Source: Stomatobaculum longum (GTDB taxonomy: Bacteria; Bacillota; Clostridia; Lachnospirales; Lachnospiraceae). Taken from it: 64,000 nucleotides of DNA. This document shows, piece by piece, positions 1 to 64,000 of this stretch; position 1 is the first letter of the stretch; each line of letters begins with the position of its first letter. Position numbers and translations under genes: made by a program. The stretch lies in the NCBI GenBank assembly GCA_000242235.1, contig JH590864.1:216610-280609 (forward strand), written 5' to 3'. Under the pieces are notes generated by a model that had not been told where the DNA came from, ran no database searches, and saw nothing but the letters and a program-made list of their open reading frames with translations.

Positions 1-236
1 TTCACCCGCTTGGGCGGGAGATGGGCATACAGGCGGGAGCAAATGTCGTAATGCCCAATCTGTCTCCGGTCGAAGTCCGGAAAAAATATCTGCTCTACGA
101 TAATAAAATCTGCACCGGAGATGAGTCGGCGGCCTGCCGCTCCTGTTTAAACCGGCGCATGGAATCCATCGGCTATCGGCTGACCGAGACACGCGGGGAC
201 GTGAAACCGCTCCCTTCGCCATCGGCGCTCGAATAG
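1..236 (+). CDS. hydE: [FeFe]-hydrogenase maturase HydE, C-terminal fragment
   Basis: This is the last 77 codons of a gene that begins left of the window (reading frame from base 3, stop TAG at 234-236). The segment HPLGREMGIQAGANVVMPN followed by a KYLLYDNKICTGDE block is characteristic of the C-terminus of HydE, the radical-SAM enzyme that helps build the dithiomethylamine bridge of the [FeFe]-hydrogenase H-cluster. The radical-SAM cysteines lie outside the window, so the call rests on this tail and on hydG following 65 bp downstream on the same strand. The gap has no terminator, so the two genes are probably co-transcribed. Confidence 0.85.
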   Translation, partial: HPLGREMGIQAGANVVMPNLSPVEVRKKYLLYDNKICTGDESAACRSCLNRRMESIGYRLTETRGDVKPLPSPSALE

Positions 237-301
237 TACCCCAATACAATTTCAATCTGAACGGAACGGGAAAACCCGGACCGCAAGAAAGGAAACCCTT
301 C

Positions 302-1765
302 ATGGCTACATCTGCAAGCACATCGTATAACCCTGCCTCTCTTTCGGCAGAGGAGTTTATTTCCCACGAAGAAATCTTAGAGACCCTTCGCTACGCGGAG
401 GAAAACAAGCGAAACGAAGAACTGATCGATCGCATACTCGAGAAAGCGCGCCCCAAGTATGAGGGCGGGAAAGTCCGCTGTGAGGGACTTACGCACCGGG
501 AGGCCTCGGTCTTATTGGCGTGCGATCTTCCCGAAAAAAATGCCGAGATGATGAAACTCGCGGAGGAAATCAAGCTCGCCTTTTACGGAAACCGCATCGT
601 TCTCTTTGCGCCGCTCTACCTCTCGAATTACTGTGTGAATGGCTGCACCTACTGTCCCTACCATGCGGAAAATAAGCACATCAAGCGGAAAAAGCTGACG
701 CAGGAAGAAGTGCGGCAGGAGGTCATTGCGCTTCAGGATATGGGACACAAGCGCCTTGCGCTTGAGGCGGGCGAGGATCCCTTGCATAACCCGATCGACT
801 ATATTTTGGAGTGCATCCGTACGATTTACGGCATTCATCATAAGAATGGCGATATACGCCGCGTCAACGTGAACATTGCGGCGACCACGGTCGAAAACTA
901 CCGGAAACTCCGGGACGCCGGCATCGGCACCTATATCTTATTCCAGGAGACCTACCACAAGGAGAGCTATGAGGCACTGCACCCGACCGGCCCGAAGCAC
1001 GACTACCGCTACCACACCGAGGCGATGGACCGCGCGATGGAGGGCGGCATCGACGATGTCGGTATCGGCGTGCTCTTCGGGCTTGACAAGTACCGCTATG
1101 AATTCGCGGGACTTTTGATGCACGCGGAACATCTGGAAGCCGTACACGGCGTGGGACCCCATACCATCAGCGTGCCGCGCCTCAAAAAGGCGGACGACAT
1201 TGACCCCGCAAAATTCAATAACGGCATCGACGATGAGACCTTCCTGAAGATTATTGCCTGCATCCGCATCGCGGTCCCCTATACGGGCATGATTATCTCG
1301 ACCCGCGAGTCGGAGGCGGTGCGCGGCAAAGCGCTCCGGGTCGGCATCTCGCAGATTTCGGGCGGCTCCCGCACCTCGGTCGGCGGCTATGCGGAGGAGG
1401 AGAGAGTGCACGACACCGAGCAGTTTGATGTCTCGGACCAGAGAACCTTGGACGAAGTGCTGCTCTGGCTTATGCGGGACGGCTTTCTGCCCTCATTCTG
1501 CACGGCCTGCTACCGCGAGGGGCGTACAGGCGACCGCTTCATGAGTCTCTGCAAGAGCGGACAGATTCAGAACTGCTGTCATCCGAACGCACTCATGACG
1601 CTCGCGGAATACCTGACCGACTATGCGTCCGAGGAGACCAGGGAGACCGGCAAGGCGCTCGTTGAAACCGAGCTCACGACCATCCCGAATGAGAGAAGCC
1701 GCACGATTGCGGCGGAGAATATCAAAGAGATTTACGCCTCGAACCGCCGGGATTTCCGCTTCTGA
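302..1765 (+). CDS. hydG: [FeFe]-hydrogenase maturase HydG (tyrosine lyase)
   Basis: A 487-residue radical-SAM enzyme that cleaves tyrosine to p-cresol and supplies the CO and cyanide ligands, as an Fe(CO)2(CN) synthon, for the H-cluster. The radical-SAM CX3CX2C motif is C111-VNG-C115-TY-C118. The C-terminal auxiliary-cluster motif CX2CX22C is also visible (SFCTAC, then CC about 22 residues later, near residue 400). Length is normal for the family. The ATG at 302 follows GAAAGGAAA. It lies between hydE and an iron-uptake operon, and hydF follows beyond that operon, so all three maturases are clustered. No hydrogenase structural gene is in the window. Confidence 0.97.
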   Translation: MATSASTSYNPASLSAEEFISHEEILETLRYAEENKRNEELIDRILEKARPKYEGGKVRCEGLTHREASVLLACDLPEKNAEMMKLAEEIKLAFYGNRIVLFAPLYLSNYCVNGCTYCPYHAENKHIKRKKLTQEEVRQEVIALQDMGHKRLALEAGEDPLHNPIDYILECIRTIYGIHHKNGDIRRVNVNIAATTVENYRKLRDAGIGTYILFQETYHKESYEALHPTGPKHDYRYHTEAMDRAMEGGIDDVGIGVLFGLDKYRYEFAGLLMHAEHLEAVHGVGPHTISVPRLKKADDIDPAKFNNGIDDETFLKIIACIRIAVPYTGMIISTRESEAVRGKALRVGISQISGGSRTSVGGYAEEERVHDTEQFDVSDQRTLDEVLLWLMRDGFLPSFCTACYREGRTGDRFMSLCKSGQIQNCCHPNALMTLAEYLTDYASEETRETGKALVETELTTIPNERSRTIAAENIKEIYASNRRDFRF

Positions 1766-1809
1766 GATTCGGCACTGTACGGATGCCCTGTTCTGCTGGA
1801 CAAGAGAGA

Positions 1810-1842
1810 TATGATAAGTTAAGATTGACTATCGGTAGTCAA
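1810..1842 (+). promoter_or_regulatory. Probable promoter -10 and palindromic operator of the iron-importer operon
   Basis: A TATGAT box (1810-1815) is followed by a perfect inverted repeat, TTGACTA-TCGG-TAGTCAA, at 1825-1842. That is where +1 to +20 would fall, and repressor operators of metal-uptake operons often sit there. No convincing -35 is seen. The arms extend imperfectly into AGATT and AATCT. A DtxR/IdeR-type or similar metalloregulator is a reasonable guess, but no such gene is in the window. Confidence 0.5.
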
Positions 1843-1872
1843 ATCTAATCAAAGAAAAAGGAGGTATACGCT

Positions 1873-2889
1873 ACGAGACAAACAAAATGGCTTGTTCTCT
1901 GCCTGATACTCGCAGCGCTGGCCTCGGCGGTCGTCACGCTTTGCATGGGGGCGGTGCGAATTCCGGTCGAGACGACCTGGGCTGTCTTACTGCGCCACCT
2001 CTTCGGACAAAGCGGACGCAGCATACCGGTTTCGATGGAGCAGATTGTCTGGCAAATCCGGGTGCCGAGAATTATCCTCGGCTTTCTCGCAGGGAGCGGA
2101 CTCGCGCTCTGCGGCTGTGTGATGCAGGCGGTCGTGCAAAATCCCATGGCAGATCCCTATATCCTCGGCGTTTCAGCCGGGGCGACACTCGGCGCAACGG
2201 GCTCTCTGTTCCTCGGTGTCGGCGTTGTGTCCGGGTTCTGGGCGTTTCTCGGCGCGGGTCTCGCCTGCTTTCTGGTGCTTGCACTCGCCTCGGCGGACGG
2301 CAAAACCACCTCGGTCAAGCTGATTCTCGCCGGCATGATCGTGAACGCGCTGCTCACCGCCTTTTCCAATTTCATCATTGCCGTCGCGGGCAATTCCGAC
2401 GGTGTGCTGTCGATTAAGTTCTGGACCATGGGAGCGCTGACGCGCGCCGGTTGGAAGAATATCGGGCTCATTGCCGTGATTGTCGCACTTGCGGCGCTCT
2501 ATTTCATGAGTCAGGCGAGAACTTTGGACGGCCTCTTGCTCGGCGAGGAGGCGGCTGTCACAATCGGCATCGATACCTTCCGTTGCCGCCTCGCGTACCT
2601 TCTGGTGCTCTCGCTGCTCACGGGCGCTCTGATTTCAGCTTGCGGCACCATAGGCTTTGTGGGGCTCATCATTCCGCATCTCGCGCGGGCGCTGGTCGGC
2701 ACCGCACATCGAAGACTCTTGCCGGTCGCGGCGCTTTCCGGCGGCCTCTTTATGCTCTGGGTCGACGCACTCGCGCGGAGTTTACTGCCGAACACGGAGC
2801 TGCCGGTCGGTATATTCACGGCGTTAATCGGTGCCCCCTTCTTTGTCTATGTGATGGTGCGAAAACGCTACGGATTCGGAGGCAAATAA
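1873..2889 (+). CDS. FecCD-family ABC transporter permease (iron-siderophore/heme/cobalamin type)
   Basis: Membrane subunit of a binding-protein-dependent importer, about 338 residues from the start proposed here. Hydrophobic helices run the whole length, and the family blocks VPRIILGFLAGSGLALCG, QNPMADPYILGVSAGA and GFVGLIIPHLAR are present. The first in-frame ATG (1945) has no ribosome binding site and would cut into the first membrane helix. A strong AAAAAGGAGG (1855-1864) lies 8 nt upstream of an ACG codon at 1873, and no ATG, GTG or TTG lies between them. Initiation at ACG, or an ATG-to-ACG change, is therefore inferred. The ATPase gene starts immediately after it. The substrate cannot be read from sequence; the setting next to Fe-S enzyme maturases favours iron. 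Confidence 0.88.
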   Translation, partial: TRQTKWLVLCLILAALASAVVTLCMGAVRIPVETTWAVLLRHLFGQSGRSIPVSMEQIVWQIRVPRIILGFLAGSGLALCGCVMQAVVQNPMADPYILGVSAGATLGATGSLFLGVGVVSGFWAFLGAGLACFLVLALASADGKTTSVKLILAGMIVNALLTAFSNFIIAVAGNSDGVLSIKFWTMGALTRAGWKNIGLIAVIVALAALYFMSQARTLDGLLLGEEAAVTIGIDTFRCRLAYLLVLSLLTGALISACGTIGFVGLIIPHLARALVGTAHRRLLPVAALSGGLFMLWVDALARSLLPNTELPVGIFTALIGAPFFVYVMVRKRYGFGGK

Positions 2890-3648
2890 ATGAGACTCGA
2901 AGCAGAAAATATCGCGGTCTCGATCGCCGGAAAATCCATTGTGAAAAACGTGACGCTCGATGTGCCGGAGCACAAGTTCTCGGCGCTCCTCGGTGCAAAC
3001 GGGAGCGGCAAGACCACCTTGCTTCGCGCGATTTATAAGACCCAGAAGACGGACAGCGGCACAGTGCGGCTCGACGGTGAGGACATCGCCCGCTTTTCGG
3101 GAAAAAAAATCGCGCGCCGCATGGCGGTCATGGGGCAGTTCAATCAGATTAATTTTGACTATACGGTCATGGACATTGCGCTGATGGGGCGCTATCCGTT
3201 CCACACGCTCCTTGAGCGGGAAAAGGACGGGGACTATGAGGCGGCGCTCGAGGCGCTCTCGAAGGTCGGCATGAAAGACTACCGCGACCGGAACTTTCAG
3301 TCGCTCTCGGGCGGCGAGAAGCAGCGCGTCGTCCTGGCGCGCGCGCTCACGCAAAACCCGAAAGTCCTGATTCTGGATGAGCCGACGAACCACCTGGACA
3401 TTCGCTACCGACTCGAGATCCTTTCTATCATCAAAGATCTCGGCATCACGGTGCTCGCGGCGCTGCATGACCTCGGTCTGGCCGCGCAGTACTGCGACTA
3501 TCTGTATCTCATGCGACAGGGCGAAATCGTGGAGAGCGGCGTGCCGGAAGCGGTGATGACACCCGAAACCATACGGCGGATTTTTGAGGTCGAGGCAGCG
3601 GTGTACCCGAGCCCCATTGACGGAAAGCTCATGATTCAGTATCTCTGA
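2890..3648 (+). CDS. FecE-type ABC transporter ATP-binding protein
   Basis: A 252-residue ATPase that drives the FecCD permease encoded immediately upstream (the permease stop ends at 2889 and this ATG begins at 2890). Visible motifs are Walker A GANGSGKT (residues 35-42), the signature LSGGEKQRV (from 139), Walker B VLILDEPTNHLD (from 159) and the H-loop LHDL. The order permease, ATPase, binding protein with tight spacing indicates one transcript. The family energises uptake of ferric siderophores, heme or corrinoids; which one applies here is not determined. Confidence 0.93.
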   Translation: MRLEAENIAVSIAGKSIVKNVTLDVPEHKFSALLGANGSGKTTLLRAIYKTQKTDSGTVRLDGEDIARFSGKKIARRMAVMGQFNQINFDYTVMDIALMGRYPFHTLLEREKDGDYEAALEALSKVGMKDYRDRNFQSLSGGEKQRVVLARALTQNPKVLILDEPTNHLDIRYRLEILSIIKDLGITVLAALHDLGLAAQYCDYLYLMRQGEIVESGVPEAVMTPETIRRIFEVEAAVYPSPIDGKLMIQYL

Positions 3649-3703
3649 CAACTGTGTTTGGCAACAGAGGTTTTAGCAGAGATTTCGCAGAAAAAGGAGA
3701 GCT

Positions 3704-4783
3704 ATGAAGAAAAAGACCATGCTTTTACCGCTCGCGGCAGTCGCGGCGGCACTGATGATTACCGCTTGCGGACAAAAGGCAGCGAGTTCCGAGACGAGCG
3801 CCGCAAACGCTTCGGAAACAGCGACCACAGCAGGGAGCGAGACCAAGGCAGTGGCAGAGAGCGGCGCGGCGGCGAAGAACAGTGCGGCTGCAAAGACCGC
3901 TTATCCCCTGACGCTCAAGATTTACGACGCCGAGGGCAAGGAAGTCGAGATGAGCTATGCCCATGCACCGGAGCGCGTACTCTCGACGCAGCTCTCGATG
4001 ACCGAGCTCTTGATTAAGCTCGGGTTAAAAGATAAGATTGTCGCGGTCTTTGACAACGACAATGCGTTAAAGGGCGACATTGCGACCGAAATTGCCTCCT
4101 TAAAGAGTCTCGGCGACAAGAAGTCGGTCTCGAAGGAGAGCATACTTGCACTCGAGCCGGATCTGATTCTCGGCAAGGGGCCTCTCATGTTCACCGACAC
4201 GGCAATCGGCACGGTGCAGTCCTATCAGGAACTCGGCATTCCGGTCTACACCGAACTCGCGAGTGCTTCGATTGACCAGTCGCTCAAGAACATTCCGGAA
4301 GATGTCCGCAACATCGGCAAAATCTTCGATGTGCAGGAGAAGGCGGATGCCTATGCGGCGGAACTTGACAAGCGAATTGACGCGCTGCTTACGAAGGTCA
4401 GCAACCAAACGGGAGAGCCGAAGAAGGTGCTCTTTATGGCCGGTTATACGGACGGCACCTTTGCGGGCTTCAACTCGAAGATGAGCAGCTGCATGTTAAA
4501 GACTCTGAACGCAGAGAATGTGCTCGAGAAGGGCGGCAACGGCCTCACGCTCGAAAATCTGATTTCGATGAATCCGGATGTGATTGTCTATGTCCGCTCG
4601 GACCGCTTTGCGGCGGCGGATGTCAACGCGGTCGCTTCGCTCAGCGAAAATCAGGTGGTGCAGGATGTGCCCGCAATCAAGAGCAAGAAGATTATCGAGA
4701 TGGACTATGACGATGTGATGGACTACGGCGCGCGCGTCATTGACTCCGCCGAGAAGCTCTACGACTTCATGTATGAGAAATAA
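3704..4783 (+). CDS. ABC transporter substrate-binding lipoprotein (FepB/BtuF-like)
   Basis: A 359-residue extracellular binding protein for the FecCD/FecE importer. Its lipoprotein signal peptide ends in the lipobox ITAC, so Cys22 would be lipidated and the protein anchored outside the membrane. A flexible linker rich in S, E, T, A and K (about residues 25-65) precedes the periplasmic-binding fold, which has typical blocks such as PERVLSTQLSMTELLIKLG, ALEPDLILG and the closing NPDVIVYV region. An intrinsic terminator follows, so this ends the importer operon. The ligand is unknown; ferric siderophore, heme or cobalamin are all possible. Confidence 0.9.
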   Translation: MKKKTMLLPLAAVAAALMITACGQKAASSETSAANASETATTAGSETKAVAESGAAAKNSAAAKTAYPLTLKIYDAEGKEVEMSYAHAPERVLSTQLSMTELLIKLGLKDKIVAVFDNDNALKGDIATEIASLKSLGDKKSVSKESILALEPDLILGKGPLMFTDTAIGTVQSYQELGIPVYTELASASIDQSLKNIPEDVRNIGKIFDVQEKADAYAAELDKRIDALLTKVSNQTGEPKKVLFMAGYTDGTFAGFNSKMSSCMLKTLNAENVLEKGGNGLTLENLISMNPDVIVYVRSDRFAAADVNAVASLSENQVVQDVPAIKSKKIIEMDYDDVMDYGARVIDSAEKLYDFMYEK

Positions 4784-4799
4784 GCGATTTACCTGAGAG

Positions 4800-4834
4800 A
4801 AGGCGGATGGGCGGAAGGCTCATCCGCCTTTTTT
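4800..4834 (+). terminator. Intrinsic terminator after the iron-importer operon
   Basis: A stem GGCGGATG (4802-4809) pairs with CATCCGCC (4821-4828) and is followed by six T. It separates the importer from hydF. Confidence 0.9.
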
Positions 4835-4896
4835 CGGAAGCATACGAGAATCATGCGGAACGAAGAAAGACAGGCTCAAGAAAGTCGGGAGTCGGA

Positions 4897-4956
4897 AAGA
4901 CAGAAATCAAGAGAGACAGAAATTAAGACAGAAAGAAATTAAGACAGAAAGAAATC
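4897..4956 (+). repeat. Purine-rich tandem repeats upstream of hydF
   Basis: Two adjacent 16-bp copies, AAGACAGAAAGAAATT (4925-4940) and the same ending in C (4941-4956), are preceded by two shorter relatives around 4898-4924. They lie in the 5' region of hydF, ending 16 bp before its start. Almost every base is a purine. Confidence 0.75.
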
Positions 4957-4972
4957 AGAGAGGAAGCAGTGC

Positions 4973-6226
4973 ATGCAAGAATTCGGAGCAAGCGAAAAAT
5001 TTCGCGCCTGTATCGGTATTTTCGGCGCGAGAAATGCGGGTAAGTCAAGCCTGTTTAACGCGCTGAGCGCGCAGAAGGCCGCATTGGTCTCGGATACGCC
5101 CGGCACGACCACGGACCCGGTCAAAAAGACTATGGAGATACTGCCGCTCGGACCGATTACCTTAATCGACACCCCGGGCATCGATGACGAGGGGGAACTC
5201 GGAAGAGAACGCGTGCGGCGCGCTGAGGAGATGCAAAAGCGCTGTGACGCGGCCATTCTCTGTCTTGCGGGAAAAAGGGAGGCAGGAGAGGCCGAAGAGC
5301 AGCTGTTTCGCGCGCTCGCGGCAAAGGGGATTCCGCTCTTAGCGGTCATCACCAAGGCGGAAGCGCTCACGGAAAAGGAGCGCGCAGAGTCTGTGGCTTA
5401 CGTTTCCGGGCTGCTTACGCGCTGCGGGGCAAAGGTCAAAGAAATTATTCTTTGCTCTGCCGTGAGCGGAGAAGGCATAGAGGAAGTAAAGACTGCCATC
5501 GGTATGCTGCCGCGTAAGGCAGAGAAGAAACCGCTGCTCATGGATCTCGTTGCGCCCGGTGACACAGTCGTCCTGGTCTGTCCGCAGGATGAATCCGCGC
5601 CGCGCGGTCGCCTCATTTTGCCGCAGCAGATGGCGGTGCGAGAGCTTTTGGACGGCGGTGCCTTTCCCTTTCTCTGTCAGCCGGAGGGGCTGCCCGCTCT
5701 GCTTTCGGCCCTTCGTGAGCCGCCGACCCTCATCATCACGGATTCGCAGGCTTTTGCCGAAGTCGCAGCCTGCATTCCCGCGGAGCAGCCGCTCAGTTCT
5801 TTCAGCATGTTGCTGGCCCGGCAGAGCGGTGTGCTCGAAGAGGCGTTAATCGGTGCGGCGGCGATCTGGAAGCTACGGGACGGCGACGCCGTTTTGATAT
5901 CGGAAGGCTGCACCCATAAGAGACAGTGTAAGGACATCGGCACGGTGAAGCTCCCGAAGTTACTCGAAAAGGCCGCGGAGAAAAAACTCCGCTTTTATTT
6001 CAGCTCCGGCCACGAGTTCCCGGAGGACATGCGCGAAAAAGAGATACGGCTGGTGGTGCACTGCGGCGCCTGTATGCTCGGGGATACGGAACTCTTATCG
6101 CGCTTTCAAGAGAGCCGCAATGCGGATATTCCGATTACCAATTACGGCGTGGCGCTCGCCGCGATGCAGGGCATACTGCCGCGCGCGGCTGTACCGCTGC
6201 TGAAAGAAAAGCGATCCCGTGATTGA
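4973..6226 (+). CDS. hydF: [FeFe]-hydrogenase maturation GTPase HydF
   Basis: A 417-residue scaffold GTPase on which the diiron precursor of the H-cluster is assembled before transfer to apo-hydrogenase. The N-terminal G domain has P-loop GARNAGKSS (18-26), the threonine-rich switch I GTTTDPV (44-50) and DTPG (66-69). The C-terminal [4Fe-4S] site fits the HydF pattern CxH...HCxxC: C313-T-H315, then H363-C364-GA-C367. The start follows GAGAGGAAG at normal spacing. It is transcribed separately from hydG, since a terminator and repeats lie between them. Confidence 0.97.
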   Translation: MQEFGASEKFRACIGIFGARNAGKSSLFNALSAQKAALVSDTPGTTTDPVKKTMEILPLGPITLIDTPGIDDEGELGRERVRRAEEMQKRCDAAILCLAGKREAGEAEEQLFRALAAKGIPLLAVITKAEALTEKERAESVAYVSGLLTRCGAKVKEIILCSAVSGEGIEEVKTAIGMLPRKAEKKPLLMDLVAPGDTVVLVCPQDESAPRGRLILPQQMAVRELLDGGAFPFLCQPEGLPALLSALREPPTLIITDSQAFAEVAACIPAEQPLSSFSMLLARQSGVLEEALIGAAAIWKLRDGDAVLISEGCTHKRQCKDIGTVKLPKLLEKAAEKKLRFYFSSGHEFPEDMREKEIRLVVHCGACMLGDTELLSRFQESRNADIPITNYGVALAAMQGILPRAAVPLLKEKRSRD

Positions 6227-6337
6227 GACGAAGTGTATTCGTGATTGCGACAAAGCGTGTAGGGCAGAACAAAGCGGGAGGCGATTGTCACCGGTAGCGC
6301 TGCCTGAAACGATAGTGTCGGTTCGTTCATGGCGGAG

Positions 6338-6363
6338 AAGCACGCTTTATTGCGTGCTTTTTT
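6338..6363 (+). terminator. Intrinsic terminator after hydF
   Basis: AAGCACGC (6338-6345) pairs with GCGTGCTT (6352-6359) across a 6-nt loop and is followed by T residues. Confidence 0.9.
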
Positions 6364-6426
6364 GTATGCGGCATCCGATTGGGACTCGATTGCGCGTGAG
6401 AATCCAGGAGAGGCTGTTTCGGTTCG

Positions 6427-6513
6427 GAGTATGTTTCCTGTATGCAGTGGGACGGGGCGGGCTGTCTGTCACGGAGCGGCTCGATGGAGCATGTTTCCTG
6501 TATGCAGTGGGAC
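6427..6513 (+). repeat. 27-bp direct repeat pair, 60-bp period
   Basis: Positions 6427-6453 and 6487-6513 are identical except for one base. The shared core begins ATGTTTCCTG and ends GCAGTGGGAC. The exact 60-bp spacing keeps any reading frame (20 codons) and any helical face (close to six turns). Nothing in the adjacent genes explains it. Confidence 0.8.
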
Positions 6514-6524
6514 TGGAGTTAAGC

Positions 6525-6546
6525 CTGTATTCGTGTTAAAATACAG
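6525..6546 (+). promoter_or_regulatory. Inverted repeat in the purB promoter region
   Basis: CTGTATT (6525-6531) and AATACAG (6540-6546) form a perfect 7-bp inverted repeat around an AT-rich sequence resembling a -10 box, about 55 bp before purB. It is an operator or leader-hairpin candidate. The purine regulator is not identified. Confidence 0.35.
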
Positions 6547-6599
6547 AATGTCATGGAAATTGGAGTCGTCTGCCAATCGGAACAAGAAGGAGACCGCAT

Positions 6600-8039
6600 A
6601 TGCAAAAAGAATACAATAAATACCTGAGTCCGCTCTCCGAGCGCTATGCCTCGGCGGAGATGCAGTATTTGTTTTCGCCGGAGAAAAAGTTCCGCACCTG
6701 GAGAAAACTCTGGATTGCACTTGCCGAGACAGAGAGGGAACTCGGACTTCCGATTACGGAGGAGCAGATTGCGGAATTAAAGGCACACGCCGAGGATATC
6801 AACTACGAAGTCGCGGAGGCGAGAGAGCGGGAAGTGCGCCACGATGTGATGAGTCATGTCTATGCCTACGGCAAGCAGTGCCCGAGCGCAAAGGGCATCA
6901 TTCACCTCGGTGCGACCAGCTGTTACGTGGGCGATAACACGGATATTATTCTGATGACGGAGGGGCTCCGCATTGTGCGCCGCGAACTTCTGAATGTCGT
7001 CGCGGAGCTCGCAAGCTTCGCGGAGAAGTATAAGGACCTCCCGACCCTCGCCTTTACCCACTTCCAGCCGGCGCAGCCGACCACGGTCGGCAAGCGCGCA
7101 ACGCTCTGGATCAACGAACTGCTTCTGGATCTCGAGGATCTGGACCACGTGCTCGCAAACATGAAGCTGCTTGGCTGTAAGGGCACCACGGGCACGCAGG
7201 CCTCGTTCAAGGAGCTCTTTGAGGGCGACGAAGAGAAGATTAAGAAGATCGATCCGATGATCGCGGAGAAGATGGGCTTTTCGGCCTGTGTACCGGTCTC
7301 CGGCCAGACCTACTCGCGGAAGATTGACACCCGCGTTCTGAATGTGCTCGCGGGCATTGCCCAGAGCGCGCACAAGTTCTCGAACGACATCCGCCTCCTG
7401 CAGCACTTGAAGGAAGTCGAGGAGCCGTTTGAGAAGAGCCAGATCGGCTCCTCGGCCATGGCCTACAAGCGGAACCCGATGCGCTGCGAGCGCATGGCGA
7501 GTCTCGCGAACTATGTGATGAGCGATGTGATGAACCCGATGCTCGTCGCGAGCACGCAGTGGTTCGAGCGCACGCTCGACGACTCCGCGAACAAGCGCCT
7601 CTCGATCCCGGAGGGCTTCCTCGCAATCGACGGCATCCTCCACCTGTACATGAATGTCGTGGACGGCCTCGTGGTCTACCCGAAGGTCATTGAGAAGCGT
7701 CTCATGGCAGAGCTTCCGTTTATGGCGACCGAGAACATCATGATGGACGCGGTCAAGGCGGGCGGTGACCGCCAGGAACTGCACGAGAAGATTCGCGAGC
7801 TCTCGATGATTGCCGGACAGCATGTGAAGGCAGAGGGCAAGGACAACGACCTTCTTGCGCTGATTGCCGCAGAGCCTTCGTTCCACCTGAATTTAGCGGA
7901 TCTCGAGAAGACCATGCAGCCGGAGCGCTACATCGGCAGAAGTGCGGAGCAGGTCACGGATTACCTGAACGAAGTGGTCAATCCGCTACTCAAGGAGAAT
8001 CAGGATGTGCTCGGCGAAAAGGCCGAGATTCAGGTCTAA
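6600..8039 (+). CDS. purB: Adenylosuccinate lyase
   Basis: A 479-residue lyase that catalyses two fumarate-releasing steps: SAICAR to AICAR in IMP synthesis and adenylosuccinate to AMP. The fumarase/aspartase-superfamily signature is SSAMAYKRNPMRCER (residues 284-298), and the substrate-binding block HLGATSCYVGDNTD is near residue 100. The ATG at 6600 follows AAGGAGA. purA begins 28 bp after the stop, so the two enzymes of the IMP-to-AMP branch are encoded together, probably as one transcript. Confidence 0.97.
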   Translation: MQKEYNKYLSPLSERYASAEMQYLFSPEKKFRTWRKLWIALAETERELGLPITEEQIAELKAHAEDINYEVAEAREREVRHDVMSHVYAYGKQCPSAKGIIHLGATSCYVGDNTDIILMTEGLRIVRRELLNVVAELASFAEKYKDLPTLAFTHFQPAQPTTVGKRATLWINELLLDLEDLDHVLANMKLLGCKGTTGTQASFKELFEGDEEKIKKIDPMIAEKMGFSACVPVSGQTYSRKIDTRVLNVLAGIAQSAHKFSNDIRLLQHLKEVEEPFEKSQIGSSAMAYKRNPMRCERMASLANYVMSDVMNPMLVASTQWFERTLDDSANKRLSIPEGFLAIDGILHLYMNVVDGLVVYPKVIEKRLMAELPFMATENIMMDAVKAGGDRQELHEKIRELSMIAGQHVKAEGKDNDLLALIAAEPSFHLNLADLEKTMQPERYIGRSAEQVTDYLNEVVNPLLKENQDVLGEKAEIQV

Positions 8040-8067
8040 GGGACGAAAAGAGAGAGGAGTTTATCAT

Positions 8068-9354
8068 ATGTCAGTTAAAGCAATTGTCGGCGCCAACTGG
8101 GGCGATGAAGGCAAGGGAAAGATTACGGACGTGCTCGCGCAGGATGCGGACATTGTGGTGCGCTTCCAGGGCGGCGCAAACGCGGGGCACACGATTATCA
8201 ACCACTACGGCAGATTTGCGCTGCACCTCTTGCCGTCGGGCGTGTTCTCCGAGAATATCACCAATGTCATCGGCAACGGTGTCGCGTTCCACATTCCCTC
8301 GTTTGTGAAGGAACTCGCGAGCATCGAGGCGCAGGGCGTGCCGGCACCGAAGATTCTGGTCTCCGACCGTGTGCAGCTCCTGATGCCCTATCACATCTTA
8401 CAGGACAGCTACGAGGAGGCGCGCCTCGCGGGTAAGGCCTTCGGTTCCACGAAGTCCGGTATTGCGCCGTTCTACTCGGACAAGTACGCGAAAATCGGCA
8501 TTCAGGCGGCTGAGCTCTTCGACGAAGAGGCGCTGCGCGAGAAGGTCGAGAATATCTGCACCATTAAGAATGCCCTCTTTGTGCATCTCTATCATCAGGA
8601 GTCGCTGAAGGCGGATGAGATCATGCAGACCCTGACGGAGTACCGCGAGGCGATTGCCCCCTATCTCGCGGATACAGGCGCTTTCCTCACCGAGGCGCTC
8701 CGCGCGGGCAAAACCGTCCTCGTCGAGGGCCAGCTCGGCTCCCTCAAGGACCCGGATCAGGGCATTTATCCGATGGTCACGAGCTCGCACACGACGGCAG
8801 CTTTTGCGGCGGTCGGTGCGGCGTTCCCGCCCTATGAGTTAAAGGACATTGTGACGGTCACCAAGGCTTATTCGAGCGCGGTCGGCGCGGGTGAGTTTGT
8901 CTCCGAGATTCTCGACGAGACCGAGGCAGAGGAACTCAGAAAGCGCGGCGGCGACAAGGGCGAGTACGGTGCGACCACCGGAAGACCGCGCCGCGTCGGC
9001 TGGTTTGACGCGGTCGCGACCCGCTACGGCTGCCGCGTCCAGGGCAGCACGGAGGTCGCGCTCACGGTGTTGGATGCGCTCGGCTATCTCGACGAGATTC
9101 CGGTCTGCACGGGCTATGAGCTCGACGGAAAGGTCATTGACTATTTCCCGGTCACGCCGCTCTTAAAGCGTTGCAAGCCGGTGCTCACGGTGCTGCCGGG
9201 CTGGAAAGAGGATATCCGCGGCATCACGCGCTATGAGGAGTTACCGGAGAACTGCAGAAAGTATGTCGAGTTCATCGAGAAGGAGATCGGCGTGCCGATT
9301 ACGATGGTCTCGAACGGACCTGGCAGAGAGGAACTCATTTACCGCAAGAAGTAA
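8068..9354 (+). CDS. purA: Adenylosuccinate synthetase
   Basis: A 428-residue GTP-dependent ligase that joins IMP and aspartate to give adenylosuccinate. The phosphate-binding loop GDEGKGK is at residues 12-18, and QGGANAGHTI follows, with the histidine that interacts with GTP/IMP. C-terminal TGRPRRVGWFD is also typical of the family. The start at 8068 is chosen because AGAGAGGAG lies just upstream and the protein then begins directly with the conserved SVKAIVGANWGDEGKGK. A longer in-frame version would start inside purB. Confidence 0.97.
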   Translation: MSVKAIVGANWGDEGKGKITDVLAQDADIVVRFQGGANAGHTIINHYGRFALHLLPSGVFSENITNVIGNGVAFHIPSFVKELASIEAQGVPAPKILVSDRVQLLMPYHILQDSYEEARLAGKAFGSTKSGIAPFYSDKYAKIGIQAAELFDEEALREKVENICTIKNALFVHLYHQESLKADEIMQTLTEYREAIAPYLADTGAFLTEALRAGKTVLVEGQLGSLKDPDQGIYPMVTSSHTTAAFAAVGAAFPPYELKDIVTVTKAYSSAVGAGEFVSEILDETEAEELRKRGGDKGEYGATTGRPRRVGWFDAVATRYGCRVQGSTEVALTVLDALGYLDEIPVCTGYELDGKVIDYFPVTPLLKRCKPVLTVLPGWKEDIRGITRYEELPENCRKYVEFIEKEIGVPITMVSNGPGREELIYRKK

Positions 9355-9407
9355 GAAAAAAGTTTTTTGGCAGCGGCACAGTCATTTGAGAAAAGGAGGA
9401 TTTTGTC

Positions 9408-11054
9408 ATGGATCTTGCATTGCTTCGCACCCTTGTTCCTGTTATCCTCATTGTTTTCTTTCTGATCGTCGTACTCTCGGGATATGTCAAAGCGCCGCCG
9501 GACAAGGCATTCATCATTTCGGGCTACCGGAAGACGCCGAAGATTTTAATCGGCCGCGCGGGCGTCAAAATTCCGTTCCTTGAGCGCCTCGATGTCCTTT
9601 ACCTCGGCCAGATGACGGTCGATATCAAGACCGAGCAGTCGGTGCCGACGACGGACTTTATCAACGTCAATGTGGATGCGGTCGCGAAGGTCAGAATCGC
9701 GCCGGACAGCAAGGGCATTGAAAAGGCTTCCCGCAACTTCCTGAATAAGAAACCCGAGCAGATTGCTATGGATCTGCAGGACTCCCTGCAGGGTAATATG
9801 CGTGAAATCATCGGCACGCTGACCTTAAAGGACATCAATACGAACCGCGATTCGTTCTCGGATCAGGTGATGATGAAGGCAGCTGCCGACATGGAGAAAC
9901 TCGGCATCGAGATTCTCTCCTGCAACATTCAGAACGTGACGGATGAGAAGGGTCTCATCAACGACCTCGGTGCGGATAACACTTCTAAGATCAAGAAGGA
10001 TGCCGCGATTGCGAAGGCGCAGGCGGACCGCGACGTCGCGATTGCGCAGGCCGAGGCAAATAAGGCCGCAAACGATGCGCGTGTGCTCGCGGACACCGAG
10101 ATTGCGCAGAAGAACAATGAACTCGCAATTCGCCAGTCTGAACTGAAGGTCATTTCCGATACGAAGAAGGCAGAGGCGGATGCCGCGTACGAGATTCAGA
10201 AGCAGGCACAGGAGAAGAATATTCAGATTGCGACGGTCAATGCCGCAATCGCAAAGGCAGAGCGCGACTCCGAGCTGAAGAAGCAGGAAGTTGCGGTCAT
10301 GCAGCAGGCGCTGGATGCCGAAATCAACAAGAAGGCGGATGCCGAGAAGTACCGCGTGGAGCAGGCGGCAGCCGCAGAGCTCGCAAAGCGCCAGAGAGAG
10401 GCAGAGGCGAGAAAGTACGAGCAGGAGAGAGAGGCAGAGGCGAAAAAGGCCGTTGCCGAGGCTGCGAAGTACGCCGCAGAGCAGGAGGCCAGCGGTATCC
10501 GCGCGAAGTACGAGGCAGAGGCAAGCGGTATTGCTCTCCGCGGTAAGGCGGAGGCTGAGGCGAGAAGAGCCGTGGGTCTTGCGGAGGCCGAGGCCATGGA
10601 AAAGAAGGCCGAGGCTTACCAGAAGTACAACAATGCCGCAATGGCGGAGATGCTGATCAAAGTGCTCCCGGACATTGCAAGTGAGATTGCGAAGCCGCTC
10701 GCGCAGATTGATAAGATCACAATCATCGGCGGCAGCGGTAGCAATGAAAACGGCGTATCTCAGCTTGCGTCGAATGTCCCCGTCGTCATGGGCAAGCTCT
10801 TCGAGTCGATGAAGGAGACCACGGGCATCGATCTCGGCGAGATTATGCGCGCGGGCACCTATGACGCAAAGGTGAATCGTAACCTCAATGTGACCGGACT
10901 TGAGCGTGCCAATGTGAGCGCCGAGGGAACGGCGGAAGTGCCGGCAGTGCCTGCGGAAAAGCGGGAAGCTGCGCCGGAAGCTCCGGCGGTAGAGCCGAGA
11001 AGTACGAATGACACGAATTCGACAAACAAGCACAGCGGACGGAAGGCACAATGA
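9408..11054 (+). CDS. Flotillin-like SPFH/band-7 membrane-scaffold protein
   Basis: A 548-residue protein with one N-terminal membrane segment (about residues 5-25) and an SPFH/band-7 domain (about 30-180). A long alanine/glutamate/lysine-rich coiled coil follows (about 190-410), with the repeated AEA, KAEAE and AKAQAD patterns typical of flotillins. A glycine-rich segment (IIGGSGSNENG) and a low-complexity tail of about 50 residues rich in A, P, E, T and S close the protein. Bacterial flotillins organise membrane microdomains and influence signalling and secretion. No NfeD-type partner lies alongside, unlike in Bacillus. Strong RBS (AAAAGGAGG) at good distance; a terminator follows. Confidence 0.9.
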   Translation: MDLALLRTLVPVILIVFFLIVVLSGYVKAPPDKAFIISGYRKTPKILIGRAGVKIPFLERLDVLYLGQMTVDIKTEQSVPTTDFINVNVDAVAKVRIAPDSKGIEKASRNFLNKKPEQIAMDLQDSLQGNMREIIGTLTLKDINTNRDSFSDQVMMKAAADMEKLGIEILSCNIQNVTDEKGLINDLGADNTSKIKKDAAIAKAQADRDVAIAQAEANKAANDARVLADTEIAQKNNELAIRQSELKVISDTKKAEADAAYEIQKQAQEKNIQIATVNAAIAKAERDSELKKQEVAVMQQALDAEINKKADAEKYRVEQAAAAELAKRQREAEARKYEQEREAEAKKAVAEAAKYAAEQEASGIRAKYEAEASGIALRGKAEAEARRAVGLAEAEAMEKKAEAYQKYNNAAMAEMLIKVLPDIASEIAKPLAQIDKITIIGGSGSNENGVSQLASNVPVVMGKLFESMKETTGIDLGEIMRAGTYDAKVNRNLNVTGLERANVSAEGTAEVPAVPAEKREAAPEAPAVEPRSTNDTNSTNKHSGRKAQ

Positions 11055-11138
11055 GTCGTTTTAAGCCCCAATACGTCAGCAGATCCTAGCAGGCAAAAGA
11101 AATTCAGAATATGATGAATCGAATTCAGAGATGAAGCG

Positions 11139-11178
11139 AGGGACGGCAGAGTGGCTCTGCCGTCCCTTTTCTCTTTTT
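11139..11178 (+). terminator. Intrinsic terminator after the flotillin gene
   Basis: AGGGACGGCAGAG (11139-11151) pairs with CTCTGCCGTCCCT (11155-11167), followed by T-rich sequence. Confidence 0.9.
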
Positions 11179-11215
11179 TGATTTCAGGATAATAGAGTAA
11201 ACATGGGGATATTAG

Positions 11216-11244
11216 TTGACTCTATCAAAACTTGGTGCTACAAT
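11216..11244 (+). promoter_or_regulatory. Sigma-A promoter of the TetR gene
   Basis: TTGACT (11216-11221), a 17-bp spacer and TACAAT (11239-11244). Near-consensus. It rules out translation starts upstream of about 11250 for the following gene. Confidence 0.8.
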
Positions 11245-11247
11245 AAA

Positions 11248-11265
11248 ACCGACAAAGTTGTCGGT
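11248..11265 (+). promoter_or_regulatory. Palindromic TetR operator overlapping the transcription start
   Basis: ACCGACAA-AG-TTGTCGGT is a perfect inverted repeat 3 bp after the -10 box, covering the expected +1. This is the usual position and form of an autoregulatory TetR operator. The following T-run makes it look like a terminator, but a terminator at +1 makes no sense for this promoter. Confidence 0.7.
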
Positions 11266-11292
11266 TTTTTTACTACGAGGAGAAATCTATTT

Positions 11293-11898
11293 TTGGAAGA
11301 GAAAAAACAGAAAGCCGGTCAAATCAGGAAAAAAGAGATTTTAGATGCGGCTAAAAAGGTCTTTTTGAGCAAAGGGTTTGCCGACACGGTAATGGAGGAT
11401 ATTATCACCGAAACATCCCTTTCAAGAGGAGGTGTATATTACCATTACAAAAACAAGGTAGAAATATTACATGATCTAATGCGGGAGGGCATGGCTTATC
11501 GGATTGAGAAAATCAATGAATTTTTATCGTCCTATTCGGGAGAACTGGACGGAAATGCAGTGGCACAGATGATTGTCGATAAAATGCTCGGTGAAAGTGA
11601 GCTTATGAGCGTATATGCCATATATCTACAATCGATGAAAAACAATGAAGAGTTGAGAGCTTTGTTCCCGATCTTGGTTGAGGAATCCTTAAAAGCGAGC
11701 TACAGCGGAGTGAAAGGGGCAAGAGAGGATGTATACAAGTATTTTCGCAACGACTTTTTGATATTTCTTATAAACACGATTGTGCTAGGATGTGAAATTC
11801 TGGATGGAGCAAGGGATAGCTTTGTGAGGAACAGAGAGTTCTTTCTGAATACAGTAAAGCTGTTTATTGATGGTTATGATAAAGGCAAAATCAAATAA
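11293..11898 (+). CDS. TetR/AcrR-family transcriptional repressor
   Basis: A regulator of about 201 residues with an N-terminal TetR helix-turn-helix: IRKKEILDAAKKVFLSKGF, then TETSLSRGGVYYHYKNK (residues ~10-57). The remaining helical domain would bind an inducer. I place the start at TTG 11293, because GAGGAGA (11277-11283) is 9 nt upstream and the longer ATG version (11203) would lie upstream of the promoter's -35. It presumably represses itself and the ABC exporter genes that follow 48 bp downstream; the exporter substrate may be the inducer. The gene is visibly richer in A+T than the flanking housekeeping genes, suggesting transfer. Confidence 0.9.
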   Translation: MEEKKQKAGQIRKKEILDAAKKVFLSKGFADTVMEDIITETSLSRGGVYYHYKNKVEILHDLMREGMAYRIEKINEFLSSYSGELDGNAVAQMIVDKMLGESELMSVYAIYLQSMKNNEELRALFPILVEESLKASYSGVKGAREDVYKYFRNDFLIFLINTIVLGCEILDGARDSFVRNREFFLNTVKLFIDGYDKGKIK

Positions 11899-11946
11899 TT
11901 TTTTCGACTGCTAGTTAGTCAAAACTAAAACATGAGGATAAATTAT

Positions 11947-13863
11947 ATGGAGAAGAAAAAACATCATGATGAAATGCTTAAACGTACTTCGGGCGGTACG
12001 AAGCTAGGGAAGGATGAAGCGTTAATAAAAGAGGTCGAGAGTCTGAATCTTGACGTTCCGCAGGAAATTATGCAGCGGATCGAAAGTGATGTTGCGCAAA
12101 GTGAAAAGCAAGCTAAAATCAGCATGGATGGTTTAACCAAAGCGCTCATGAGTGTTGCTCCGGAGTACAAGGGCAGAATGCGGCTTTCTGTCATTTTTGC
12201 TTGCCTCGGAGAGATTTTCAGTTTCGCCACTTATTTCTTTAGCGCTTACGCTGCCGCATGGCTTATAAAAAGAGCCGGAGGCAGTTCGATCGGTTTTGAT
12301 GAACTTCTGCAATACGCTTTTTTGGCAATGGGCTCGTTACTGCTTTATTTTGTGCTTACCGGCCTCAGCACAACTATTTCGCATAAGACGTCCTTTTCTA
12401 TATTGGAAAAGCTCCGGCAGACGCTATTCGAGAAGTTAAAAGTAATTCCCATGGGATACTTGGTGGATAATCCCGTGGGGAAAATCAAGGTGATCATTAT
12501 GGACCGGGTAGCGGATATGGAAGATTGGGTAGCTCATCTCATGCCGGAGCTGCCAAGCCGTCTTTTACATCCAATCCTTTGTGTGATCATTTTATTTTGC
12601 TTGGATTGGCGTATAGGATTGTCGATTTTCGTTCCTCTACCTGTTGTTCTTATAGGAATGGCGACAATGATGCATAAATACCGCAGTAGGATGGCTGTTT
12701 GGTTGTCGAGCTATGCCAATGTTGCGGATAGAAGCGCTGAATATGTTCGCGGAATCCCTGTAATCAAAGCGTTTGCACAAGATAAGGCTTCTTACGGAAA
12801 ATTTGCGGATGCAGTAAAATTCTATCATTTTTCCACAATGAAGTGGTGGAAGCAAAGTTGGTTGGGCAAAGCCTTGATGACTGCGGCAATGATGACGCCG
12901 CAAATTGTGAGTATGCCTTTTGCATTTTATTTATACGGAAAGGGGGAAATCGGTATAGAAACCCTGCTCTTATCGCTTATTCTGCCGATTTCCATTCTTC
13001 CGCAGGCCTTGGCAATCATGATGAGCTTTGAACTCTTTCAGATGGCCTCCAATACCTGGGTCTCAATACAGGAGCTGCTTGACATGCCTGTCCAAAAGCG
13101 TCCTGATGCTGACAAGAGAGCAGTCATCGATAACACTAAGGGGATTAAATTTACGGATGTAAGTTTTTCTTATCACGATGGCACTGAGGTGTTGCATAAG
13201 ATCTCCTTTGAAACGAAGCCGGGAGAAGTAACCGCGCTTGTCGGTCCTTCCGGCGGAGGAAAATCCACGATTGCAAAGCTTTTGGCTGGCTTTTGGGATC
13301 CAGCGTCAGGTGTGATTTCTCTTGGCGGTGTGGATACAAAGAAAATACCGTTTCATCAGCTTGCCGAAGAGATTTCCTTCGTTTCTCAAGATAACTTCCT
13401 GTTTGATGTAAGTATCAGGGATAATATTCGTCTCGGCAAGCCCGACGCAAGCGAGGATGAAATTATAAGAGCCGCAAAAGCTGCTCATTGCCATGAATTC
13501 ATCATGGCGCTTCCCGGGGGATATGAAACCAAAGCGGGCGTTGCAGGTGGCGCAATGTCAGGCGGTGAACGCCAACGTATAACCCTTGCCAGAGCCATCC
13601 TGAAGCCTGCCTCAACCATTATTTTAGACGAAGCGACCGCTTACGCTGATCCGGAAAACGAAGCGCTCATTCAAGAAGCAATCTCTCATCTCGTAAAGGG
13701 AAAGAACCTTGTGGTCGTTGCGCATAGGCTGAATACCATCAAGCAGGCCCATCAGATCATTTTAATTGATAAAGGCCAAATCATAGCCAAGGGAAGGCAT
13801 GATGAGCTGTTGCAGGAGCCGCTCTATGCAAGTCTTTGGAGACAATATTTAGGAGAGGAGTAA
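11947..13863 (+). CDS. ABC exporter half-transporter A (membrane and ATPase domains fused)
   Basis: About 638 residues. A charged N-terminal extension of some 60 residues precedes a six-helix type IV exporter membrane domain (about 75-350) and a nucleotide-binding domain with Walker A GPSGGGKST (433-441), signature MSGGERQRI and Walker B LDEATAYADPENE. The ATG at 11947 has TGAGGA 8 nt upstream; the in-frame ATG at 11932 overlaps that site and is less likely. With the next gene it would form a heterodimeric exporter. The TetR neighbour suggests an inducible drug, peptide or metabolite exporter; the substrate is unknown. A+T-rich codon use like its neighbours in the cassette. Confidence 0.9.
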   Translation: MEKKKHHDEMLKRTSGGTKLGKDEALIKEVESLNLDVPQEIMQRIESDVAQSEKQAKISMDGLTKALMSVAPEYKGRMRLSVIFACLGEIFSFATYFFSAYAAAWLIKRAGGSSIGFDELLQYAFLAMGSLLLYFVLTGLSTTISHKTSFSILEKLRQTLFEKLKVIPMGYLVDNPVGKIKVIIMDRVADMEDWVAHLMPELPSRLLHPILCVIILFCLDWRIGLSIFVPLPVVLIGMATMMHKYRSRMAVWLSSYANVADRSAEYVRGIPVIKAFAQDKASYGKFADAVKFYHFSTMKWWKQSWLGKALMTAAMMTPQIVSMPFAFYLYGKGEIGIETLLLSLILPISILPQALAIMMSFELFQMASNTWVSIQELLDMPVQKRPDADKRAVIDNTKGIKFTDVSFSYHDGTEVLHKISFETKPGEVTALVGPSGGGKSTIAKLLAGFWDPASGVISLGGVDTKKIPFHQLAEEISFVSQDNFLFDVSIRDNIRLGKPDASEDEIIRAAKAAHCHEFIMALPGGYETKAGVAGGAMSGGERQRITLARAILKPASTIILDEATAYADPENEALIQEAISHLVKGKNLVVVAHRLNTIKQAHQIILIDKGQIIAKGRHDELLQEPLYASLWRQYLGEE

Positions 13864-13866
13864 GAG

Positions 13867-15603
13867 ATGGAGTTTATTAGATTGTCATTTAAAATGGCAG
13901 GGCGCTATAAAAATCGCCTCAGGGCGGGAGTGTTCCTTATTTTTCTGCAAAATGCGTCCATATTGTTTAGCTTTTGCGCGCTCTTCCTTGCATTTGGTTG
14001 GATGAATGAGACTACCGGGAAGCATATTCGGACGATTTTCGGCGTGTTGTTTGCTTCCTTCCTTTTCAATTTTCTGACGGGGTGGGCAAAAAGCAGTCTC
14101 AGCGACGGTGTTTTCTTTGGTATTTTCAAGGATTACCGACTTGCAGTCGGTGAAAGGCTAAAAAAAGCTCCTATGGGATACTTTGCAGAACAGAGTCTTT
14201 CAAGAATCATGTCAGCTTTTACCAATGTCATGAAAAGTCTTGAAAACTACTCATCAATGAGTATAGACTTTACTGTTTCCGGTATTTCAATATCTTTTTT
14301 CCTTTTGATAGGTATGTTTGGTATAAATTTTAAAATCGGAATTTTAACTCTAATTTGCTTAGCTCTTATTTGGCTCTGTGTAATTCTTATGGTAAATCAA
14401 GCAAAGAAAGAGATAGCTCGGGAACACGCTGCAATTACCAAAGTTGGAGACGCCCTCGTTGACAGCATCAGCGGTATTCCCGTACTCCGCAGTTTTCCGC
14501 TTGCGGATGCCGGAGTTGTGGAAGAAGTGCATTCCAAATTGAAGAATTCTTCTGAGGAGCTCAGGCTTTCTCAAGTACATTTTGAGATGGTTTTTGTTGT
14601 CTATGCGAGAATTTTTTCTACTGTTATCAATCTATCGAGCCTGCTTGTTACCTTGTTTTCCTGCTATCTCTATACAAAAGGCGAAGTCTTATTACCTCAG
14701 GCGCTCACCGTTTCGGCGGCCGGATTTATGATTTTCGGCGGTCTAAAGCAGCTTGAAAATGCGGCAATTCTGATGGTGAAAAATCCTGCCAATATGCAAT
14801 ATTTGGATGAGGTTTTGGATATTCCCGAGATAAGTGACGGTACTTTGGAAACCGTGGAAAATCAAGATATTGTCTTTGACAAGGTGAGCTTTAGCTACGA
14901 CAAAAGAAAACCGGTCTTAAAAGACCTGTCATTTACGATTCCGCAGGGGTCAAAGACGGCCATTGTAGGACCCTCCGGTTCCGGAAAAACGACCATTATC
15001 AATTTGATATCCCGTTTTTACGATGTGGACAGCGGTACAATCAAATTGGGAAATAGGGATCTACGAGATTATAAAGTGGAGAGTTTACTTAAAAATCTTT
15101 CCCTCGTTTTTCAGGACGTGTATCTTTTCCGGGATACCATAGAAAATAATATCCGTTTTGCAAATCCGCATGCAAGCCGCGAGGAAGTAGTGGAGGCCGC
15201 AAAAAAAGCGCGCTGCCACAATTTCATCATGGAACTTTCCGAGGGATATAACACCATGGTAGGCGAGGGGGGAAGCTCCCTTTCCGGCGGAGAAAAGCAA
15301 CGGATTTCGATTGCCAGAGCATTACTTAAAAATGCTTCGATTATTCTTTTGGATGAAGCGACCAGTTCCGTTGATCCCGAAAATGAATATGAGATTTTAG
15401 CGGCTATCGAGGAATTGTCCAAAGGGCATACAGTGATTTCCATAGCGCACAGACTTACTACCGTGAGAAAAGCCGATCAGATCTTGGTGATTGATGACGG
15501 TAAATTAGTGCAAGAGGGAAAACACAGCGAGCTGATCAATCAGGAGGGCATTTATTCTGCGTTTATTCAGGCAAGAGAGCGAGCAGCCAACTGGATATTA
15601 TAA
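13867..15603 (+). CDS. ABC exporter half-transporter B (membrane and ATPase domains fused)
   Basis: A 578-residue partner of the preceding protein, starting 3 bp after its stop behind GGAGAGGAG. Six membrane helices (about residues 15-310) are followed by an ATPase domain with Walker [10 protein letters not shown] (from 368), signature LSGGEKQRI and Walker B LLDEATSSVDPENE. Adjacent unequal half-transporters under a TetR repressor are a common arrangement for heterodimeric multidrug or YbtPQ-like exporters. Which substrate is moved cannot be told. It ends the A+T-rich cassette. Confidence 0.9.
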   Translation: MEFIRLSFKMAGRYKNRLRAGVFLIFLQNASILFSFCALFLAFGWMNETTGKHIRTIFGVLFASFLFNFLTGWAKSSLSDGVFFGIFKDYRLAVGERLKKAPMGYFAEQSLSRIMSAFTNVMKSLENYSSMSIDFTVSGISISFFLLIGMFGINFKIGILTLICLALIWLCVILMVNQAKKEIAREHAAITKVGDALVDSISGIPVLRSFPLADAGVVEEVHSKLKNSSEELRLSQVHFEMVFVVYARIFSTVINLSSLLVTLFSCYLYTKGEVLLPQALTVSAAGFMIFGGLKQLENAAILMVKNPANMQYLDEVLDIPEISDGTLETVENQDIVFDKVSFSYDKRKPVLKDLSFTIPQGSKTAIVGPSGSGKTTIINLISRFYDVDSGTIKLGNRDLRDYKVESLLKNLSLVFQDVYLFRDTIENNIRFANPHASREEVVEAAKKARCHNFIMELSEGYNTMVGEGGSSLSGGEKQRISIARALLKNASIILLDEATSSVDPENEYEILAAIEELSKGHTVISIAHRLTTVRKADQILVIDDGKLVQEGKHSELINQEGIYSAFIQARERAANWIL

Positions 15604-15768
15604 AAGCATAAAGAGCAGCCAAATGATAGTAGTCCGCATCCCGAACAGCCCATTTTACTTGAGGGTGGCAATTTTAAAGCAAAAGACAAGGTAAAACCTC
15701 AGATCCGGAGCTTTATTTTGAAAACAGGAGAAAATGCTTATAAAATAAATGAAAAGTCAGTAAAATAA
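15604..15768 (+). pseudogene. Decayed C-terminal ORF remnant behind the ABC cassette
   Basis: Directly after the exporter stop codon, 54 sense codons stay open in the same frame to a TAA at 15766-15768. There is no start codon near the beginning. The encoded stretch (KPQIRSFILKTGENAYKINE in its latter half) looks like the charged C-terminus of a real protein rather than random sequence. I do not recognise the family. It is A+T-rich like the cassette, which suggests the end of a gene lost when the cassette was inserted or trimmed. Confidence 0.3.
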
Positions 15769-15836
15769 GAATAGAACCTGAAGAAGCGCGGAAGAATGCA
15801 CCCGTGGGAGCAAAGATACAAAATGGAGGGCTAGCA

Positions 15837-16633
15837 ATGAGACATCAAAGCGTAAAAAATGGCAGCAGTTCTGTTGGCGGTGACCCTGTGTTTGCCGTTT
15901 GCTCCGGTATCTGTGTTTGCAACTAAGAAGGTTCAAACGGTGAGTGTCACGGTGACAGCGCCGGAGATTGGTCAAAATGCCGACAGTGTCAGCGCGACAA
16001 CTACCACGGAGGGCGCGGATTATGCCAATGTTCAAATGCGCATCAACGGCGTGAATGCAGCGATGGATTCGTCGGAGTGTTTCAGGGTGGGCGGTGTTTA
16101 TGCGGCGGATGTTTTCGTAAAGGCGGATCAATTGGAAGGCTATGTGTTCACAAATACCAGTAAGTTGGTTGTCAACGGCCGCGAACTGAAGCGAAAGTCG
16201 TTTGGGGGGACGGGCGATACCAATGTAATGGCAGGCACTTATTATTTTGACGGTTTAGGGTCTGTTCCGGAGAACTATGGATACACGGAAGGTGTCTGGC
16301 GCTATGATGGAAGAGGCTGGTGGTTTCAGTACAAGGACGGCACTTATCCGAGAAACGGATGGGTATTTCTTCCCGACTCTGACGGCATTAGCGAGGGACG
16401 CTTCTATTTTGTTTGATGCAAACGGCTACTTGAAGACGGGTTGGTTGCTCGATCCATCGGACGGCAATTGGTATTACTTGGATCCGGAAAACGGTTCGAT
16501 TTTGACGGATTGGCATGAAATCAACGGCAAATGGTACTGCTTCAGCTGGGGCGTGTATGGGAAAAAGTTCGGCGTCATGTATTGCGACGAGAGGACGCCG
16601 GATGGCTATACCGTCGATGCGAGCGGAGCCTAG
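15837..16633 (+). pseudogene. Secreted cell-wall-binding-repeat protein, frameshifted twice
   Basis: The reading runs from ATG 15837 (RBS GGAGGG) through a signal peptide ending VSVFA, an Ig-like or unknown region, then aromatic repeats of choline/cell-wall-binding type (GVWRYDGRGWW, WVFLPDSDG, GYLKTGWLLDPSDGNWYYLD). Two frame breaks interrupt it. At an A6 run (15854-15859), one base fewer would join the start peptide MRHQSVK to MAAVLLAV. At 16408-16415 a tandem TTTG-TTTG adds 4 bp; removing one copy restores FYFDANGYLKTGW. The part from ATG 15859 to 16416 could still be made as a truncated secreted protein. Both breaks lie at slippage-prone tracts, so phase variation, recent decay or sequencing error are all possible. 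A smaller intact relative lies at 23592. Confidence 0.7.
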
Positions 16634-16675
16634 ACCGGAAACTGAGGACAAAAAGGAGGGTATGAGTGGTTTTGG

Positions 16676-16861
16676 TCAGCGTCTTGTGTGGCGCGTGATC
16701 AGTAAAAAGCCGTAAATCACGACCGGTATTGTGATGTCTATGAAGATCAGAGCACGGAGTAAGGGAGCGCCGTCGGGACCGCCGAAGAGCCCCACAATGA
16801 GGGTTGCAAGCAGAATGAGAATCAAAAAGAGGGCCAGAGCAAAGCTGAATACACGTTTCAT
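16676..16861 (-). CDS. Small membrane protein, 61 residues
   Basis: The start at 16859-16861 follows AAGGAGA on the minus strand. The protein begins MKRVFSFALALFLILILLA and has two hydrophobic segments (about residues 5-26 and 36-56) separated by GGPDGAP, then ends in basic ITRHTRR. It begins 22 bp after the ABC-F gene ends, on the same strand, so it is probably the second gene of that transcript. I do not recognise a family. A longer frame extends upstream into the ABC-F gene but has no start signal there. Confidence 0.65.
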   Translation of the reverse strand: MKRVFSFALALFLILILLATLIVGLFGGPDGAPLLRALIFIDITIPVVIYGFLLITRHTRR

Positions 16862-16883
16862 CGGGATTCTCCTTTGAGCTTTC

Positions 16884-18803
16884 TCAGTCTGCGAGCGTTT
16901 CCCAGCGCTCGTAGCAGTCTGCGAGTTCTTCTTCCGCGCTGTCCTTTCGCTTTTGAATCGCGAGGAGAGCGGCGGCGTCCCTCTGGTTTTCGGGGAGCAG
17001 GAACTCCTCTTCAATGCCGCGGAGTGTTTCCTCGAGTTCGGCGATGCGCTGTTCGCAGGCCTCAAGTTCGGCGCGGCGCTTTTTCTCCGCGGCCTTCTGC
17101 GCCTTCTGCGTCTTATAGTCCTCGGCGCTCGTGGAGGAACCCTCGTTCTCTTCGCCCTTTGGTGCAGGCGCAGTTACCGGAATGGCGGCGCGCTCGGCAT
17201 CGGCCTTTTTCTCGAGGTAGTAGTCGTAGTTGCCGATGTAGTTCACAAGACAGTGCTCGGTCAGGTTCAGAATGCGGGTCGCGGTGCGGTTGATGAAATA
17301 GCGGTCGTGGGATACATAGAGCACCGTGCCCGGAAAAGCGCGGATGGCGCGCTCCAGGATTTCCTTGCTCTCCATGTCGAGATGGTTTGTCGGCTCGTCG
17401 AGAAGCAGAAAATTCGCGTGCGAGAGCATGAGTTTTGCGAGCGAGACGCGGCCGCGCTCGCCGCCGGATAAATCCCTGATGCGCTTAAAGACATCGTCCC
17501 CGGTGAAGAGGAAAGCCGCGAGCATATTGCGGACCTCGGTGTTGGTCATGTCCGGCCAGGTGTCCTGGAGTTCCTCAAAGAGTGTTTTCTCGGGGTGCAG
17601 CACCTGATGCTCCTGATCATAGTAGGAACAGAAGACTTTGGTCCCGAGGGTCACCGTGCCGTTGTCCGGCGGAAGCAAACCGTTGATGATTTTCAGAAGC
17701 GTGGTCTTGCCGGTGCCGTTTCCGCCCATAATCGCGACATGTTCGCCGCGTTTTAAGGAGAAATTGAGGTCGGAAAAGAGGACATTGTCGCCGAAGGCTT
17801 TGCTGAGGTGCTCGACCGAGAGTACATCATTGCCGCTGACCTCGTCCGGCGTAAAGTAGAGCGCCATGTCCTTTTTCGCTTCATACGGATTGTCGAGGCG
17901 CTCCACCTTGTCGAGCAGTTTTTCGCGGCTCTCGGCGCGCTTAATCGATTTCTCCCGGTTAAAGGCGCGGAGTTTCTGAATCACGGCCTCCTGGTGTTTG
18001 ATCTCCACCTGCTGGTTTTCATAGGCGCGGGCGGCGGCTTCGGCGAGTGCTTCCTTTTTCTCAGTGAATTGCGTGTAATTGCCGTCGTAGCTTGTCACCT
18101 TGCCGTGGTTTAAGTCAAAAATCTTATTGACGATGCGGTCCAAGAAGAAGCGGTCGTGCGAGACAATCAGGACTGCGCCGGCGTAGTTCATGAGATAGGT
18201 CTCGAGCCACTCGATGCTCTCAAGATCCAGGTGGTTGGTCGGCTCGTCGAGCAGAATCAAATCGGGTTGTTCCAGCAGAAGTTTGCCGAGAAACACACGG
18301 GTCTTCTGACCGCCGGAGAGCGAGGAGAGGGGCCGCGTTGCATCGGCCTCGCTGAAGCCGAGACCCCGGATAATGCCGGTCACGCGGCTTCTCGCCGCAT
18401 AGCCGTCCATCAGCTCATAGCGGTGCTCGGCCTCGGTGTAGGCGGCGAGCAGTTTTTCGAGCGCGGCGCCCTCGGCGTGCTTCATCTCCCGCTGCATGAG
18501 AGACAGCTCTGCCTCGAGATCCAGAATCGGCTGAATGACCTTGGTCAGCTCCTCCTCGATGGTGAGCTCGGAGTCGAGCGTGTTGTCCTGGTGAAGATAG
18601 CCGAGCGTGCAGTCCTTTTTCAGCGTGACTTCGCCCTCGTCCCGCGGCAACTCCCCGGTCAGCAGATTTAGGAGCGTGCTCTTTCCGGCGCCGTTCGGAC
18701 CGACAATCGCCGCCTTGTCATGTTCGTTCAGGAAAAAGGAGGCGTCGTCAATGACGGTCTCCCCCACAAAACTCTTTTTTAAATGCGCGGCATTCAGTAT
18801 CAT
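16884..18803 (-). CDS. ABC-F family ATPase (YdiF/Uup-like, ribosome-associated)
   Basis: About 639 residues with two ABC domains and no membrane segments. Domain 1 has GPNGAGKST, LSGGQKTRV and LILLDEPTNHLD; domain 2 has GGNGTGKTT, LSGGERGRVSL and FLLLDEPTNHLD. The charged linker between them is the P-site tRNA-interaction motif region, and a C-terminal coiled coil (from about residue 550) follows. ABC-F proteins act on the ribosome during stalled or difficult translation; some give antibiotic resistance. Housekeeping (YdiF/Uup) versus resistance role cannot be decided here. I use the ATG at 18803, preceded by GGGG, because the conserved ILNAAHLKKSF begins there; an in-frame ATG 21 bp upstream has a poorer site. 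Confidence 0.9.
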   Translation of the reverse strand: MILNAAHLKKSFVGETVIDDASFFLNEHDKAAIVGPNGAGKSTLLNLLTGELPRDEGEVTLKKDCTLGYLHQDNTLDSELTIEEELTKVIQPILDLEAELSLMQREMKHAEGAALEKLLAAYTEAEHRYELMDGYAARSRVTGIIRGLGFSEADATRPLSSLSGGQKTRVFLGKLLLEQPDLILLDEPTNHLDLESIEWLETYLMNYAGAVLIVSHDRFFLDRIVNKIFDLNHGKVTSYDGNYTQFTEKKEALAEAAARAYENQQVEIKHQEAVIQKLRAFNREKSIKRAESREKLLDKVERLDNPYEAKKDMALYFTPDEVSGNDVLSVEHLSKAFGDNVLFSDLNFSLKRGEHVAIMGGNGTGKTTLLKIINGLLPPDNGTVTLGTKVFCSYYDQEHQVLHPEKTLFEELQDTWPDMTNTEVRNMLAAFLFTGDDVFKRIRDLSGGERGRVSLAKLMLSHANFLLLDEPTNHLDMESKEILERAIRAFPGTVLYVSHDRYFINRTATRILNLTEHCLVNYIGNYDYYLEKKADAERAAIPVTAPAPKGEENEGSSTSAEDYKTQKAQKAAEKKRRAELEACEQRIAELEETLRGIEEEFLLPENQRDAAALLAIQKRKDSAEEELADCYERWETLAD

Positions 18804-18848
18804 AAGCACCCCATTTTCATGCAAGCTTTACAATGAATACTCCGCTGT

Positions 18849-18877
18849 AGTATAGCGAAATGCCGTCGGATTGACAA
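18849..18877 (-). promoter_or_regulatory. Sigma-A promoter of the ABC-F gene
   Basis: Read on the minus strand: TTGTCA (18877-18872), a 17-bp spacer and TATACT (18854-18849). Its -35 shares five base pairs with the -35 of the divergent rex promoter. Confidence 0.7.
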
Positions 18878-18899
18878 GGCAGAGAAAACTCCCTATACT
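18871..18899 (+). promoter_or_regulatory. Sigma-A promoter of rex
   Basis: TTGACA (18871-18876), 17 bp, TATACT (18894-18899): almost perfect consensus. It overlaps the divergent ABC-F promoter at the -35. No full Rex operator (TTGTTAA-N4-TTAACAA) is visible here. Confidence 0.85.
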
Positions 18900-18949
18900 T
18901 TCTTAAGCGCCAAACGGCAACTGGGTTCTAAGACACAGGAAAGCAGGAA

Positions 18950-19642
18950 GTGAAAGCCTTGAAAGACAAAGTATCCACGGCGGTCATTCAACGCCTACCG
19001 CGCTATTATCGTTATCTCTCGGATTTGCTGGAGGAAAATGTAGAGCGCATTTCTTCAAGCGATCTCGCGGCGCGCATGCACGTCACGGCGTCACAGATAC
19101 GCCAGGATTTGAATACCTTCGGCGGATTCGGACAGCAAGGTTACGGTTATCATGTGCCGCATTTGCATGCGGAAATCGGGAAACTGCTTGGAATTGACCA
19201 GCAAAAGTATTTGATTATCATCGGCGCCGGGAATCTCGGACAGGCGCTCGCAAATTATCAGAATTTTACAAAGCGCGGATTTCAGGTCAAAGCGCTTTTT
19301 GACATCGATCCGGAAGTAATCGGCAGAACCATTCAGGGCGCGCAGGTCTTCCCGTTGGAATATCTGGAGGCGTATCTCGAGAAGAACGCAATCGATATCG
19401 CGACGCTGACGCTTCCGAGAGACCGCGCAATCGAGGTCGCCAAGCGGCTGTGTCGTTGCGGTATCAAGGCGATTTGGAATTTTGCGCACACGGATCTCCA
19501 GGTGGATGAGGATGTGCTCGTCGAGAACGTGCACCTCTCGGAGAGTCTCATGCAGCTCTCCTACCGGATGATTGCCGCCAGACGGAAACAAAAGAAGACG
19601 GAGGAGACGGGTGATACTGGGACTGGGGAGCGATCTGATTGA
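18950..19642 (+). CDS. rex: Redox-sensing transcriptional repressor Rex
   Basis: About 230 residues. An N-terminal winged helix (VIQRLPRYYRYLSDLLEE, then VTASQIRQDLNTFGGFGQQG) binds DNA, and a C-terminal Rossmann domain (IIIGAGNLGQAL) senses the NADH/NAD+ ratio. Rex represses fermentation and respiration genes when NAD+ is high and is released by NADH. The start is either GTG 18950 (AGGAAAG 5 nt upstream) or TTG 18959 (AGGAAG upstream). The end overlaps acpS by 32 bp, so rex leads an operon with acpS, nnrD and alr. Confidence 0.96.
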   Translation: MKALKDKVSTAVIQRLPRYYRYLSDLLEENVERISSSDLAARMHVTASQIRQDLNTFGGFGQQGYGYHVPHLHAEIGKLLGIDQQKYLIIIGAGNLGQALANYQNFTKRGFQVKALFDIDPEVIGRTIQGAQVFPLEYLEAYLEKNAIDIATLTLPRDRAIEVAKRLCRCGIKAIWNFAHTDLQVDEDVLVENVHLSESLMQLSYRMIAARRKQKKTEETGDTGTGERSD

Positions 19643-19991
19643 GATTGCCCGCGTGGAGAAAGCGGCGCGAGAGGAGCGTTTCCTCGCGCGCACCTTTACA
19701 GAGGAGGAACGGCGGCAGTCGGGGGGAAACATGGCTTTTCTCGCCGGCTGTTTTGCTGTCAAGGAAGCAGTCGTGAAGTGCTTCGGAACCGGGTTCCGGG
19801 GGATTGAACCGGCGGAGATCGAAGTGTTGCGCGATGCGCTCGGGAAACCCTATGTGCGGCTTTCGGGCGCGGCGGCGACGTACTGTGCGGCCCTCGGCGG
19901 CCTGACACCGCTGGTCAGCATCAGCAATACCAAGACGCATGCGATGGCGGTCGCCGTGCTCGAGCGAGGAGACAGAGGAGGAACAAAATGA
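19611..19991 (+). CDS. acpS: Holo-[acyl-carrier-protein] synthase
   Basis: A 126-residue enzyme that transfers 4'-phosphopantetheine from CoA to the serine of acyl carrier protein, activating fatty-acid synthesis. The N-terminus ILGLGSDLIEIARVE, with the Mg-binding aspartate, and FAVKEAVVKCFGTGF, with the catalytic glutamate and lysine, are diagnostic. The start is GTG 19611, with GGAGGAGA just upstream inside the end of rex; starting there gives the conserved N-terminus without extra basic residues. Its TGA overlaps the ATG of nnrD (ATGA), which implies translational coupling. Confidence 0.95.
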   Translation: MILGLGSDLIEIARVEKAAREERFLARTFTEEERRQSGGNMAFLAGCFAVKEAVVKCFGTGFRGIEPAEIEVLRDALGKPYVRLSGAAATYCAALGGLTPLVSISNTKTHAMAVAVLERGDRGGTK

Positions 19992-21004
19992 GAAAGGAAG
20001 CAGACGACGCGCTGGTGCTGGAGGAGAGTGATCTCTGCAGAATTCCGGCGAGACAGCGGGAGTCCAACAAAGGGACTTACGGTCCTCTGCTCTGCATTGC
20101 GGGAAGCGAGGGTATGGCGGGGGCAGCGTATCTCACGGCACTCGGCGCCTATCGGAGCGGCGCGGGACTGGTGCGCATTCTGACGCCGGAGGTGAACCGT
20201 TCGGTGCTGCAGATCCAGTTGCCCGAGGCCATCGTGGAAAGTTACGATCTGGAGACAGAGGCGGTCACGGCGGAAAACCCCGAGAGACAGTTTCTCGCGC
20301 AGCAACAGGGCAGCATTACAGTCTCCGAGGAGGAGGAACCGGCGGGACAGGCGAAAAATCAGCGTCTGCCTCTCCCGCTTGCGCGGCTTGAAGAACTGCT
20401 CGCTTCGAGCAAGGCGGTGGTGATCGGGCCGGGGCTCGGACAGTCGGAGGCCGCTGTTGCCCTCGTCAAAGAGACCCTTTCCCGCTGCGAGGTTCCGCTT
20501 GTGGTCGATGCCGACGCGCTGAATCTGATTGCACGCCGTCCGTCCCTTTTGTCCTGTCGGAAGAGCAACTGGATTTTTACGCCGCATCCCGGCGAGATGT
20601 CCCGGCTCACGGAACATGAGATTCCGGAAATACTGTGCGAGAGCCGTGCGATTGCGGCGGCCTATCGTGACCACTACGGAGTGACGGTCTGCCTGAAGAC
20701 TTCGGAGAGCATCATTGCGGCGGCGGAGAGTCGGAAAATTTACCGGAACGAGAGCGGAACGCCGGCGCTTGCCAAGGCGGGGAGCGGCGATGTACTGAGC
20801 GGCATCATTGCGGGCTTGCTCTGCCTCGGCATGGAACCCGGTGCGGCGGCGGCCTACGGTGCCTACCTGCACGGGCGCGCCGGACAGGTCGCGGCGGGCC
20901 AGTTCTCGCTGCACGGCATTCTCGCGCGGGACATTGCCGATGCGGTTCCGACGGTGATGCGGTCCGCGCAGACCATCGAGCTGGAAGATATGGGAGAGGA
21001 GTGA
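19988..21004 (+). CDS. nnrD: ADP-dependent (S)-NAD(P)H-hydrate dehydratase
   Basis: A 338-residue YjeF C-terminal-domain (ribokinase-fold) protein that repairs hydrated NADH and NADPH. Visible signatures are KGTYGPLLCIAGSEGMAGAA near the N-terminus and the catalytic AKAGSGDVLSGIIAGLL near the C-terminus. The epimerase half (YjeF_N, NnrE), often fused in bacteria, is absent here. A low-conservation insert rich in E and Q (about residues 88-130) is longer than usual. Coupled by ATGA overlap to acpS; alr follows within 7 bp. The acpS-nnrD-alr order is common in Firmicutes. Confidence 0.93.
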   Translation: MRKEADDALVLEESDLCRIPARQRESNKGTYGPLLCIAGSEGMAGAAYLTALGAYRSGAGLVRILTPEVNRSVLQIQLPEAIVESYDLETEAVTAENPERQFLAQQQGSITVSEEEEPAGQAKNQRLPLPLARLEELLASSKAVVIGPGLGQSEAAVALVKETLSRCEVPLVVDADALNLIARRPSLLSCRKSNWIFTPHPGEMSRLTEHEIPEILCESRAIAAAYRDHYGVTVCLKTSESIIAAAESRKIYRNESGTPALAKAGSGDVLSGIIAGLLCLGMEPGAAAAYGAYLHGRAGQVAAGQFSLHGILARDIADAVPTVMRSAQTIELEDMGEE

Positions 21005-21010
21005 GCGGAA

Positions 21011-22141
21011 GTGCAGCAGGAAGAGAGAGAAAAGCGCCGCGTCTATGCCAAAATCAGCAAAGCAGCGCTCTGTCACAACATGGAGGCCATGCAGGCTTCC
21101 CTGCCGGCGGGCATCAAAATGGCAGGCGTCGTGAAGGCGGACGGCTACGGGCACGGCGCGGCTTCCGTCTGTGAGGTGATTGCGCCCTATGTCGCCTTTT
21201 ACTGTGTTGCGGCGGCCGAGGAGGCCTTGGAGCTGCGGGAAAAGGGAATCGAGAAGCCGATTCTGATTCTCGGCCCCGTGCCGGGCGACAACTATGCGTC
21301 GTTGATTCGCGCCGGAATCCGCCCGTCGATTTTCACCGAAGAGCAGGCTGCGTCGCTTTCGACCGCAGCGGTTGCGCTCGGCATTCGAGCGCCGTTCCAC
21401 CTTGCCGTCGATACGGGCATGAACCGCATCGGGCTCCGGGCGGACGAGACGGGCGTTGCGCTGGCCGAGAAGATTACGGCCTATCCGATGCTCGACTTTG
21501 AGGGGATGTTCACACATTTTTACCGCGCGGATGAGTGGGATCTCGAGACCACGGAGCGCCAGACGGCGCGCTTCCGGAACTTTAAGACAGCACTCGCTGA
21601 GAAGGGATTAAAGCCTCGAATCTGCCATGTCGCGAATTCCGCAGGTATTCTGAACCTGCACGGGACGGACTTTGACATGGTGCGGGCCGGCATCGCGCTC
21701 TACGGCATTTATCCCGCAGAGGAAATGGCGCACACGGTGCGCCTCAAACCGGCGCTCTCGCTGCACAGCACGGTGACCTACGTGAAAGAAGTGCCGGCCG
21801 GAGAGGCAATCAGCTACGGCGGCACCTATGTCGCAGCGTCGGCAAAACGGGTGGCGACGGTGCCGGTCGGCTACGGCGACGGCTACCCGCGCTCGCTCAG
21901 CAACAAGGGCGAAGTATTGATTCACGGCAAGCGCTGTCGCATTCTGGGGCGGGTCTGCATGGACCAGTTCATGGTCGATGTGAGTGAGGTGCGAGAGGCA
22001 GCGCCGGGATCGCCGGTTACCTTGCTCGGCGCGGACGGAAACGAGCGCATCACGCTCGAAGAACTGGCGGAGAAATCCGGGCGTTTTCCCTATGAGTTTA
22101 TGTGTTGTCTGAACCGAAGAGTACCTCGCATATATTGCTGA
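21011..22141 (+). CDS. alr: Alanine racemase
   Basis: A 376-residue PLP enzyme that interconverts L- and D-alanine for peptidoglycan. The PLP lysine lies in VVKADGYGHG (Lys42), the second catalytic base is probably the tyrosine of ISYGGTYVA, and VRAGIALYGIYP with GRVCMDQFMVDV are family blocks. The GTG start at 21011 has GGAG upstream within the end of nnrD. Last of the rex-acpS-nnrD-alr cluster, although the CorC-like gene starts only 19 bp downstream and may be co-transcribed. Confidence 0.96.
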   Translation: MQQEEREKRRVYAKISKAALCHNMEAMQASLPAGIKMAGVVKADGYGHGAASVCEVIAPYVAFYCVAAAEEALELREKGIEKPILILGPVPGDNYASLIRAGIRPSIFTEEQAASLSTAAVALGIRAPFHLAVDTGMNRIGLRADETGVALAEKITAYPMLDFEGMFTHFYRADEWDLETTERQTARFRNFKTALAEKGLKPRICHVANSAGILNLHGTDFDMVRAGIALYGIYPAEEMAHTVRLKPALSLHSTVTYVKEVPAGEAISYGGTYVAASAKRVATVPVGYGDGYPRSLSNKGEVLIHGKRCRILGRVCMDQFMVDVSEVREAAPGSPVTLLGADGNERITLEELAEKSGRFPYEFMCCLNRRVPRIYC

Positions 22142-22160
22142 GGCAAAGAGAGGAGTTTTT

Positions 22161-23480
22161 TTGGACAGTTTACTGCCGAGTCTAATCGGCTTTTTGCTGG
22201 CACTGGTACTGTGTAACGCGGGCTTTTCGTTTGGCGCGGCCCTGCAGAATCTGAGTGAGAAGGAACTTGCGGCAGCCCTCGAGGCGGGCGACAAGCGCGC
22301 CGGGGAGCTGCTCCGGCAGAAAGAGCGCCCGGGCAGGTTTGTGCGCAGCCTCCAGCTGCTCACGGTGCTCCTCGGTTTTCTGGTCGGTGGCGTTTGTCTC
22401 CTGCCGCTCACGGCACTGCTTGCGAAGGCGGCTTTCCGGAGCGGCCTGCCCGCGGCGCGAGCTGTCTCGGCGGTGCCGGTTTACGGGCTTGCGACCATAC
22501 TCTTTGCGGCTTTCGGCACAGTGCTACCGAAACGGCTCGCCGAGCGAGATCCGGAAAAGACAGCGAGAAGAGCCCTCAGGCTGGTACACATCTTCATGGC
22601 AGTGCTCTTTGTCCCGGAGTGGATTGTGCGGAATCTGGTGAATGTGGTGCTAAGGCTCTGCGGCATCAATCCCGAGAAGAGCGGCGAGAATGTCACCGAA
22701 GAGGATATCATGTCCATGGTCAACGAAGGCCATGAGCAGGGTGTTGTTGAGTCGGATGAGGCCAAGATGATCACCAACATCTTCCGCCTGAACGACAAGA
22801 CAGCCGAGGACATCATGACACAGAGAAAGCGCGTCATTGCGCTGGACGCCGAGATGAAGCTCTCGGACGCAGTCGCCTTTCTGTTGCAGGAAAATGTCCA
22901 CTCGCGCTTCCCGGTCTACAAGGAAGATATTGACCACATCATCGGCATTCTGCATCTGCGCGATGCCATCAGCTTTGCACAGACACCTTCGCGCCGCAAC
23001 AAAATGCTTTCGGAGCTCCCGGGGCTGCTCCGCGATGCCCACTTTGTGCCGGACACGCGCGCGGTCGATGTGCTGTTTCGCGAGATGCAGTACCGGAAAC
23101 TGCAGATGGTGATTGTCGTCGATGAGTACGGCCAGACGGACGGCGTGGTCAGTATGGAGGACATTCTCGAGGAGATTGTCGGCAACATTGCGGACGAGTA
23201 CGACCGCGACGAGGAGGAAATCCGCGCGTTGCCGGACGGCAGCTGGATTATGCACGGTTTCACGCGTCTTTCGGACGCCGAGGAGGCGAGCGGTATTCCG
23301 TTTACCGAGGAGGAACTCGAGGATTTCGACACGCTGAACGGCTTTCTGATTGCGAAGCTCGACCATTTCCCGGAGGACAATGAGAGGGCCAGCATACAGG
23401 CTCACGGCTACCTGTTCCAGATTCTGAAGGCAGAAAACAGGATGATTAAGACGGTCAAAGTCGAGTGGCAGGAGGACTAA
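22161..23480 (+). CDS. CNNM/CorC-HlyC family membrane protein with CBS domains
   Basis: A 439-residue protein with a TTG start behind GAGAGGAG. Domains in order: CNNM (DUF21) membrane region with about four helices (residues 1-165), a paired CBS domain (about 210-335, blocks DIMTQRKRVIALD and VVDEYGQTDGVVSMEDILEEIVG) and a CorC/HlyC C-terminal domain (about 350-439). Members export Mg2+ or Co2+ or sense nucleotides through the CBS pair; older annotations call them hemolysins. A specific ion cannot be assigned. It follows alr closely on the same strand. Confidence 0.88.
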   Translation: MDSLLPSLIGFLLALVLCNAGFSFGAALQNLSEKELAAALEAGDKRAGELLRQKERPGRFVRSLQLLTVLLGFLVGGVCLLPLTALLAKAAFRSGLPAARAVSAVPVYGLATILFAAFGTVLPKRLAERDPEKTARRALRLVHIFMAVLFVPEWIVRNLVNVVLRLCGINPEKSGENVTEEDIMSMVNEGHEQGVVESDEAKMITNIFRLNDKTAEDIMTQRKRVIALDAEMKLSDAVAFLLQENVHSRFPVYKEDIDHIIGILHLRDAISFAQTPSRRNKMLSELPGLLRDAHFVPDTRAVDVLFREMQYRKLQMVIVVDEYGQTDGVVSMEDILEEIVGNIADEYDRDEEEIRALPDGSWIMHGFTRLSDAEEASGIPFTEEELEDFDTLNGFLIAKLDHFPEDNERASIQAHGYLFQILKAENRMIKTVKVEWQED

Positions 23481-23524
23481 ACCTTACAATTTTCAGTCGT
23501 CTTCGCTTTCCGGCGCGGAATCTC

Positions 23525-23553
23525 TTTACAGAAATTTAAGTTGTCGCTATGAT
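23525..23553 (+). promoter_or_regulatory. Sigma-A promoter upstream of the secreted repeat protein
   Basis: TTTACA (23525-23530), 17 bp, TATGAT (23548-23553), 38 bp before the start codon. An AATTTTCAG sequence at 23488 resembles half of a CodY box, but only half. Confidence 0.65.
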
Positions 23554-23591
23554 AGAGACAAGAAAGTCCGACAGTAAAGGGGGAAGCAGGC

Positions 23592-24050
23592 ATGAAGATT
23601 GCAAAGTTGGCTGTGGCGTCGGTGGCGCTCACACTTGCACTCAGTTTTACGGCATTTGCGGGCACCTGGAGACAGGGCGAGAGCCGCCCGGATGCTTGGT
23701 GGTATGACTACGGTGACGGACAGTATCCGTCGAACACCTGGGTCTGGCTGGATGGCAACAAAGACGGCATTGCGGAGTGCTACTATTTCGACAAGGACGG
23801 CTGGCTGCTCACGGACACCACGACGCCGGACGGTTACCAGGTCAACGCGGACGGTCAGTGGATTACCTACGGTCAGATTCGCCGCGTCTATTCGACAGCT
23901 GCGACGAGAGAGGCTGTGCGCACGGCAAACGATAAGACCTACCGCCCGAGAGAGGCTGTCCGCAACCACGGCAAGGACGGCAGCTTTGACGAGGATACGG
24001 GTAAGCGCGTCGGCGGACCGGAGTCTCCGTTCACGCAGCAGACTTTTTGA
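23592..24050 (+). CDS. Small secreted protein with cell-wall-binding-type repeats
   Basis: 152 residues with a clear signal peptide (cleavage near AFA-GTW, residue 23-24). The mature part has tandem aromatic/glycine motifs (PDAWWYDYGDGQYPSNTW, WLDGNKDGIAECYYFDKDGW, TTTPDGYQVNADGQW) of the choline/cell-wall-binding repeat type, then a basic, charged tail without a known domain. Such repeats attach proteins to cell-wall polymers. It is monocistronic: promoter directly upstream, terminator directly downstream. It resembles the frameshifted protein at 15837 (shared TPDGY-V-A-G and GWW motifs), so the two are probably paralogues. Confidence 0.75.
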   Translation: MKIAKLAVASVALTLALSFTAFAGTWRQGESRPDAWWYDYGDGQYPSNTWVWLDGNKDGIAECYYFDKDGWLLTDTTTPDGYQVNADGQWITYGQIRRVYSTAATREAVRTANDKTYRPREAVRNHGKDGSFDEDTGKRVGGPESPFTQQTF

Positions 24051-24071
24051 TTCGGAACAGAAGTGGGAAAG

Positions 24072-24097
24072 CGCGCGTCAGTTGACGCGCGTTTTTT
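24072..24097 (+). terminator. Intrinsic terminator after the secreted repeat protein
   Basis: CGCGCGTCA (24072-24080), loop GT (effectively four bases), TGACGCGCG (24083-24091), then six T. Confidence 0.9.
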
Positions 24098-24110
24098 CGC
24101 GTGTTAGTAT
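24082..24110 (+). promoter_or_regulatory. Promoter of yebC overlapping the preceding terminator
   Basis: TTGACG (24082-24087), 17 bp, TAGTAT (24105-24110). The -35 lies inside the 3' arm of the terminator stem and the T-run is in the spacer. Confidence 0.6.
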
Positions 24111-24167
24111 GGGACGGAAACGACGGCAAAGCGCCGTACAGAAGATTAAGACAAAGGAGTTTTTGGC

Positions 24168-24899
24168 ATGTCAGGACATTCCAAGTTTGCGAATATCAAG
24201 CACAAAAAAGAGAAGAACGACGCCGCAAAGGGCAAGATTTTCACCGTAATCGGCAGAGAGATTGCTGTCGCAGTCAAAGAGGGCGGTCCCGATCCCGCCA
24301 ACAACTCGAAGCTCCGGGATGTCATCGCGAAGGCGAAGGCAAACAACGTCCCGAACGATACGATCAACAACGGCATCAAGAAGGCAGCGGGCGGCCTGGA
24401 CAGCGTGAACTACGAGCAGAATGTCTACGAGGGCTACGGCCCGTCCGGCGTCGCGATTATTGTTGAGACCCTGACGGACAACAAGAACCGCACGGCGGCA
24501 AATGTGCGCGCGGCGTTCTCGAAGGGCGGCGGCAATGTCGGTACGCCGGGCTGTGTCTCTTTCATGTTTGATCGCAAGGGGCAGATTATCATTGACAAGG
24601 AAGAGTGCGAGATGGATCCGGACGAGCTCATGATGTTCGCGCTCGATGCGGGCGCGGAGGATTTCGCGGACAATGAGGACAGCTACGAGGTGCTCACGGA
24701 TCCGGAGCAGTTCTCGGCGGTGCGCGAGGCGTTCGAGCAGAAAGGCATTCCGATGCTCGAGGCGGATGTCAAGATGATTCCGCAGAACTGGGTCAGCTTA
24801 AAGAGCGAAGAGGATCAGAAGAAGATGCAGCGCATTCTGGATCTGCTCGATGAGGACGATGATGTCCAGGCCGTGTTCCACAGCTGGGACGAGGAATAA
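24168..24899 (+). CDS. YebC/PmpR-family protein
   Basis: 243 residues beginning SGHSKFANIKHKKEKNDA, the hallmark of the YebC/TACO1 family, with the later GYGPSGVAIIVETLTDNKNRT block. Members were first described as transcriptional regulators; more recent work links several to relief of ribosome stalling at proline-rich sequences. The sequence alone does not tell which role applies here. AAAGGAG lies 8 nt upstream of the ATG. Single gene with its own promoter and a hairpin after it. Confidence 0.93.
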   Translation: MSGHSKFANIKHKKEKNDAAKGKIFTVIGREIAVAVKEGGPDPANNSKLRDVIAKAKANNVPNDTINNGIKKAAGGLDSVNYEQNVYEGYGPSGVAIIVETLTDNKNRTAANVRAAFSKGGGNVGTPGCVSFMFDRKGQIIIDKEECEMDPDELMMFALDAGAEDFADNEDSYEVLTDPEQFSAVREAFEQKGIPMLEADVKMIPQNWVSLKSEEDQKKMQRILDLLDEDDDVQAVFHSWDEE

Positions 24900-24918
24900 G
24901 ACAGTTTGGGTTTCAGAA

Positions 24919-24951
24919 GGGGGAGAGGAGGAAAAGAACCTCTCCCCCTTT
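24919..24951 (+). terminator. GC-rich hairpin terminator after yebC
   Basis: GGGGGAGAGG (24919-24928) pairs with CCTCTCCCCC (24939-24948), followed by only three T, so termination may be partial. Confidence 0.6.
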
Positions 24952-24977
24952 GTCATGGCGAAGAAAGGGAGGTTTGT

Positions 24978-25919
24978 TTGGGAGAGTTTTTAAATGCAGT
25001 GTCGGCGGTGTTTGTGATTTTCAGTCTGATGGCCGTGGGAATTTTGCTGGGAAAGCTCAAGTTTATGACGGCGACCGAGAAAAAGTTTGTAAGCCGCTAT
25101 GTCATCAACATTGCGGTGCCGCTGAATACGATTGTCGGCATCCAGAAGAATCTGAAGCGCTCGGATATGCTCGAGATGGGGCAGCTCCTGCTGGTGCCGC
25201 TGATCACGATACTGATTTGTCTCGCGGTCTCAATTTTGGTCGCAAAGATGCTGAAACTTCCGAAGCGGCGGAGCGGCGTCTTTGTGGCGCTCGCGTTTCT
25301 CTCAAACACGCTTTTCATCGGTCTTCCCATGGCGCAGGAGTTGTTCGGTGATGTCAGTCTGCCCTATGTGATGATTTACTACATGTGCTCGACGGTCTTC
25401 ACCCAGACGGTTGCGCTGATGCTGGTGGAGCGTTCGGGCGAGGCCGCGGAACAGACGGGAAAGAAACAGAATCTCTTGGTTTCGCTGTTTACGAAGCCGC
25501 CGATTCTCGGTATCATTGCGGCCTATGTGCTGCTACTCCTGGACATCCGCCTGCCGCGCATCGCAATGAGCTTCATGAACTATGTGAGTGCGACCGTGAC
25601 GCCGCTCGCGCTGTTTTACTGCGGCTTTGTGATTTATGAGCTCGGAAAAAAGAGCCTGCGCTTAGAGCACGGCATTCCGGCCATGATAGCGCTCCGCCTA
25701 CTCTTTGCGCCGCTGGTCTCGATTCTGGTGACCCGGGCACTCGGCGTCACGGGACTTCCGCAGAAGGTCTTCCTGATTGAGGCAGCACTGCCCTCGGTCT
25801 CGCAGATTACGGTCATGGCGGGCGCCTACGGCGCGGATGAGCAGTATGCGGCCATCGGCTCGGTGCTGTCGACCATCGGCATCTTTATCACGGTGCCGAT
25901 TCTGATGGTTCTGTTCTGA
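24978..25919 (+). CDS. AEC-family (auxin efflux carrier-like) transporter
   Basis: About 313 residues with roughly ten hydrophobic helices over the full length. The N-terminal half contains the family pattern FVSRYVINIAVPLNTIVGI, and FLSNTLFIGLPMAQELFG follows. AEC permeases export or import small carboxylates such as malate or other organic anions. I choose TTG at 24978, preceded by AAAGGGAGG; an in-frame upstream ATG at 24906 lies in the yebC terminator and would add charged residues before the first helix. The substrate is unknown. Confidence 0.87.
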   Translation: MGEFLNAVSAVFVIFSLMAVGILLGKLKFMTATEKKFVSRYVINIAVPLNTIVGIQKNLKRSDMLEMGQLLLVPLITILICLAVSILVAKMLKLPKRRSGVFVALAFLSNTLFIGLPMAQELFGDVSLPYVMIYYMCSTVFTQTVALMLVERSGEAAEQTGKKQNLLVSLFTKPPILGIIAAYVLLLLDIRLPRIAMSFMNYVSATVTPLALFYCGFVIYELGKKSLRLEHGIPAMIALRLLFAPLVSILVTRALGVTGLPQKVFLIEAALPSVSQITVMAGAYGADEQYAAIGSVLSTIGIFITVPILMVLF

Positions 25920-25968
25920 GGGCACGGCAATTTGTTTTGAGGCAGTGCAAACAAGAAAGGCGTTAGTG

Positions 25969-28551
25969 ATGAAAGCTGAAGTTTGGAGTTTACAGGCAGA
26001 CGAAGTGCTCGCGGGACTCTCGACCGCTGCGTCGGGACTCTCGTCGGCGGAAGCGGAAAAACGGCTCGGGACCGACGGCAAAAACCGCCTGACCAAGGGG
26101 AACGGCGACAGTGCGCTTCGGGTGTTCCTCAGGCAGTTTGAGAGTCCGGTCACGCTGCTTCTGCTCTTTGCAACCGCGATTTCATTTTTGATGCAGGATA
26201 CGACGGACGCTCTGATTATCTTTGCGATTGTGCTCTTTTCGGCGGTGCTCAGCTTTTTCCAGGAGTATCGCGCGGGCGTCGCGGTCGAAGAGCTTCTCAA
26301 AGTGGTCGGCGACAAGGTGACCGTGTGCAGGGACGGCAGGGAACAGGAAATCTCTGCCGAGGATCTCGTCCGCGGCGATGTGATTGTACTCCGGGTCGGC
26401 GATCTCGTCCCGGCGGACTGCTATCTCCTGTCGGCGAGCAGTCTCACGGCAAATGAGAGCGCTCTGACCGGCGAAACTTTTCCGGCCGAGAAGCGCGCGG
26501 GCGCGCTCGACGCCGGAACCGTGCTCGCGAAGCGCAGCAACTGCCTCTACATGGGAACCGGCATCAAGACCGGCTCCGGGCGGGCGGTCGTCGTGCACAC
26601 GGCGCCGGAGAGCGAGTTCGGAAAGATTTCGAAGAGTGTGCAGGGCAAAGAAGCCCCGACCGACTTTGAGCGCGGCGTGCAGAAATTCGGCGCGTTTCTG
26701 ATTCGCATTACGGTTGTGATGCTTGCGGCCATTTTCCTCTTCAATGTTCTGATGAAGAAGCCGATTTTTGACTCCTTTATGTTCGCGCTGGCACTCTCGG
26801 TCGGACTGACGCCGCAGCTTTTGCCGGCGATTATCAGCATTAACCTCGCGAAAGGCGCAAAGCGGATGGCAGAGCAGAAGGTCATTGTCCGGAAGCTCAA
26901 TGCGATCGAGAATTTCGGCAGCATGGATGTCCTCTGCTCCGACAAGACGGGCACCATCACGCGGGGCGAGGCTGCGCTCTCCGGCGCGGTCACGGCGGGC
27001 GAAGGTTTGCAGGATGAAATTTCGGAGGGAACGGCGTTGCCGGAGTCGCTCGCAGTCGAGAGAGAGCGCCTGTTGCTTGCAGCCTATTTAAACGCAAAAT
27101 TACAGGAGGGCTACCGGAATCCGCTCGACGACGCGCTGACCAGCCGGGCGCGTCCCATTGACGGCTACCGGAAAGTCGCGGAAATTCCCTACAGTTTCGA
27201 GAGCCGCTGCCTGACCGTCACGGCGGATACGCCGGAGAACTCGCTGTTTCACGGCGCACGTATCATGATCACGAAGGGCGCGCTCGAGGAGATTCTCGCG
27301 CGTTCGGTCTCGGTCGTGAACGCCGAAGGGCAGGGAGTCCCGCTCGATGAGATGAAGAATGACATCGAGACCCAGTATGCGCACTATGCGGGGCTTGGCT
27401 ACCGCGCAATCGGCGTCGCAACCCGCACACTCTCCGCGGACGAAGATGCCGCGGCGGCCAAGGATCAGGGACTCATGTTCCAGGGGATGCTGCTCTTTCT
27501 CGATCCCTTGAAGGACAATGTACAGAATACGGTGGCTGCCATCCGGCGGGAGGGTGTGAGCCTCAAAATCATCACGGGCGACAATGCGCTGATTGCGGCA
27601 AACATTGCGGGTCAGCTCGACATGGATGTGAAACACATTATGACGGGCGGCGAAATCGCGTCGCTCTCCAAGGAGGAATTAAAGGCGCGGGTACGCGAGG
27701 CCGAACTCTTTGCGGAGGTGGATCCCGGGCAGAAGGAGGCCATTATCCTCGCGCTGAAGGACGCCGGCGCAGTCGTCGGCTACATGGGCGACGGCATCAA
27801 TGATGCGCCGGCTCTGCACGCGGCGGATGTCGGCATTTCGGTGGAGAGCGCGAGCGATATCGCAAAGAGCGCGGCCTCGATTGTGCTGCTCGAACAGGAT
27901 CTCGGCGTGCTGCTCGCCGGCATCCGCGAGGGCAGAAAGACCTTCGCGAACACCCTGAAATACATCTTCATGACGACGAGTGCAAACTTCGGCAATATGT
28001 TCAGTATGGCGGGTATCTCGCTGATTTTGCCCTTCCTGCCGCTTCTGCCGAAGCAGATTCTCAGCACGAATGTGCTGACCGATATGCCCGAGGTGCAGAT
28101 TGCGGACGATGTCGTGGATGCCGAGTGGGTCAGCCACCCGATTCGCTGGGACTTCCGCATGATACGCCGCTTTATGTTGCTCTTCGGTCTCATCAGCTCT
28201 TCGTTTGACTATCTGACCTTCTATGTGTTGCTCCGCGTTTTCCACGCGGACGCGGGACTCTTCCGGAGCGGCTGGTTTGTAGAGTCTGTCGTCTCGGCGG
28301 CACTTGTGGTGCTGGTGATCCGGACGGCGAAGCCTTTCTTCAAGAGCCGCGTGGGCAAGGGACTCTGCTTTGCAACCATTCTCTCGATTTTCGCGGCGAT
28401 CGCCCTGCCCTACACGCCGCTCGGCGCGCTGCTTGGGCTCGTGCCGCTGCCGGGTTCTCTGCTCGCGGCACTGGGGCTGGTTGTGGTATGCTATATGGTG
28501 ACAGCCGAGATTGCAAAGCGCTGGTTTTATCGGAACGGAAACGGCATCTAA
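25969..28551 (+). CDS. mgtA: P-type ATPase, MgtA/MgtB-like magnesium importer
   Basis: About 860 residues. The order is cation-ATPase N domain, actuator domain with LTGETFPAEK (TGES-type loop), phosphorylation motif CSDKTGTIT (Asp near residue 325), hinge MGDGINDAPAL and paired C-terminal helices. The membrane motif SVGLTPQLLPAIISINLAKG and the segment FGLISSSFDYLTFYVLL resemble type IIIB Mg2+ ATPases rather than Ca2+ or K+ pumps. The start at ATG 25969 (AAAGG upstream) is preferred over GTG 25945. No M-box riboswitch is visible in the short 49-bp gap upstream. Mg2+ is inferred from the family; Ni2+ or other divalents remain possible. Confidence 0.85.
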   Translation: MKAEVWSLQADEVLAGLSTAASGLSSAEAEKRLGTDGKNRLTKGNGDSALRVFLRQFESPVTLLLLFATAISFLMQDTTDALIIFAIVLFSAVLSFFQEYRAGVAVEELLKVVGDKVTVCRDGREQEISAEDLVRGDVIVLRVGDLVPADCYLLSASSLTANESALTGETFPAEKRAGALDAGTVLAKRSNCLYMGTGIKTGSGRAVVVHTAPESEFGKISKSVQGKEAPTDFERGVQKFGAFLIRITVVMLAAIFLFNVLMKKPIFDSFMFALALSVGLTPQLLPAIISINLAKGAKRMAEQKVIVRKLNAIENFGSMDVLCSDKTGTITRGEAALSGAVTAGEGLQDEISEGTALPESLAVERERLLLAAYLNAKLQEGYRNPLDDALTSRARPIDGYRKVAEIPYSFESRCLTVTADTPENSLFHGARIMITKGALEEILARSVSVVNAEGQGVPLDEMKNDIETQYAHYAGLGYRAIGVATRTLSADEDAAAAKDQGLMFQGMLLFLDPLKDNVQNTVAAIRREGVSLKIITGDNALIAANIAGQLDMDVKHIMTGGEIASLSKEELKARVREAELFAEVDPGQKEAIILALKDAGAVVGYMGDGINDAPALHAADVGISVESASDIAKSAASIVLLEQDLGVLLAGIREGRKTFANTLKYIFMTTSANFGNMFSMAGISLILPFLPLLPKQILSTNVLTDMPEVQIADDVVDAEWVSHPIRWDFRMIRRFMLLFGLISSSFDYLTFYVLLRVFHADAGLFRSGWFVESVVSAALVVLVIRTAKPFFKSRVGKGLCFATILSIFAAIALPYTPLGALLGLVPLPGSLLAALGLVVVCYMVTAEIAKRWFYRNGNGI

Positions 28552-28577
28552 GCGAACAAAAAGCAGGAGGATAGACC

Positions 28578-29204
28578 ATGAAACAGCATCTTGTCATCAC
28601 GATCGAGCGGGAGTACGGGAGCGGCGGACGTCTGCTCGGCAAGGCACTCTCGGAGGAGCTCGGCATTCCCTACTATGATGATGAAATTATCCGCGCGGCG
28701 TCCGAACATGCGGCGGTCGGCGAGAAGTATTTCCGTCTCCACGACGAGAAGCCGGGGAAGCGTCTCTTCGGACAGGCGCGGGATGTGGTCGGAAAGCCGC
28801 GCCTCGCGGGCAACATCACCCACCCCGACAACCTGTTCCGCTTTGAGGCGGAGACCATACGCGAGATGGCGGACAAGGGGTCCTGCATCTTCATCGGGCG
28901 GAGTGCGGATTTTGTGCTCGATGCGACGGAGTTCGGAGACTTTGTGAGCCTTTTTGTCTACTGCGACATGGTGAACAAGATGAGGCGCGTCATGGAGGTG
29001 GACGGTGTGGATGCCAACGAGGCGATGGCGCGCATCCAGAAGATTAATCGTCAGCGCCGGGAGTATTGCCGCTACTTCACCGGAAACAACTGGGGCGATC
29101 CGATGCTCTACGATCTGCCGCTCAACACGACCCATCTCACGATTCCGGAGACGGCAGAGCTTGTGAAGACCTATCTCAGACTGCGGGGACTCCTGAAGGC
29201 CTGA
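28578..29204 (+). CDS. Cytidylate-kinase-like P-loop protein
   Basis: 208 residues opening with VITIEREYGSGGRLLGKALSEELG, a variant P-loop of the cytidylate kinase-like family (PF13189 type), then PYYDDEIIRAAS and FIGRSADFVL. It lacks enough of the classical Cmk signature to be called the housekeeping CMP kinase. These proteins are common in Clostridia and their substrate is not established. RBS AGGAGGA. It begins 27 bp after the P-type ATPase on the same strand; no terminator between them was seen. Confidence 0.8.
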   Translation: MKQHLVITIEREYGSGGRLLGKALSEELGIPYYDDEIIRAASEHAAVGEKYFRLHDEKPGKRLFGQARDVVGKPRLAGNITHPDNLFRFEAETIREMADKGSCIFIGRSADFVLDATEFGDFVSLFVYCDMVNKMRRVMEVDGVDANEAMARIQKINRQRREYCRYFTGNNWGDPMLYDLPLNTTHLTIPETAELVKTYLRLRGLLKA

Positions 29205-29283
29205 GGCCAATTCACAGTTTTTTTACAGACAGGACAAGTGCGTCAAGGTATAATATAGGCGCTTTCGTCTGGAGGGAAGCGCT

Positions 29284-30876
29284 ATGAACAATGATCCGAG
29301 AAAAAATCTGGGCGGTGGACTGACGCCGCAAAAGCGAAGAAGACGGCGCGCGGCGACCACCGCGCAAAAGACAGCGGCGGGACTCGGCGCTGTTCTTTTG
29401 GTCTTCGGAACTGTCTTTTTTGTGCAGGGGCGGTCGGGCAAGGGAGCCCGGAACAGAAGCGCCGCACAGAATGCGGCGCATGCGTCGACGGCAGCCGGCG
29501 AGAGCATTGAGGCGACGCTCTCACCGGAAGAGTCGCGCGCGGCCGAACTCGAGGCCAATGCGCGCACCGTCGTGGACGGCTATCATAATCTGGGCATCGT
29601 CAATGTCGAGGGCTACCTCAACATGCACAAAGAGGGCTCTCAGAAGAGCGAAATCAACGGAAAGCTCTACGGCGGCTCTGCCTGCGAGATTCTCGATAAG
29701 ACGGCGGACGGCTGGTATCATATTTCTTCGGGCGGTTTCGAGGGCTATGTGCACAGCGACTATGTGAAGACCGGCGAGGAGGCGAAGACCCTTGCGCTGC
29801 AGAATGTGAAACGGCGCGCGATTGTGAAAGCCGACAAGCTGAACATCCGCTCCGCGCCGAGCAAGGACGCGGACAGCGTCGGAACGGCGCTGCAGTACGA
29901 GCGCTATGAGGTGCTCGGCGAGGAGAACGGTTTCGTGAAGACGCGCTCCGGTTACATCAGCGCGGATTATGTGGAAATTCGGGACTGTCTGAACGAGGCC
30001 AGGAAGCAGGATCTCCGCGCGATGGTTCTCAATATGTATGACAACCTGGGGGTCTCCGAGGTGACGGGTTACTTGAATATCCGCGAGGAGCCGAAGGAAG
30101 ACGGCAAAATTATTGGCAAGCTGACCTCGAAGGCGGGCTGTGATGTCCTCGAGAATGCAAACGGCTGGCTGAAAATCAAGTCCGGCGGCATCACCGGCTA
30201 TGTGAAGGCCGAGTACATTGCGACCGGCGAGCAGGCCAAGGAGGAGGCAATGCAGAACGCCTCTTTGATGGCCATTGTGCACACCGATGTTTTGAATGCG
30301 CGTTCCGAGCCGAAGGAGGACAGCGCCATCTGGACGCAGATCAACAACAGCGAGCGCTATCCGGTTGTGGAACAGCTGGATGGCTGGGTCAAGCTGGAAC
30401 TCGAGGAGGGCGACGATGTCTTCGTGAAGAGCGAATATGTCGATGTGCGCTATGCGCTGAATGAGGCGATTCACTTCAGCCCGCAGGAAGAGGCGGAGCA
30501 TGTTTCGCTCTCAAGGCGTCAGCAGATTGTGAACTTCGCGCTCCAGTATCTCGGCAATCCTTATATCTGGGGCGGCACGAGCCTCGAGCACGGCTGCGAC
30601 TGCTCGGGCTTTACGATGAAGGTCATGGAACACTACGGTGTCTCGCTGCCGCATTACTCGGGCTCTCAGGCACAGATGGGCAAGAAGGTCACGAAGGACG
30701 AGATGCGGCCGGGCGATCTGGTCTTTTACTCGAACTCGCGCGGCACGATTAACCATGTCGGCATTTACATCGGCAACGGTCAGATTGTCAACGCGGCGAG
30801 CCGACGCTCCGGCATTAAGATTTCTACCTGGAACTACCGCACCCCGCGCGCCATCCGGAATGTGCTCGGCGACTAA
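29284..30876 (+). CDS. Membrane-anchored SH3b/NlpC-P60 cell-wall endopeptidase
   Basis: 530 residues. A basic N-terminus (RRRRRAA) and one membrane segment (about 30-46) anchor it outward. Four bacterial SH3-like modules follow, alternating two types: GYLNMHKE/GYLNIREEP and KLNIRSAPS/VLNARSEP, at about 100, 180, 258 and 335. The C-terminal NlpC/P60 domain (about 415-530) has catalytic Cys440 in CDCSGF and His491 in INHVGIYIG. Such enzymes cleave D-Glu-diamino-acid bonds in peptidoglycan stem peptides. A TATAAT box lies at 29249-29254, but its -35 is poor. The doubled SH3 pairs suggest internal duplication. Confidence 0.92.
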   Translation: MNNDPRKNLGGGLTPQKRRRRRAATTAQKTAAGLGAVLLVFGTVFFVQGRSGKGARNRSAAQNAAHASTAAGESIEATLSPEESRAAELEANARTVVDGYHNLGIVNVEGYLNMHKEGSQKSEINGKLYGGSACEILDKTADGWYHISSGGFEGYVHSDYVKTGEEAKTLALQNVKRRAIVKADKLNIRSAPSKDADSVGTALQYERYEVLGEENGFVKTRSGYISADYVEIRDCLNEARKQDLRAMVLNMYDNLGVSEVTGYLNIREEPKEDGKIIGKLTSKAGCDVLENANGWLKIKSGGITGYVKAEYIATGEQAKEEAMQNASLMAIVHTDVLNARSEPKEDSAIWTQINNSERYPVVEQLDGWVKLELEEGDDVFVKSEYVDVRYALNEAIHFSPQEEAEHVSLSRRQQIVNFALQYLGNPYIWGGTSLEHGCDCSGFTMKVMEHYGVSLPHYSGSQAQMGKKVTKDEMRPGDLVFYSNSRGTINHVGIYIGNGQIVNAASRRSGIKISTWNYRTPRAIRNVLGD

Positions 30877-30949
30877 GGGTAACAGGCAAGTGACAGGACT
30901 AAGTGTGTCAGAAAGGCAGCCGCGAAATGCGGCTGAAAGGGTATTCGGT

Positions 30950-32026
30950 ATGAAAGAGCAACGTGTGGAGCGGATTCTGAAAGCACTGGAGGAACAGGGA
31001 CTTTCCCAGATGCTGATTGTAGATCCGCTGTCGATTTACTATCTGACGGAGTATGCAAACGATCCGTACGAGCGTTTCTTCGGGCTTCTGCTTCGGAAGG
31101 ACGGACAGCATGTCCTCTTCCTCAACAAGCTCTTCTATGCGCCGGAGAACAGCGGCGTCAAGGAAGTCTGGTTCTCCGACACCGATCCGGTTGCGGAGGT
31201 GGTTGCACCGTATCTCATGCGGGATGCTGTCCTCGGCGTGGACAAGGAGCTCACGGCGCGCTTCCTGCTGCCGCTCATGGAGAAAAAGGCGGCGGCCGGC
31301 TTTGTGAACAGCTCGCTCGCGGTCGATAAGACCCGCGGCGTGAAGGATGCAGAAGAGCAGGAGAAGATGCGCCGCGCCTCGGACATCAACGACGCAGCCA
31401 TGGCAAAGTTCCGTTCCCTTGTGCACGAGGGCGTGACCGAGCGGGAGATTGCGGATCAGATGCTGCAGATTTATCAGGATCTCGGCGCCGAGGGCTTTTC
31501 CTTTACACCGCTCGTTGCCTTTGGGGCAAATGCCGCCGATCCGCACCATGAGCCCGATGACACGGTGCTGAAGGAAGGCGATTGCGTGCTCTTTGATGTC
31601 GGCTGTGTGAAGGATCACTATTGCTCGGATATGACCCGCACCTTTTATTATAAGAGCGTGAGCGAACACTGCCGCGAGGTCTATGAGACCACGCGCGCGG
31701 CGAATGAAGCGGCGACCGCCATCATCCGCCCGGGCGTGAGACTCTGCGACATCGACAAGGCAGCGCGAGACCTGATTACGGCAAAGGGCTACGGCCCGCA
31801 GTTTAACCACCGCCTCGGGCACTTCATCGGCTTAAAGGATCACGAGTTCGGCGATGTCTCCTCGGCCTTCGACTGGAAGGTGGAGCCCGGCATGATTTTC
31901 TCGATTGAGCCGGGCATCTATCTGGTCGGAGACACAGGTGTCCGCGTCGAAGACCTCGTGATGGTGACCGAGAACGGCGTGGAGCCCTTAAACCACTATT
32001 CACATGAACTGGATATAATCGACTAA
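30950..32026 (+). CDS. M24-family Xaa-Pro aminopeptidase/dipeptidase
   Basis: 358 residues. A creatinase-type N-domain (1-130) is followed by a pita-bread metallopeptidase domain. The five metal ligands of M24B can be placed: Asp in LFDVGCV, Asp in CSDMTRTF, His in HRLGHFIGL, Glu in FSIEPGIYL and Glu in GVRVEDLVM. It removes residues ahead of proline or splits X-Pro dipeptides. ATG 30950 follows GAAAGGG; a small hairpin (CAGCCGC/GCGGCTG, about 30917-30935) lies directly upstream. A longer in-frame reading runs into the preceding gene and is artefactual. A terminator follows. Confidence 0.93.
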   Translation: MKEQRVERILKALEEQGLSQMLIVDPLSIYYLTEYANDPYERFFGLLLRKDGQHVLFLNKLFYAPENSGVKEVWFSDTDPVAEVVAPYLMRDAVLGVDKELTARFLLPLMEKKAAAGFVNSSLAVDKTRGVKDAEEQEKMRRASDINDAAMAKFRSLVHEGVTEREIADQMLQIYQDLGAEGFSFTPLVAFGANAADPHHEPDDTVLKEGDCVLFDVGCVKDHYCSDMTRTFYYKSVSEHCREVYETTRAANEAATAIIRPGVRLCDIDKAARDLITAKGYGPQFNHRLGHFIGLKDHEFGDVSSAFDWKVEPGMIFSIEPGIYLVGDTGVRVEDLVMVTENGVEPLNHYSHELDIID

Positions 32027-32040
32027 GGACAGAAAAAACG

Positions 32041-32082
32041 AAAATCCGGCCGCCCGGCAAAAGAGGGCGCGCCGGATTTTTT
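32041..32082 (+). terminator. Intrinsic terminator after the Xaa-Pro peptidase
   Basis: AATCCGGC...GCCGGATT stem (32043-32050 with 32071-32078), with inner CCC/GGG pairing and a T-run. Confidence 0.9.
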
Positions 32083-32106
32083 GGCAAAGGCAGTCGGCGG
32101 GCAGCT

Positions 32107-32150
32107 ATGCTATGATAAAGCCAGCGTTTCATAGGCATCAATCATAGCAT
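32107..32150 (+). promoter_or_regulatory. 10-bp inverted repeat upstream of the cyclophilin-like gene
   Basis: ATGCTATGAT (32107-32116) and ATCATAGCAT (32141-32150) are perfect complements 24 bp apart, 22 bp before the start codon. The left arm contains a TATGAT that could be a -10 box. Operator or leader hairpin; undecided. Confidence 0.4.
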
Positions 32151-32171
32151 TGAACAAGAGGAGACCGAGAC

Positions 32172-32759
32172 ATGGAACTCAAACTTCATTTAAAGTCCTA
32201 TCTCAAGCTGTATCTTAAGAGCGGCGCAAAGATTGTCATAGACCTTTGGTCGGAAGCGGCCCCGAATGCCGTGAACAGTCTGATTTATGTGGCCTCTCAC
32301 GGCTGGATGGATCACCACGCGATTCAGCGTATTGCGCCCGGGAAGTGGGTGGATCTGAGTTACAATGCGTTCGGATACGAGGAATGTCGCTATTTGATTC
32401 CCGATGAATTTCAACTGAATCCTAACTTGGAGCCTCTGACTCCGCGCCCCGGCGTTATCTGCATGGGAGGCTACGATGAAGCCGGTCTTGCGAGCGCGGA
32501 AATATTCTTTCCGCTGAAAGAGTTCCCGGAGTTTCGCGGCATCTATCCGGTGCTCGGCGAGGTGATCGAGGGGATGGATGAGATACGGCGCATTGCGGAA
32601 CTTCCGACCCGCGAAGTGATTTACCCCGGTACCGATAAAAAAATCCTGGAGCCCGCGGAGCCCCAAATCATCGAGCGGGCAGAGCTCGAGCTTTTCGGAG
32701 AAACTTATCCCGCACCCGTGCGGATGGAAAAGCAGAACCTGCCGCCCTGCTGGCGCTAA
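32172..32759 (+). CDS. Divergent cyclophilin-type peptidyl-prolyl isomerase
   Basis: 195 residues, cytoplasmic (no signal peptide). The fold-level pattern of cyclophilin is present: IVIDLWSEAAPNAVNSLIYV, an arginine in AIQRIAPG at the position of the catalytic FHR, GVICMGG and VLGEVIEGMDEIRRIAELP. The usual GSQFFI substrate-binding strand is replaced by SAEIFFPL and several active-site positions differ, so activity is uncertain. It could serve as a chaperone-like binding protein. RBS AAGAGGAGA. A strong terminator follows. Confidence 0.75.
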   Translation: MELKLHLKSYLKLYLKSGAKIVIDLWSEAAPNAVNSLIYVASHGWMDHHAIQRIAPGKWVDLSYNAFGYEECRYLIPDEFQLNPNLEPLTPRPGVICMGGYDEAGLASAEIFFPLKEFPEFRGIYPVLGEVIEGMDEIRRIAELPTREVIYPGTDKKILEPAEPQIIERAELELFGETYPAPVRMEKQNLPPCWR

Positions 32760-33144
32760 GGTGAATGCAAATCACATCAAAAATCCCTGAAGTACGGATA
32801 TTCGTGAGTACTTCAGGGATTTCTTTTTCCTTTTATTCGGCAAACGGGAGTTATAGGACAAAAAGAGCTGGCAGAAGGCCATGAAATGTTAGTAGAATGA
32901 TATGCTCCCCATATGTAGACATCGGAAATATCCAAAATCTATCATATGAGGAGCATATTCATGTGTCTACTTGACGGGATGTATACCAGAATCAAGCGTT
33001 GCGGGGAGTTTATCTTCTCTGAATCAAGATGAAGGCTGGACAAAACGAGTCGGAAAAAAGGCATCTTCCTTAAAACAGTGTGTTTGGAGGAAAGTGGTAT
33101 AAGGCCTGCAAGCTGTCCTCTTTGCAGTAAGCTTTTATTCTCCT
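32760..33144 (+). other. Intergenic region, terminator plus decayed or structured DNA
   Basis: This 385-bp stretch contains the terminator at 32781-32827. Beyond it, A+T-richer DNA carries two interleaved inverted pairs: ATATGCTCC/GGAGCATAT (32900-32908 with 32950-32958) and GTAGACA/TGTCTAC (32915-32921 with 32964-32970). A 23-codon frame follows (ATG 32961, GAGGAG upstream). Its product (MCLLDGMYTRIKRCGEFIF...) is unknown to me. It may be the eroded end of a mobile element; no transposase is recognisable. Confidence 0.4.
32781..32827 (+). terminator. Strong intrinsic terminator after the cyclophilin-like gene
   Basis: A perfect 15-bp stem, AAATCCCTGAAGTAC (32781-32795) with GTACTTCAGGGATTT (32808-32822), followed by CTTTTT. 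Confidence 0.92.
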
Positions 33145-34320
33145 TTATAGCATGTTTTTGAGATTCGCGTTTCGCATCTTGGGGAAACGGATTGCCATGG
33201 TGGTGCCCGTCTCGTTACTTTCCTCGACCCGAATTTCCGCGTCGTGGAGCAAGGCTATCTCCCGCACGAGGGCGAGGCCGAGCCCCGCGCCGCCGTAGCG
33301 GCGGCTCCGCGATTTATCCACGCGGAAAAAGGGCTGAAAAATGCTCTCGCGGTACTGCGCCGGTATCCCTGTGCCGCTGTCCGCAACCCGTATTTCGATG
33401 CAGCCCGCTTCTTCCCGCACGGAGAGCCGCACGCTGCCGTTTCGGCGGTTATAGCGTATCGCATTTTCGGTGAGATTAAAGAGCAGGCGGTAAATCAAGG
33501 TATCACTGCCGATCAGCATAGCATTGCCCTCGTAGCGGAGTTCAATGTTCTGTTTTTCCGCGAGCGGCGTGAGATCGGTGCAAAGTTCTTCCAGCAGGGG
33601 TTCCAGCTCTATCCTGTCCTCACAGGGCACGGAGCGGAGCTCGCTCAGTTCCAGGAGGGTCTTACTCATTTCCGCCATGCGCTCGGTCTGCTCTCCGAGC
33701 AGGCGAAGAAAGTCCGCGGTTTCGGCATCTGCATTCGGGTGCTCGGCGGAAAAGAGCTCAAGCTTTGCCTGCATGAGGGCAAGCGGTGTTCTGAGTTCGT
33801 GGGCGGCATTGCCGGTAAACTGTTTCTGCGCGCGAAAGCCCTCGTCCAGTCGGTCCAGCATGCGGTTAAAGGCATCGCGGGAGCGGCGGAACTCAGGCAA
33901 CAGGTCCTCGGGAAGCTTCATTTTTCCGAGATTGTTCGGCTCGATTTCCTCGAGGCGGGAAGCAAAGCTGTGTAGGGGCCTAAGTGCCCTTCCGCTCACA
34001 AAGTAGGCGAGCGCCGCGCTGAGTAGCGTTACGGCGGCGGTGATGAGCCAATTACTTGCGGTAAAAGCAGCCTGCGCACCGTCGATCACGATGACCAGAT
34101 CGGAGTTCGGTGCGAGCGTCGCTGTGTTCGGGATATCATCGGTGTGCTCTGCGGTATCGTTTTCCGAAACGGATTCGCCGTAGGCGGAGATCGAAGTGCC
34201 GATGCGGTCCATATAGTGCCTGCCGGAATAGCCAAGTAAGAGGCTCATGCTGATGCAGGCTGTGGCAATGAGCAGCGCTGTCATCAGCGTGATGCGCCAC
34301 TGTAGAGAGAGCCGTTTCAT
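33145..34320 (-). CDS. Two-component sensor histidine kinase
   Basis: 391 residues. Two membrane helices (about 11-30 and 91-109) flank an extracellular loop of about 60 residues rich in acidic residues; a short HAMP-like linker follows. HisKA has the phospho-acceptor His174 in NAAHELRTP. The ATPase domain has N-box LTENAIRYNRRNG, G1 VADSGTGIP and G2 GGAGLGLALV. The signal is unknown. The gene overlaps its response-regulator gene by 4 bp (ATGA), so they are coupled. The pair is divergent from the CXXC/ferredoxin/TlpA cluster, suggesting that cluster as a target. Confidence 0.93.
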   Translation of the reverse strand: MKRLSLQWRITLMTALLIATACISMSLLLGYSGRHYMDRIGTSISAYGESVSENDTAEHTDDIPNTATLAPNSDLVIVIDGAQAAFTASNWLITAAVTLLSAALAYFVSGRALRPLHSFASRLEEIEPNNLGKMKLPEDLLPEFRRSRDAFNRMLDRLDEGFRAQKQFTGNAAHELRTPLALMQAKLELFSAEHPNADAETADFLRLLGEQTERMAEMSKTLLELSELRSVPCEDRIELEPLLEELCTDLTPLAEKQNIELRYEGNAMLIGSDTLIYRLLFNLTENAIRYNRRNGSVRLSVREEAGCIEIRVADSGTGIPAQYRESIFQPFFRVDKSRSRRYGGAGLGLALVREIALLHDAEIRVEESNETGTTMAIRFPKMRNANLKNML

Positions 34321-34994
34321 TCAACTGCCTCCGTGAGCACATAGCCCTCGCCGATACGGTTGGTAACCGGGTCGTAGCCGAGCGCAGCGCGCAGTTTTTT
34401 GCGGAGCGTCGAGATGTGAACGCGGATTGAGTTACTGAAGCGGTCCGCATTGCTGTCCCAGACGTGGTCCAGTAATTCCTCCTGACTGACCGGACGCCCC
34501 CGGTGGAGTAGGAGATACTCGAGGACACCGAGTTCTTTTTTGGTGAGAGAGAGCAACTGTCCGTCCGCGCTGACACGCCTTGCCTTCGTGTCGAAGGAGA
34601 GTTTTCCGAGGCAAAGCAGTACATCCTGCTGGGTAAACTGCCTGAGGGTAAGGCTCCGTATCCTGGCTTCGAGTTCGGCTAAGTGAAAAGGCTTCGCAAG
34701 GTAGTCATTTGCCCCGGCATCCAGTCCCGCAACTTTGTCGCTGACTTCGCTCCGCGCGGAGAGAATCAGGACGCGAGTGTCCCGGTCGTGCGTACGGAGC
34801 GTTCTGAGTACGGTCATGCCGTCCGTGCCCGGTAAGTTCAGGTCGAGGACGATGAGATCAAAGCGCTCGCTCTCGAGTAGAGAGAGCGCTTCGTCCCCGT
34901 CAAAACAAAAATCCACGCTGTAGGCAAGGCGGCGAAGACTCCGGACTATGGTCTCACAGAGAGCGCGCTCATCCTCAACGACTAAGATATGCAT
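34317..34994 (-). CDS. OmpR-family response regulator
   Basis: 225 residues: receiver domain with phospho-acceptor Asp51 (FDLIVLDLNLPG), acidic pair E7-D8 and the conserved lysine in DYLAKPF, then a winged-helix domain ending NRIGEGYVLTEA. It would be phosphorylated by the downstream kinase and bind DNA as a dimer. The gene starts 168 bp from the divergent CXXC gene. The region between carries TTAAG/CTTAA half-sites (see 35090-35109) that are plausible binding sites for it. Confidence 0.94.
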   Translation of the reverse strand: MHILVVEDERALCETIVRSLRRLAYSVDFCFDGDEALSLLESERFDLIVLDLNLPGTDGMTVLRTLRTHDRDTRVLILSARSEVSDKVAGLDAGANDYLAKPFHLAELEARIRSLTLRQFTQQDVLLCLGKLSFDTKARRVSADGQLLSLTKKELGVLEYLLLHRGRPVSQEELLDHVWDSNADRFSNSIRVHISTLRKKLRAALGYDPVTNRIGEGYVLTEAVE

Positions 34995-35089
34995 AAGAAA
35001 TCCTCCCTCCGTATTTATGGGTTCAAATTCAAGGATGCAGCTTCAATGGAAGTCTTCTTAAGTTGTATCATAAGCCGGCATAAAATCCG

Positions 35090-35109
35090 CGTTAAGTTTT
35101 CTCTTAACG
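35090..35109 (+). promoter_or_regulatory. Inverted repeat in the divergent two-component/redox intergenic region
   Basis: CGTTAAG (35090-35096) and CTTAACG (35103-35109) form a perfect 7-bp inverted repeat. A further CTTAAG occurs near 35057. Position between a regulator gene and the opposite redox genes makes it an operator candidate. Confidence 0.45.
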
Positions 35110-35162
35110 GAGATTTTACACGCCCCGCGCTAAAATGGGGACAAATGAAAGGAGGAATTGCG

Positions 35163-35309
35163 GTGAAGCTCTCAAAGAAAACGATGCTGCAAGCGGTTTT
35201 ATTGCTCTCTTCGGTCGCAATGATAGGCTTCGGTGCCTGGCGCGGGGAGGCAGATACCGTGCTGAGTAAGGCGATACGACTCTGTCTGGAGTGTGTCGGC
35301 ATTGGATAG
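35163..35309 (+). CDS. CXXC-motif micropeptide (CD1871A-like), 48 residues
   Basis: The GTG start at 35163 is preceded by AAAGGAGG at ideal spacing. The peptide has one hydrophobic helix (about residues 8-25), then GAWRGEADTVLSKAIRLCLE and a final CVGIG; the two cysteines form CLEC. This matches my recollection of the small 'CD1871A family CXXC motif-containing' proteins of Clostridia, whose function is unknown. It overlaps the start of the next gene, an Fe-S membrane protein. A membrane-tethered thiol pair beside a ferredoxin-like protein and a thioredoxin-like lipoprotein suggests a role in electron or disulfide transfer (inference). Confidence 0.75.
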   Translation: MKLSKKTMLQAVLLLSSVAMIGFGAWRGEADTVLSKAIRLCLECVGIG

Positions 35310-36180
35310 AAAATGGATTCAGGCGGCCGCCGCTTTGCTCACCAACATTCATCTGCCGAACTTTTTGAAGGGGAGTATCTATCAGGGCAAGGGAAAACTC
35401 GCCTGTGCGCCCGGTCTCAACTGCTATTCCTGTCCCGCGGCTTCGGGTTCCTGTCCGATCGGGGCGTTTCAGGCGGTCGTCGGGAGTTCCAAGTTCAGCT
35501 TTTCCTACTATGTGACCGGCATCCTGATATTTTTCGGCGTTCTCCTGGGGCGCTTTGTCTGCGGCTTTCTCTGCCCCTTCGGCTGGTTTCAGGAGCTGCT
35601 TAATAAGCTACCGGGAAAAAAGCTGTCGACCAAGAACTTGCGCCCCTTGACCTTCCTCAAATACGCGGTGCTGCTTCTTATGGTGATGATTCTCCCCGCA
35701 TTTGCGGTCAATGATCTCGGCATGGGAGAACCCTTTTTCTGCAAGTACCTCTGCCCGCAGGGCGTCTTGGAAGGCGCGATACCGCTCTCCGTCGTGAACA
35801 CGGGGATACGCGCGGCGCTCGGCAAACTCTTTGCCTGGAAATTCGGCATTTTGATCACGTTTATCTTGCTGAGCGTGTTCATCTACCGCCCCTTCTGTAA
35901 GTGGATATGTCCGCTCGGCGCTTTTTATGCCTTGCTCAACAAAGTCTCGTTGGTCGGTATGCGGGTGGATGAAAGTCGCTGCATTTCCTGCGGGAAATGT
36001 GCGCGTGCCTGCAAGATGGATGTCGATGTGACCAAGACGCCGGACCACAGTGAGTGCATACGCTGCGGCATGTGTGTGGACGCCTGCCCGACCAAGGCAG
36101 TGCATTTCCGCTGCGGCTTCGGGGCCGGAAAAACGATCGAAAATAAAAAAATGAAAATCAAACGGGAGGAAGCAAAATGA
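35302..36180 (+). CDS. NapH-like membrane ferredoxin (polyferredoxin) protein
   Basis: About 292 residues. Some five membrane helices are interleaved with conserved cysteine motifs at the membrane face (CGFLCPFGWFQELL, CKYLCPQGVLEGA, CKWICPLGAFYALL). Two C-terminal 4Fe-4S ferredoxin motifs follow: CISCGKCARACKMDV and CIRCGMCVDACPTKAV. NapH/CcoG/RsxB-like proteins of this type pass electrons across or along the membrane. GTG 35293 has no usable RBS, whereas TTG 35302 has GGAG 10 nt upstream, so I prefer the latter. It overlaps the CXXC gene and is coupled by ATGA to the TlpA-like gene. The three are one transcript. Confidence 0.85.
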   Translation: MDRKWIQAAAALLTNIHLPNFLKGSIYQGKGKLACAPGLNCYSCPAASGSCPIGAFQAVVGSSKFSFSYYVTGILIFFGVLLGRFVCGFLCPFGWFQELLNKLPGKKLSTKNLRPLTFLKYAVLLLMVMILPAFAVNDLGMGEPFFCKYLCPQGVLEGAIPLSVVNTGIRAALGKLFAWKFGILITFILLSVFIYRPFCKWICPLGAFYALLNKVSLVGMRVDESRCISCGKCARACKMDVDVTKTPDHSECIRCGMCVDACPTKAVHFRCGFGAGKTIENKKMKIKREEAK

Positions 36181-37187
36181 AAAAGACAAAACTGTTGACC
36201 GGAATCGCACTCGCACTGACCATGGGGAGTCTGGTTGCCTGCGGCGGCAAGGAGACAAAGGCGGCGGGGACAAGCAAGGCCGAAACCAGCGCGGCTGTCT
36301 CGGCGAGCGGCAGTCTGGACGGCACGGCGAGCACGGATCTCGACACGCTCTTAAACCTGGAGATCGATAACACCGAGGCAGCCATGGCCCTGCACCAAAA
36401 GCTCACGGAGGCAGAGACCGCTATACTCACGGAGAATCGGGCGCTCTGGGAAAAGGTATTTCTCGCGGCGGATAAGGGCTCGACGATGATTGAGGACGGC
36501 AGCAACTACGGGGATTTCCTCTTAAAGACCATCGAGGACGCAAAGGGGCAGTTCAGCGAAGAGGAACTGAAAACCCTGCGCGAGGGCGCGGAGAAGATTC
36601 AAAAGATTGAGGGAAAGCTTACCATCCTGGAGCAGAAGTATCCGGAGAGCGGCGCGAAGCCGGATGGCGGCAATAGCGCTGTTCCGGCGGAAAACGGTAA
36701 GCCTGTATCCGAGAGTTCCCTCGGCAGCTTTCCAGCGTTTGAGGGCAAGGATTTAGACGGCAATGCAGTGAAGAGCAGCGAGCTCTTCGGCGGAAATACC
36801 GTGACGGTCGTAAACTTCTGGTTTACAAGTTGCAGACCCTGCGTGGAAGAACTCTCGGCGCTGGATGCGCTGAACAAGCAGCTCGCGGAAAAAGGCGGCG
36901 CCGTGGTCGGCATCAACAGCTTTACGCTGGACGGCGATGCGGCGGCGATTGCGGAGGCAAAAGATGTGCTTGCGAAAAAGGGCGCGAGCTACCGAAACCT
37001 TCGCTTTGATGCGAACACGGACGCGGGGAAGTTTGCGATGGGCATTTACTCTTTCCCGACCAGCTATGTCGTTGACCAAAAGGGGAATATAGTCGGGGAG
37101 CCCATTGTCGGTGCAATTACGGAGAAAAAGCAGGCAGAGCGCCTCAATCAGCTGATTGAGAAGGCGCTCGCAAACAGCAAGAAGTAA
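36177..37187 (+). CDS. TlpA-like thiol-disulfide oxidoreductase lipoprotein
   Basis: 336 residues. Lipobox LVAC near residue 21 and a KETKA-type linker lead into an alpha-helical region (about 60-160) of unknown fold. A thioredoxin-fold domain (about 180-330) has active site WFTSCRPC (Cys219, Cys222) and the cis-proline region FPTSYVVD. It is therefore an outer-face thiol/disulfide protein. As the ferredoxin-like membrane protein is encoded just upstream with ATGA overlap, it is a likely electron acceptor for extracytoplasmic disulfide or peroxide reduction. The substrate is unknown. Confidence 0.88.
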   Translation: MKKTKLLTGIALALTMGSLVACGGKETKAAGTSKAETSAAVSASGSLDGTASTDLDTLLNLEIDNTEAAMALHQKLTEAETAILTENRALWEKVFLAADKGSTMIEDGSNYGDFLLKTIEDAKGQFSEEELKTLREGAEKIQKIEGKLTILEQKYPESGAKPDGGNSAVPAENGKPVSESSLGSFPAFEGKDLDGNAVKSSELFGGNTVTVVNFWFTSCRPCVEELSALDALNKQLAEKGGAVVGINSFTLDGDAAAIAEAKDVLAKKGASYRNLRFDANTDAGKFAMGIYSFPTSYVVDQKGNIVGEPIVGAITEKKQAERLNQLIEKALANSKK

Positions 37188-37254
37188 GAAATAATGGTAT
37201 AATCCTGTTGACGCGGTTTCTTAGCGGAATTTGGGAAAACGAGGTTACTGTGCA

Positions 37255-38280
37255 ATGGGCTTTTATATCGGTGCGCTGTTGTTTGTCGGAATGACACTGG
37301 TTTGCGCCTTTATGGTGCCGGTCGTGTATATTACGCTTCGAAATGCCGTCATGGCGGAGAGAGAAGTGCCGGACTGGGTTTACAAGCTCGGACACGCGGT
37401 ACACGGTCGCGGCACGGATCACTATGAGGACTTGACAACGCCCGAGGCGCTCAGGGAGGCGAGACTCTTCCTGTTCGGTATCCTGCTCAGCAATCTCCTG
37501 GTCATTGCCTACAAGTACCACAGCGGACTTAATCTCTATGCGGCCGGTTATTTTGCGCTGCGCGCGGAATTTGGGATTGTCCTCGTGATGCGCATTCTCG
37601 TGGTGCAGGGAAAAAATCTTTGGTGGCTGTTTCATCGCCATGAAGAGATACATTACTATTCTGCTTCCATGGCAGTCTGGGGCACGGCATTTTTTACCTC
37701 CTTTCTCCTCATGCTAACGGTTAGCATAACGGGAGTTCCGGCGCCGCCGCTTCGGGTACAGATTGCGGAGAGCACACTGACGCCCGGTTTGAGCCGCGGA
37801 AGGGATTTGCTGGCCGAGGGATTTTCGCTCGACGGAAACAGCGCCGATACGGAGGTGGAATACGCGGAGATCAAGGGGGTCTATGATTATAAAGCGCTCA
37901 CGATGGAACTTCGGCGGGACGGAAAGCGCTACGGCAGGGTCAGGCTGGTGCCAGACGGAAAGCAGCAGGCCAAGCTGAAAGACTGCGTGCTGGTTTCCTG
38001 CTATTTCACGCCGGAAGACGAGGGCTTTTCGGAGGTCGCCGTGCAGGGCAAAAAGATAGCGGAACTGAAGGCGCAGGATTTTCAAAAACAGCCCCCCGCA
38101 GAGCTGTTTGCGATTGAGGCGCCGGAAGTGAAAGAATCGGTGCAAGCGGATTTTGTGTTCCTGCGGCTGCAGACCGAACCCTACACACTCTTTACGAGCT
38201 ATGTGTTTGAAGGCAGCTTTACCATGGAGGGAGAGCCGCTCCGCTATAAGGTTCATGCGGATCACACGCTTTGGGAGTAA
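37255..38280 (+). CDS. Hypothetical membrane protein with soluble C-terminal domain
   Basis: About 341 residues, family not recognised. Three or four hydrophobic segments (residues ~3-27, 79-97, 103-124 and 143-167) are followed by a hydrophilic domain of about 180 residues with beta-rich character and no cofactor motif. The ATG at 37255 is preferred (GAGG 11 nt upstream) over TTG 37231. A TATAAT at 37198-37203 may be its own -10 box. It lies 67 bp after the TlpA-like gene on the same strand, so it may belong to that redox cluster, but nothing in its sequence is redox-specific. A terminator follows. Confidence 0.65.
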   Translation: MGFYIGALLFVGMTLVCAFMVPVVYITLRNAVMAEREVPDWVYKLGHAVHGRGTDHYEDLTTPEALREARLFLFGILLSNLLVIAYKYHSGLNLYAAGYFALRAEFGIVLVMRILVVQGKNLWWLFHRHEEIHYYSASMAVWGTAFFTSFLLMLTVSITGVPAPPLRVQIAESTLTPGLSRGRDLLAEGFSLDGNSADTEVEYAEIKGVYDYKALTMELRRDGKRYGRVRLVPDGKQQAKLKDCVLVSCYFTPEDEGFSEVAVQGKKIAELKAQDFQKQPPAELFAIEAPEVKESVQADFVFLRLQTEPYTLFTSYVFEGSFTMEGEPLRYKVHADHTLWE

Positions 38281-38351
38281 GGGGAAAACAATCCGAAAAC
38301 TGTTCGCGTGACTTTGACTGTGCTTGACAGAGATATACCTATACGTAAGAG

Positions 38352-38386
38352 ACGGATGCTACTCGGAATGGGTGGCATCCGTTTTT
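38352..38386 (+). terminator. Intrinsic terminator before the sigma-factor gene
   Basis: A 13-bp stem (38352-38364 with 38370-38382, two G-U pairs) followed by TTTT. Confidence 0.85.
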
Positions 38387-38489
38387 CAACCAAACAATCA
38401 AAAACAATTGAAGAAAATAAAATAACGAAAACACTTTGCCTTTCTCAAACGTTATAAGAGTGAAAGCCGAAGAAAGAAAGGAGGAAGCC

Positions 38490-38945
38490 ATGATAGCCGA
38501 GCTGTACAGCTTGCATCGCACTGAGCTTTTGAAATACTGCTGTATGATATGCGGCAATGTGAGCGATGCCGAAGATCTGTTACAGGAGACCTTCGTAAAG
38601 GTGCTCTCTTATCAGGACTTTCTCGAAGACCTGGGGGATCGAGAGCGGAAGGCCTGGCTCTATAAGGTCGCGCGCAATTTGTTCTTCGACGCCTGTCGGC
38701 GACGTGCGCTGGAACAAAACAAAATGCCGAGACCCGAGGATGTGGTAGAGGGAGGATTCTCTGATGTAGAAACCGCAATGCTGCTCTCTCTGCTGCCGCC
38801 GGATACGGCGGAACTGTTTCGAAGGCGCTACTTTGAGGGCTACAGTTCGCGGGAACTCGCGGAACTTTATGGGCTTTCGCCCTCCGGGGTGCGTGCGGCC
38901 CTCAGTCGGGCCAGAAAAGAGTTGCGGGAAAGCTTGAAAACATAG
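38490..38945 (+). CDS. ECF-like sigma-70 family RNA polymerase sigma factor
   Basis: 151 residues. Region 2 (about 5-75) has NVSDAEDLLQETFVKVLSY and AWLYKVARNLFFDACRRR, which recognise the -10. Region 4 (about 95-150) ends in the helix-turn-helix GYSSRELAELYGLSPSGVRA, which recognises the -35. No region 3 or 1. ATG 38490 follows AAAGGAGGAA at good spacing; longer readings upstream lack an RBS. No anti-sigma factor of the usual membrane type is adjacent. Instead the next gene, 15 bp downstream, encodes an unrecognised soluble protein that may control it. Confidence 0.88.
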   Translation: MIAELYSLHRTELLKYCCMICGNVSDAEDLLQETFVKVLSYQDFLEDLGDRERKAWLYKVARNLFFDACRRRALEQNKMPRPEDVVEGGFSDVETAMLLSLLPPDTAELFRRRYFEGYSSRELAELYGLSPSGVRAALSRARKELRESLKT

Positions 38946-38960
38946 AAGGAGGAAGCTCTT

Positions 38961-40169
38961 ATGAAAAAGAATCAAGTAATCAACGCGGTTTGTTGTGATG
39001 CGAGACGGGTGACGGAAGAGAGTTTCAGCGGCTATGAGAATATCTCGATTAATGCGGCAATTCTGATTGCGGGAGAGAGCGCACGGGCGCTGTTGAATCG
39101 CTACTGCGTGAGTCTTAATGTGGCAAACAGTTTGAATCTTCCGGACAATGAGAAACTGGAGGTACAGTTTGTAAACGGAAGAGGGGAACTAAACGCCGAG
39201 ACGGACGGAACCGGGAAGGTTCTCGTGGTCAACGGACGACTCACGCTTCGAAACGGCAGTCTGGACGCGGCAAAGCGCTATCATCGCATTTTGGTGAACG
39301 GCAAGCTTTTAATGCCGAAGAGCTATGAGGGCTGCCTCACAAATTTGCAGGTGAACGGAAAGACCGACTATTACCCGGAGGGAGCAAGTATCTTAAAAGC
39401 GGATACGGAAATCGACGCTCTCTTTATTCGGAGAGCACAAAAGGCGAGTTACTATTGCAGCGGAACACTCTATCTTTTGGACCCTGCAATTGATACGGAA
39501 GCGGTACTTTCCAAGGGAATACAATTTGCGGCAAAGAAAATCGTAATCACCGATAGCCTACTCGAAAAGCTGCTTCCCTGTATCGACGAAGAGACGGAAC
39601 TCTGCCGGGTACCGGACGGCACAAGGCATATTGCGGATATCGAAGAGCTGACAGTGAAGCTTGTTCGAAAGTATGGTCCCAAACTCTGTGTCAGCGGGGA
39701 TATCTTTATTCGCGATGCCGAGGCGCTTGCCGAGCTCAGCTACCTGTCGGTCGAGGGGACGGTTCGTGTTGCAAAGGAGCTGGAAGCTGCTTTTGATGAG
39801 CTCGATGCGATTTATCGGGAGCTTAGCATTGTCGACACAGAACTCGGTTATATTGCGGATCGCCCCGTACTTGGCATCAGTGCGGATATCCTGAAGCGTT
39901 ATCCGAAGGGACTTCGAGTAAAAGACTGCGCAAAGATTAAGCTCGATGCGAATTTAAGTCCGGAGACTATTTTGGAAAAACTGAAAATTTCGGACTGCGC
40001 CATGGTGAAGTGTACGAAAGAACAGGCCGATGCTGTTCGCATGGTTGCAGAGGATGTAGCTATGATTGTGACCGCGGACAGTGAAGAAACGGAGGAAGGT
40101 GGCCTGAACGCCTTTCTCGGCAGTCTACGGGACAGTCACGTCATCAATGCGGTCGAATACAAGCTGTGA
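38961..40169 (+). CDS. Unrecognised repeat-rich protein paired with the sigma factor
   Basis: 402 residues, no signal peptide or membrane helix, family not recognised. Short beta-strand-like units recur about every 20-45 residues: VLVVNGRLTLRN, RILVNGKLLMP, LQVNGKTDYYP, TLYLLDP, LCVSGDIFIRD, LSVEGTVRV, LRVKDCAKIKLD and LKISDCAMVK. This pattern suggests a beta-solenoid or bactofilin-like scaffold. The N-terminus (QVINAVCCDARRV) and C-terminus (HVINAVEYKL) share VINAV. RBS AAGGAGGAA. It follows the sigma gene by 15 bp, so the two are co-transcribed. An anti-sigma, effector or scaffold role is possible; I cannot choose. Confidence 0.7.
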   Translation: MKKNQVINAVCCDARRVTEESFSGYENISINAAILIAGESARALLNRYCVSLNVANSLNLPDNEKLEVQFVNGRGELNAETDGTGKVLVVNGRLTLRNGSLDAAKRYHRILVNGKLLMPKSYEGCLTNLQVNGKTDYYPEGASILKADTEIDALFIRRAQKASYYCSGTLYLLDPAIDTEAVLSKGIQFAAKKIVITDSLLEKLLPCIDEETELCRVPDGTRHIADIEELTVKLVRKYGPKLCVSGDIFIRDAEALAELSYLSVEGTVRVAKELEAAFDELDAIYRELSIVDTELGYIADRPVLGISADILKRYPKGLRVKDCAKIKLDANLSPETILEKLKISDCAMVKCTKEQADAVRMVAEDVAMIVTADSEETEEGGLNAFLGSLRDSHVINAVEYKL

Positions 40170-40262
40170 GGCCCTGCGTTACTTATTTTCGGAAATAAAA
40201 GTCATCTGTCGTATTGTCTAAAATCAGGGACAAGAATACTTAAATTTCGGCAAATGCATAAG

Positions 40263-40292
40263 TTGACGGAGAATGAAACGAACTGCTAGTAT
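40263..40292 (+). promoter_or_regulatory. Sigma-A promoter of the SemiSWEET gene
   Basis: TTGACG (40263-40268), 18 bp, TAGTAT (40287-40292). Transcription would start near 40299, giving a leader of about 60 nt. Confidence 0.65.
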
Positions 40293-40297
40293 CTAAG

Positions 40298-40349
40298 ACA
40301 CAAGTTACTGTGTTGCGCGCTTGATGAGCGCGGTTTCCTGCCGCGGCAG
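40298..40349 (+). ncRNA. Structured 5' leader of the SemiSWEET mRNA (three hairpins)
   Basis: Three consecutive small hairpins fill the leader: ACACA/TGTGT (40298-40313), CGCGCT/AGCGCG (40316-40332) and the palindrome CTGCCGCGGCAG (40338-40349). The ribosome binding site AAAGGA follows directly. It could be a regulatory or stabilising leader; no known riboswitch is recognised. Confidence 0.4.
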
Positions 40350-40361
40350 AGAAAGGATACT

Positions 40362-40622
40362 ATGTCACAAAAAGCGTTAACGGCTCTCGGATGGATTGCA
40401 ACCTGTGTCGCCGTCATGATGTATGTCTCCTATATTCCGCAGATTATGAACAATCTGCACGGAATGAAGGGCACACCGATTCAGCCCTTGGTCGCGGCAG
40501 TCAACTGCACGCTCTGGGTCACCTATGCGCTCTTAAAGAAGAACCGCGATTATCCGGTCGCGCTGGCGAATGCGCCGGGCATCGTTTTCGGCCTCATCGC
40601 AGCGATTACGGCAATTATCTGA
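40362..40622 (+). CDS. SemiSWEET sugar transporter
   Basis: 86 residues, three membrane helices: one triple-helix bundle of the SWEET/MtN3 family, which works as a homodimer to move mono- or disaccharides along their gradient. The PQ-loop motif YVSYIPQIMNNL is in helix 1 and the conserved NCTLWVTYALLKK is in helix 2. Length is exactly typical. It has its own promoter and terminator, so it is monocistronic. The sugar is unknown. Confidence 0.92.
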   Translation: MSQKALTALGWIATCVAVMMYVSYIPQIMNNLHGMKGTPIQPLVAAVNCTLWVTYALLKKNRDYPVALANAPGIVFGLIAAITAII

Positions 40623-40636
40623 GCAGAACAACAAAG

Positions 40637-40668
40637 AGTCCTTTGTCACCGGCAAAGGACTTCTTTTT
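40637..40668 (+). terminator. Intrinsic terminator after the SemiSWEET gene
   Basis: AGTCCTTTG (40637-40645) pairs with CAAAGGACT (40653-40661), followed by TCTTTTT. Confidence 0.9.
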
Positions 40669-40679
40669 AAAGTGAAAAA

Positions 40680-40689
40680 TTGTATACAA
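40680..40689 (+). promoter_or_regulatory. TTGTATACAA palindrome upstream of the CDF gene
   Basis: A perfect 10-bp palindrome, 26 bp before the chosen start. Its form resembles GntR-family half-site pairs, but that is only a resemblance. Confidence 0.35.
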
Positions 40690-40715
40690 GAGAGGAAGGA
40701 AACGGGGAAAAGCAC

Positions 40716-41912
40716 ATGCGGGAAAACGAGAGACAAGAGCTGCCGATAGCCGGGGACAAGGGGCAGGCAGCGGCACAAAAAGAAACCGTGAAGACGCCCG
40801 AAGCGAGAAATCAGGGTATTGTAAGAACCAGTGTAATCGGCATCATTGCCAATCTGTTTCTCGTGGTTTTCAAGGGGGCGGTCGGCCTCGCATCCAATTC
40901 CATCGCGATTTTACTCGACGCCGTCAACAACCTGACCGATGCGCTGTCCTCGGTTATCACAATCGTCGGCGCGAGAGCTGCGGCAAAAGAGCCCGACCGG
41001 GAGCATCCGCTCGGACACGGTCGCATTGAATATCTGAGTGCGCTGCTGGTGGCAGCGCTGGTTCTCTATGCGGGCTTAAGTTCGCTCGTCGAGTCGGTCA
41101 AAAAGATGTTGCATCCAGAGACGCCGCAGTACAGTGCGGTCGGTCTTGTCATTATCGCGGTGGCGGTTCTCGTAAAGATTCTGATGGGGCAATATGTAAA
41201 GCACCGGGGGAAACTGCTGAACTCGGATGCGCTGGTCGCCTCGGGTTCCGACGCCTCATTTGATGCCTTGCTCTCGGCGTCTGTGCTCGCGTCCGCTCTC
41301 ATCTTCCTCCGCACCGAAATCTCCCTCGAGGCCTATGTGGGCACCCTGATTTCGGTGATGATCGTGAGAGCCGGATATGGCATGGTATGTGATACCCTCG
41401 ATGAGATTCTCGGCAAGCGCCCGGATACGGAACTTGTCCGGAAGATTCGCGCGCTGATTATGGAGGAACAGGTTGTAATCGGGGCGTATGATCTCTTCAT
41501 CACGGACTACGGCCCGGAGCGGCGCTACGGCGTTGTGCACCTCGAGCTCCCGGACACGATGACCGTCGAAGAGGTCGACGCGCTGACCAGACGCATTCAG
41601 AAGCGCGTCAAAGAGGCGACCGGCATCCGCATCAGCACCATCGGTGTCTATGCCCACAATACCAAAGATCCGGCGGCTGCAGAGATGCGCCATACGATCG
41701 AGCACATTGCGCTCTCGCATGCCTGGATTTTGCAGATCCACGGCTTCTATGCGGAGCCCGCGAAGAAGTATATGCGCTTTGACGCCGTGGTGGACTTCAC
41801 CAAGAGCAGGGCGGATGCGGTCGATGTCTTGCGGCAGGAAATCGAAGCTGCTTACCCGGGGTACCGGGTCGATATCACCCCGGATTCGGATGTTTCTGAC
41901 CTCTCGAGCTGA
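40716..41912 (+). CDS. Cation diffusion facilitator (metal efflux) protein
   Basis: About 398 residues: a charged N-terminal tail (about 35 residues), six membrane helices and a longer than usual cytoplasmic domain. Metal-site residues are DAVNNLTDALSS in helix 2 and HPLGHGRIEYLSALL after helix 3; a SDASFDALLS aspartate pair lies in helix 5. CDFs exchange Zn2+, Fe2+ or Mn2+ for protons. The C-terminal cytoplasmic fold is followed by a second segment of about 90 residues (TIEHIALSHAWILQIHGF) that looks like another copy of the dimerisation domain. The ATG at 40716 is chosen over TTG 40680, which lies in the palindrome. The metal is not assignable. Confidence 0.88.
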   Translation: MRENERQELPIAGDKGQAAAQKETVKTPEARNQGIVRTSVIGIIANLFLVVFKGAVGLASNSIAILLDAVNNLTDALSSVITIVGARAAAKEPDREHPLGHGRIEYLSALLVAALVLYAGLSSLVESVKKMLHPETPQYSAVGLVIIAVAVLVKILMGQYVKHRGKLLNSDALVASGSDASFDALLSASVLASALIFLRTEISLEAYVGTLISVMIVRAGYGMVCDTLDEILGKRPDTELVRKIRALIMEEQVVIGAYDLFITDYGPERRYGVVHLELPDTMTVEEVDALTRRIQKRVKEATGIRISTIGVYAHNTKDPAAAEMRHTIEHIALSHAWILQIHGFYAEPAKKYMRFDAVVDFTKSRADAVDVLRQEIEAAYPGYRVDITPDSDVSDLSS

Positions 41913-41921
41913 GGGAAATAC

Positions 41922-41950
41922 TTGCATATTTTGTATTCTTGGGATAGAAT
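41922..41950 (+). promoter_or_regulatory. Sigma-A promoter upstream of 41995
   Basis: TTGCAT (41922-41927), 17 bp, TAGAAT (41945-41950). Confidence 0.65.
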
Positions 41951-41994
41951 GTAATAAATTCGTAAAGATTATAACCGGAGTCGAGAGGAAGAGC

Positions 41995-42498
41995 ATGAAG
42001 AGAAATATGGGTGCGGGAAAAAAAGTTATCACGGCAGTTGTCATCAGCGCTGCGATTTTTGCCGGCAGCTTTGCGGCGCTCGGCGCCAAGAAGAGCGCCT
42101 ATACCTTCCAGAGCGGCGGCGCAAAGATTACCTGCGGCCAGAGCGCCAAGGGGATTCTCAACTCACTCGGCAAGGCGGATAAGATGATTGTCCAGGAAGC
42201 GGTGCAGGGCAACGGCAAGGAGAGAATTTACAGCTTCAAGGGCTTTGAACTCTGTACTTTGAGCGAGAACAACGGCGCACAGAAGGTGCAGTCGGTCTGC
42301 ATTCTCGATAAGAATGTCAGCACCCCGGAGGGCATACGCCTCGGTTCTACGCGCGAGGCGGTCGAGAAGGCGTACGGCACGGGCTGCAAAGAGGACGAGG
42401 GCGTGCTCTATTACACGCTCGGAGACACCGAACTCAAAATTTATCTGACCAATGATGTGGTCGACGGCATCGAATATCTGATCGCGGACAAATCGTAA
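41995..42498 (+). CDS. Secreted or membrane-anchored hypothetical protein
   Basis: 167 residues, family not recognised with certainty. Basic N-terminus, one hydrophobic helix (about 10-30, ending FAALGA) as signal peptide or anchor, then a soluble domain. That domain contains a repeated structural theme, Gxxxxxxxx(L/A)G(K/S), around TCGQSAKGILNSLGK and GIRLGSTREAVEKAYG, as in small SmpA/OmlA-like or BLIP-like folds. ATG 41995 follows GAGAGGAAG; a longer in-frame reading overlaps the CDF gene and is artefactual. Single gene with its own promoter and terminator. Confidence 0.7.
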   Translation: MKRNMGAGKKVITAVVISAAIFAGSFAALGAKKSAYTFQSGGAKITCGQSAKGILNSLGKADKMIVQEAVQGNGKERIYSFKGFELCTLSENNGAQKVQSVCILDKNVSTPEGIRLGSTREAVEKAYGTGCKEDEGVLYYTLGDTELKIYLTNDVVDGIEYLIADKS

Positions 42499-42505
42499 GC
42501 GGAAG

Positions 42506-42531
42506 CGGCGCTCGAAAGGGTGCCGTTTTTT
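42506..42531 (+). terminator. Intrinsic terminator before groES
   Basis: CGGCGCTC (42506-42513), GAAA loop, GGGTGCCG (42518-42525), then six T; two G-U pairs. Confidence 0.85.
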
Positions 42532-42557
42532 ATTTCTTGCAACAAAATCAAAAAAAG

Positions 42558-42584
42558 TTAGCACTCAAACCTTGACACTGCTAA
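42558..42584 (+). promoter_or_regulatory. CIRCE element (HrcA operator) of groESL, degenerate right arm
   Basis: TTAGCACTC-N9-CACTGCTAA. The left arm is the exact CIRCE consensus; the right arm differs from GAGTGCTAA at two positions. The groESL -35 lies in its spacer and right arm. Confidence 0.85.
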
Positions 42585-42600
42585 CAACAAATGTTATAAC
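42572..42600 (+). promoter_or_regulatory. Sigma-A promoter of groESL
   Basis: TTGACA (42572-42577), 17 bp, TATAAC (42595-42600), overlapping CIRCE so that HrcA binding would block RNA polymerase. Confidence 0.85.
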
Positions 42601-42661
42601 TGCTCTTGTTGAGAAGATAAAACAAAATGCAGTTCATGTTTGGTGAAGGAGGCATTGTATT

Positions 42662-42949
42662 ATGAAGCTGGTACCGTTATTTGACCGTGTCGTGCTGAAG
42701 AAGATGGTTGAGGAAGAGACCACCGCATCCGGAATCGTGTTGCCGGGTCAGGGCGACAAGGAGAAGCCGGGTCAGGGCGAGATTATTGCAGTGGGTCCGG
42801 GCGGACTTGTGGACGGCAAGGAAGTCAAGATGCAGGTCAAGGCAGGCGACAAGGTTCTGTACTCGAGATATGCGGGTTCCGATGTGGAGCTCGACGGCGT
42901 GAAGTATGTCGTAATTAAGCAGAGCGATATCCTTGCGGTGATGGAATAA
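42662..42949 (+). CDS. groES: Co-chaperonin GroES (Hsp10)
   Basis: 95 residues, the normal length. MKLVPLFDRVVLKKM at the start, the mobile-loop region TTASGIVLPGQGDKEKPGQG and the C-terminal block YVVIKQSDILAVME are typical. It forms the heptameric lid of GroEL. GTGAAGGAGG ribosome binding site. First gene of groES-groEL under CIRCE/HrcA control; groEL begins 27 bp downstream. Confidence 0.98.
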   Translation: MKLVPLFDRVVLKKMVEEETTASGIVLPGQGDKEKPGQGEIIAVGPGGLVDGKEVKMQVKAGDKVLYSRYAGSDVELDGVKYVVIKQSDILAVME

Positions 42950-44602
<1,653 letters not shown>

Positions 44603-44937
44603 AAGAGCCGCTTCGGCAAAACAAAAACAGAAACAAAGAAAGCGGGCAGTCCGGAAAATCCGGGCTGCCCGCTTTTTGTTGAAGCTTTTGGCTTTCGCCT
44701 GCTGAGCATGGTTCGCTTGCAAAGCAAGTGAACCGTTGCGAAGCAAAAACCCACCCGCTATGCGGGGGAAATAAATCGTTTCACAAGGAAATCACCTTTC
44801 CGTATAAGAGAAGTGTCCAAGCCACGACTGAGAAAGGAAAATAGATGAAAAGATGGTGTAATCCATATAGGGAAGATTCGGCGCACCCCTTGCCGATTCT
44901 TGTTCGCAAAGAGGCGTTGATGGGGAAGCAGTAAGAT
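44603..44937 (+). other. Intergenic region between groEL and rqcH (convergent)
   Basis: 335 bp. It holds the groEL terminator (44639-44678), a second hairpin GGTTCGCTTGC/GCAAGTGAACC (44710-44720 with 44724-44734), and a short CCCGC/GCGGG hairpin near 44755-44768. A 29-codon frame (44845-44934) with AAAGGAAAA upstream encodes MKRWCNPYREDSAHPLPILV and a basic tail. No recognised product. The hairpin at 44710 could act as terminator or as a dispersed repeat. Confidence 0.5.
44639..44678 (+). terminator. Intrinsic terminator after groEL
   Basis: AGCGGGCAG...CTGCCCGCT with inner CCGGA/TCCGG pairing and TTTTT; also symmetrical enough (AAAG...CTTT) to serve the minus strand. Confidence 0.9.
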
Positions 44938-46680
44938 TTATATCTCCGCCCGCGGTTTTGCCATCATGGACCAGTTGCTGTGGTAGATCACAAAGCCGGG
45001 CGGTGCGCCGTTTACCTTTTTCACATTGCGGCGCTGCAGGTAATCGATTTCCACCTTGTCCTGATCCCGCCCTTTGGAATAGTAGGCGGCGAGAGCGGCA
45101 GCCTCTTCAAAGCAGCGGTCCGGGAGTTCCTGTCCGTTCGCTTTGACGATCACGTGGGAGCCCGGCATGCCCTTCGCGTGGAACCACCAGTCGGAGCCGG
45201 AAGCTACTTTGAAGGTGAGCTCTTCGTTCTGGAAATTGTTCTTGCCGACATAGATATCAAAGCCGTCACTGGAGCGGAAGTGAAGCGGGTGCGACTGGAT
45301 TTTTTGCGGGCGTTTTCCTTTCGGCGAGCGCTGGCGTTTCACATATTGGAAGGCAGCGAGTTCCTCCCGAATTTCGGCGAGATCGCTCTCCTCGGTCGCG
45401 AGCTCCAGGGCAGTCAAAACGGAGGAGAGGTGTGCTTCTTCCTGCACGGTTTTTTCGAGCTCCTGATCGACTGCAAGCTCGGTGCGCTTTAACTTGGCGT
45501 AGCGGTCAAAATATTTTTTGGCATTCTCGGCCGGCGTCAGATTTTTGTCGAGCGGAATCCGAAGAGGCTTGTTGTCATCGTAAAAGTTTTCGGCGACGAA
45601 GGAGTCTGCGCCCGGCGGTACCTGAAAGGCGTAGGTATTCAGGAGGTCACCATAGACGCGGTACTTCTCTTTTTTCTGACTGTCGGCGAGCTGTTTTTCC
45701 TGTAGGATACGCTTCCGCTGGCTGCGCTCCAAATGGTTCTGCACGAGGCGACGGAGATCCGCGGATTTTTGCCGCATCCGGGCGCTCTTCGCGCGGAGCG
45801 AATAGTAGGAATAGAGAAGTTCGCTCATCGAGTCATAGGCGCGCAGAGAGAGTCCTTCGGCTTCGAGCATTGCGAGCGGCAGTGCGGCAAATTCGACGGG
45901 GAGTTCATCCCTGACATACATGACGGGAGAAAACTGTCCGTTGCGAACTTTTTCGATGACGCTCTCAAAAGTCGCAAAGAGCCGCACCGTTTCTTCGGGC
46001 CGCAAATCGGAAAACCCGGCGCGCGGGTCAATCGAAGTGCGGTACAGGATGTCCTGGGCTGCGAGCGAAGAGATGCCGGAGAAGGCAGCGGAGAGAGCGC
46101 GGTCCAGCGGAAGGCCGCTCTCCGCGGCGAGGGCGGCGGCAAAGGTCTCTTCCGTGAGCGAGAGCGGATTGGTTTTCTGTAATTTCTCGGGGACAAAATA
46201 GGGGCGGCCCGGCAGCACTTCGCGGAGCGAACTCACACTCGCGGGGACGCGGCGCATGCTGTCTAGGATAACATTGCTTTCATCGGTAAAGATAATGTTC
46301 GAATACTTGCCCATGAGCTCCACATAGAGGGCGCGCGGCGCAATGTCTCCGAGTTCATTGAACTGCGTCGTCTCAATGCGGACAATGCGCTCCAGCCCCA
46401 GCTGTTCGATCGCGGTGATCTTGCCGGAGCCGATGTGTTTCCGGAGTAACATCGCAAAGCCGGGCGCCGTGAGCGGGCTCGGTTTGTTCTCGCGCTGCAG
46501 ATAGAGGAGCGGGAGGGCAGCCTCGCAGGAAATCAGGAGGCGGTGCTGGGACGCATTGTTTTTAATGGTCAGAAGGAGCTCATTGTTCTCGGGCATCGCG
46601 ATTTTCTGGATATGCCCGCCGAGCAGAGTGCGTCGCAACTCTTGCACGAGTGCGGCGATGACAATACCGTCTAAAGCCAT
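44938..46680 (-). CDS. rqcH: Rqc2-homologue RqcH (NFACT protein, ribosome quality control)
   Basis: 580 residues. The NFACT-N domain (MALDGIVIAALVQELRR...) is followed by helix-hairpin-helix and long coiled-coil segments (about 290-450, KYFDRYAKLKRTE...), then the NFACT-R domain with WWFHAKGMPGSHVIVK. RqcH binds 50S subunits carrying stalled nascent chains and recruits tRNA-Ala to add C-terminal alanine tails that mark them for degradation. Older names are fibronectin-binding protein or FbpA. The start codon at 46678-46680 has GAAAGGAAA upstream on the minus strand. It is divergent from topA. Confidence 0.93.
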   Translation of the reverse strand: MALDGIVIAALVQELRRTLLGGHIQKIAMPENNELLLTIKNNASQHRLLISCEAALPLLYLQRENKPSPLTAPGFAMLLRKHIGSGKITAIEQLGLERIVRIETTQFNELGDIAPRALYVELMGKYSNIIFTDESNVILDSMRRVPASVSSLREVLPGRPYFVPEKLQKTNPLSLTEETFAAALAAESGLPLDRALSAAFSGISSLAAQDILYRTSIDPRAGFSDLRPEETVRLFATFESVIEKVRNGQFSPVMYVRDELPVEFAALPLAMLEAEGLSLRAYDSMSELLYSYYSLRAKSARMRQKSADLRRLVQNHLERSQRKRILQEKQLADSQKKEKYRVYGDLLNTYAFQVPPGADSFVAENFYDDNKPLRIPLDKNLTPAENAKKYFDRYAKLKRTELAVDQELEKTVQEEAHLSSVLTALELATEESDLAEIREELAAFQYVKRQRSPKGKRPQKIQSHPLHFRSSDGFDIYVGKNNFQNEELTFKVASGSDWWFHAKGMPGSHVIVKANGQELPDRCFEEAAALAAYYSKGRDQDKVEIDYLQRRNVKKVNGAPPGFVIYHSNWSMMAKPRAEI

Positions 46681-46753
46681 AGGTTTTCCTTTCTGTAATC
46701 GGATATTTATCGGCGTAAAAGCCTAAAAATGATGGCTTGCAAGGGAAACATAC

Positions 46754-46782
46754 TTGCAAACTTTTGAGAAATGCGGTAAGGT
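46754..46782 (+). promoter_or_regulatory. Candidate promoter of topA
   Basis: TTGCAA (46754-46759), 17 bp, TAAGGT (46777-46782). The -10 is imperfect. Confidence 0.4.
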
Positions 46783-46863
46783 AAAACACGCTTTCTTACT
46801 ATAGGAGCTATTTCGCATTTTTTCCGCGGAAATAACAATACTTTTTGAGAGGAATGCAATCAC

Positions 46864-48954
46864 ATGGCGTCAAATTTAGTGATCGTAGAGTCACCTGCGA
46901 AGGTGAAGACAATTAAAAAGTTTTTGGGATCCAATTATGTGGTGGACGCGAGTCAGGGACATGTTCGCGACCTCCCGAAATCACAGCTCGGCATCGATGT
47001 CGAGCACGGATATGAACCAAAGTATATCACAATTCGCGGAAAAGGAGATGTACTCGCAAAACTTCGGAAAGAAGTGAAGAAAGCGGACAAGATTTATCTT
47101 GCAACGGACCCGGACCGCGAGGGAGAGGCCATCAGCTGGCATCTGCAAAAAGCGCTGAAACTGGAGGAGACAGGGAAAAAGGTATACCGCATTACGTTCA
47201 ATGAAATCACAAAGAACGCTGTTCGCGAGAGCATCAAGCATCCGAGAGAGATTGATATGGATCTGGTCGATGCACAGCAGACACGCCGCATCCTGGACCG
47301 CATGGTGGGCTACAGCATAAGCCCCCTGCTCTGGGCCAAGGTGAAGCGCGGGCTCTCCGCCGGCAGAGTGCAGTCGGTCGCGCTTCGTATGATATGCGAC
47401 CGCGAGGCGGAAATCGAGGCCTTCGTGCCGAAAGAGTACTGGTCCCTCGAAGCAATCACGCACGCAGCAGGCGGCAAAAAGCCGCTGAAGGCGCGCTACT
47501 ACGGGGTCGGTAAGGAAAAGATGGAACTTCACAGCGAGGCGGAATGCCTTTCGGTCATCAAAGACTGCGAGGGCAAGCCGCTTCTCGTGCAGGAAATCAA
47601 AAAGAGTGAGCGGAGCCGGAAAGCGCCGCTGCCCTTCACCACTTCGACTTTGCAGCAGGAAGCATCAAAACGCCTGAATTTCTCGACGCAAAAGACCATG
47701 CGTATCGCGCAGCAGCTCTACGAGGGCGTCGAGGTCGAGGGCAGAGGTACCATCGCACTGATTACTTATCTGAGAACCGACAGCACGCGTGTCGCCGAAG
47801 AGGCGGATGCCGCGGCGCGGGCGTATATCCGTGAGAACTACGGGGAAACGTATGTCGCTGCCGAGCGAAAGGAGAAACAGGGTGGGCAGAAGATTCAGGA
47901 TGCCCACGAGGCCATTCGCCCGATTGACATCACGCTGACACCGGCGACGGTAAAAGCCTCGCTGTCCCGCGACCAGTTCCGCCTCTATCAGCTGATCTGG
48001 AAGCGCTTTGCGGCGGGACGCATGCAGGAGGCGGTCTATGCCTCCACTTCGGTCAAACTGGTCTGTGGCGAGCACCGCTTTTCCCTCTCCGGCTCTTCGC
48101 TTAAGTTCTCGGGCTTCATGGAAGTCTACAGCGACAGCGAGGAGGAAGAGGAGGAGAAGCCGGATGCGGCGCTTTTAAAGCTCAGCGAGGGCGAGGAACT
48201 TGTGCTCGAGGGCTTTGACAAGGAGCGGCATTTTACGCAGCCGCCGGCGCATTACACCGAGGCAAGTCTGGTTCGCGCGATGGAGGAACAGGGCATCGGT
48301 CGCCCGAGTACTTATGCACCGACCATCACGACGATACTGGCGCGGCGCTATGTGATCAAAGAGCAGAAAAACCTCTATGTCACGGAGCTCGGTCAGGTCG
48401 TAAACCGCATGATGGTGAAGTCGTTTCCGGTTATCGTGGAGCCACAATTCACGGCGAATCTGGAACGCTTGCTTGACTCGGTCGGAGAGGGTAAAATGAA
48501 TTGGAAGACTGTCGTTGAGAATTTTTATCCGGATCTCAACGCAGCCGTCAAGCAGGCGGAAAAAGAGCTGGAGAGCGTAAAAATTGCAGACGAAGAGAGT
48601 GATGTCGACTGCGAGCTCTGCGGCAGACGCATGGTGATCAAGTACGGACCGCACGGCAAGTTTCTCGCGTGTCCGGGCTTTCCGGAGTGCCGGAATACGA
48701 AACCCTATCTCGAAAAGATCGGGGTCAAATGTCCGAAGTGCGGCGGTGAGCTGGTACGCAAGAGAACGAAGAAGGGACGCATTTACTACGGCTGCGAAAA
48801 CAATCCGACCTGTGAGTTCATGAGTTGGGCCAAGCCGTCGGAGAAGCGTTGCCCGAAGTGCGGCGGGTATATGACAGAGAGAGGCAATAAGCTGGTCTGT
48901 GCCGATGAGGCGTGCGGTTACAGCGAGGTGCTCGGAAAGGAGGACAAGGGCTGA
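46864..48954 (+). CDS. topA: DNA topoisomerase I (type IA)
   Basis: 696 residues that relax negative supercoils. The TOPRIM domain starts LVIVESPAKVKTIKKFLG and has the acidic DPDREGEAI. The catalytic tyrosine is in ITYLRTDSTR (Tyr302). GLSAGRVQSVALRMICDRE is the strand-gate signature. Three C-terminal four-cysteine zinc modules follow (CELCGRR...CPGFPEC, CPKCGGE...CENNPTC, CPKCGGY...CADEAC, about 580-690). The last gene before codY, 59 bp upstream of it; an intervening terminator was not seen. Confidence 0.97.
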   Translation: MASNLVIVESPAKVKTIKKFLGSNYVVDASQGHVRDLPKSQLGIDVEHGYEPKYITIRGKGDVLAKLRKEVKKADKIYLATDPDREGEAISWHLQKALKLEETGKKVYRITFNEITKNAVRESIKHPREIDMDLVDAQQTRRILDRMVGYSISPLLWAKVKRGLSAGRVQSVALRMICDREAEIEAFVPKEYWSLEAITHAAGGKKPLKARYYGVGKEKMELHSEAECLSVIKDCEGKPLLVQEIKKSERSRKAPLPFTTSTLQQEASKRLNFSTQKTMRIAQQLYEGVEVEGRGTIALITYLRTDSTRVAEEADAAARAYIRENYGETYVAAERKEKQGGQKIQDAHEAIRPIDITLTPATVKASLSRDQFRLYQLIWKRFAAGRMQEAVYASTSVKLVCGEHRFSLSGSSLKFSGFMEVYSDSEEEEEEKPDAALLKLSEGEELVLEGFDKERHFTQPPAHYTEASLVRAMEEQGIGRPSTYAPTITTILARRYVIKEQKNLYVTELGQVVNRMMVKSFPVIVEPQFTANLERLLDSVGEGKMNWKTVVENFYPDLNAAVKQAEKELESVKIADEESDVDCELCGRRMVIKYGPHGKFLACPGFPECRNTKPYLEKIGVKCPKCGGELVRKRTKKGRIYYGCENNPTCEFMSWAKPSEKRCPKCGGYMTERGNKLVCADEACGYSEVLGKEDKG

Positions 48955-49013
48955 GAAGTTTAATTGCAGCAAAGAAATAACAACCGGGTTAACGACATAC
49001 GAGGAGAGACATC

Positions 49014-49823
49014 ATGAGCGTGCAATTACTTGATAAAACCAGAAAGATAAACCAGTTGCTGCAAAACGGCAGAAGCATGAAGGTAAAGTTCAGCGACATT
49101 CTGACTGTACTGAGCAATGTACTGGATGGCAGTACCCTGGTCATCAGCAAGAAGGGTAAGATTCTTGGTACAGGCGGTATCGGCGGGGGAGAGAAGGAAG
49201 AGTTTTGCGGTCTCCTGTCCGGCAAGGTGGGCAGTTTTGCCGACCCGTTGTTAAACGAGCGGCTGCTTGCCATTTTGTCGACCAAGGAGAATGTGAATCT
49301 GGAAACACTGGGATTTGCGCGCGAGGCGGTGCAGAACCGCCAGGCGCTTGTTACACCGATCTACATTGCAGGTGAGCGTCTTGGAACTTTGATGGCATAC
49401 AAGGAAGCGGCCTTCACCATTGACGATATCATCGTGAGCGAATATACCGCGATGGTAATCGGCATGGCGATGCGCCAGAGCGTGAACGAAGAATATCAGG
49501 AAGAGGCGAGAAAACTCCAGATTGTGCGCGGGGCAATTCAGACTTTGAGTTTTTCAGAGCTCGAAGCAGTCACGCACATCTTCAGCGAGCTGAATGGGAC
49601 CGAGGGCGTCCTGGTCGCGAGCAAGATCGCAGACCGGGTCGGCATCACCCGCTCCGTAATCGTAAATGCACTCCGGAAGTTTGAGAGCGCGGGCGTCATT
49701 GAGAGCCGTTCAAGCGGTATGCGGGGTACCTACATCAAAATTTTGAATGACGCGGTCTTCGACGAGATCGCTGCCTATCAGGAGGAGAACGGCAAGCGGC
49801 GGACAGCTGCCGCAAAGCGATAA
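49014..49823 (+). CDS. codY: GTP-sensing pleiotropic regulator CodY
   Basis: 269 residues. The N-terminal GAF domain (LLDKTRKINQLLQNG start) binds branched-chain amino acids, and a C-terminal winged helix (ASKIADRVGITRSVIVNALR, then SSGMRGTYIKILND) binds AATTTTCWGAAAATT. CodY represses nutrient-stress genes when GTP and branched-chain amino acids are plentiful. It lies between topA and rpsB-tsf. GAGGAGAG ribosome binding site. No full CodY box was noticed in the window. Confidence 0.97.
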   Translation: MSVQLLDKTRKINQLLQNGRSMKVKFSDILTVLSNVLDGSTLVISKKGKILGTGGIGGGEKEEFCGLLSGKVGSFADPLLNERLLAILSTKENVNLETLGFAREAVQNRQALVTPIYIAGERLGTLMAYKEAAFTIDDIIVSEYTAMVIGMAMRQSVNEEYQEEARKLQIVRGAIQTLSFSELEAVTHIFSELNGTEGVLVASKIADRVGITRSVIVNALRKFESAGVIESRSSGMRGTYIKILNDAVFDEIAAYQEENGKRRTAAAKR

Positions 49824-49890
49824 AATCCTTTTGCAATATGGCAAGAAAAGTGATAAAGTAAGATAGTTACGGGATTTTTCCCAGACAACA

Positions 49891-49950
49891 CGTCGGCCGA
49901 GGCGTGCGCCGGGTGCTGCGAGAGCAGTGGTGCGCGCCGAAAGGCCGGCG
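49891..49950 (+). ncRNA. Structured leader of rpsB mRNA (candidate S2 autoregulatory element)
   Basis: Three nested helices form one long arm: CGTCGGCC/GGCCGGCG (49891-49898 with 49943-49950), GGCGTGCGCC/GGTGCGCGCC (49901-49910 with 49929-49938) and CTGC-GAGA-GCAG (49916-49927) capped by a GNRA tetraloop. Internal loops GA and GAAA separate the first two. It lies 30 nt before the rpsB start. Ribosomal-protein leaders often bind their own product; binding by S2 is an inference. Confidence 0.65.
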
Positions 49951-49979
49951 GAAGAACAAACCCTCAGGAGGAAAAAAAC

Positions 49980-50747
49980 ATGGGCGTAGTATCAATGAAG
50001 CAGCTTTTAGAGGCAGGTGTGCACTTCGGTCACCAGACGAGACGCTGGAACCCCAAGATGGCACCGTACATCTACACGGAGAGAAACGGCATCCACATCA
50101 TCGATCTGCAGAAGACAGTCGGCATGGTGGACGATGCTTACAAGGCAGTCATGGACATTGCGGCTGCGGGCGGCACGATTCTCTTTGTCGGCACGAAGAA
50201 GCAGGCGCAGGATGCCATCAAGGAAGAGGCAGAGCGCTGCGGCCAGTTCTACGTGAACGAGAGATGGCTCGGTGGCATGCTCACCAACTTCAAGACCATT
50301 CAGTCCAGAGTTAAGAGACTGCGCCAGATCGAGGAGATGAGCCAGGACGGCACCTTCGACCGCCTTCCGAAGAAGGAAGTGACGGAGCTCAAGAAGGAGC
50401 TCGAGAAGCTCGAGAAGAACCTCGGCGGCATCAAGGATATGAAGAAGATCCCGGACGCAATCGTGATTATCGACCCGAAGAAGGAGCACATCTGCGTTAC
50501 GGAAGCACATAAGCTGAACATCCCGCTGATTGGCATTGCGGATACGAACTCGGATCCGGAAGAGCTGACCTATGTGATCCCGGGCAACGACGACGCAATC
50601 CGCGCGGTGAGACTCATTGTCTCCAAGCTCGCAGACGCTGTTGTTGAGGCACACCAGGGTGAGGAGAACCGCAGCGAGGAAGTCGCAGAGGGCGATGACA
50701 CGGCTGCAGGCGCAATCAAGGCGGCAATTGAAGCAAACGCGCGATAA
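49980..50747 (+). CDS. rpsB: 30S ribosomal protein S2
   Basis: 255 residues. The start [26 protein letters not shown] and the block [19 protein letters not shown] [14 protein letters not shown] are diagnostic; [28 protein letters not shown] closes the core. An acidic tail follows. S2 joins late in 30S assembly. CAGGAGGAA ribosome binding site. The long structured leader upstream suggests feedback control, and tsf follows 25 bp downstream in the classic rpsB-tsf operon. Confidence 0.98.
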
Positions 50748-50772
50748 GCAATCAGGCGAGAGGAGAGAAAAA

Positions 50773-51714
50773 ATGGGTGCAATTACAGCGGCAATGGTAA
50801 AAGAGCTCAGAGAGCTCACCGGCGCAGGCATGATGGACAGCAAGAAGGCTCTCGCGGCAGTTGAGGGCGACATGGAAAAGGCAATCGAGTTCCTCCGTGA
50901 GAAGGGACTCGCAGGCGCGCAGAAGAAGGCGAGCCGCATCGCAGCCGAGGGTATGGTTGCTGTGCTTGTCAGCGAGGACGGCAAGAAGGGCGTTGCGGTC
51001 GAAGTGAACGCAGAGACCGACTTCGTCGCGAAGAACGAGAAGTTCAGAACCTATGTCGGCGAGGTTGCGCAGCAGGCGTTGAACACCGATGCGACGGACC
51101 TCGAGGGCTTCCTCGCAGAGCCGTGGACGGCAGATCCGTCTCTCACGGTCAAGGAAGAGCTCTCCTCGATGATTTCCGTGATCGGTGAGAAGCTTGACAT
51201 CCGTCGCTTCCGTCAGCTTAAGGAGGAGAACGGTTTCGTCGAGTCCTATGTCCACGCGGGCGGAAAGATCGGCGTTCTCCTTGCGGTCGAGACCGATGTC
51301 GTGAACGATGCGGTTAAAGAGATGGCGAAGAATGTCGCAATGCAGGTCGCAGCACTGAAGCCGCTCTACACGAGCGATGCCGAGGTCGATGCGGACTACC
51401 TCGAGAAGGAGAGAGAGATTCTCGCGGCACAGATTAAGAATGACCCGAAGATGGCAAACAAGCCGGAGAAGGTCATTGAGGGCGCAGTGCAGGGCCGTCT
51501 CCAGAAGGAGCTGAAAGAAATCTGCCTTCTGGACCAGGTCTATGTCAAGGCTGAGGACGGCAAGCAGAATGTCGCTTCCTACGTAGCTTCGGTCGCAAAG
51601 GCCAACCAGGCGCACATCACAATCAAGACCTTTGTCCGTTATGAGACCGGCGAGGGCCTTGAGCATAAGAGCGAGAACTTTGCGGAAGAAGTCGCAAAGC
51701 AGATGCAGGGCTAA
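50773..51714 (+). CDS. tsf: Translation elongation factor Ts
   Basis: 313 residues. ITAAMVKELRELTGAGMMD with KKALAAVEGDMEKAIEFLR is the N-terminal UBA-like module that contacts EF-Tu; AVEVNAETDFVAKN is the core signature. It releases GDP from EF-Tu. I start at ATG 50773 (AGGAGAG upstream); the longer open frame begins inside rpsB. A strong terminator follows, ending the rpsB-tsf operon. Confidence 0.98.
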   Translation: MGAITAAMVKELRELTGAGMMDSKKALAAVEGDMEKAIEFLREKGLAGAQKKASRIAAEGMVAVLVSEDGKKGVAVEVNAETDFVAKNEKFRTYVGEVAQQALNTDATDLEGFLAEPWTADPSLTVKEELSSMISVIGEKLDIRRFRQLKEENGFVESYVHAGGKIGVLLAVETDVVNDAVKEMAKNVAMQVAALKPLYTSDAEVDADYLEKEREILAAQIKNDPKMANKPEKVIEGAVQGRLQKELKEICLLDQVYVKAEDGKQNVASYVASVAKANQAHITIKTFVRYETGEGLEHKSENFAEEVAKQMQG

Positions 51715-51737
51715 AAAGCACCTGCGAGACCATACGA

Positions 51738-51778
51738 AAAAGAGCGAATCGGCGCGGTTGCGCCGGTTCGCTCTTTTT
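51738..51778 (+). terminator. Intrinsic terminator after tsf
   Basis: AAGAGCGAA...TTCGCTCTT outer stem with inner GGCGC/GCGCC pairing, then T-run. Confidence 0.92.
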
Positions 51779-51826
51779 ATATGCTGCCGCAGAGCAGAAA
51801 AAACAGTGAGATTATAGAAAACAAAC

Positions 51827-51855
51827 TTGACAATTATAGGCAACTATCATAGTAT
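51827..51855 (+). promoter_or_regulatory. Promoter and palindromic operator of the iron-uptake operon
   Basis: TTGACA (51827-51832), 17 bp, TAGTAT (51850-51855): strong sigma-A promoter. Its spacer holds ATAG-GCAA-CTAT (51836-51847), a palindrome placed to block polymerase. Its form recalls DtxR/IdeR-type iron boxes, but the regulator is not identified. Confidence 0.7.
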
Positions 51856-51880
51856 TAAGAAAAGCAATGCGCAAAGCATC

Positions 51881-51911
51881 ATACAAATTCCAAGGAATTT
51901 GTATTTTTTTT
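51881..51911 (+). terminator. Terminator/attenuator between the iron-operon promoter and its first gene
   Basis: ATACAAATTC (51881-51890) pairs with GAATTTGTAT (51895-51904) across a CAAG loop, followed by a run of eight T (51904-51911). It lies about 20-50 nt after the predicted transcription start and 44 bp before the first start codon. An upstream hairpin ATGC-GCAAA-GCAT (about 51867-51879) could belong to the same leader. Confidence 0.8.
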
Positions 51912-51955
51912 GCCGCGCGTGTTAGCTAAATTTAACCTTTGTGAGGACGGTGATT

Positions 51956-52369
51956 ATGCGGCTTCAGCGAATCTTCGGCATCCTGTTTCTGGTTCTCGGA
52001 CTTTTGTTATTTCTGACACCGGGCACGCTTGCGCCGGTCTGTCCGATGAAGCCTGACGGCGGTTTTATGAAGTGCCACTGGATGGATGTCGCGGAACAGA
52101 GCGTCGCGGCGGTCGTTATCTTCGGCGGCCTGTTGGCGGCTCTTTGGCCCGCGGCTTTCAGCGGCGGCATCGCCGCCATGAATCTGGCGCTAGGCGCAGA
52201 GAGCTTCGCACTCGCAAAAAGCCTGATCGGTGGCTGCAGGGTGCATGAAATGGCCTGCAATCTCTACACGCGCCCGCTGATTTACGTGCTGTCGGGACTT
52301 TTGATGGCGGTCAGTGCCGTAGCGCTCTGCTGCAGGCTTACGGGGGAGGCAAAACATGGAAGAGCTTAG
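51956..52369 (+). CDS. DUF4418-type small membrane protein
   Basis: 137 residues, four hydrophobic segments. Conserved-looking cysteines CPMKPDGGFMKCHWM and GCRVHEMACN lie outside the helices, as in DUF4418 proteins that accompany ABC permeases in anaerobes. Function unknown; paired Cys, His and Met residues suggest metal binding (inference). ATG 51956 is used, with GAGGACGG upstream. It overlaps the following ATPase gene by 14 bp. First gene of the iron-uptake operon. Confidence 0.75.
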   Translation: MRLQRIFGILFLVLGLLLFLTPGTLAPVCPMKPDGGFMKCHWMDVAEQSVAAVVIFGGLLAALWPAAFSGGIAAMNLALGAESFALAKSLIGGCRVHEMACNLYTRPLIYVLSGLLMAVSAVALCCRLTGEAKHGRA

Positions 52370-53057
52370 GGCGGAAGGCCTCTGCAAGCGCTTTCTTCGC
52401 GGCAAACGCGAGGTCAAAGTGTTACAGGATGCGTCCCTTTGTCTCGGGCGCGGCGAACTGGTTTTTCTGACCGGCGAGTCGGGGAGCGGCAAGACGACAC
52501 TCTTGAAAATTCTCGCGGGGCTTTTAAAACCCGATGGCGGCAGAGTTCTGGTGAACGGCAGAGACAGCACTGCGTTTACGGAGGATGAGTGCTGCGATCT
52601 GCGACAGCGCGTGGTTTCGTATTTGCCGCAGCAACTCGGACTGCTCGAAGCCCTGACAGCGGTGCAGAACGTTGCGCTCCCCGCCATGTTTTCGGGAGAT
52701 AAGGCGCAGTGCAAAGAGCTCTACAGCCGCGCTACGGCCTTACTTGACCGGACCGGGGCGCTTGCGCTCCGGGATGCCTGTCCCGCGGAATTGTCCGGCG
52801 GAGAGACGAAGCGCGTGTTGCTCGCGAGAGCGCTCATGACAGCACCGCGGTTTTTACTCGCGGATGAGCCGACCGCGGATCTGGACCGGGAGAGTGCGGC
52901 CGACTTTTTGCGGCTCTTTGCGGCTCTCCGGGCGCAGGGCACAGGCGTACTGGTTGTGACGCATGATTGGTCGCAGCTTCGGGCGGCCGACCGCGTTCTG
53001 CAACTTCGGGCGGGCACGGTGCGGGATGTGACACAGGAAATCGGAAATTCCGGGTGA
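52356..53057 (+). CDS. ABC transporter ATP-binding protein (MacB/LolD type), first copy
   Basis: 233 residues: Walker A TGESGSGKTT, signature LSGGETKRVLLARAL, Walker B FLLADEPTADLD and H-loop VVTHDWS. This subfamily powers FtsX/MacB-like permeases rather than classical importers. Such permeases are encoded further down the operon, together with a second ATPase of the same type (58894). Whether the two ATPases serve different permeases is unknown. Translation is probably coupled to the DUF4418 gene by overlap. Confidence 0.88.
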   Translation: MEELRAEGLCKRFLRGKREVKVLQDASLCLGRGELVFLTGESGSGKTTLLKILAGLLKPDGGRVLVNGRDSTAFTEDECCDLRQRVVSYLPQQLGLLEALTAVQNVALPAMFSGDKAQCKELYSRATALLDRTGALALRDACPAELSGGETKRVLLARALMTAPRFLLADEPTADLDRESAADFLRLFAALRAQGTGVLVVTHDWSQLRAADRVLQLRAGTVRDVTQEIGNSG

Positions 53058-53075
53058 ACAACAGAAAGGGGAAAA

Positions 53076-54398
53076 ATGAGTCAGAGAAGCAGACACAGCT
53101 TTCGCCGCATTGCGGCAGCGTGCGCGGCACTTTTGATGGCGCTGCTGCTCGCCCTGCCGGTCTATGCGGAGCAAAAGTATGCGAACTGGCAGGAGGTCGC
53201 ATCGACCATGGGTACGGTTCTGGACGGCGCGGTCGAAGCCTACGGCGCGGGCGGCGAAGAGGCCGGCAAGAAAGCGACCGAGCAGGTCAACGTGGCCTAC
53301 TATAAATTCTACGAGAAACTCGGCTTTGAAAAGACGGTCATGGCTTCCATCTCCGGAAGTCGCGGCTCCGATGTGGAGCACCAGTTCTATCTCGTCAAAA
53401 AGATCATCCGCGACGGCGGCTCGAAAGAGGAGTTAAAGAGCAGTGTCGAGACCTTAAAGGGCATGCTCACCGAGGATGCGATTACCCTGGACGGCGGCAA
53501 AGCCGCGGCGCAGGGAAGCGGGAGCACCGCTGCGACAAACAGTGCCGACGGGTCGAGTAGCGGCGGGGCGGCCTGGCAGACCTTCCTTGCGGTGCTCGGC
53601 CTTACGCTTCGAGAGGGCCTTGAGGCCATTCTGGTCATTGCCGCGATTATCGCCTATCTTGTCAAGACAAACTGCCGGAAGTATCTGGCTTCGGTCTACA
53701 TCGGCGCGGGACTCGGTGTGCTGTTCAGCGTTATGCTCGCGATGATCTTCAACGGGATTGCGGCAAGCCTCGGCGATGCGCAGTCCGGTGCGGGGCAGGA
53801 GATTTTTGAAGGTGTCACGATGTTCCTCGCGGTCATTGTCCTCTTCTATGTGAGCAACTGGATGCTCTCGAAGGCAGAGGCGGAGACCTGGAGCAAATAT
53901 ATTAAGGACAAGGTACAGCAGAGCATCGATAAGGGCAGCATGTACACGCTTTCCTTCTCGGCCTTCCTCGCGGTAGCGCGAGAGGGTGCGGAGCTCATTA
54001 TGTTCTTCCAGGGCATGCGCGCGAACATCACCAATAACCCGCAGATGCTCTGGGGCGGTCTTGCACTCGCCGTTCTGATTCTCGCGATTGTTTATGTCGC
54101 AATCACGAAACTGTCCGTCAGACTGCCCTTAAAGCCCTTCTTCACCTTCACGAGCGTGCTCATGTTTATCCTCTGCATCTCGTTCATCGGCAAGGGCGTT
54201 TACGAACTGCAGGAGGCGGATGTCATCGGAAGAACCATCATCCCGTGGATGAACGGCTTTAATTTCGAGCTTCTCGGTATTTACGACCGCTACGAGAATC
54301 TCATTCCTCAGCTTATTCTGCTGGCGCTGACAATCTTCACCTACCGTCGCCAGCTGGGTAAAAACAAAACACAGAAACAGGGAGGTAAAAAGTCATGA
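53076..54398 (+). CDS. FTR1-family iron permease with extracytoplasmic N-domain
   Basis: 440 residues. The signal peptide (to VYA, about residue 31) is followed by an extracytoplasmic helical domain (about 32-165) and a seven-helix FTR1 membrane domain. The iron-binding glutamate motifs are LREGLEAIL (R179-E183) and AREGAELIMF (R302-E306). These proteins take up Fe2+/Fe3+ with an oxidase or binding-protein partner. This one overlaps by 4 bp (ATGA) the gene for the P19-like partner, as in FetMP systems of Gram-negative bacteria. RBS AAAGGGGAA. Confidence 0.93.
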   Translation: MSQRSRHSFRRIAAACAALLMALLLALPVYAEQKYANWQEVASTMGTVLDGAVEAYGAGGEEAGKKATEQVNVAYYKFYEKLGFEKTVMASISGSRGSDVEHQFYLVKKIIRDGGSKEELKSSVETLKGMLTEDAITLDGGKAAAQGSGSTAATNSADGSSSGGAAWQTFLAVLGLTLREGLEAILVIAAIIAYLVKTNCRKYLASVYIGAGLGVLFSVMLAMIFNGIAASLGDAQSGAGQEIFEGVTMFLAVIVLFYVSNWMLSKAEAETWSKYIKDKVQQSIDKGSMYTLSFSAFLAVAREGAELIMFFQGMRANITNNPQMLWGGLALAVLILAIVYVAITKLSVRLPLKPFFTFTSVLMFILCISFIGKGVYELQEADVIGRTIIPWMNGFNFELLGIYDRYENLIPQLILLALTIFTYRRQLGKNKTQKQGGKKS

Positions 54399-55078
54399 TG
54401 AAGAGAAGTTTGGCAGTATCGATGCTCATTGCCGCGGTTGCGCTGAGCGCTTGCGGCGGCAGCAAGAGCGCGGAGACCAAGGCTTCGGGCAGCGCTACGG
54501 AGAGCAGTGCGGAGACCAAGGCCGGTGAGACCAAGGCGGCTGCGGGCGAGACCAAGGCAGAGGAGACCAAGGCCGAGGCAAAGGCGCCGGGTGAGAATGC
54601 CGGATTTGAGGAGTTCCCAATCGGTGACGATCAGGAGGTCGGCCCGCTGATTATCTCGGGCGTTTATTTCCAGCCGGTCGACATGGAGCCGGCGGGCAAT
54701 TCGCTCTCGAAGGCAGATTCCGATTGCCACATCGAGGCGGATATCACGGCGAGCCAGGAGGGCACGACCCTCGGCTACGGCAAGGGTGACTTTGTTCCGT
54801 GGCTGCAGGTCAAGGCCATCATCCAGAAGAAGGGTTCCGACAAGGAGCCGACCGAGGTCGCTTTCATGCCGATGAACGCTTCCGACGGCCCGCACTACGG
54901 CGCAAACTTCAAGTTCCCGGAAGGTGTCGGCGTCTATGATGTCAAGTTCGTTGTGAGCGCTCCGGGCAATGACTATCTGCTCCACGTCGACAAGGAGACG
55001 GGTGTCACGGGTCGCTTCTGGACCGAGCCGCTGGTTGCGGAGTGGCCGGACTTTGAGTGGAACGGACCGCAGTGGTAA
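54395..55078 (+). CDS. P19/Tp34-type iron-binding lipoprotein
   Basis: 227 residues. Lipobox LSAC gives lipidated Cys20; a linker with repeated ETKA units (about 24-68) precedes the Tp34/P19 beta-sandwich domain. Candidate metal ligands are the histidines in DSDCHIEADI and SDGPHYGANF and the methionines in VAFMPMNAS, matching the Cu/Fe site of Campylobacter P19. It would receive ferrous or ferric iron and hand it to the FTR1 permease encoded just upstream. A GNRA-capped 13-bp hairpin (55099-55128) follows, which may stabilise the upstream mRNA and raise lipoprotein yield. Confidence 0.9.
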   Translation: MMKRSLAVSMLIAAVALSACGGSKSAETKASGSATESSAETKAGETKAAAGETKAEETKAEAKAPGENAGFEEFPIGDDQEVGPLIISGVYFQPVDMEPAGNSLSKADSDCHIEADITASQEGTTLGYGKGDFVPWLQVKAIIQKKGSDKEPTEVAFMPMNASDGPHYGANFKFPEGVGVYDVKFVVSAPGNDYLLHVDKETGVTGRFWTEPLVAEWPDFEWNGPQW

Positions 55079-55098
55079 AAAGAACGCTTTGACTTCAG

Positions 55099-55128
55099 TA
55101 CGGGCGGAGGGGCAACCCTTCGCCTGTA
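55099..55128 (+). other. Intercistronic hairpin between the P19-like and DUF2318 genes
   Basis: Thirteen paired bases (55099-55111 with 55116-55128, two G-U pairs) with a GCAA tetraloop and no T-run. Not a terminator in form; more likely an mRNA-processing or stability element. Confidence 0.7.
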
Positions 55129-55164
55129 TTGCCATGTATAGCACTCGAGAGGGAAGGTGATTCT

Positions 55165-56421
55165 ATCTTAAAGTTGTTTGTCAAAATCATGGAGGGCGGA
55201 ATTGCGTTTTCGGTCACCATGGGTCTTTTGTTTTCCTTACTGCGCTATGAGGAGAGAGCCAAGCGCGTTCGCATCATAGGCTTTTCCGTCATCGGCGGCG
55301 TTCTCGCCGCGGCGCTCTCGGCGTATCTGCGCTCGATACCGAATTTTTTAAACCGAACCGCCTTAAACTTCTATAGCATGCTGCCCGTTGTCGGGAGCAT
55401 GTTGCTGCTGCTCTTGCTCATTCTGTTTGGCTCCTATCTTCGAAAAAAACAGCGGAAGGCATATGAAATCCTGCTGAGCCTCGCTGTGGTCCTATACAGT
55501 CTCGCCTCGTTTTTCTCGTACCTCCCGCTAATTATGACCAATGTGAGCAGCTTTGTGAGCTACGGAGAGAGTGCGGTCAGCACGGCGGTTTTGTTCCGTG
55601 TCATCGGCTACAGTCTCGCGATTCTCGTCATGTTGCTCTCGGGGATTGCGGCGTTCCGCTGCGGTTTCTGCCTCGGAGAGCGGGAATTCGATTTGCTGCT
55701 TCCGCCGGTACTTTTGCTCCGCGGTGTCTCGCAGGCCGCACTCATTTTGCAGCGTCTCTATTCGCTGCGCATCATTCCGCGCAATCCGAAGTTTTTTGAG
55801 GCACTCAGCTTTGTCATCAATCACAGCCTCATCTTCGACGCGCTCCTCTTTGCTCTGCTGCTGGTGATACCGCTTACGCTCATACTTCGGCACCTGAGAG
55901 TAACGGAGAGTTATCGAAATCGGGCGGAACTCAGAAAGTTGAAGGCGGGACACCGCCGCGTGCGCCACTGGGCCGCATTTTTTGCCCTGCTTCTTGCGCT
56001 TGATCTCTCGAGCATCACGGCGCTCAAGTCCTATGCGGGGCGAGAAATTCCACTCTCTGCACCGGAGGACTATGCAATTGAGGACGGGCGCATTGTCGTG
56101 CCGCTCGAGAGTCTGCAGGACGAACACCTGCACCGCTATGAGTACACGGCGAAGGACGGCATCAAGATGCGCTTTATTCTGATCAAGAAATCACAGAGCG
56201 CCTACGGTGTGGGCCTCGACGCCTGCGAAATTTGCGGGCCGACCGGCTACTTCGAGCGGAAAAACGAGGTGGTCTGCAAACTCTGCGATGTCGTGATGAA
56301 CAAGGGCACCATAGGCTTTTCCGGCGGATGCAATCCCATTCCCTTCCCCTATCTGGTGCACGACCAAAAGATATACATAGAGACGGCCGATCTTGACAAG
56401 CTGTCCTATGTATTCAAGTAA
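55165..56421 (+). CDS. DUF2318 (Fe-S-like, cysteine-rich) membrane protein of the iron system
   Basis: About 419 residues. Some eight membrane helices (to about 290) precede a C-terminal DUF2318 domain with DACEICGPTGYF, VCKLCDVVMNKG and GGCNPIPFP, where the cysteines probably bind a metal or Fe-S centre. In Campylobacter the homologue (Cj1660) lies between P19 and the FtsX-type permeases, the same order as here. Start: AAGGTGA (55154-55160) is placed for a codon at ATC 55165; nearby options are TTG 55174 and ATG 55189, both poorly spaced. An upstream TTG (55129) sits beside the hairpin without an RBS. Confidence 0.85.
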   Translation: MLKLFVKIMEGGIAFSVTMGLLFSLLRYEERAKRVRIIGFSVIGGVLAAALSAYLRSIPNFLNRTALNFYSMLPVVGSMLLLLLLILFGSYLRKKQRKAYEILLSLAVVLYSLASFFSYLPLIMTNVSSFVSYGESAVSTAVLFRVIGYSLAILVMLLSGIAAFRCGFCLGEREFDLLLPPVLLLRGVSQAALILQRLYSLRIIPRNPKFFEALSFVINHSLIFDALLFALLLVIPLTLILRHLRVTESYRNRAELRKLKAGHRRVRHWAAFFALLLALDLSSITALKSYAGREIPLSAPEDYAIEDGRIVVPLESLQDEHLHRYEYTAKDGIKMRFILIKKSQSAYGVGLDACEICGPTGYFERKNEVVCKLCDVVMNKGTIGFSGGCNPIPFPYLVHDQKIYIETADLDKLSYVFK

Positions 56422-56431
56422 AGGGGGCGCT

Positions 56432-57715
56432 ATGTTTTTACGCATGGTATTGGGAGCCGTATTCCGGCAAAAGAGCAAGATGTTCATGATTGCGTTTACC
56501 GTTGCGCTCGGCGTGAGCCTTTCGACCGCGATGCTGAACACCATGCTCGGCGTCGGCGATAAGGTGAACCAGGAATTAAAAACCTACGGCGCAAACATCA
56601 ATGTCGTGCCGAAGGATGCTTCTCTGCTCGGCGATCTCTACGGCATCGGCGACGAAGCGGGTGCTGAGCGAAGCTATCTCGACGAGTCGAAACTCGGAAA
56701 CATCAAGACCATATTCTGGGCCTTTAACATTGTCGATTACACCCCTTACTTCAACACCACGGTGCAGGTGAACGGCAATGCGGAGCAAACAAGGCTGGTC
56801 GGAACCTGGGTCAAACATCACATGGATTTGCCGACGGGCGAATCCGTGGACACCGGCATGCAGCATTTAAAGAGCTGGTGGGAGATGAACGGCGAGTGGC
56901 TTGACGAAGCGGATTCGGACGGTGTAATGGTCGGATCGATCTACGCGCTCCGAAACAATTTATCCGTCGGCGACAAATTGGAGTTAAAGAGCAATGCGCT
57001 GACAAAGACCATGGTGGTCAGAGGCATTTTCAGCTCCGGAAGCGATGAGGATCAGTACATTTACTGCGTGCTCCCGGTTGCCCAGGCGTTTGCGGGCAAG
57101 GAAAATGTGGTGAGCAGCATCGAAGTCTCGGCGCTCACAACCCCGGACAATGAACTCGCCAGAAAGGCGGCGCAGAATCCGCTGAGCCTTACGGTCAAAG
57201 AGTGGGAAGTCTGGTACTGCACGGCCTATGTGAGTTCCATCTGCTATCAGATTCAGGAAGTCATTCCGGATTCGGTCGCAAAGCCCATACGTCAGGTTGC
57301 GGAGTCCGAGGGCGATATCTTGAATAAGACGACGCTCCTCATGGTACTGATTACGGTGCTCAGCCTGCTCGGTTCGGCGCTCGGCATTTCAAACCTGGTG
57401 ACGGCTGCCGTCATGGAGCGGCGCACCGAGATAGGCCTTGAAAAGGCAGTCGGTGCGAGCAACGGGCGCATCATCGGCACCATACTCACGGAAATTATGC
57501 TGACCGGCGTGATCGGCGGCGTGGCAGGTTATTTCGTGGGCCTCATGCTGACCCAGCTGATCGGCTTCGGCGTGTTCGGCTCTGCCATTCCGCCGGCGGC
57601 TATGGTAATTCCGATTGTCGCCCTGTTGATCTTCTTTGTGACCCTGCTCGGCAGCATACCGGCCATTCGCTACCTGCTGCATCTGAATCCGACGGAGGTT
57701 CTGCATGGAAAATAA
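56432..57715 (+). CDS. FtsX/MacB-type ABC permease, iron system, copy 1
   Basis: About 427 residues: an N-terminal helix, a large extracytoplasmic MacB-PCD-like domain (about 40-270) and three C-terminal helices, with the FtsX motif AVMERRTEIGLEKAVGAS. Homologous to the permease pair of Campylobacter iron-uptake clusters (Cj1661/Cj1662). ATG 56432 with AAAGGGGG upstream. It overlaps the next permease gene by 11 bp. The paired permeases and the ATPase at 58894 probably form one complex. Confidence 0.87.
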   Translation: MFLRMVLGAVFRQKSKMFMIAFTVALGVSLSTAMLNTMLGVGDKVNQELKTYGANINVVPKDASLLGDLYGIGDEAGAERSYLDESKLGNIKTIFWAFNIVDYTPYFNTTVQVNGNAEQTRLVGTWVKHHMDLPTGESVDTGMQHLKSWWEMNGEWLDEADSDGVMVGSIYALRNNLSVGDKLELKSNALTKTMVVRGIFSSGSDEDQYIYCVLPVAQAFAGKENVVSSIEVSALTTPDNELARKAAQNPLSLTVKEWEVWYCTAYVSSICYQIQEVIPDSVAKPIRQVAESEGDILNKTTLLMVLITVLSLLGSALGISNLVTAAVMERRTEIGLEKAVGASNGRIIGTILTEIMLTGVIGGVAGYFVGLMLTQLIGFGVFGSAIPPAAMVIPIVALLIFFVTLLGSIPAIRYLLHLNPTEVLHGK

Positions 57716-58874
57716 AGAGAAACAGCCGCGGGAGCGGAAGATGAGCCGCCGACGCATGTACTTTCACATGGTGATGGCCTCGCTTGCAAGACGGCGCTCC
57801 CACATGGTTACCGCACTCCTCGCGATTGCGATGGGGGCCACGGTGCTCTCGGGCCTCGTGACCATCTACTATGACATTCCGCGCCAGATGGGCAAGGAGT
57901 TTCGTTCCTACGGCGCGAATCTACTGATTATGCCGACAGAGTCGGGCGGCTCTCTCACTGAGGCGCAGGTCAAAGAAGTACGAGACACCATACCGGCGGA
58001 CAAGCTGGTCGGCATGGCGCCCTACCTCTATCAAAATGCCAAGGTGCGCGAACAGCCCTACCTGCTCGCGGGCACGGATCTTGCGGGCGCAAAGCAAAAC
58101 AGTCCCTACTGGTTGATTCACGGAAACTGGCCGGAAAAGTCGAGGGAAGTTCTGCTCGGCCATGAAATCGCAAAGACCTTGAAACTCGATATCGGCGACA
58201 AGTTCACGGTGAACACCTCAAAGGGGGACGGTCAAGAGACCGCGACCGATTTCTTCGTTTCCGGAACCGTGACAACCGGCGGGAAGGAGGAAGAGCTCAT
58301 TTTTATGAGCATGGAAGATTTGACCGGTATCGTCGGCAATCAGGGACCGGATGTCATTGAATGCAGTGTCGAGATGGAGCAGGCGGAATTGAATCAGCTG
58401 GTGCAAAAAATCGCGGCTGCGGATTCCGGCCTGCTTCCCCAGGCGGTAAAGCGTGTCACGGCCTCCCAGGACACGGTCCTCAAAAAACTGCAGGCTCTGG
58501 TCTGGATCGTCACGGTCATTGTGCTCTGCATTATGATGATTTGCGTGTCGACCACAATGATGGCGGTCGTGACCGAGCGCAGGAAGGAAATCGGCTTAAA
58601 GAAGGCGCTCGGCGCATCGAATGAGAGTGTGGTCAAGGACTTTCTCGGCGAGGGTGCCATGCTCGGTGTGCTCGGCGGTGCGCTCGGCGCAGGCCTCGGC
58701 TATCTGTTTGCGCTTCGCGTGAGCCTGAGCGTCTTTTCGCGCACGGTACACTTCCTCTTTGCGCTGGTGCCGATTACCATCTTGGTTTCGGCGCTGATTG
58801 CGGTGGTTGCCTGCCTGATTCCGGTCAGAAAGACCGTGGAAATCGATCCGGCGCTTGTGTTGCGCGGTGAATAA
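57705..58874 (+). CDS. FtsX/MacB-type ABC permease, iron system, copy 2
   Basis: 389 residues, same architecture as the preceding permease: basic N-terminus, helix (about 32-55), extracytoplasmic domain, three C-terminal helices and the motif VTERRKEIGLKKALGAS. Both permeases share the early phrase KEFRSYGAN/ELKTYGAN followed by a hydrophobic strand, so they are paralogues that probably form a heterodimer. Translation overlaps the upstream gene. The ATPase gene follows 19 bp downstream. Confidence 0.87.
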   Translation: MENKEKQPRERKMSRRRMYFHMVMASLARRRSHMVTALLAIAMGATVLSGLVTIYYDIPRQMGKEFRSYGANLLIMPTESGGSLTEAQVKEVRDTIPADKLVGMAPYLYQNAKVREQPYLLAGTDLAGAKQNSPYWLIHGNWPEKSREVLLGHEIAKTLKLDIGDKFTVNTSKGDGQETATDFFVSGTVTTGGKEEELIFMSMEDLTGIVGNQGPDVIECSVEMEQAELNQLVQKIAAADSGLLPQAVKRVTASQDTVLKKLQALVWIVTVIVLCIMMICVSTTMMAVVTERRKEIGLKKALGASNESVVKDFLGEGAMLGVLGGALGAGLGYLFALRVSLSVFSRTVHFLFALVPITILVSALIAVVACLIPVRKTVEIDPALVLRGE

Positions 58875-58893
58875 GTGAGTGGGAGAAGAGAAG

Positions 58894-59580
58894 ATGGATA
58901 TTTTAAGCTTACGAGATGTCTCCAAAATCTACGGGGAGTTAAAGGCCCTCGATCAAATCAATCTGACGGTTGAAAAAGGCGAGTGGATTGCCATCATGGG
59001 CCCTTCCGGCAGCGGTAAGACGACCATGATGAACATCATAGGCTGCATGGATAAGCCTTCGCTCGGCGAGGTGATTCTCGACGGAACCGACATCACCAAG
59101 CGCAGCCAGAAGGAACTGACCGAGGTGCGGCGCGATAAGATAGGCCTTGTGTTTCAGCAGTTTCACCTGGTGAACTACCTGACAGCGCTTGAAAATGTTA
59201 TGATGGCACAGTATTACCACTCGATGCCGGATGAAGAGGAGGCCATGGAAGCACTCCGGGAAGTGGGGCTTGCGGACCGCGCAAAGCACCTGCCGAACCA
59301 GCTCTCGGGCGGTGAGCAGCAGCGTGTCTGCATTGCCCGCGCTCTGATTAATCATCCGGCGTTACTCCTCGCCGATGAGCCGACCGGTAATCTCGATGAA
59401 AAGAACGAATATCTCGTCATGGATATTTTCGAGAAGCTTCACAATGCGGGAAGCTCCATCATCGTTGTGACACATGACCCGGAGGTCGGAGACGAGGCCG
59501 AGCGCATGATCGTGCTGGAGCACGGACGCATTGCCCGCGAGGAGAAGAAAAAGCGGCAGAGACCGGTCATCGCGGAATAA
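58894..59580 (+). CDS. ABC transporter ATP-binding protein (MacB/LolD type), second copy
   Basis: About 228 residues: Walker [11 protein letters not shown]-loop VFQQFHLV, signature LSGGEQQRV, Walker [13 protein letters not shown] and H-loop VVTHDPE. Closest in style to LolD/MacB ATPases. Its position directly after two FtsX-type permeases makes it their motor. ATG 58894 is preferred over GTG 58879, since GGGAGAAGAG lies between. Compared with the first ATPase of the operon it has a more canonical signature. Confidence 0.9.
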
Positions 59581-59595
59581 AGGAGGAAAGCAACG

Positions 59596-60057
59596 ATGAA
59601 GAAAAGAATCGCACTGCTTGCGGCACTTATGCTGCTAAGCCTTGCGGCCTGCGGCAAGAAGGAGAGCGCGGAGAGCAAGACCGCAGAGAGCAAGACCACG
59701 GAGAGCAAGACCGCGCAGGGCTATAAGGACGGAACCTACAGCGGAGAGGCCGAGGTTAAGGAAGTCGGCGGAACCATTAAACTCGACATCACGGTTTCGG
59801 GCGGCAAAATCGCGACTGTGGATATGCAGAATCTGGACCGCGAGGGCAAGGAAAAGGGTGAGGACTACGGAAAGAGCGAGCCTCTGAATCGGGGACTCTA
59901 CAGCATCGCGCAGAATTCGATTCTGGGGACCGATAAGCTCCCGGGCCTTCTTGTAGACAGCCAGGATCCGGACAGCATAGATGCCGTGAGCGGCGCGACG
60001 CTCTCCCGCGAAGCCTTTGTGCAGGCTGCCAAGGCTGCGCTGGACGGCGCAAAGTAA
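59596..60057 (+). CDS. FMN-binding-domain lipoprotein
   Basis: 153 residues. Lipobox LAAC (lipid Cys19), a linker with repeated ESKT units (about 23-40), then an FMN-binding domain closing with DAVSGATLSREAF. Thr135 of the SGAT motif is the residue that carries covalently bound FMN in NqrC/RnfG-type domains. An extracytoplasmic flavin one-electron carrier fits an iron reductase step (ferric to ferrous) for this uptake system. Campylobacter clusters have thioredoxin-like proteins at this place instead. Good AAGGAGGAA ribosome binding site. Confidence 0.88.
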   Translation: MKKRIALLAALMLLSLAACGKKESAESKTAESKTTESKTAQGYKDGTYSGEAEVKEVGGTIKLDITVSGGKIATVDMQNLDREGKEKGEDYGKSEPLNRGLYSIAQNSILGTDKLPGLLVDSQDPDSIDAVSGATLSREAFVQAAKAALDGAK

Positions 60058-60065
60058 GGAGTCTC

Positions 60066-61274
60066 ATGCGAATGCAGGATGAAAAGTGGCTTGATGCGCG
60101 CGGACTGGCGCTGCAGAACATACGCGTTCGGGGTGGACGTTCCTTTGGGATCGCCGCGCTCTCCGCGCTGCTCGCACTCATGCTCTTTTTAAGCAGCTTT
60201 TGGATGCTGAGCTTAAAGAACGGGCTGCGCTCGCTCTCCGGGCGCATGGGGGCGGATTTGATTTTGGTGCCGGAGGGCTATGACAGCAAAATCAGCGGTG
60301 CGATACTCCGCGGAGAGCCGAACAGTTTCTTCTTTCACACGGATGTGCTGGAAAAGATACGGGAAAATCCGGCAGTGGAAGAGGCTGCGCCGCAGCTCTA
60401 TCTGGCTTCCCTTACGGCCGGCTGCTGTTCCTATCCCTTGCAGATTATAGGTCTCGATTTCGACTCGGATTTTTCCGTGGTTCCCTGGCTCAAGGCAAGC
60501 GCCAAGCTTCCCCTTGCGGCCGATGAGGTCTTGGTCGGCGCGAGCGTGGAGGGGGATTACCGGCATGAGATTCGCCTCTTCGGAAAGACCTATCGAATTA
60601 AGGGCAAACTCGCCAAAACGGGCATGGGTTTTGACACCTCGGTGTTCATGGGGATGCCGGAGGTGCGAAGTCTGGCGCGGGAATACGAGAAATTGCTGAA
60701 CAGCCCGATCGGCGCCGATGACAGCTTGATTTCCTCGGTCATGGTAAAGGTAAAGCCGGGCACCGACGTCGATGCGCTGAGAAAGAGCCTGCAGGAGAGC
60801 TGGAGCGGACAGGGCGTCTATGTGCTCGCCGCGCAAAATATGATGCGCGAGGTCGCGGGCAATGTGGACCGCATGCTGCTCTATGTCTATCTTTTGATCG
60901 GACTCATCTGGCTGCTCGGCTGTCTCTTGCTAAGGCTTCTCTACGGCATCCTGCTCCGCGAGCGCTGCGCGGAGTATCGGGCGCTCTATGTCCTCGGCGC
61001 AAGAAAACGGGATATCCGTCGCCTGGTCGTCTGGGAGAGCTTGCTTCTCGGCGCTTCGGGGGCAAGTGTCGGCTGCCTGTTTGCGCTCGCCGTCGGCATG
61101 CTGTTTTCGCCGGCTTTGCAGAATGCGTTGGGGCTCCCCTATCTCACACCCGCAGGCATTCACACAGCACTGCTTTTCCTCGCCGTGCTTCTCATCGCGG
61201 GACTGCTCGCGCCCTGCAGCGCCGTACTTTCTCTTCGCAAGCAGGAGAGAGCGGAATATGAAAGCCGTCTGTAA
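60066..61274 (+). CDS. FtsX-type ABC permease, iron system, copy 3
   Basis: 402 residues with the FtsX/MacB layout: N-terminal helix (about 28-50), extracytoplasmic domain starting with GRMGADLILVPEGYDSKISG, then three C-terminal helices. The usual ERRxEIGLxKAxGAS motif is reduced to LRERCAEYRALYVLGARKRD, so it is divergent from the other two permeases. It may partner with the first ATPase of the operon (52356), which otherwise has no obvious permease. Start ATG 60066 or ATG 60072; AAGGAG lies upstream of both. Last gene of the operon. Confidence 0.83.
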   Translation: MRMQDEKWLDARGLALQNIRVRGGRSFGIAALSALLALMLFLSSFWMLSLKNGLRSLSGRMGADLILVPEGYDSKISGAILRGEPNSFFFHTDVLEKIRENPAVEEAAPQLYLASLTAGCCSYPLQIIGLDFDSDFSVVPWLKASAKLPLAADEVLVGASVEGDYRHEIRLFGKTYRIKGKLAKTGMGFDTSVFMGMPEVRSLAREYEKLLNSPIGADDSLISSVMVKVKPGTDVDALRKSLQESWSGQGVYVLAAQNMMREVAGNVDRMLLYVYLLIGLIWLLGCLLLRLLYGILLRERCAEYRALYVLGARKRDIRRLVVWESLLLGASGASVGCLFALAVGMLFSPALQNALGLPYLTPAGIHTALLFLAVLLIAGLLAPCSAVLSLRKQERAEYESRL

Positions 61275-61365
61275 GATTTTCTTCACAAATCCTTCGTCTG
61301 TCGTACACGCTTTTTGGCATCGGCTGTGGTAGAATCATGGCGTTCGACGGAACGGAGGATTTTTC

Positions 61366-61977
61366 ATGCAAATCTGGATGCAACTCATGCAGTGGATTCA
61401 CCATATGACCCCCTGGGTCGCGGTCGGAATGGCAGCGCTCGAATCGCTGTTTCCGCCGATTCCGCTGACGGCGGTCGTCGCGGCGAATGTGGCGGCGTTC
61501 GGCGCTGTCTTCGGCTTTCTGTACAGCTGGATCGGCAGTGCCGTCGGCAGCGCGCTCGTCTTTTTTGCGGTGCGCGCCGTCGCGGGACTGCCCGCAGTAC
61601 AGGGTTTTCTCGGGCGGGACAAGATAGAAAAGGCGAGAAAACTGATCGGAGGTCTGAAACCGCTTGCCCTGTTTCTGATTATCATGTTACCGTTTACACC
61701 GTCATCCTTCGTGAATTTTGCCTGCGGTGTCAGTCATTATCGGGGACGGCGGTATCTCGCCGTCATGCTGCCCGCAAAGGCCGTCATGGTGGCGTCGCTT
61801 TCACTGCTCGGCGAGAGCTTGCAGCGGGCAGCAAATCCGCTCCGGATTGCGGCGGCGCTACTCTTGCTGGTGCTACTATATCTGGTTTCCAAATGGGCAA
61901 CAAAGCACCATCATCTGGAGGACGAAAAAAATCCGAAAAAAGATGAAAAAAGTTTTGGAAAAAGCTTGACGCCCTGA
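61366..61977 (+). CDS. VTT-domain (DedA/TVP38-like) membrane protein
   Basis: 203 residues, about five hydrophobic segments. ESLFPPIPLTAVVAANVAAFG and FTPSSFVNFACGVSHY match the re-entrant loops of the SNARE-associated/VTT family, whose members act as phospholipid or cation transporters/scramblases. A charged C-terminal tail (KHHHLEDEKNPKKDEK) faces the cytoplasm. RBS ACGGAGGA. A TAGAAT box (about 61331) may be its -10. The last codons contain the -35 of the rRNA promoter. Confidence 0.8.
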   Translation: MQIWMQLMQWIHHMTPWVAVGMAALESLFPPIPLTAVVAANVAAFGAVFGFLYSWIGSAVGSALVFFAVRAVAGLPAVQGFLGRDKIEKARKLIGGLKPLALFLIIMLPFTPSSFVNFACGVSHYRGRRYLAVMLPAKAVMVASLSLLGESLQRAANPLRIAAALLLLVLLYLVSKWATKHHHLEDEKNPKKDEKSFGKSLTP

Positions 61978-61994
61978 TACAGGAATGGTATAGT
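61966..61994 (+). promoter_or_regulatory. rRNA operon promoter
   Basis: TTGACG (61966-61971), 17 bp, TATAGT (61989-61994). The -35 lies within the last codons of the preceding gene. Leader hairpins follow (GGCTTGCTCG/CGAGCC near 61999, CTCTGT/ACAGAG near 62070-62085, TCACGGACA/TGTCCGTGA near 62089-62118). Confidence 0.8.
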
Positions 61995-62211
61995 ACACAG
62001 GCTTGCTCGTGAGGGCGAGCCGAGAACCTTGAAAATCAAAGATCAGACAGTACAAACAACCCTGAAATCTCTGTGAAAACAGAGGGTTCACGGACATCTT
62101 TCGAATGTGTCCGTGAGCTTCCAAAAGAATTTCAAAAAAGAACCAAACCAAGTAATAACGGGTAAAATAACTGAGAAAGACCAACGTTATTTTGACCGGA
62201 ACGAACAAATT

Positions 62212-63749
<1,538 letters not shown>

Positions 63750-63802
63750 AAAAAGTAAGGGTTGCTTGTGCTGTCTGGTTTTTGATCAAAGGTTCACCGG
63801 AT

Positions 63803-63922
63803 TTCCGGTGTCGATGCGTCTTCTTGAAACACCCGTTCCCATCCCGAACACGACGGTTAAGAGGAAGACGGCCGAAGGTACTATGCTGGTAACGGTATGG
63901 GAGAATAGGCGGGCGCCGGATT
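63803..63922 (+). rRNA. 5S ribosomal RNA (directly after 16S)
   Basis: The closing stem TCCGGTG/GCCGGA is present, with the conserved block CACCCGTTCCCATCCCGAAC, then GGTACTATG and GGGAGAATAGG, all in canonical order. Length about 119 nt. It sits between 16S and tRNA-Ala, where a 16S-tRNA-23S spacer would normally be; the 23S gene, if present, lies beyond the window. Confidence 0.93.
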
Positions 63923-63927
63923 ATTAT

Positions 63928-64000
63928 GGGGGTGTAGCTCAGTTGGGAGAGCACCTGCCTTGCAAGCAGGGGGTCAAGAGTTCGAATCTCTCCATCTCCA
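63928..64000 (+). tRNA. tRNA-Ala (anticodon TGC)
   Basis: A 73-nt cloverleaf from GGGGGTG to discriminator A at the last base of the window. The anticodon loop is CTTGCAA with stem CCTGC/GCAGG. The identity pair G3-U70 of alanine tRNAs is present. Whether CCA is encoded cannot be seen because the window ends. The T stem has an A-C mismatch at 49-65. Confidence 0.95.

Follow-up and report, generated by a model that had tools for sequence, protein, structure and literature searches.

A predicted terminator set at a fixed distance before a putative DtxR-type operator in the leader of a clostridial FTR1/P19 iron-uptake operon

Upstream of a ten-gene FTR1/P19 iron-uptake operon of Stomatobaculum longum, a predicted intrinsic terminator is followed, 9 nt past its T-run, by a putative operator. 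The parts of this leader, their spacing and their conservation can be read from the genomes of relatives, and T-runs lying 8-11 nt before the same kind of operator, outside promoters and upstream of iron genes, recur well beyond the genus. We consider the chances about even that the terminator is gated by an iron-sensing repressor of the DtxR family, for which a binding site is predicted shortly past the terminator. Positions given below are those of the window, i.e., the whole stretch of 64,000 nucleotides that was analyzed (G000:C4:216610-280609), taken from the 2.3-Mb genome of S. longum (G000).

Results

A promoter and a terminator hairpin ahead of the FTR1/P19 operon

The operon opens with a gene encoding a DUF4418 membrane protein (51956..52369, plus strand, start codon ATG at 51956). 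Genes two to ten (52356..61274, plus strand) encode an ABC ATPase, FTR1, P19 (Iron_transport, PF10634), an FtrD-like protein, two FtsX proteins, another ABC ATPase, an FMN_bind protein and a further FtsX protein. The ten-gene iron-uptake operon that the first-pass annotation had placed after the terminator is therefore found at 51956-61274, with FTR1 and P19 among its genes. Its FTR1, P19, FtrD-like, FtsX/ABC and FMN_bind genes are those of known bacterial FTR1/P19 operons, from which it differs by the DUF4418 gene and the extra ABC ATPase gene at its start, a feature of all four carriers in the genus and of genome G265. A comparison of the window at 54395-59580 with locus L038 showed that the proteins from P19 to the second ABC ATPase are 96-100% identical between S. 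longum and its relative G005, against 65-72% for DUF4418, the first ABC ATPase and DedA, which looks like a recent exchange of the operon core.

Only one promoter-like site was called within 51400-52400, where shuffled sequences gave an expectation of 0.5 +/- 0.8. This predicted sigma-A promoter, TTGACA-N17-TAGTAT (51827..51855, plus strand), matches the consensus at 10 of 12 positions, and its spacer holds the palindrome noted at first pass, ATTAT-AGGCAA-CTATC at 51833..51848 (no strand assigned), hereafter named O1. Downstream, the hairpin ATACAAATTC-CAAG-GAATTTGTAT, with a 10-bp stem and a CAAG loop (51881..51904, plus strand, -9.1 kcal/mol), leads into a run of eight T (51904..51911, plus strand), which would form the U-tract. 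A stable hairpin running directly into a U-tract is predicted to act as an intrinsic terminator, and the complete terminator claimed earlier for this place was borne out by folding: the RNA of 51860-51911 reached -13.1, compared with a mean of -5.2 for shuffled sequences (z -4.1), a value that none of 200 shuffles equalled. The stem is AT-rich and of modest stability; its counterpart in G005 has -6.5 kcal/mol. It is absent from the list of a stock terminator scan because that scan requires three G-C pairs and the stem has two; our promoter-terminator-gene finder for the S. longum genome had the same requirement and likewise missed it. Over the window and a further 400 kb, with 399 called genes in all, that finder returned five cases, and with so few we do not claim leader terminators as a speciality of the iron regulon in this genome.

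From the end of the predicted -10 box it is 25 nt to the stem and 56 nt to the last T of the run, which would give a terminated RNA of about 50 nt (51862..51911, plus strand, with the start taken 7 nt after the -10 box), in line with the 50-60 nt proposed before. The hairpin is not the end of the preceding tsf gene, since tsf has its own terminator, an inverted repeat with T5 read from the sequence at about 51737-51779. The idea that the hairpin is itself a repeated operator was also dropped: with up to three mismatches, its palindrome occurs at one place in the S. longum genome and at two in G005, one of them perfect, at the ftr locus. As a separate observation, pairing is possible between the leader's 5' end and the sequence just past the terminator (51862-51936) in both S. 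longum and G005, giving a long rod in the read-through RNA that might protect its 5' end.

Two putative operators and their predicted regulator

A 16-bp inverted repeat, RTTAG-N6-CTAAY, is common to sequences upstream of two sets of operons, FTR1/P19 across the family and feo within the genus; copies were identified by eye, many of them near a predicted start, and some loci had no clear copy. Exact copies number 45 in the seven genomes of the genus, versus 18 for the reversed pattern. When one mismatch was allowed, the motif was not over-represented in the S. longum genome (81/94 hits versus 221/235 for the reversed control). A position weight matrix (PWM) was built from 13 hand-picked sites, the ftr leaders of S. 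longum, G005, G003 and G006 being left out. With this matrix, O1 is a weak operator, with two mismatches to the motif (PWM 10.5, p 2.5e-5 per position). A stronger copy, GTTAG-CTAAAT-TTAAC at 51921..51936 (O2, no strand assigned, PWM 17.3), lies 9 nt past the T-run and 19 nt before the ATG; counted from the last base of the -10 box, it begins 65 nt downstream. It is the top-scoring position of the 64-kb window, none as high was found in a 400-kb sample of the S. longum genome, and the first-pass annotation did not mention it although it lies within the interval annotated (51827..51955). Two operators are thus predicted for the ftr leader: O1 lies within the promoter, and O2 follows the terminator. 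O2 would be an operator in a transcribed region downstream of a promoter, as a roadblock requires, and the same position is predicted for operators at feoA/feoB borders.

The motif was found at feo, ftr and dtxR sites, i.e., at putative iron-uptake promoters and at dtxR genes, the distribution of a DtxR operator; in G003, copies stand just upstream of a dtxR gene, feo and ftr. At locus L228, the gene behind the T-run/operator element encodes the two DtxR domains (PF01325 and PF02742). On these two grounds, the position of the motif at dtxR genes and the L228 gene, we infer a regulator of the DtxR family, which would be metal-dependent. The S. longum genome carries two DtxR-family genes (G000:C2:162408 and C2:332650) and also two FUR-family genes. 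The Fur box is a GATAAT-type inverted repeat. What had been called an iron box is a real palindrome in the promoter spacer, but it looks like a weak copy of a DtxR-type site rather than a Fur box, as judged by comparison with the RTTAG-N6-CTAAY motif.

At one other place in the window, between tetR and two ABC exporter genes, T6 is followed at 7-11 nt by an operator when the pattern is relaxed to a degenerate form (11899..11929, plus strand: T6, 9 nt, GTTAG-TCAAAA-CTAAA). No hairpin was seen there. The tetR/ABC operon also has a putative promoter-overlapping operator of its own (ATTAG-TTGACT-CTATC, 11211..11226, no strand assigned). A candidate leader terminator of this operon at 11246-11267 was rejected, as the perfect palindrome AAACCGACAAAGTTGTCGGTTT overlaps the predicted tetR start and runs into a T-run; it is probably a TetR operator.

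Other leaders of the genus were recorded alongside. The S. longum gene dtxR1 (L114, G000:C2:162408, minus strand) and its G005 counterpart (L118) have a promoter TTGACG-17-TATTTT and a weak operator; ahead of the ribosome-binding site stands a strong hairpin of terminator type with T6. This arrangement was not seen in G003 and G006. At about position 1501 of L151 (G000:C1:5274), a gene whose N-terminus resembles, by eye, the DUF2325 proteins found behind family elements is preceded by a promoter, an operator after the -10 box, the GC-rich hairpin GAGCCCGCAGCAATGCGGGCTC with a weak T tail. Locus L147 (G000:C3:463548) contains a CRISPR-like array whose repeats, partly masked, include GTTTTCCCCGCACACGCGGGGGTGATCC.

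Conservation of the leader within the genus

FTR1 and the operon are present in four of the seven genomes of the genus. Among the three other than S. longum, two have a hairpin, a run of seven or eight T and O2 at 9 nt, and the third does not. Genome G005 keeps the promoter, O1 at the same offset (ATTAG-ATGACA-CTATC, PWM 14.8), the hairpin (TACAAATTC-CTTT-...), T8, the 9 nt and O2, all behind a different upstream gene. Compared with S. longum, its sequence is 72% identical over the promoter, 81% between the -10 box and the last T of the run, 57% between the T-run and the ATG, and 70% over the first gene. In G003, the leader comprises a promoter, an operator after the -10 box, a hairpin of unrelated sequence and T7, with a weak O2 (p 1.3e-4) 9 nt further on. 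In G006, a promoter and an operator after the -10 box are followed by a hairpin with TTTT only, and no O2 was found in the leader of this operon. The spacer following TTGACA before the first gene measures 17 nt in G005 and 16 nt in G003 and G006. The arrangement goes beyond chance, because it is kept in G005 behind another upstream gene and in G003 with another hairpin. Of taxonomic note, Fusobacterium naviforme ATCC 25832, placed in Fusobacteriaceae by the NCBI taxonomy, seemingly belongs to the genus of S. longum, and its name is probably misplaced.

T-run/operator spacing across the family and the class

We searched 397 genomes of the family, a set to which G003 does not belong, for the exact pattern T6-N{7,11}-RTTAGN6CTAAY, with the reversed pattern as control. 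The pattern was found in 252 of these genomes, and the control in 46. Neither S. longum nor G005 has a match, their O2 copies being one letter off each. When gaps of 0-30 nt were allowed, the matches listed comprised 107 distinct sites in 42 family genomes; 38 of the 107 had a gap of exactly 8 nt, and 62 of the 107 listed had one of 7-11 nt, where a uniform distribution would give about 17. The peak in T-run/operator spacing recurs in other families of the class. In a search of 391 genomes of the class, in which the matches listed came from other families, GTTAG..CTAAC stood at 8-11 nt in 29 of 48 matches listed (16 of them at 8 nt; 6 expected). With looser end letters, the figure was 15 of 78 matches listed, with 10 expected; we take these looser sites to be mostly chance occurrences in AT-rich genomes, and they serve as an internal control.

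Ninety family elements were studied in their loci. The longer reading frame lies downstream in the T-to-operator direction in 75 of them; in 10 it is found on the opposite side and strand, and five are ties. A hairpin of -6 kcal/mol or better ends at the T-run in 29/90 elements, compared with 11/91 T-runs taken from intergenic DNA at these loci (Fisher p 9e-4); a narrower hairpin finder gave 20/90 versus 13/374 unselected T-runs. The remaining 61 elements have no hairpin of that stability, so the T-run must matter without one. Of 12 T6 runs between genes in the S. longum genome sample, five have a hairpin of -6 kcal/mol or better; hairpins are thus common there, and the enrichment holds for the family set only. 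The end letters of the two operator half-sites pair independently (A..C seen 5 times, 5.2 expected), which points to a site acting as DNA and led us to reject the operator as an RNA stem. An alignment of the family elements revealed neither a promoter element at a fixed place before the T-run nor a conserved -10 box after it.

Position relative to promoters and downstream genes

A site was scored as overlapping a promoter when a promoter of at least 10/12 match had its -10 box between 25 nt before and 22 nt into the operator. By this rule, promoter overlap is found for 2 of the 90 T-run elements and for 48 of 95 further exact operators that these loci contain, a non-random comparison set since many of its members are the promoter operators of those loci. 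The -10 box is inside or after the operator in none of the 90 elements, versus 25 of these 95 operators. T6 at 7-11 nt occurs at 0 of the 48 promoter-overlapping operators, 25 of which could have a T-run (in the other 23, the -10 box tends to occupy its place), and at 4 of the 47 operators without promoter. Within 110 nt upstream of the T-run, a promoter of at least 10/12 was present in 14/90 elements and in 6/89 controls.

Iron genes are prominent behind the elements. The border between feoA and feoB alone holds 31 of the 90, and in 22 of these 31 a promoter-overlapping operator (degenerate form) is located 272-758 nt upstream, versus 1/31 on the opposite strand, which reproduces the O1/O2 plan of the ftr operon. 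Among the 54 elements without feoB, eight have such an operator within the locus analyzed. Pfam domains were counted for 79 downstream proteins, among the first 25 of 42 families: FeoB_N was found in 30, the ABC exporter membrane domain in eight, DUF3793 and FeoA in four each, FecCD and DUF2325 in three each and BPD_transp_1 in two. Urease gamma, NifH and heme-binding Shp were single cases; a DtxR gene (L228) also follows an element. Among the 14 elements with a promoter nearby upstream, a full succession of promoter, strong hairpin, T-run, 8-10 nt, operator and gene was seen before ureA (L181), a Trep_Strep membrane protein gene (L226) and FecCD genes (L238 and L239). A leader of the same plan at L162 precedes a gene that we take to resemble xylA, so some sites may belong to other regulators.

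Two further observations concern RNA elements at these loci. The leader hairpins of L230, L238 and L239 (FecCD leaders by Pfam) have a GTAAGnCCAG-like segment in common, possibly an unrecorded RNA motif; Rfam gave no match up to E 1 for these three loci. In Rfam searches of the same loci plus L226 and L181, the sole match was the 5' ureB sRNA (RF02514, 124.8 bits) at L181:342-635, inside the urease locus and away from the leader.

Alternative explanations for the leader

Promoter, short leader, intrinsic terminator and operon are also the parts of riboswitch, T-box and trp/pyr attenuator leaders, and attenuation had been proposed for this operon. The difference here is that no alternative fold or Rfam family was found, and that control would go through DNA. 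Only about 19 nt separate the predicted start from the stem, and in none of the four leaders of the genus does an upstream segment pair with the 5' arm of the stem better than in shuffles (duplex energies of +0.6 kcal/mol in S. longum, +1.0 in G005, -4.1 in G003 and -4.5 in G006), so that the antiterminator pairing sought in relatives did not materialize. The 5' segment does pair beyond the terminator, with folds to the ATG of -24.1 in S. longum and -24.4 in G005, but this outer pairing becomes possible only once the terminator has been passed, and a small frame with an ATG at 51867 has no ATG in G005. We find control by an alternative fold or an RNA-binding antiterminator very improbable. Scarcely better placed, and also improbable, is a separate small RNA of about 50 nt that responds to iron, with the operon served by read-through. 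The unit from promoter to terminator is compact, and its 81% identity with G005 from the -10 box to the T-run exceeds the 70% of the first gene; the sequence is, however, common to these two genomes only, G003 has the same plan with another sequence and a longer leader, and around the hairpin Rfam gave no family at cut-off (seven weak matches, all far below gathering scores). A short iron-responsive RNA as imagined at first pass could be made, but it is the weaker idea, given that in G003 the 5' part is not kept while the hairpin, the T-run and the O2 spacing are. What stands of the proposed dual control is the combination of regulated initiation with premature termination, its best reading; attenuation by refolding is not supported. 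Control of the ftr operon is likely exerted at both steps through a DNA-bound repressor rather than through RNA refolding.

Among readings at the DNA level, a terminator of constant efficiency, with iron acting only at initiation through O1 and O2 as an auxiliary repressor site, would need nothing that is not there, as O1 sits in the promoter and the hairpin could terminate by itself. It leaves unexplained both the fixed distance from T-run to operator (9 nt here, 8-11 nt elsewhere) and the avoidance of promoters (2/90 versus 48/95), and we judge it unlikely. The sharp spacing, together with the 61 of 90 elements lacking a hairpin of -6 kcal/mol or better, would suit a T-run that forms part of a longer stretch of DNA bound by the repressor or by a partner protein, the hairpin being incidental. 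Against this, T6 is found at none of the 48 promoter-overlapping operators although 25 could have it; moreover, the T-run is asymmetric, being on the promoter side in 75/90, and hairpins are enriched, which makes this explanation somewhat more doubtful still. Finally, TTGCCG at the end of the T-run could be the -35 box of a second promoter past the terminator, with a weak -10 box in O2 and repression at O2. By eye, TTGCCG or TTGAGA does stand 17 nt before a TAA-type hexamer in S. longum, G005 and G003. The -10 candidates match at only 3/6 positions, no promoter-like site was called past the terminator and no -10 box is conserved after the T-run in the family alignment; we give this possibility hardly any credence.

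Discussion

The reading that we favor is a terminator gated by a DtxR-family repressor bound at O2. In the presence of iron, the repressor on O1 would block the promoter, and polymerases that still start would meet a second repressor on O2, which begins 9 bp past the T-run. A polymerase stopped there would be held with a weak rU-dA hybrid and a hairpin behind it, and would drop off at about 50 nt. Without iron, both operators would be free, the U-tract would be crossed without a long pause and a good share of polymerases would read into the FTR1/P19 operon. At elements that lack a hairpin, the weak rU-dA hybrid would by itself release the polymerase, the hairpin helping where present. A T-run on the promoter side, 8-11 nt before an operator located off promoters, with hairpins over-represented, fits a polymerase stopped while it synthesizes the U-tract. 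The front edge of RNA polymerase lies about 15-18 bp ahead of the RNA 3' end. A tight block at O2 would thus stop the enzyme at or just before the T-run, so that some invasion of the operator is needed and the geometry agrees within several base pairs only.

Operators of DtxR, IdeR and MntR are palindromic TTAG/CTAA-type sites at iron-uptake promoters and dtxR genes. The sites described here resemble them, with the difference that a second predicted site lies in the transcribed region, locked to a T-run. Roadblocking by DNA-bound repressors is established (PMC10310618, PMC4132739), and PurR, GalR, ArsR, CcpA, CodY and LexA are known to act in this way (PMC10310618). As with these proteins, elongation would be halted by a repressor bound at its specific site past the promoter; the difference is that the site here follows a T-run, and sometimes a full terminator, at a fixed distance. 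As to how stalled polymerases are released, the account of mechanisms in that review names Mfd and possibly Rho, and no intrinsic terminator (PMC10310618). In the open-licence PMC literature, screened by titles and abstract openings, no paper listed concerned a repressor-gated intrinsic terminator or the attenuation of an FTR1/P19 operon, which is weak evidence of novelty, and plasmid records gave no DNA match.

Beyond this operon, we suspect, with slightly less than even confidence, that Clostridia possess a general iron switch at the DNA level. In it, a U-tract with or without a hairpin would precede, by 8-11 bp, the operator of a metalloregulator within a transcribed region, and the metal-loaded repressor would serve as a site-specific, conditional termination factor, at the feoA/feoB junction as well as in the ftr, FecCD and ureA leaders. 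What would be new, if this is true, is a release signal built in at a fixed distance from an operator. Roadblocking repressors and intrinsic terminators are usually treated separately, and a fixed spacing over hundreds of genomes would unite them, showing how a stalled polymerase could be freed without Mfd or Rho. For the common anaerobes that carry these elements, it would mean a second layer of control on iron uptake by the FTR1/P19 and Feo systems.
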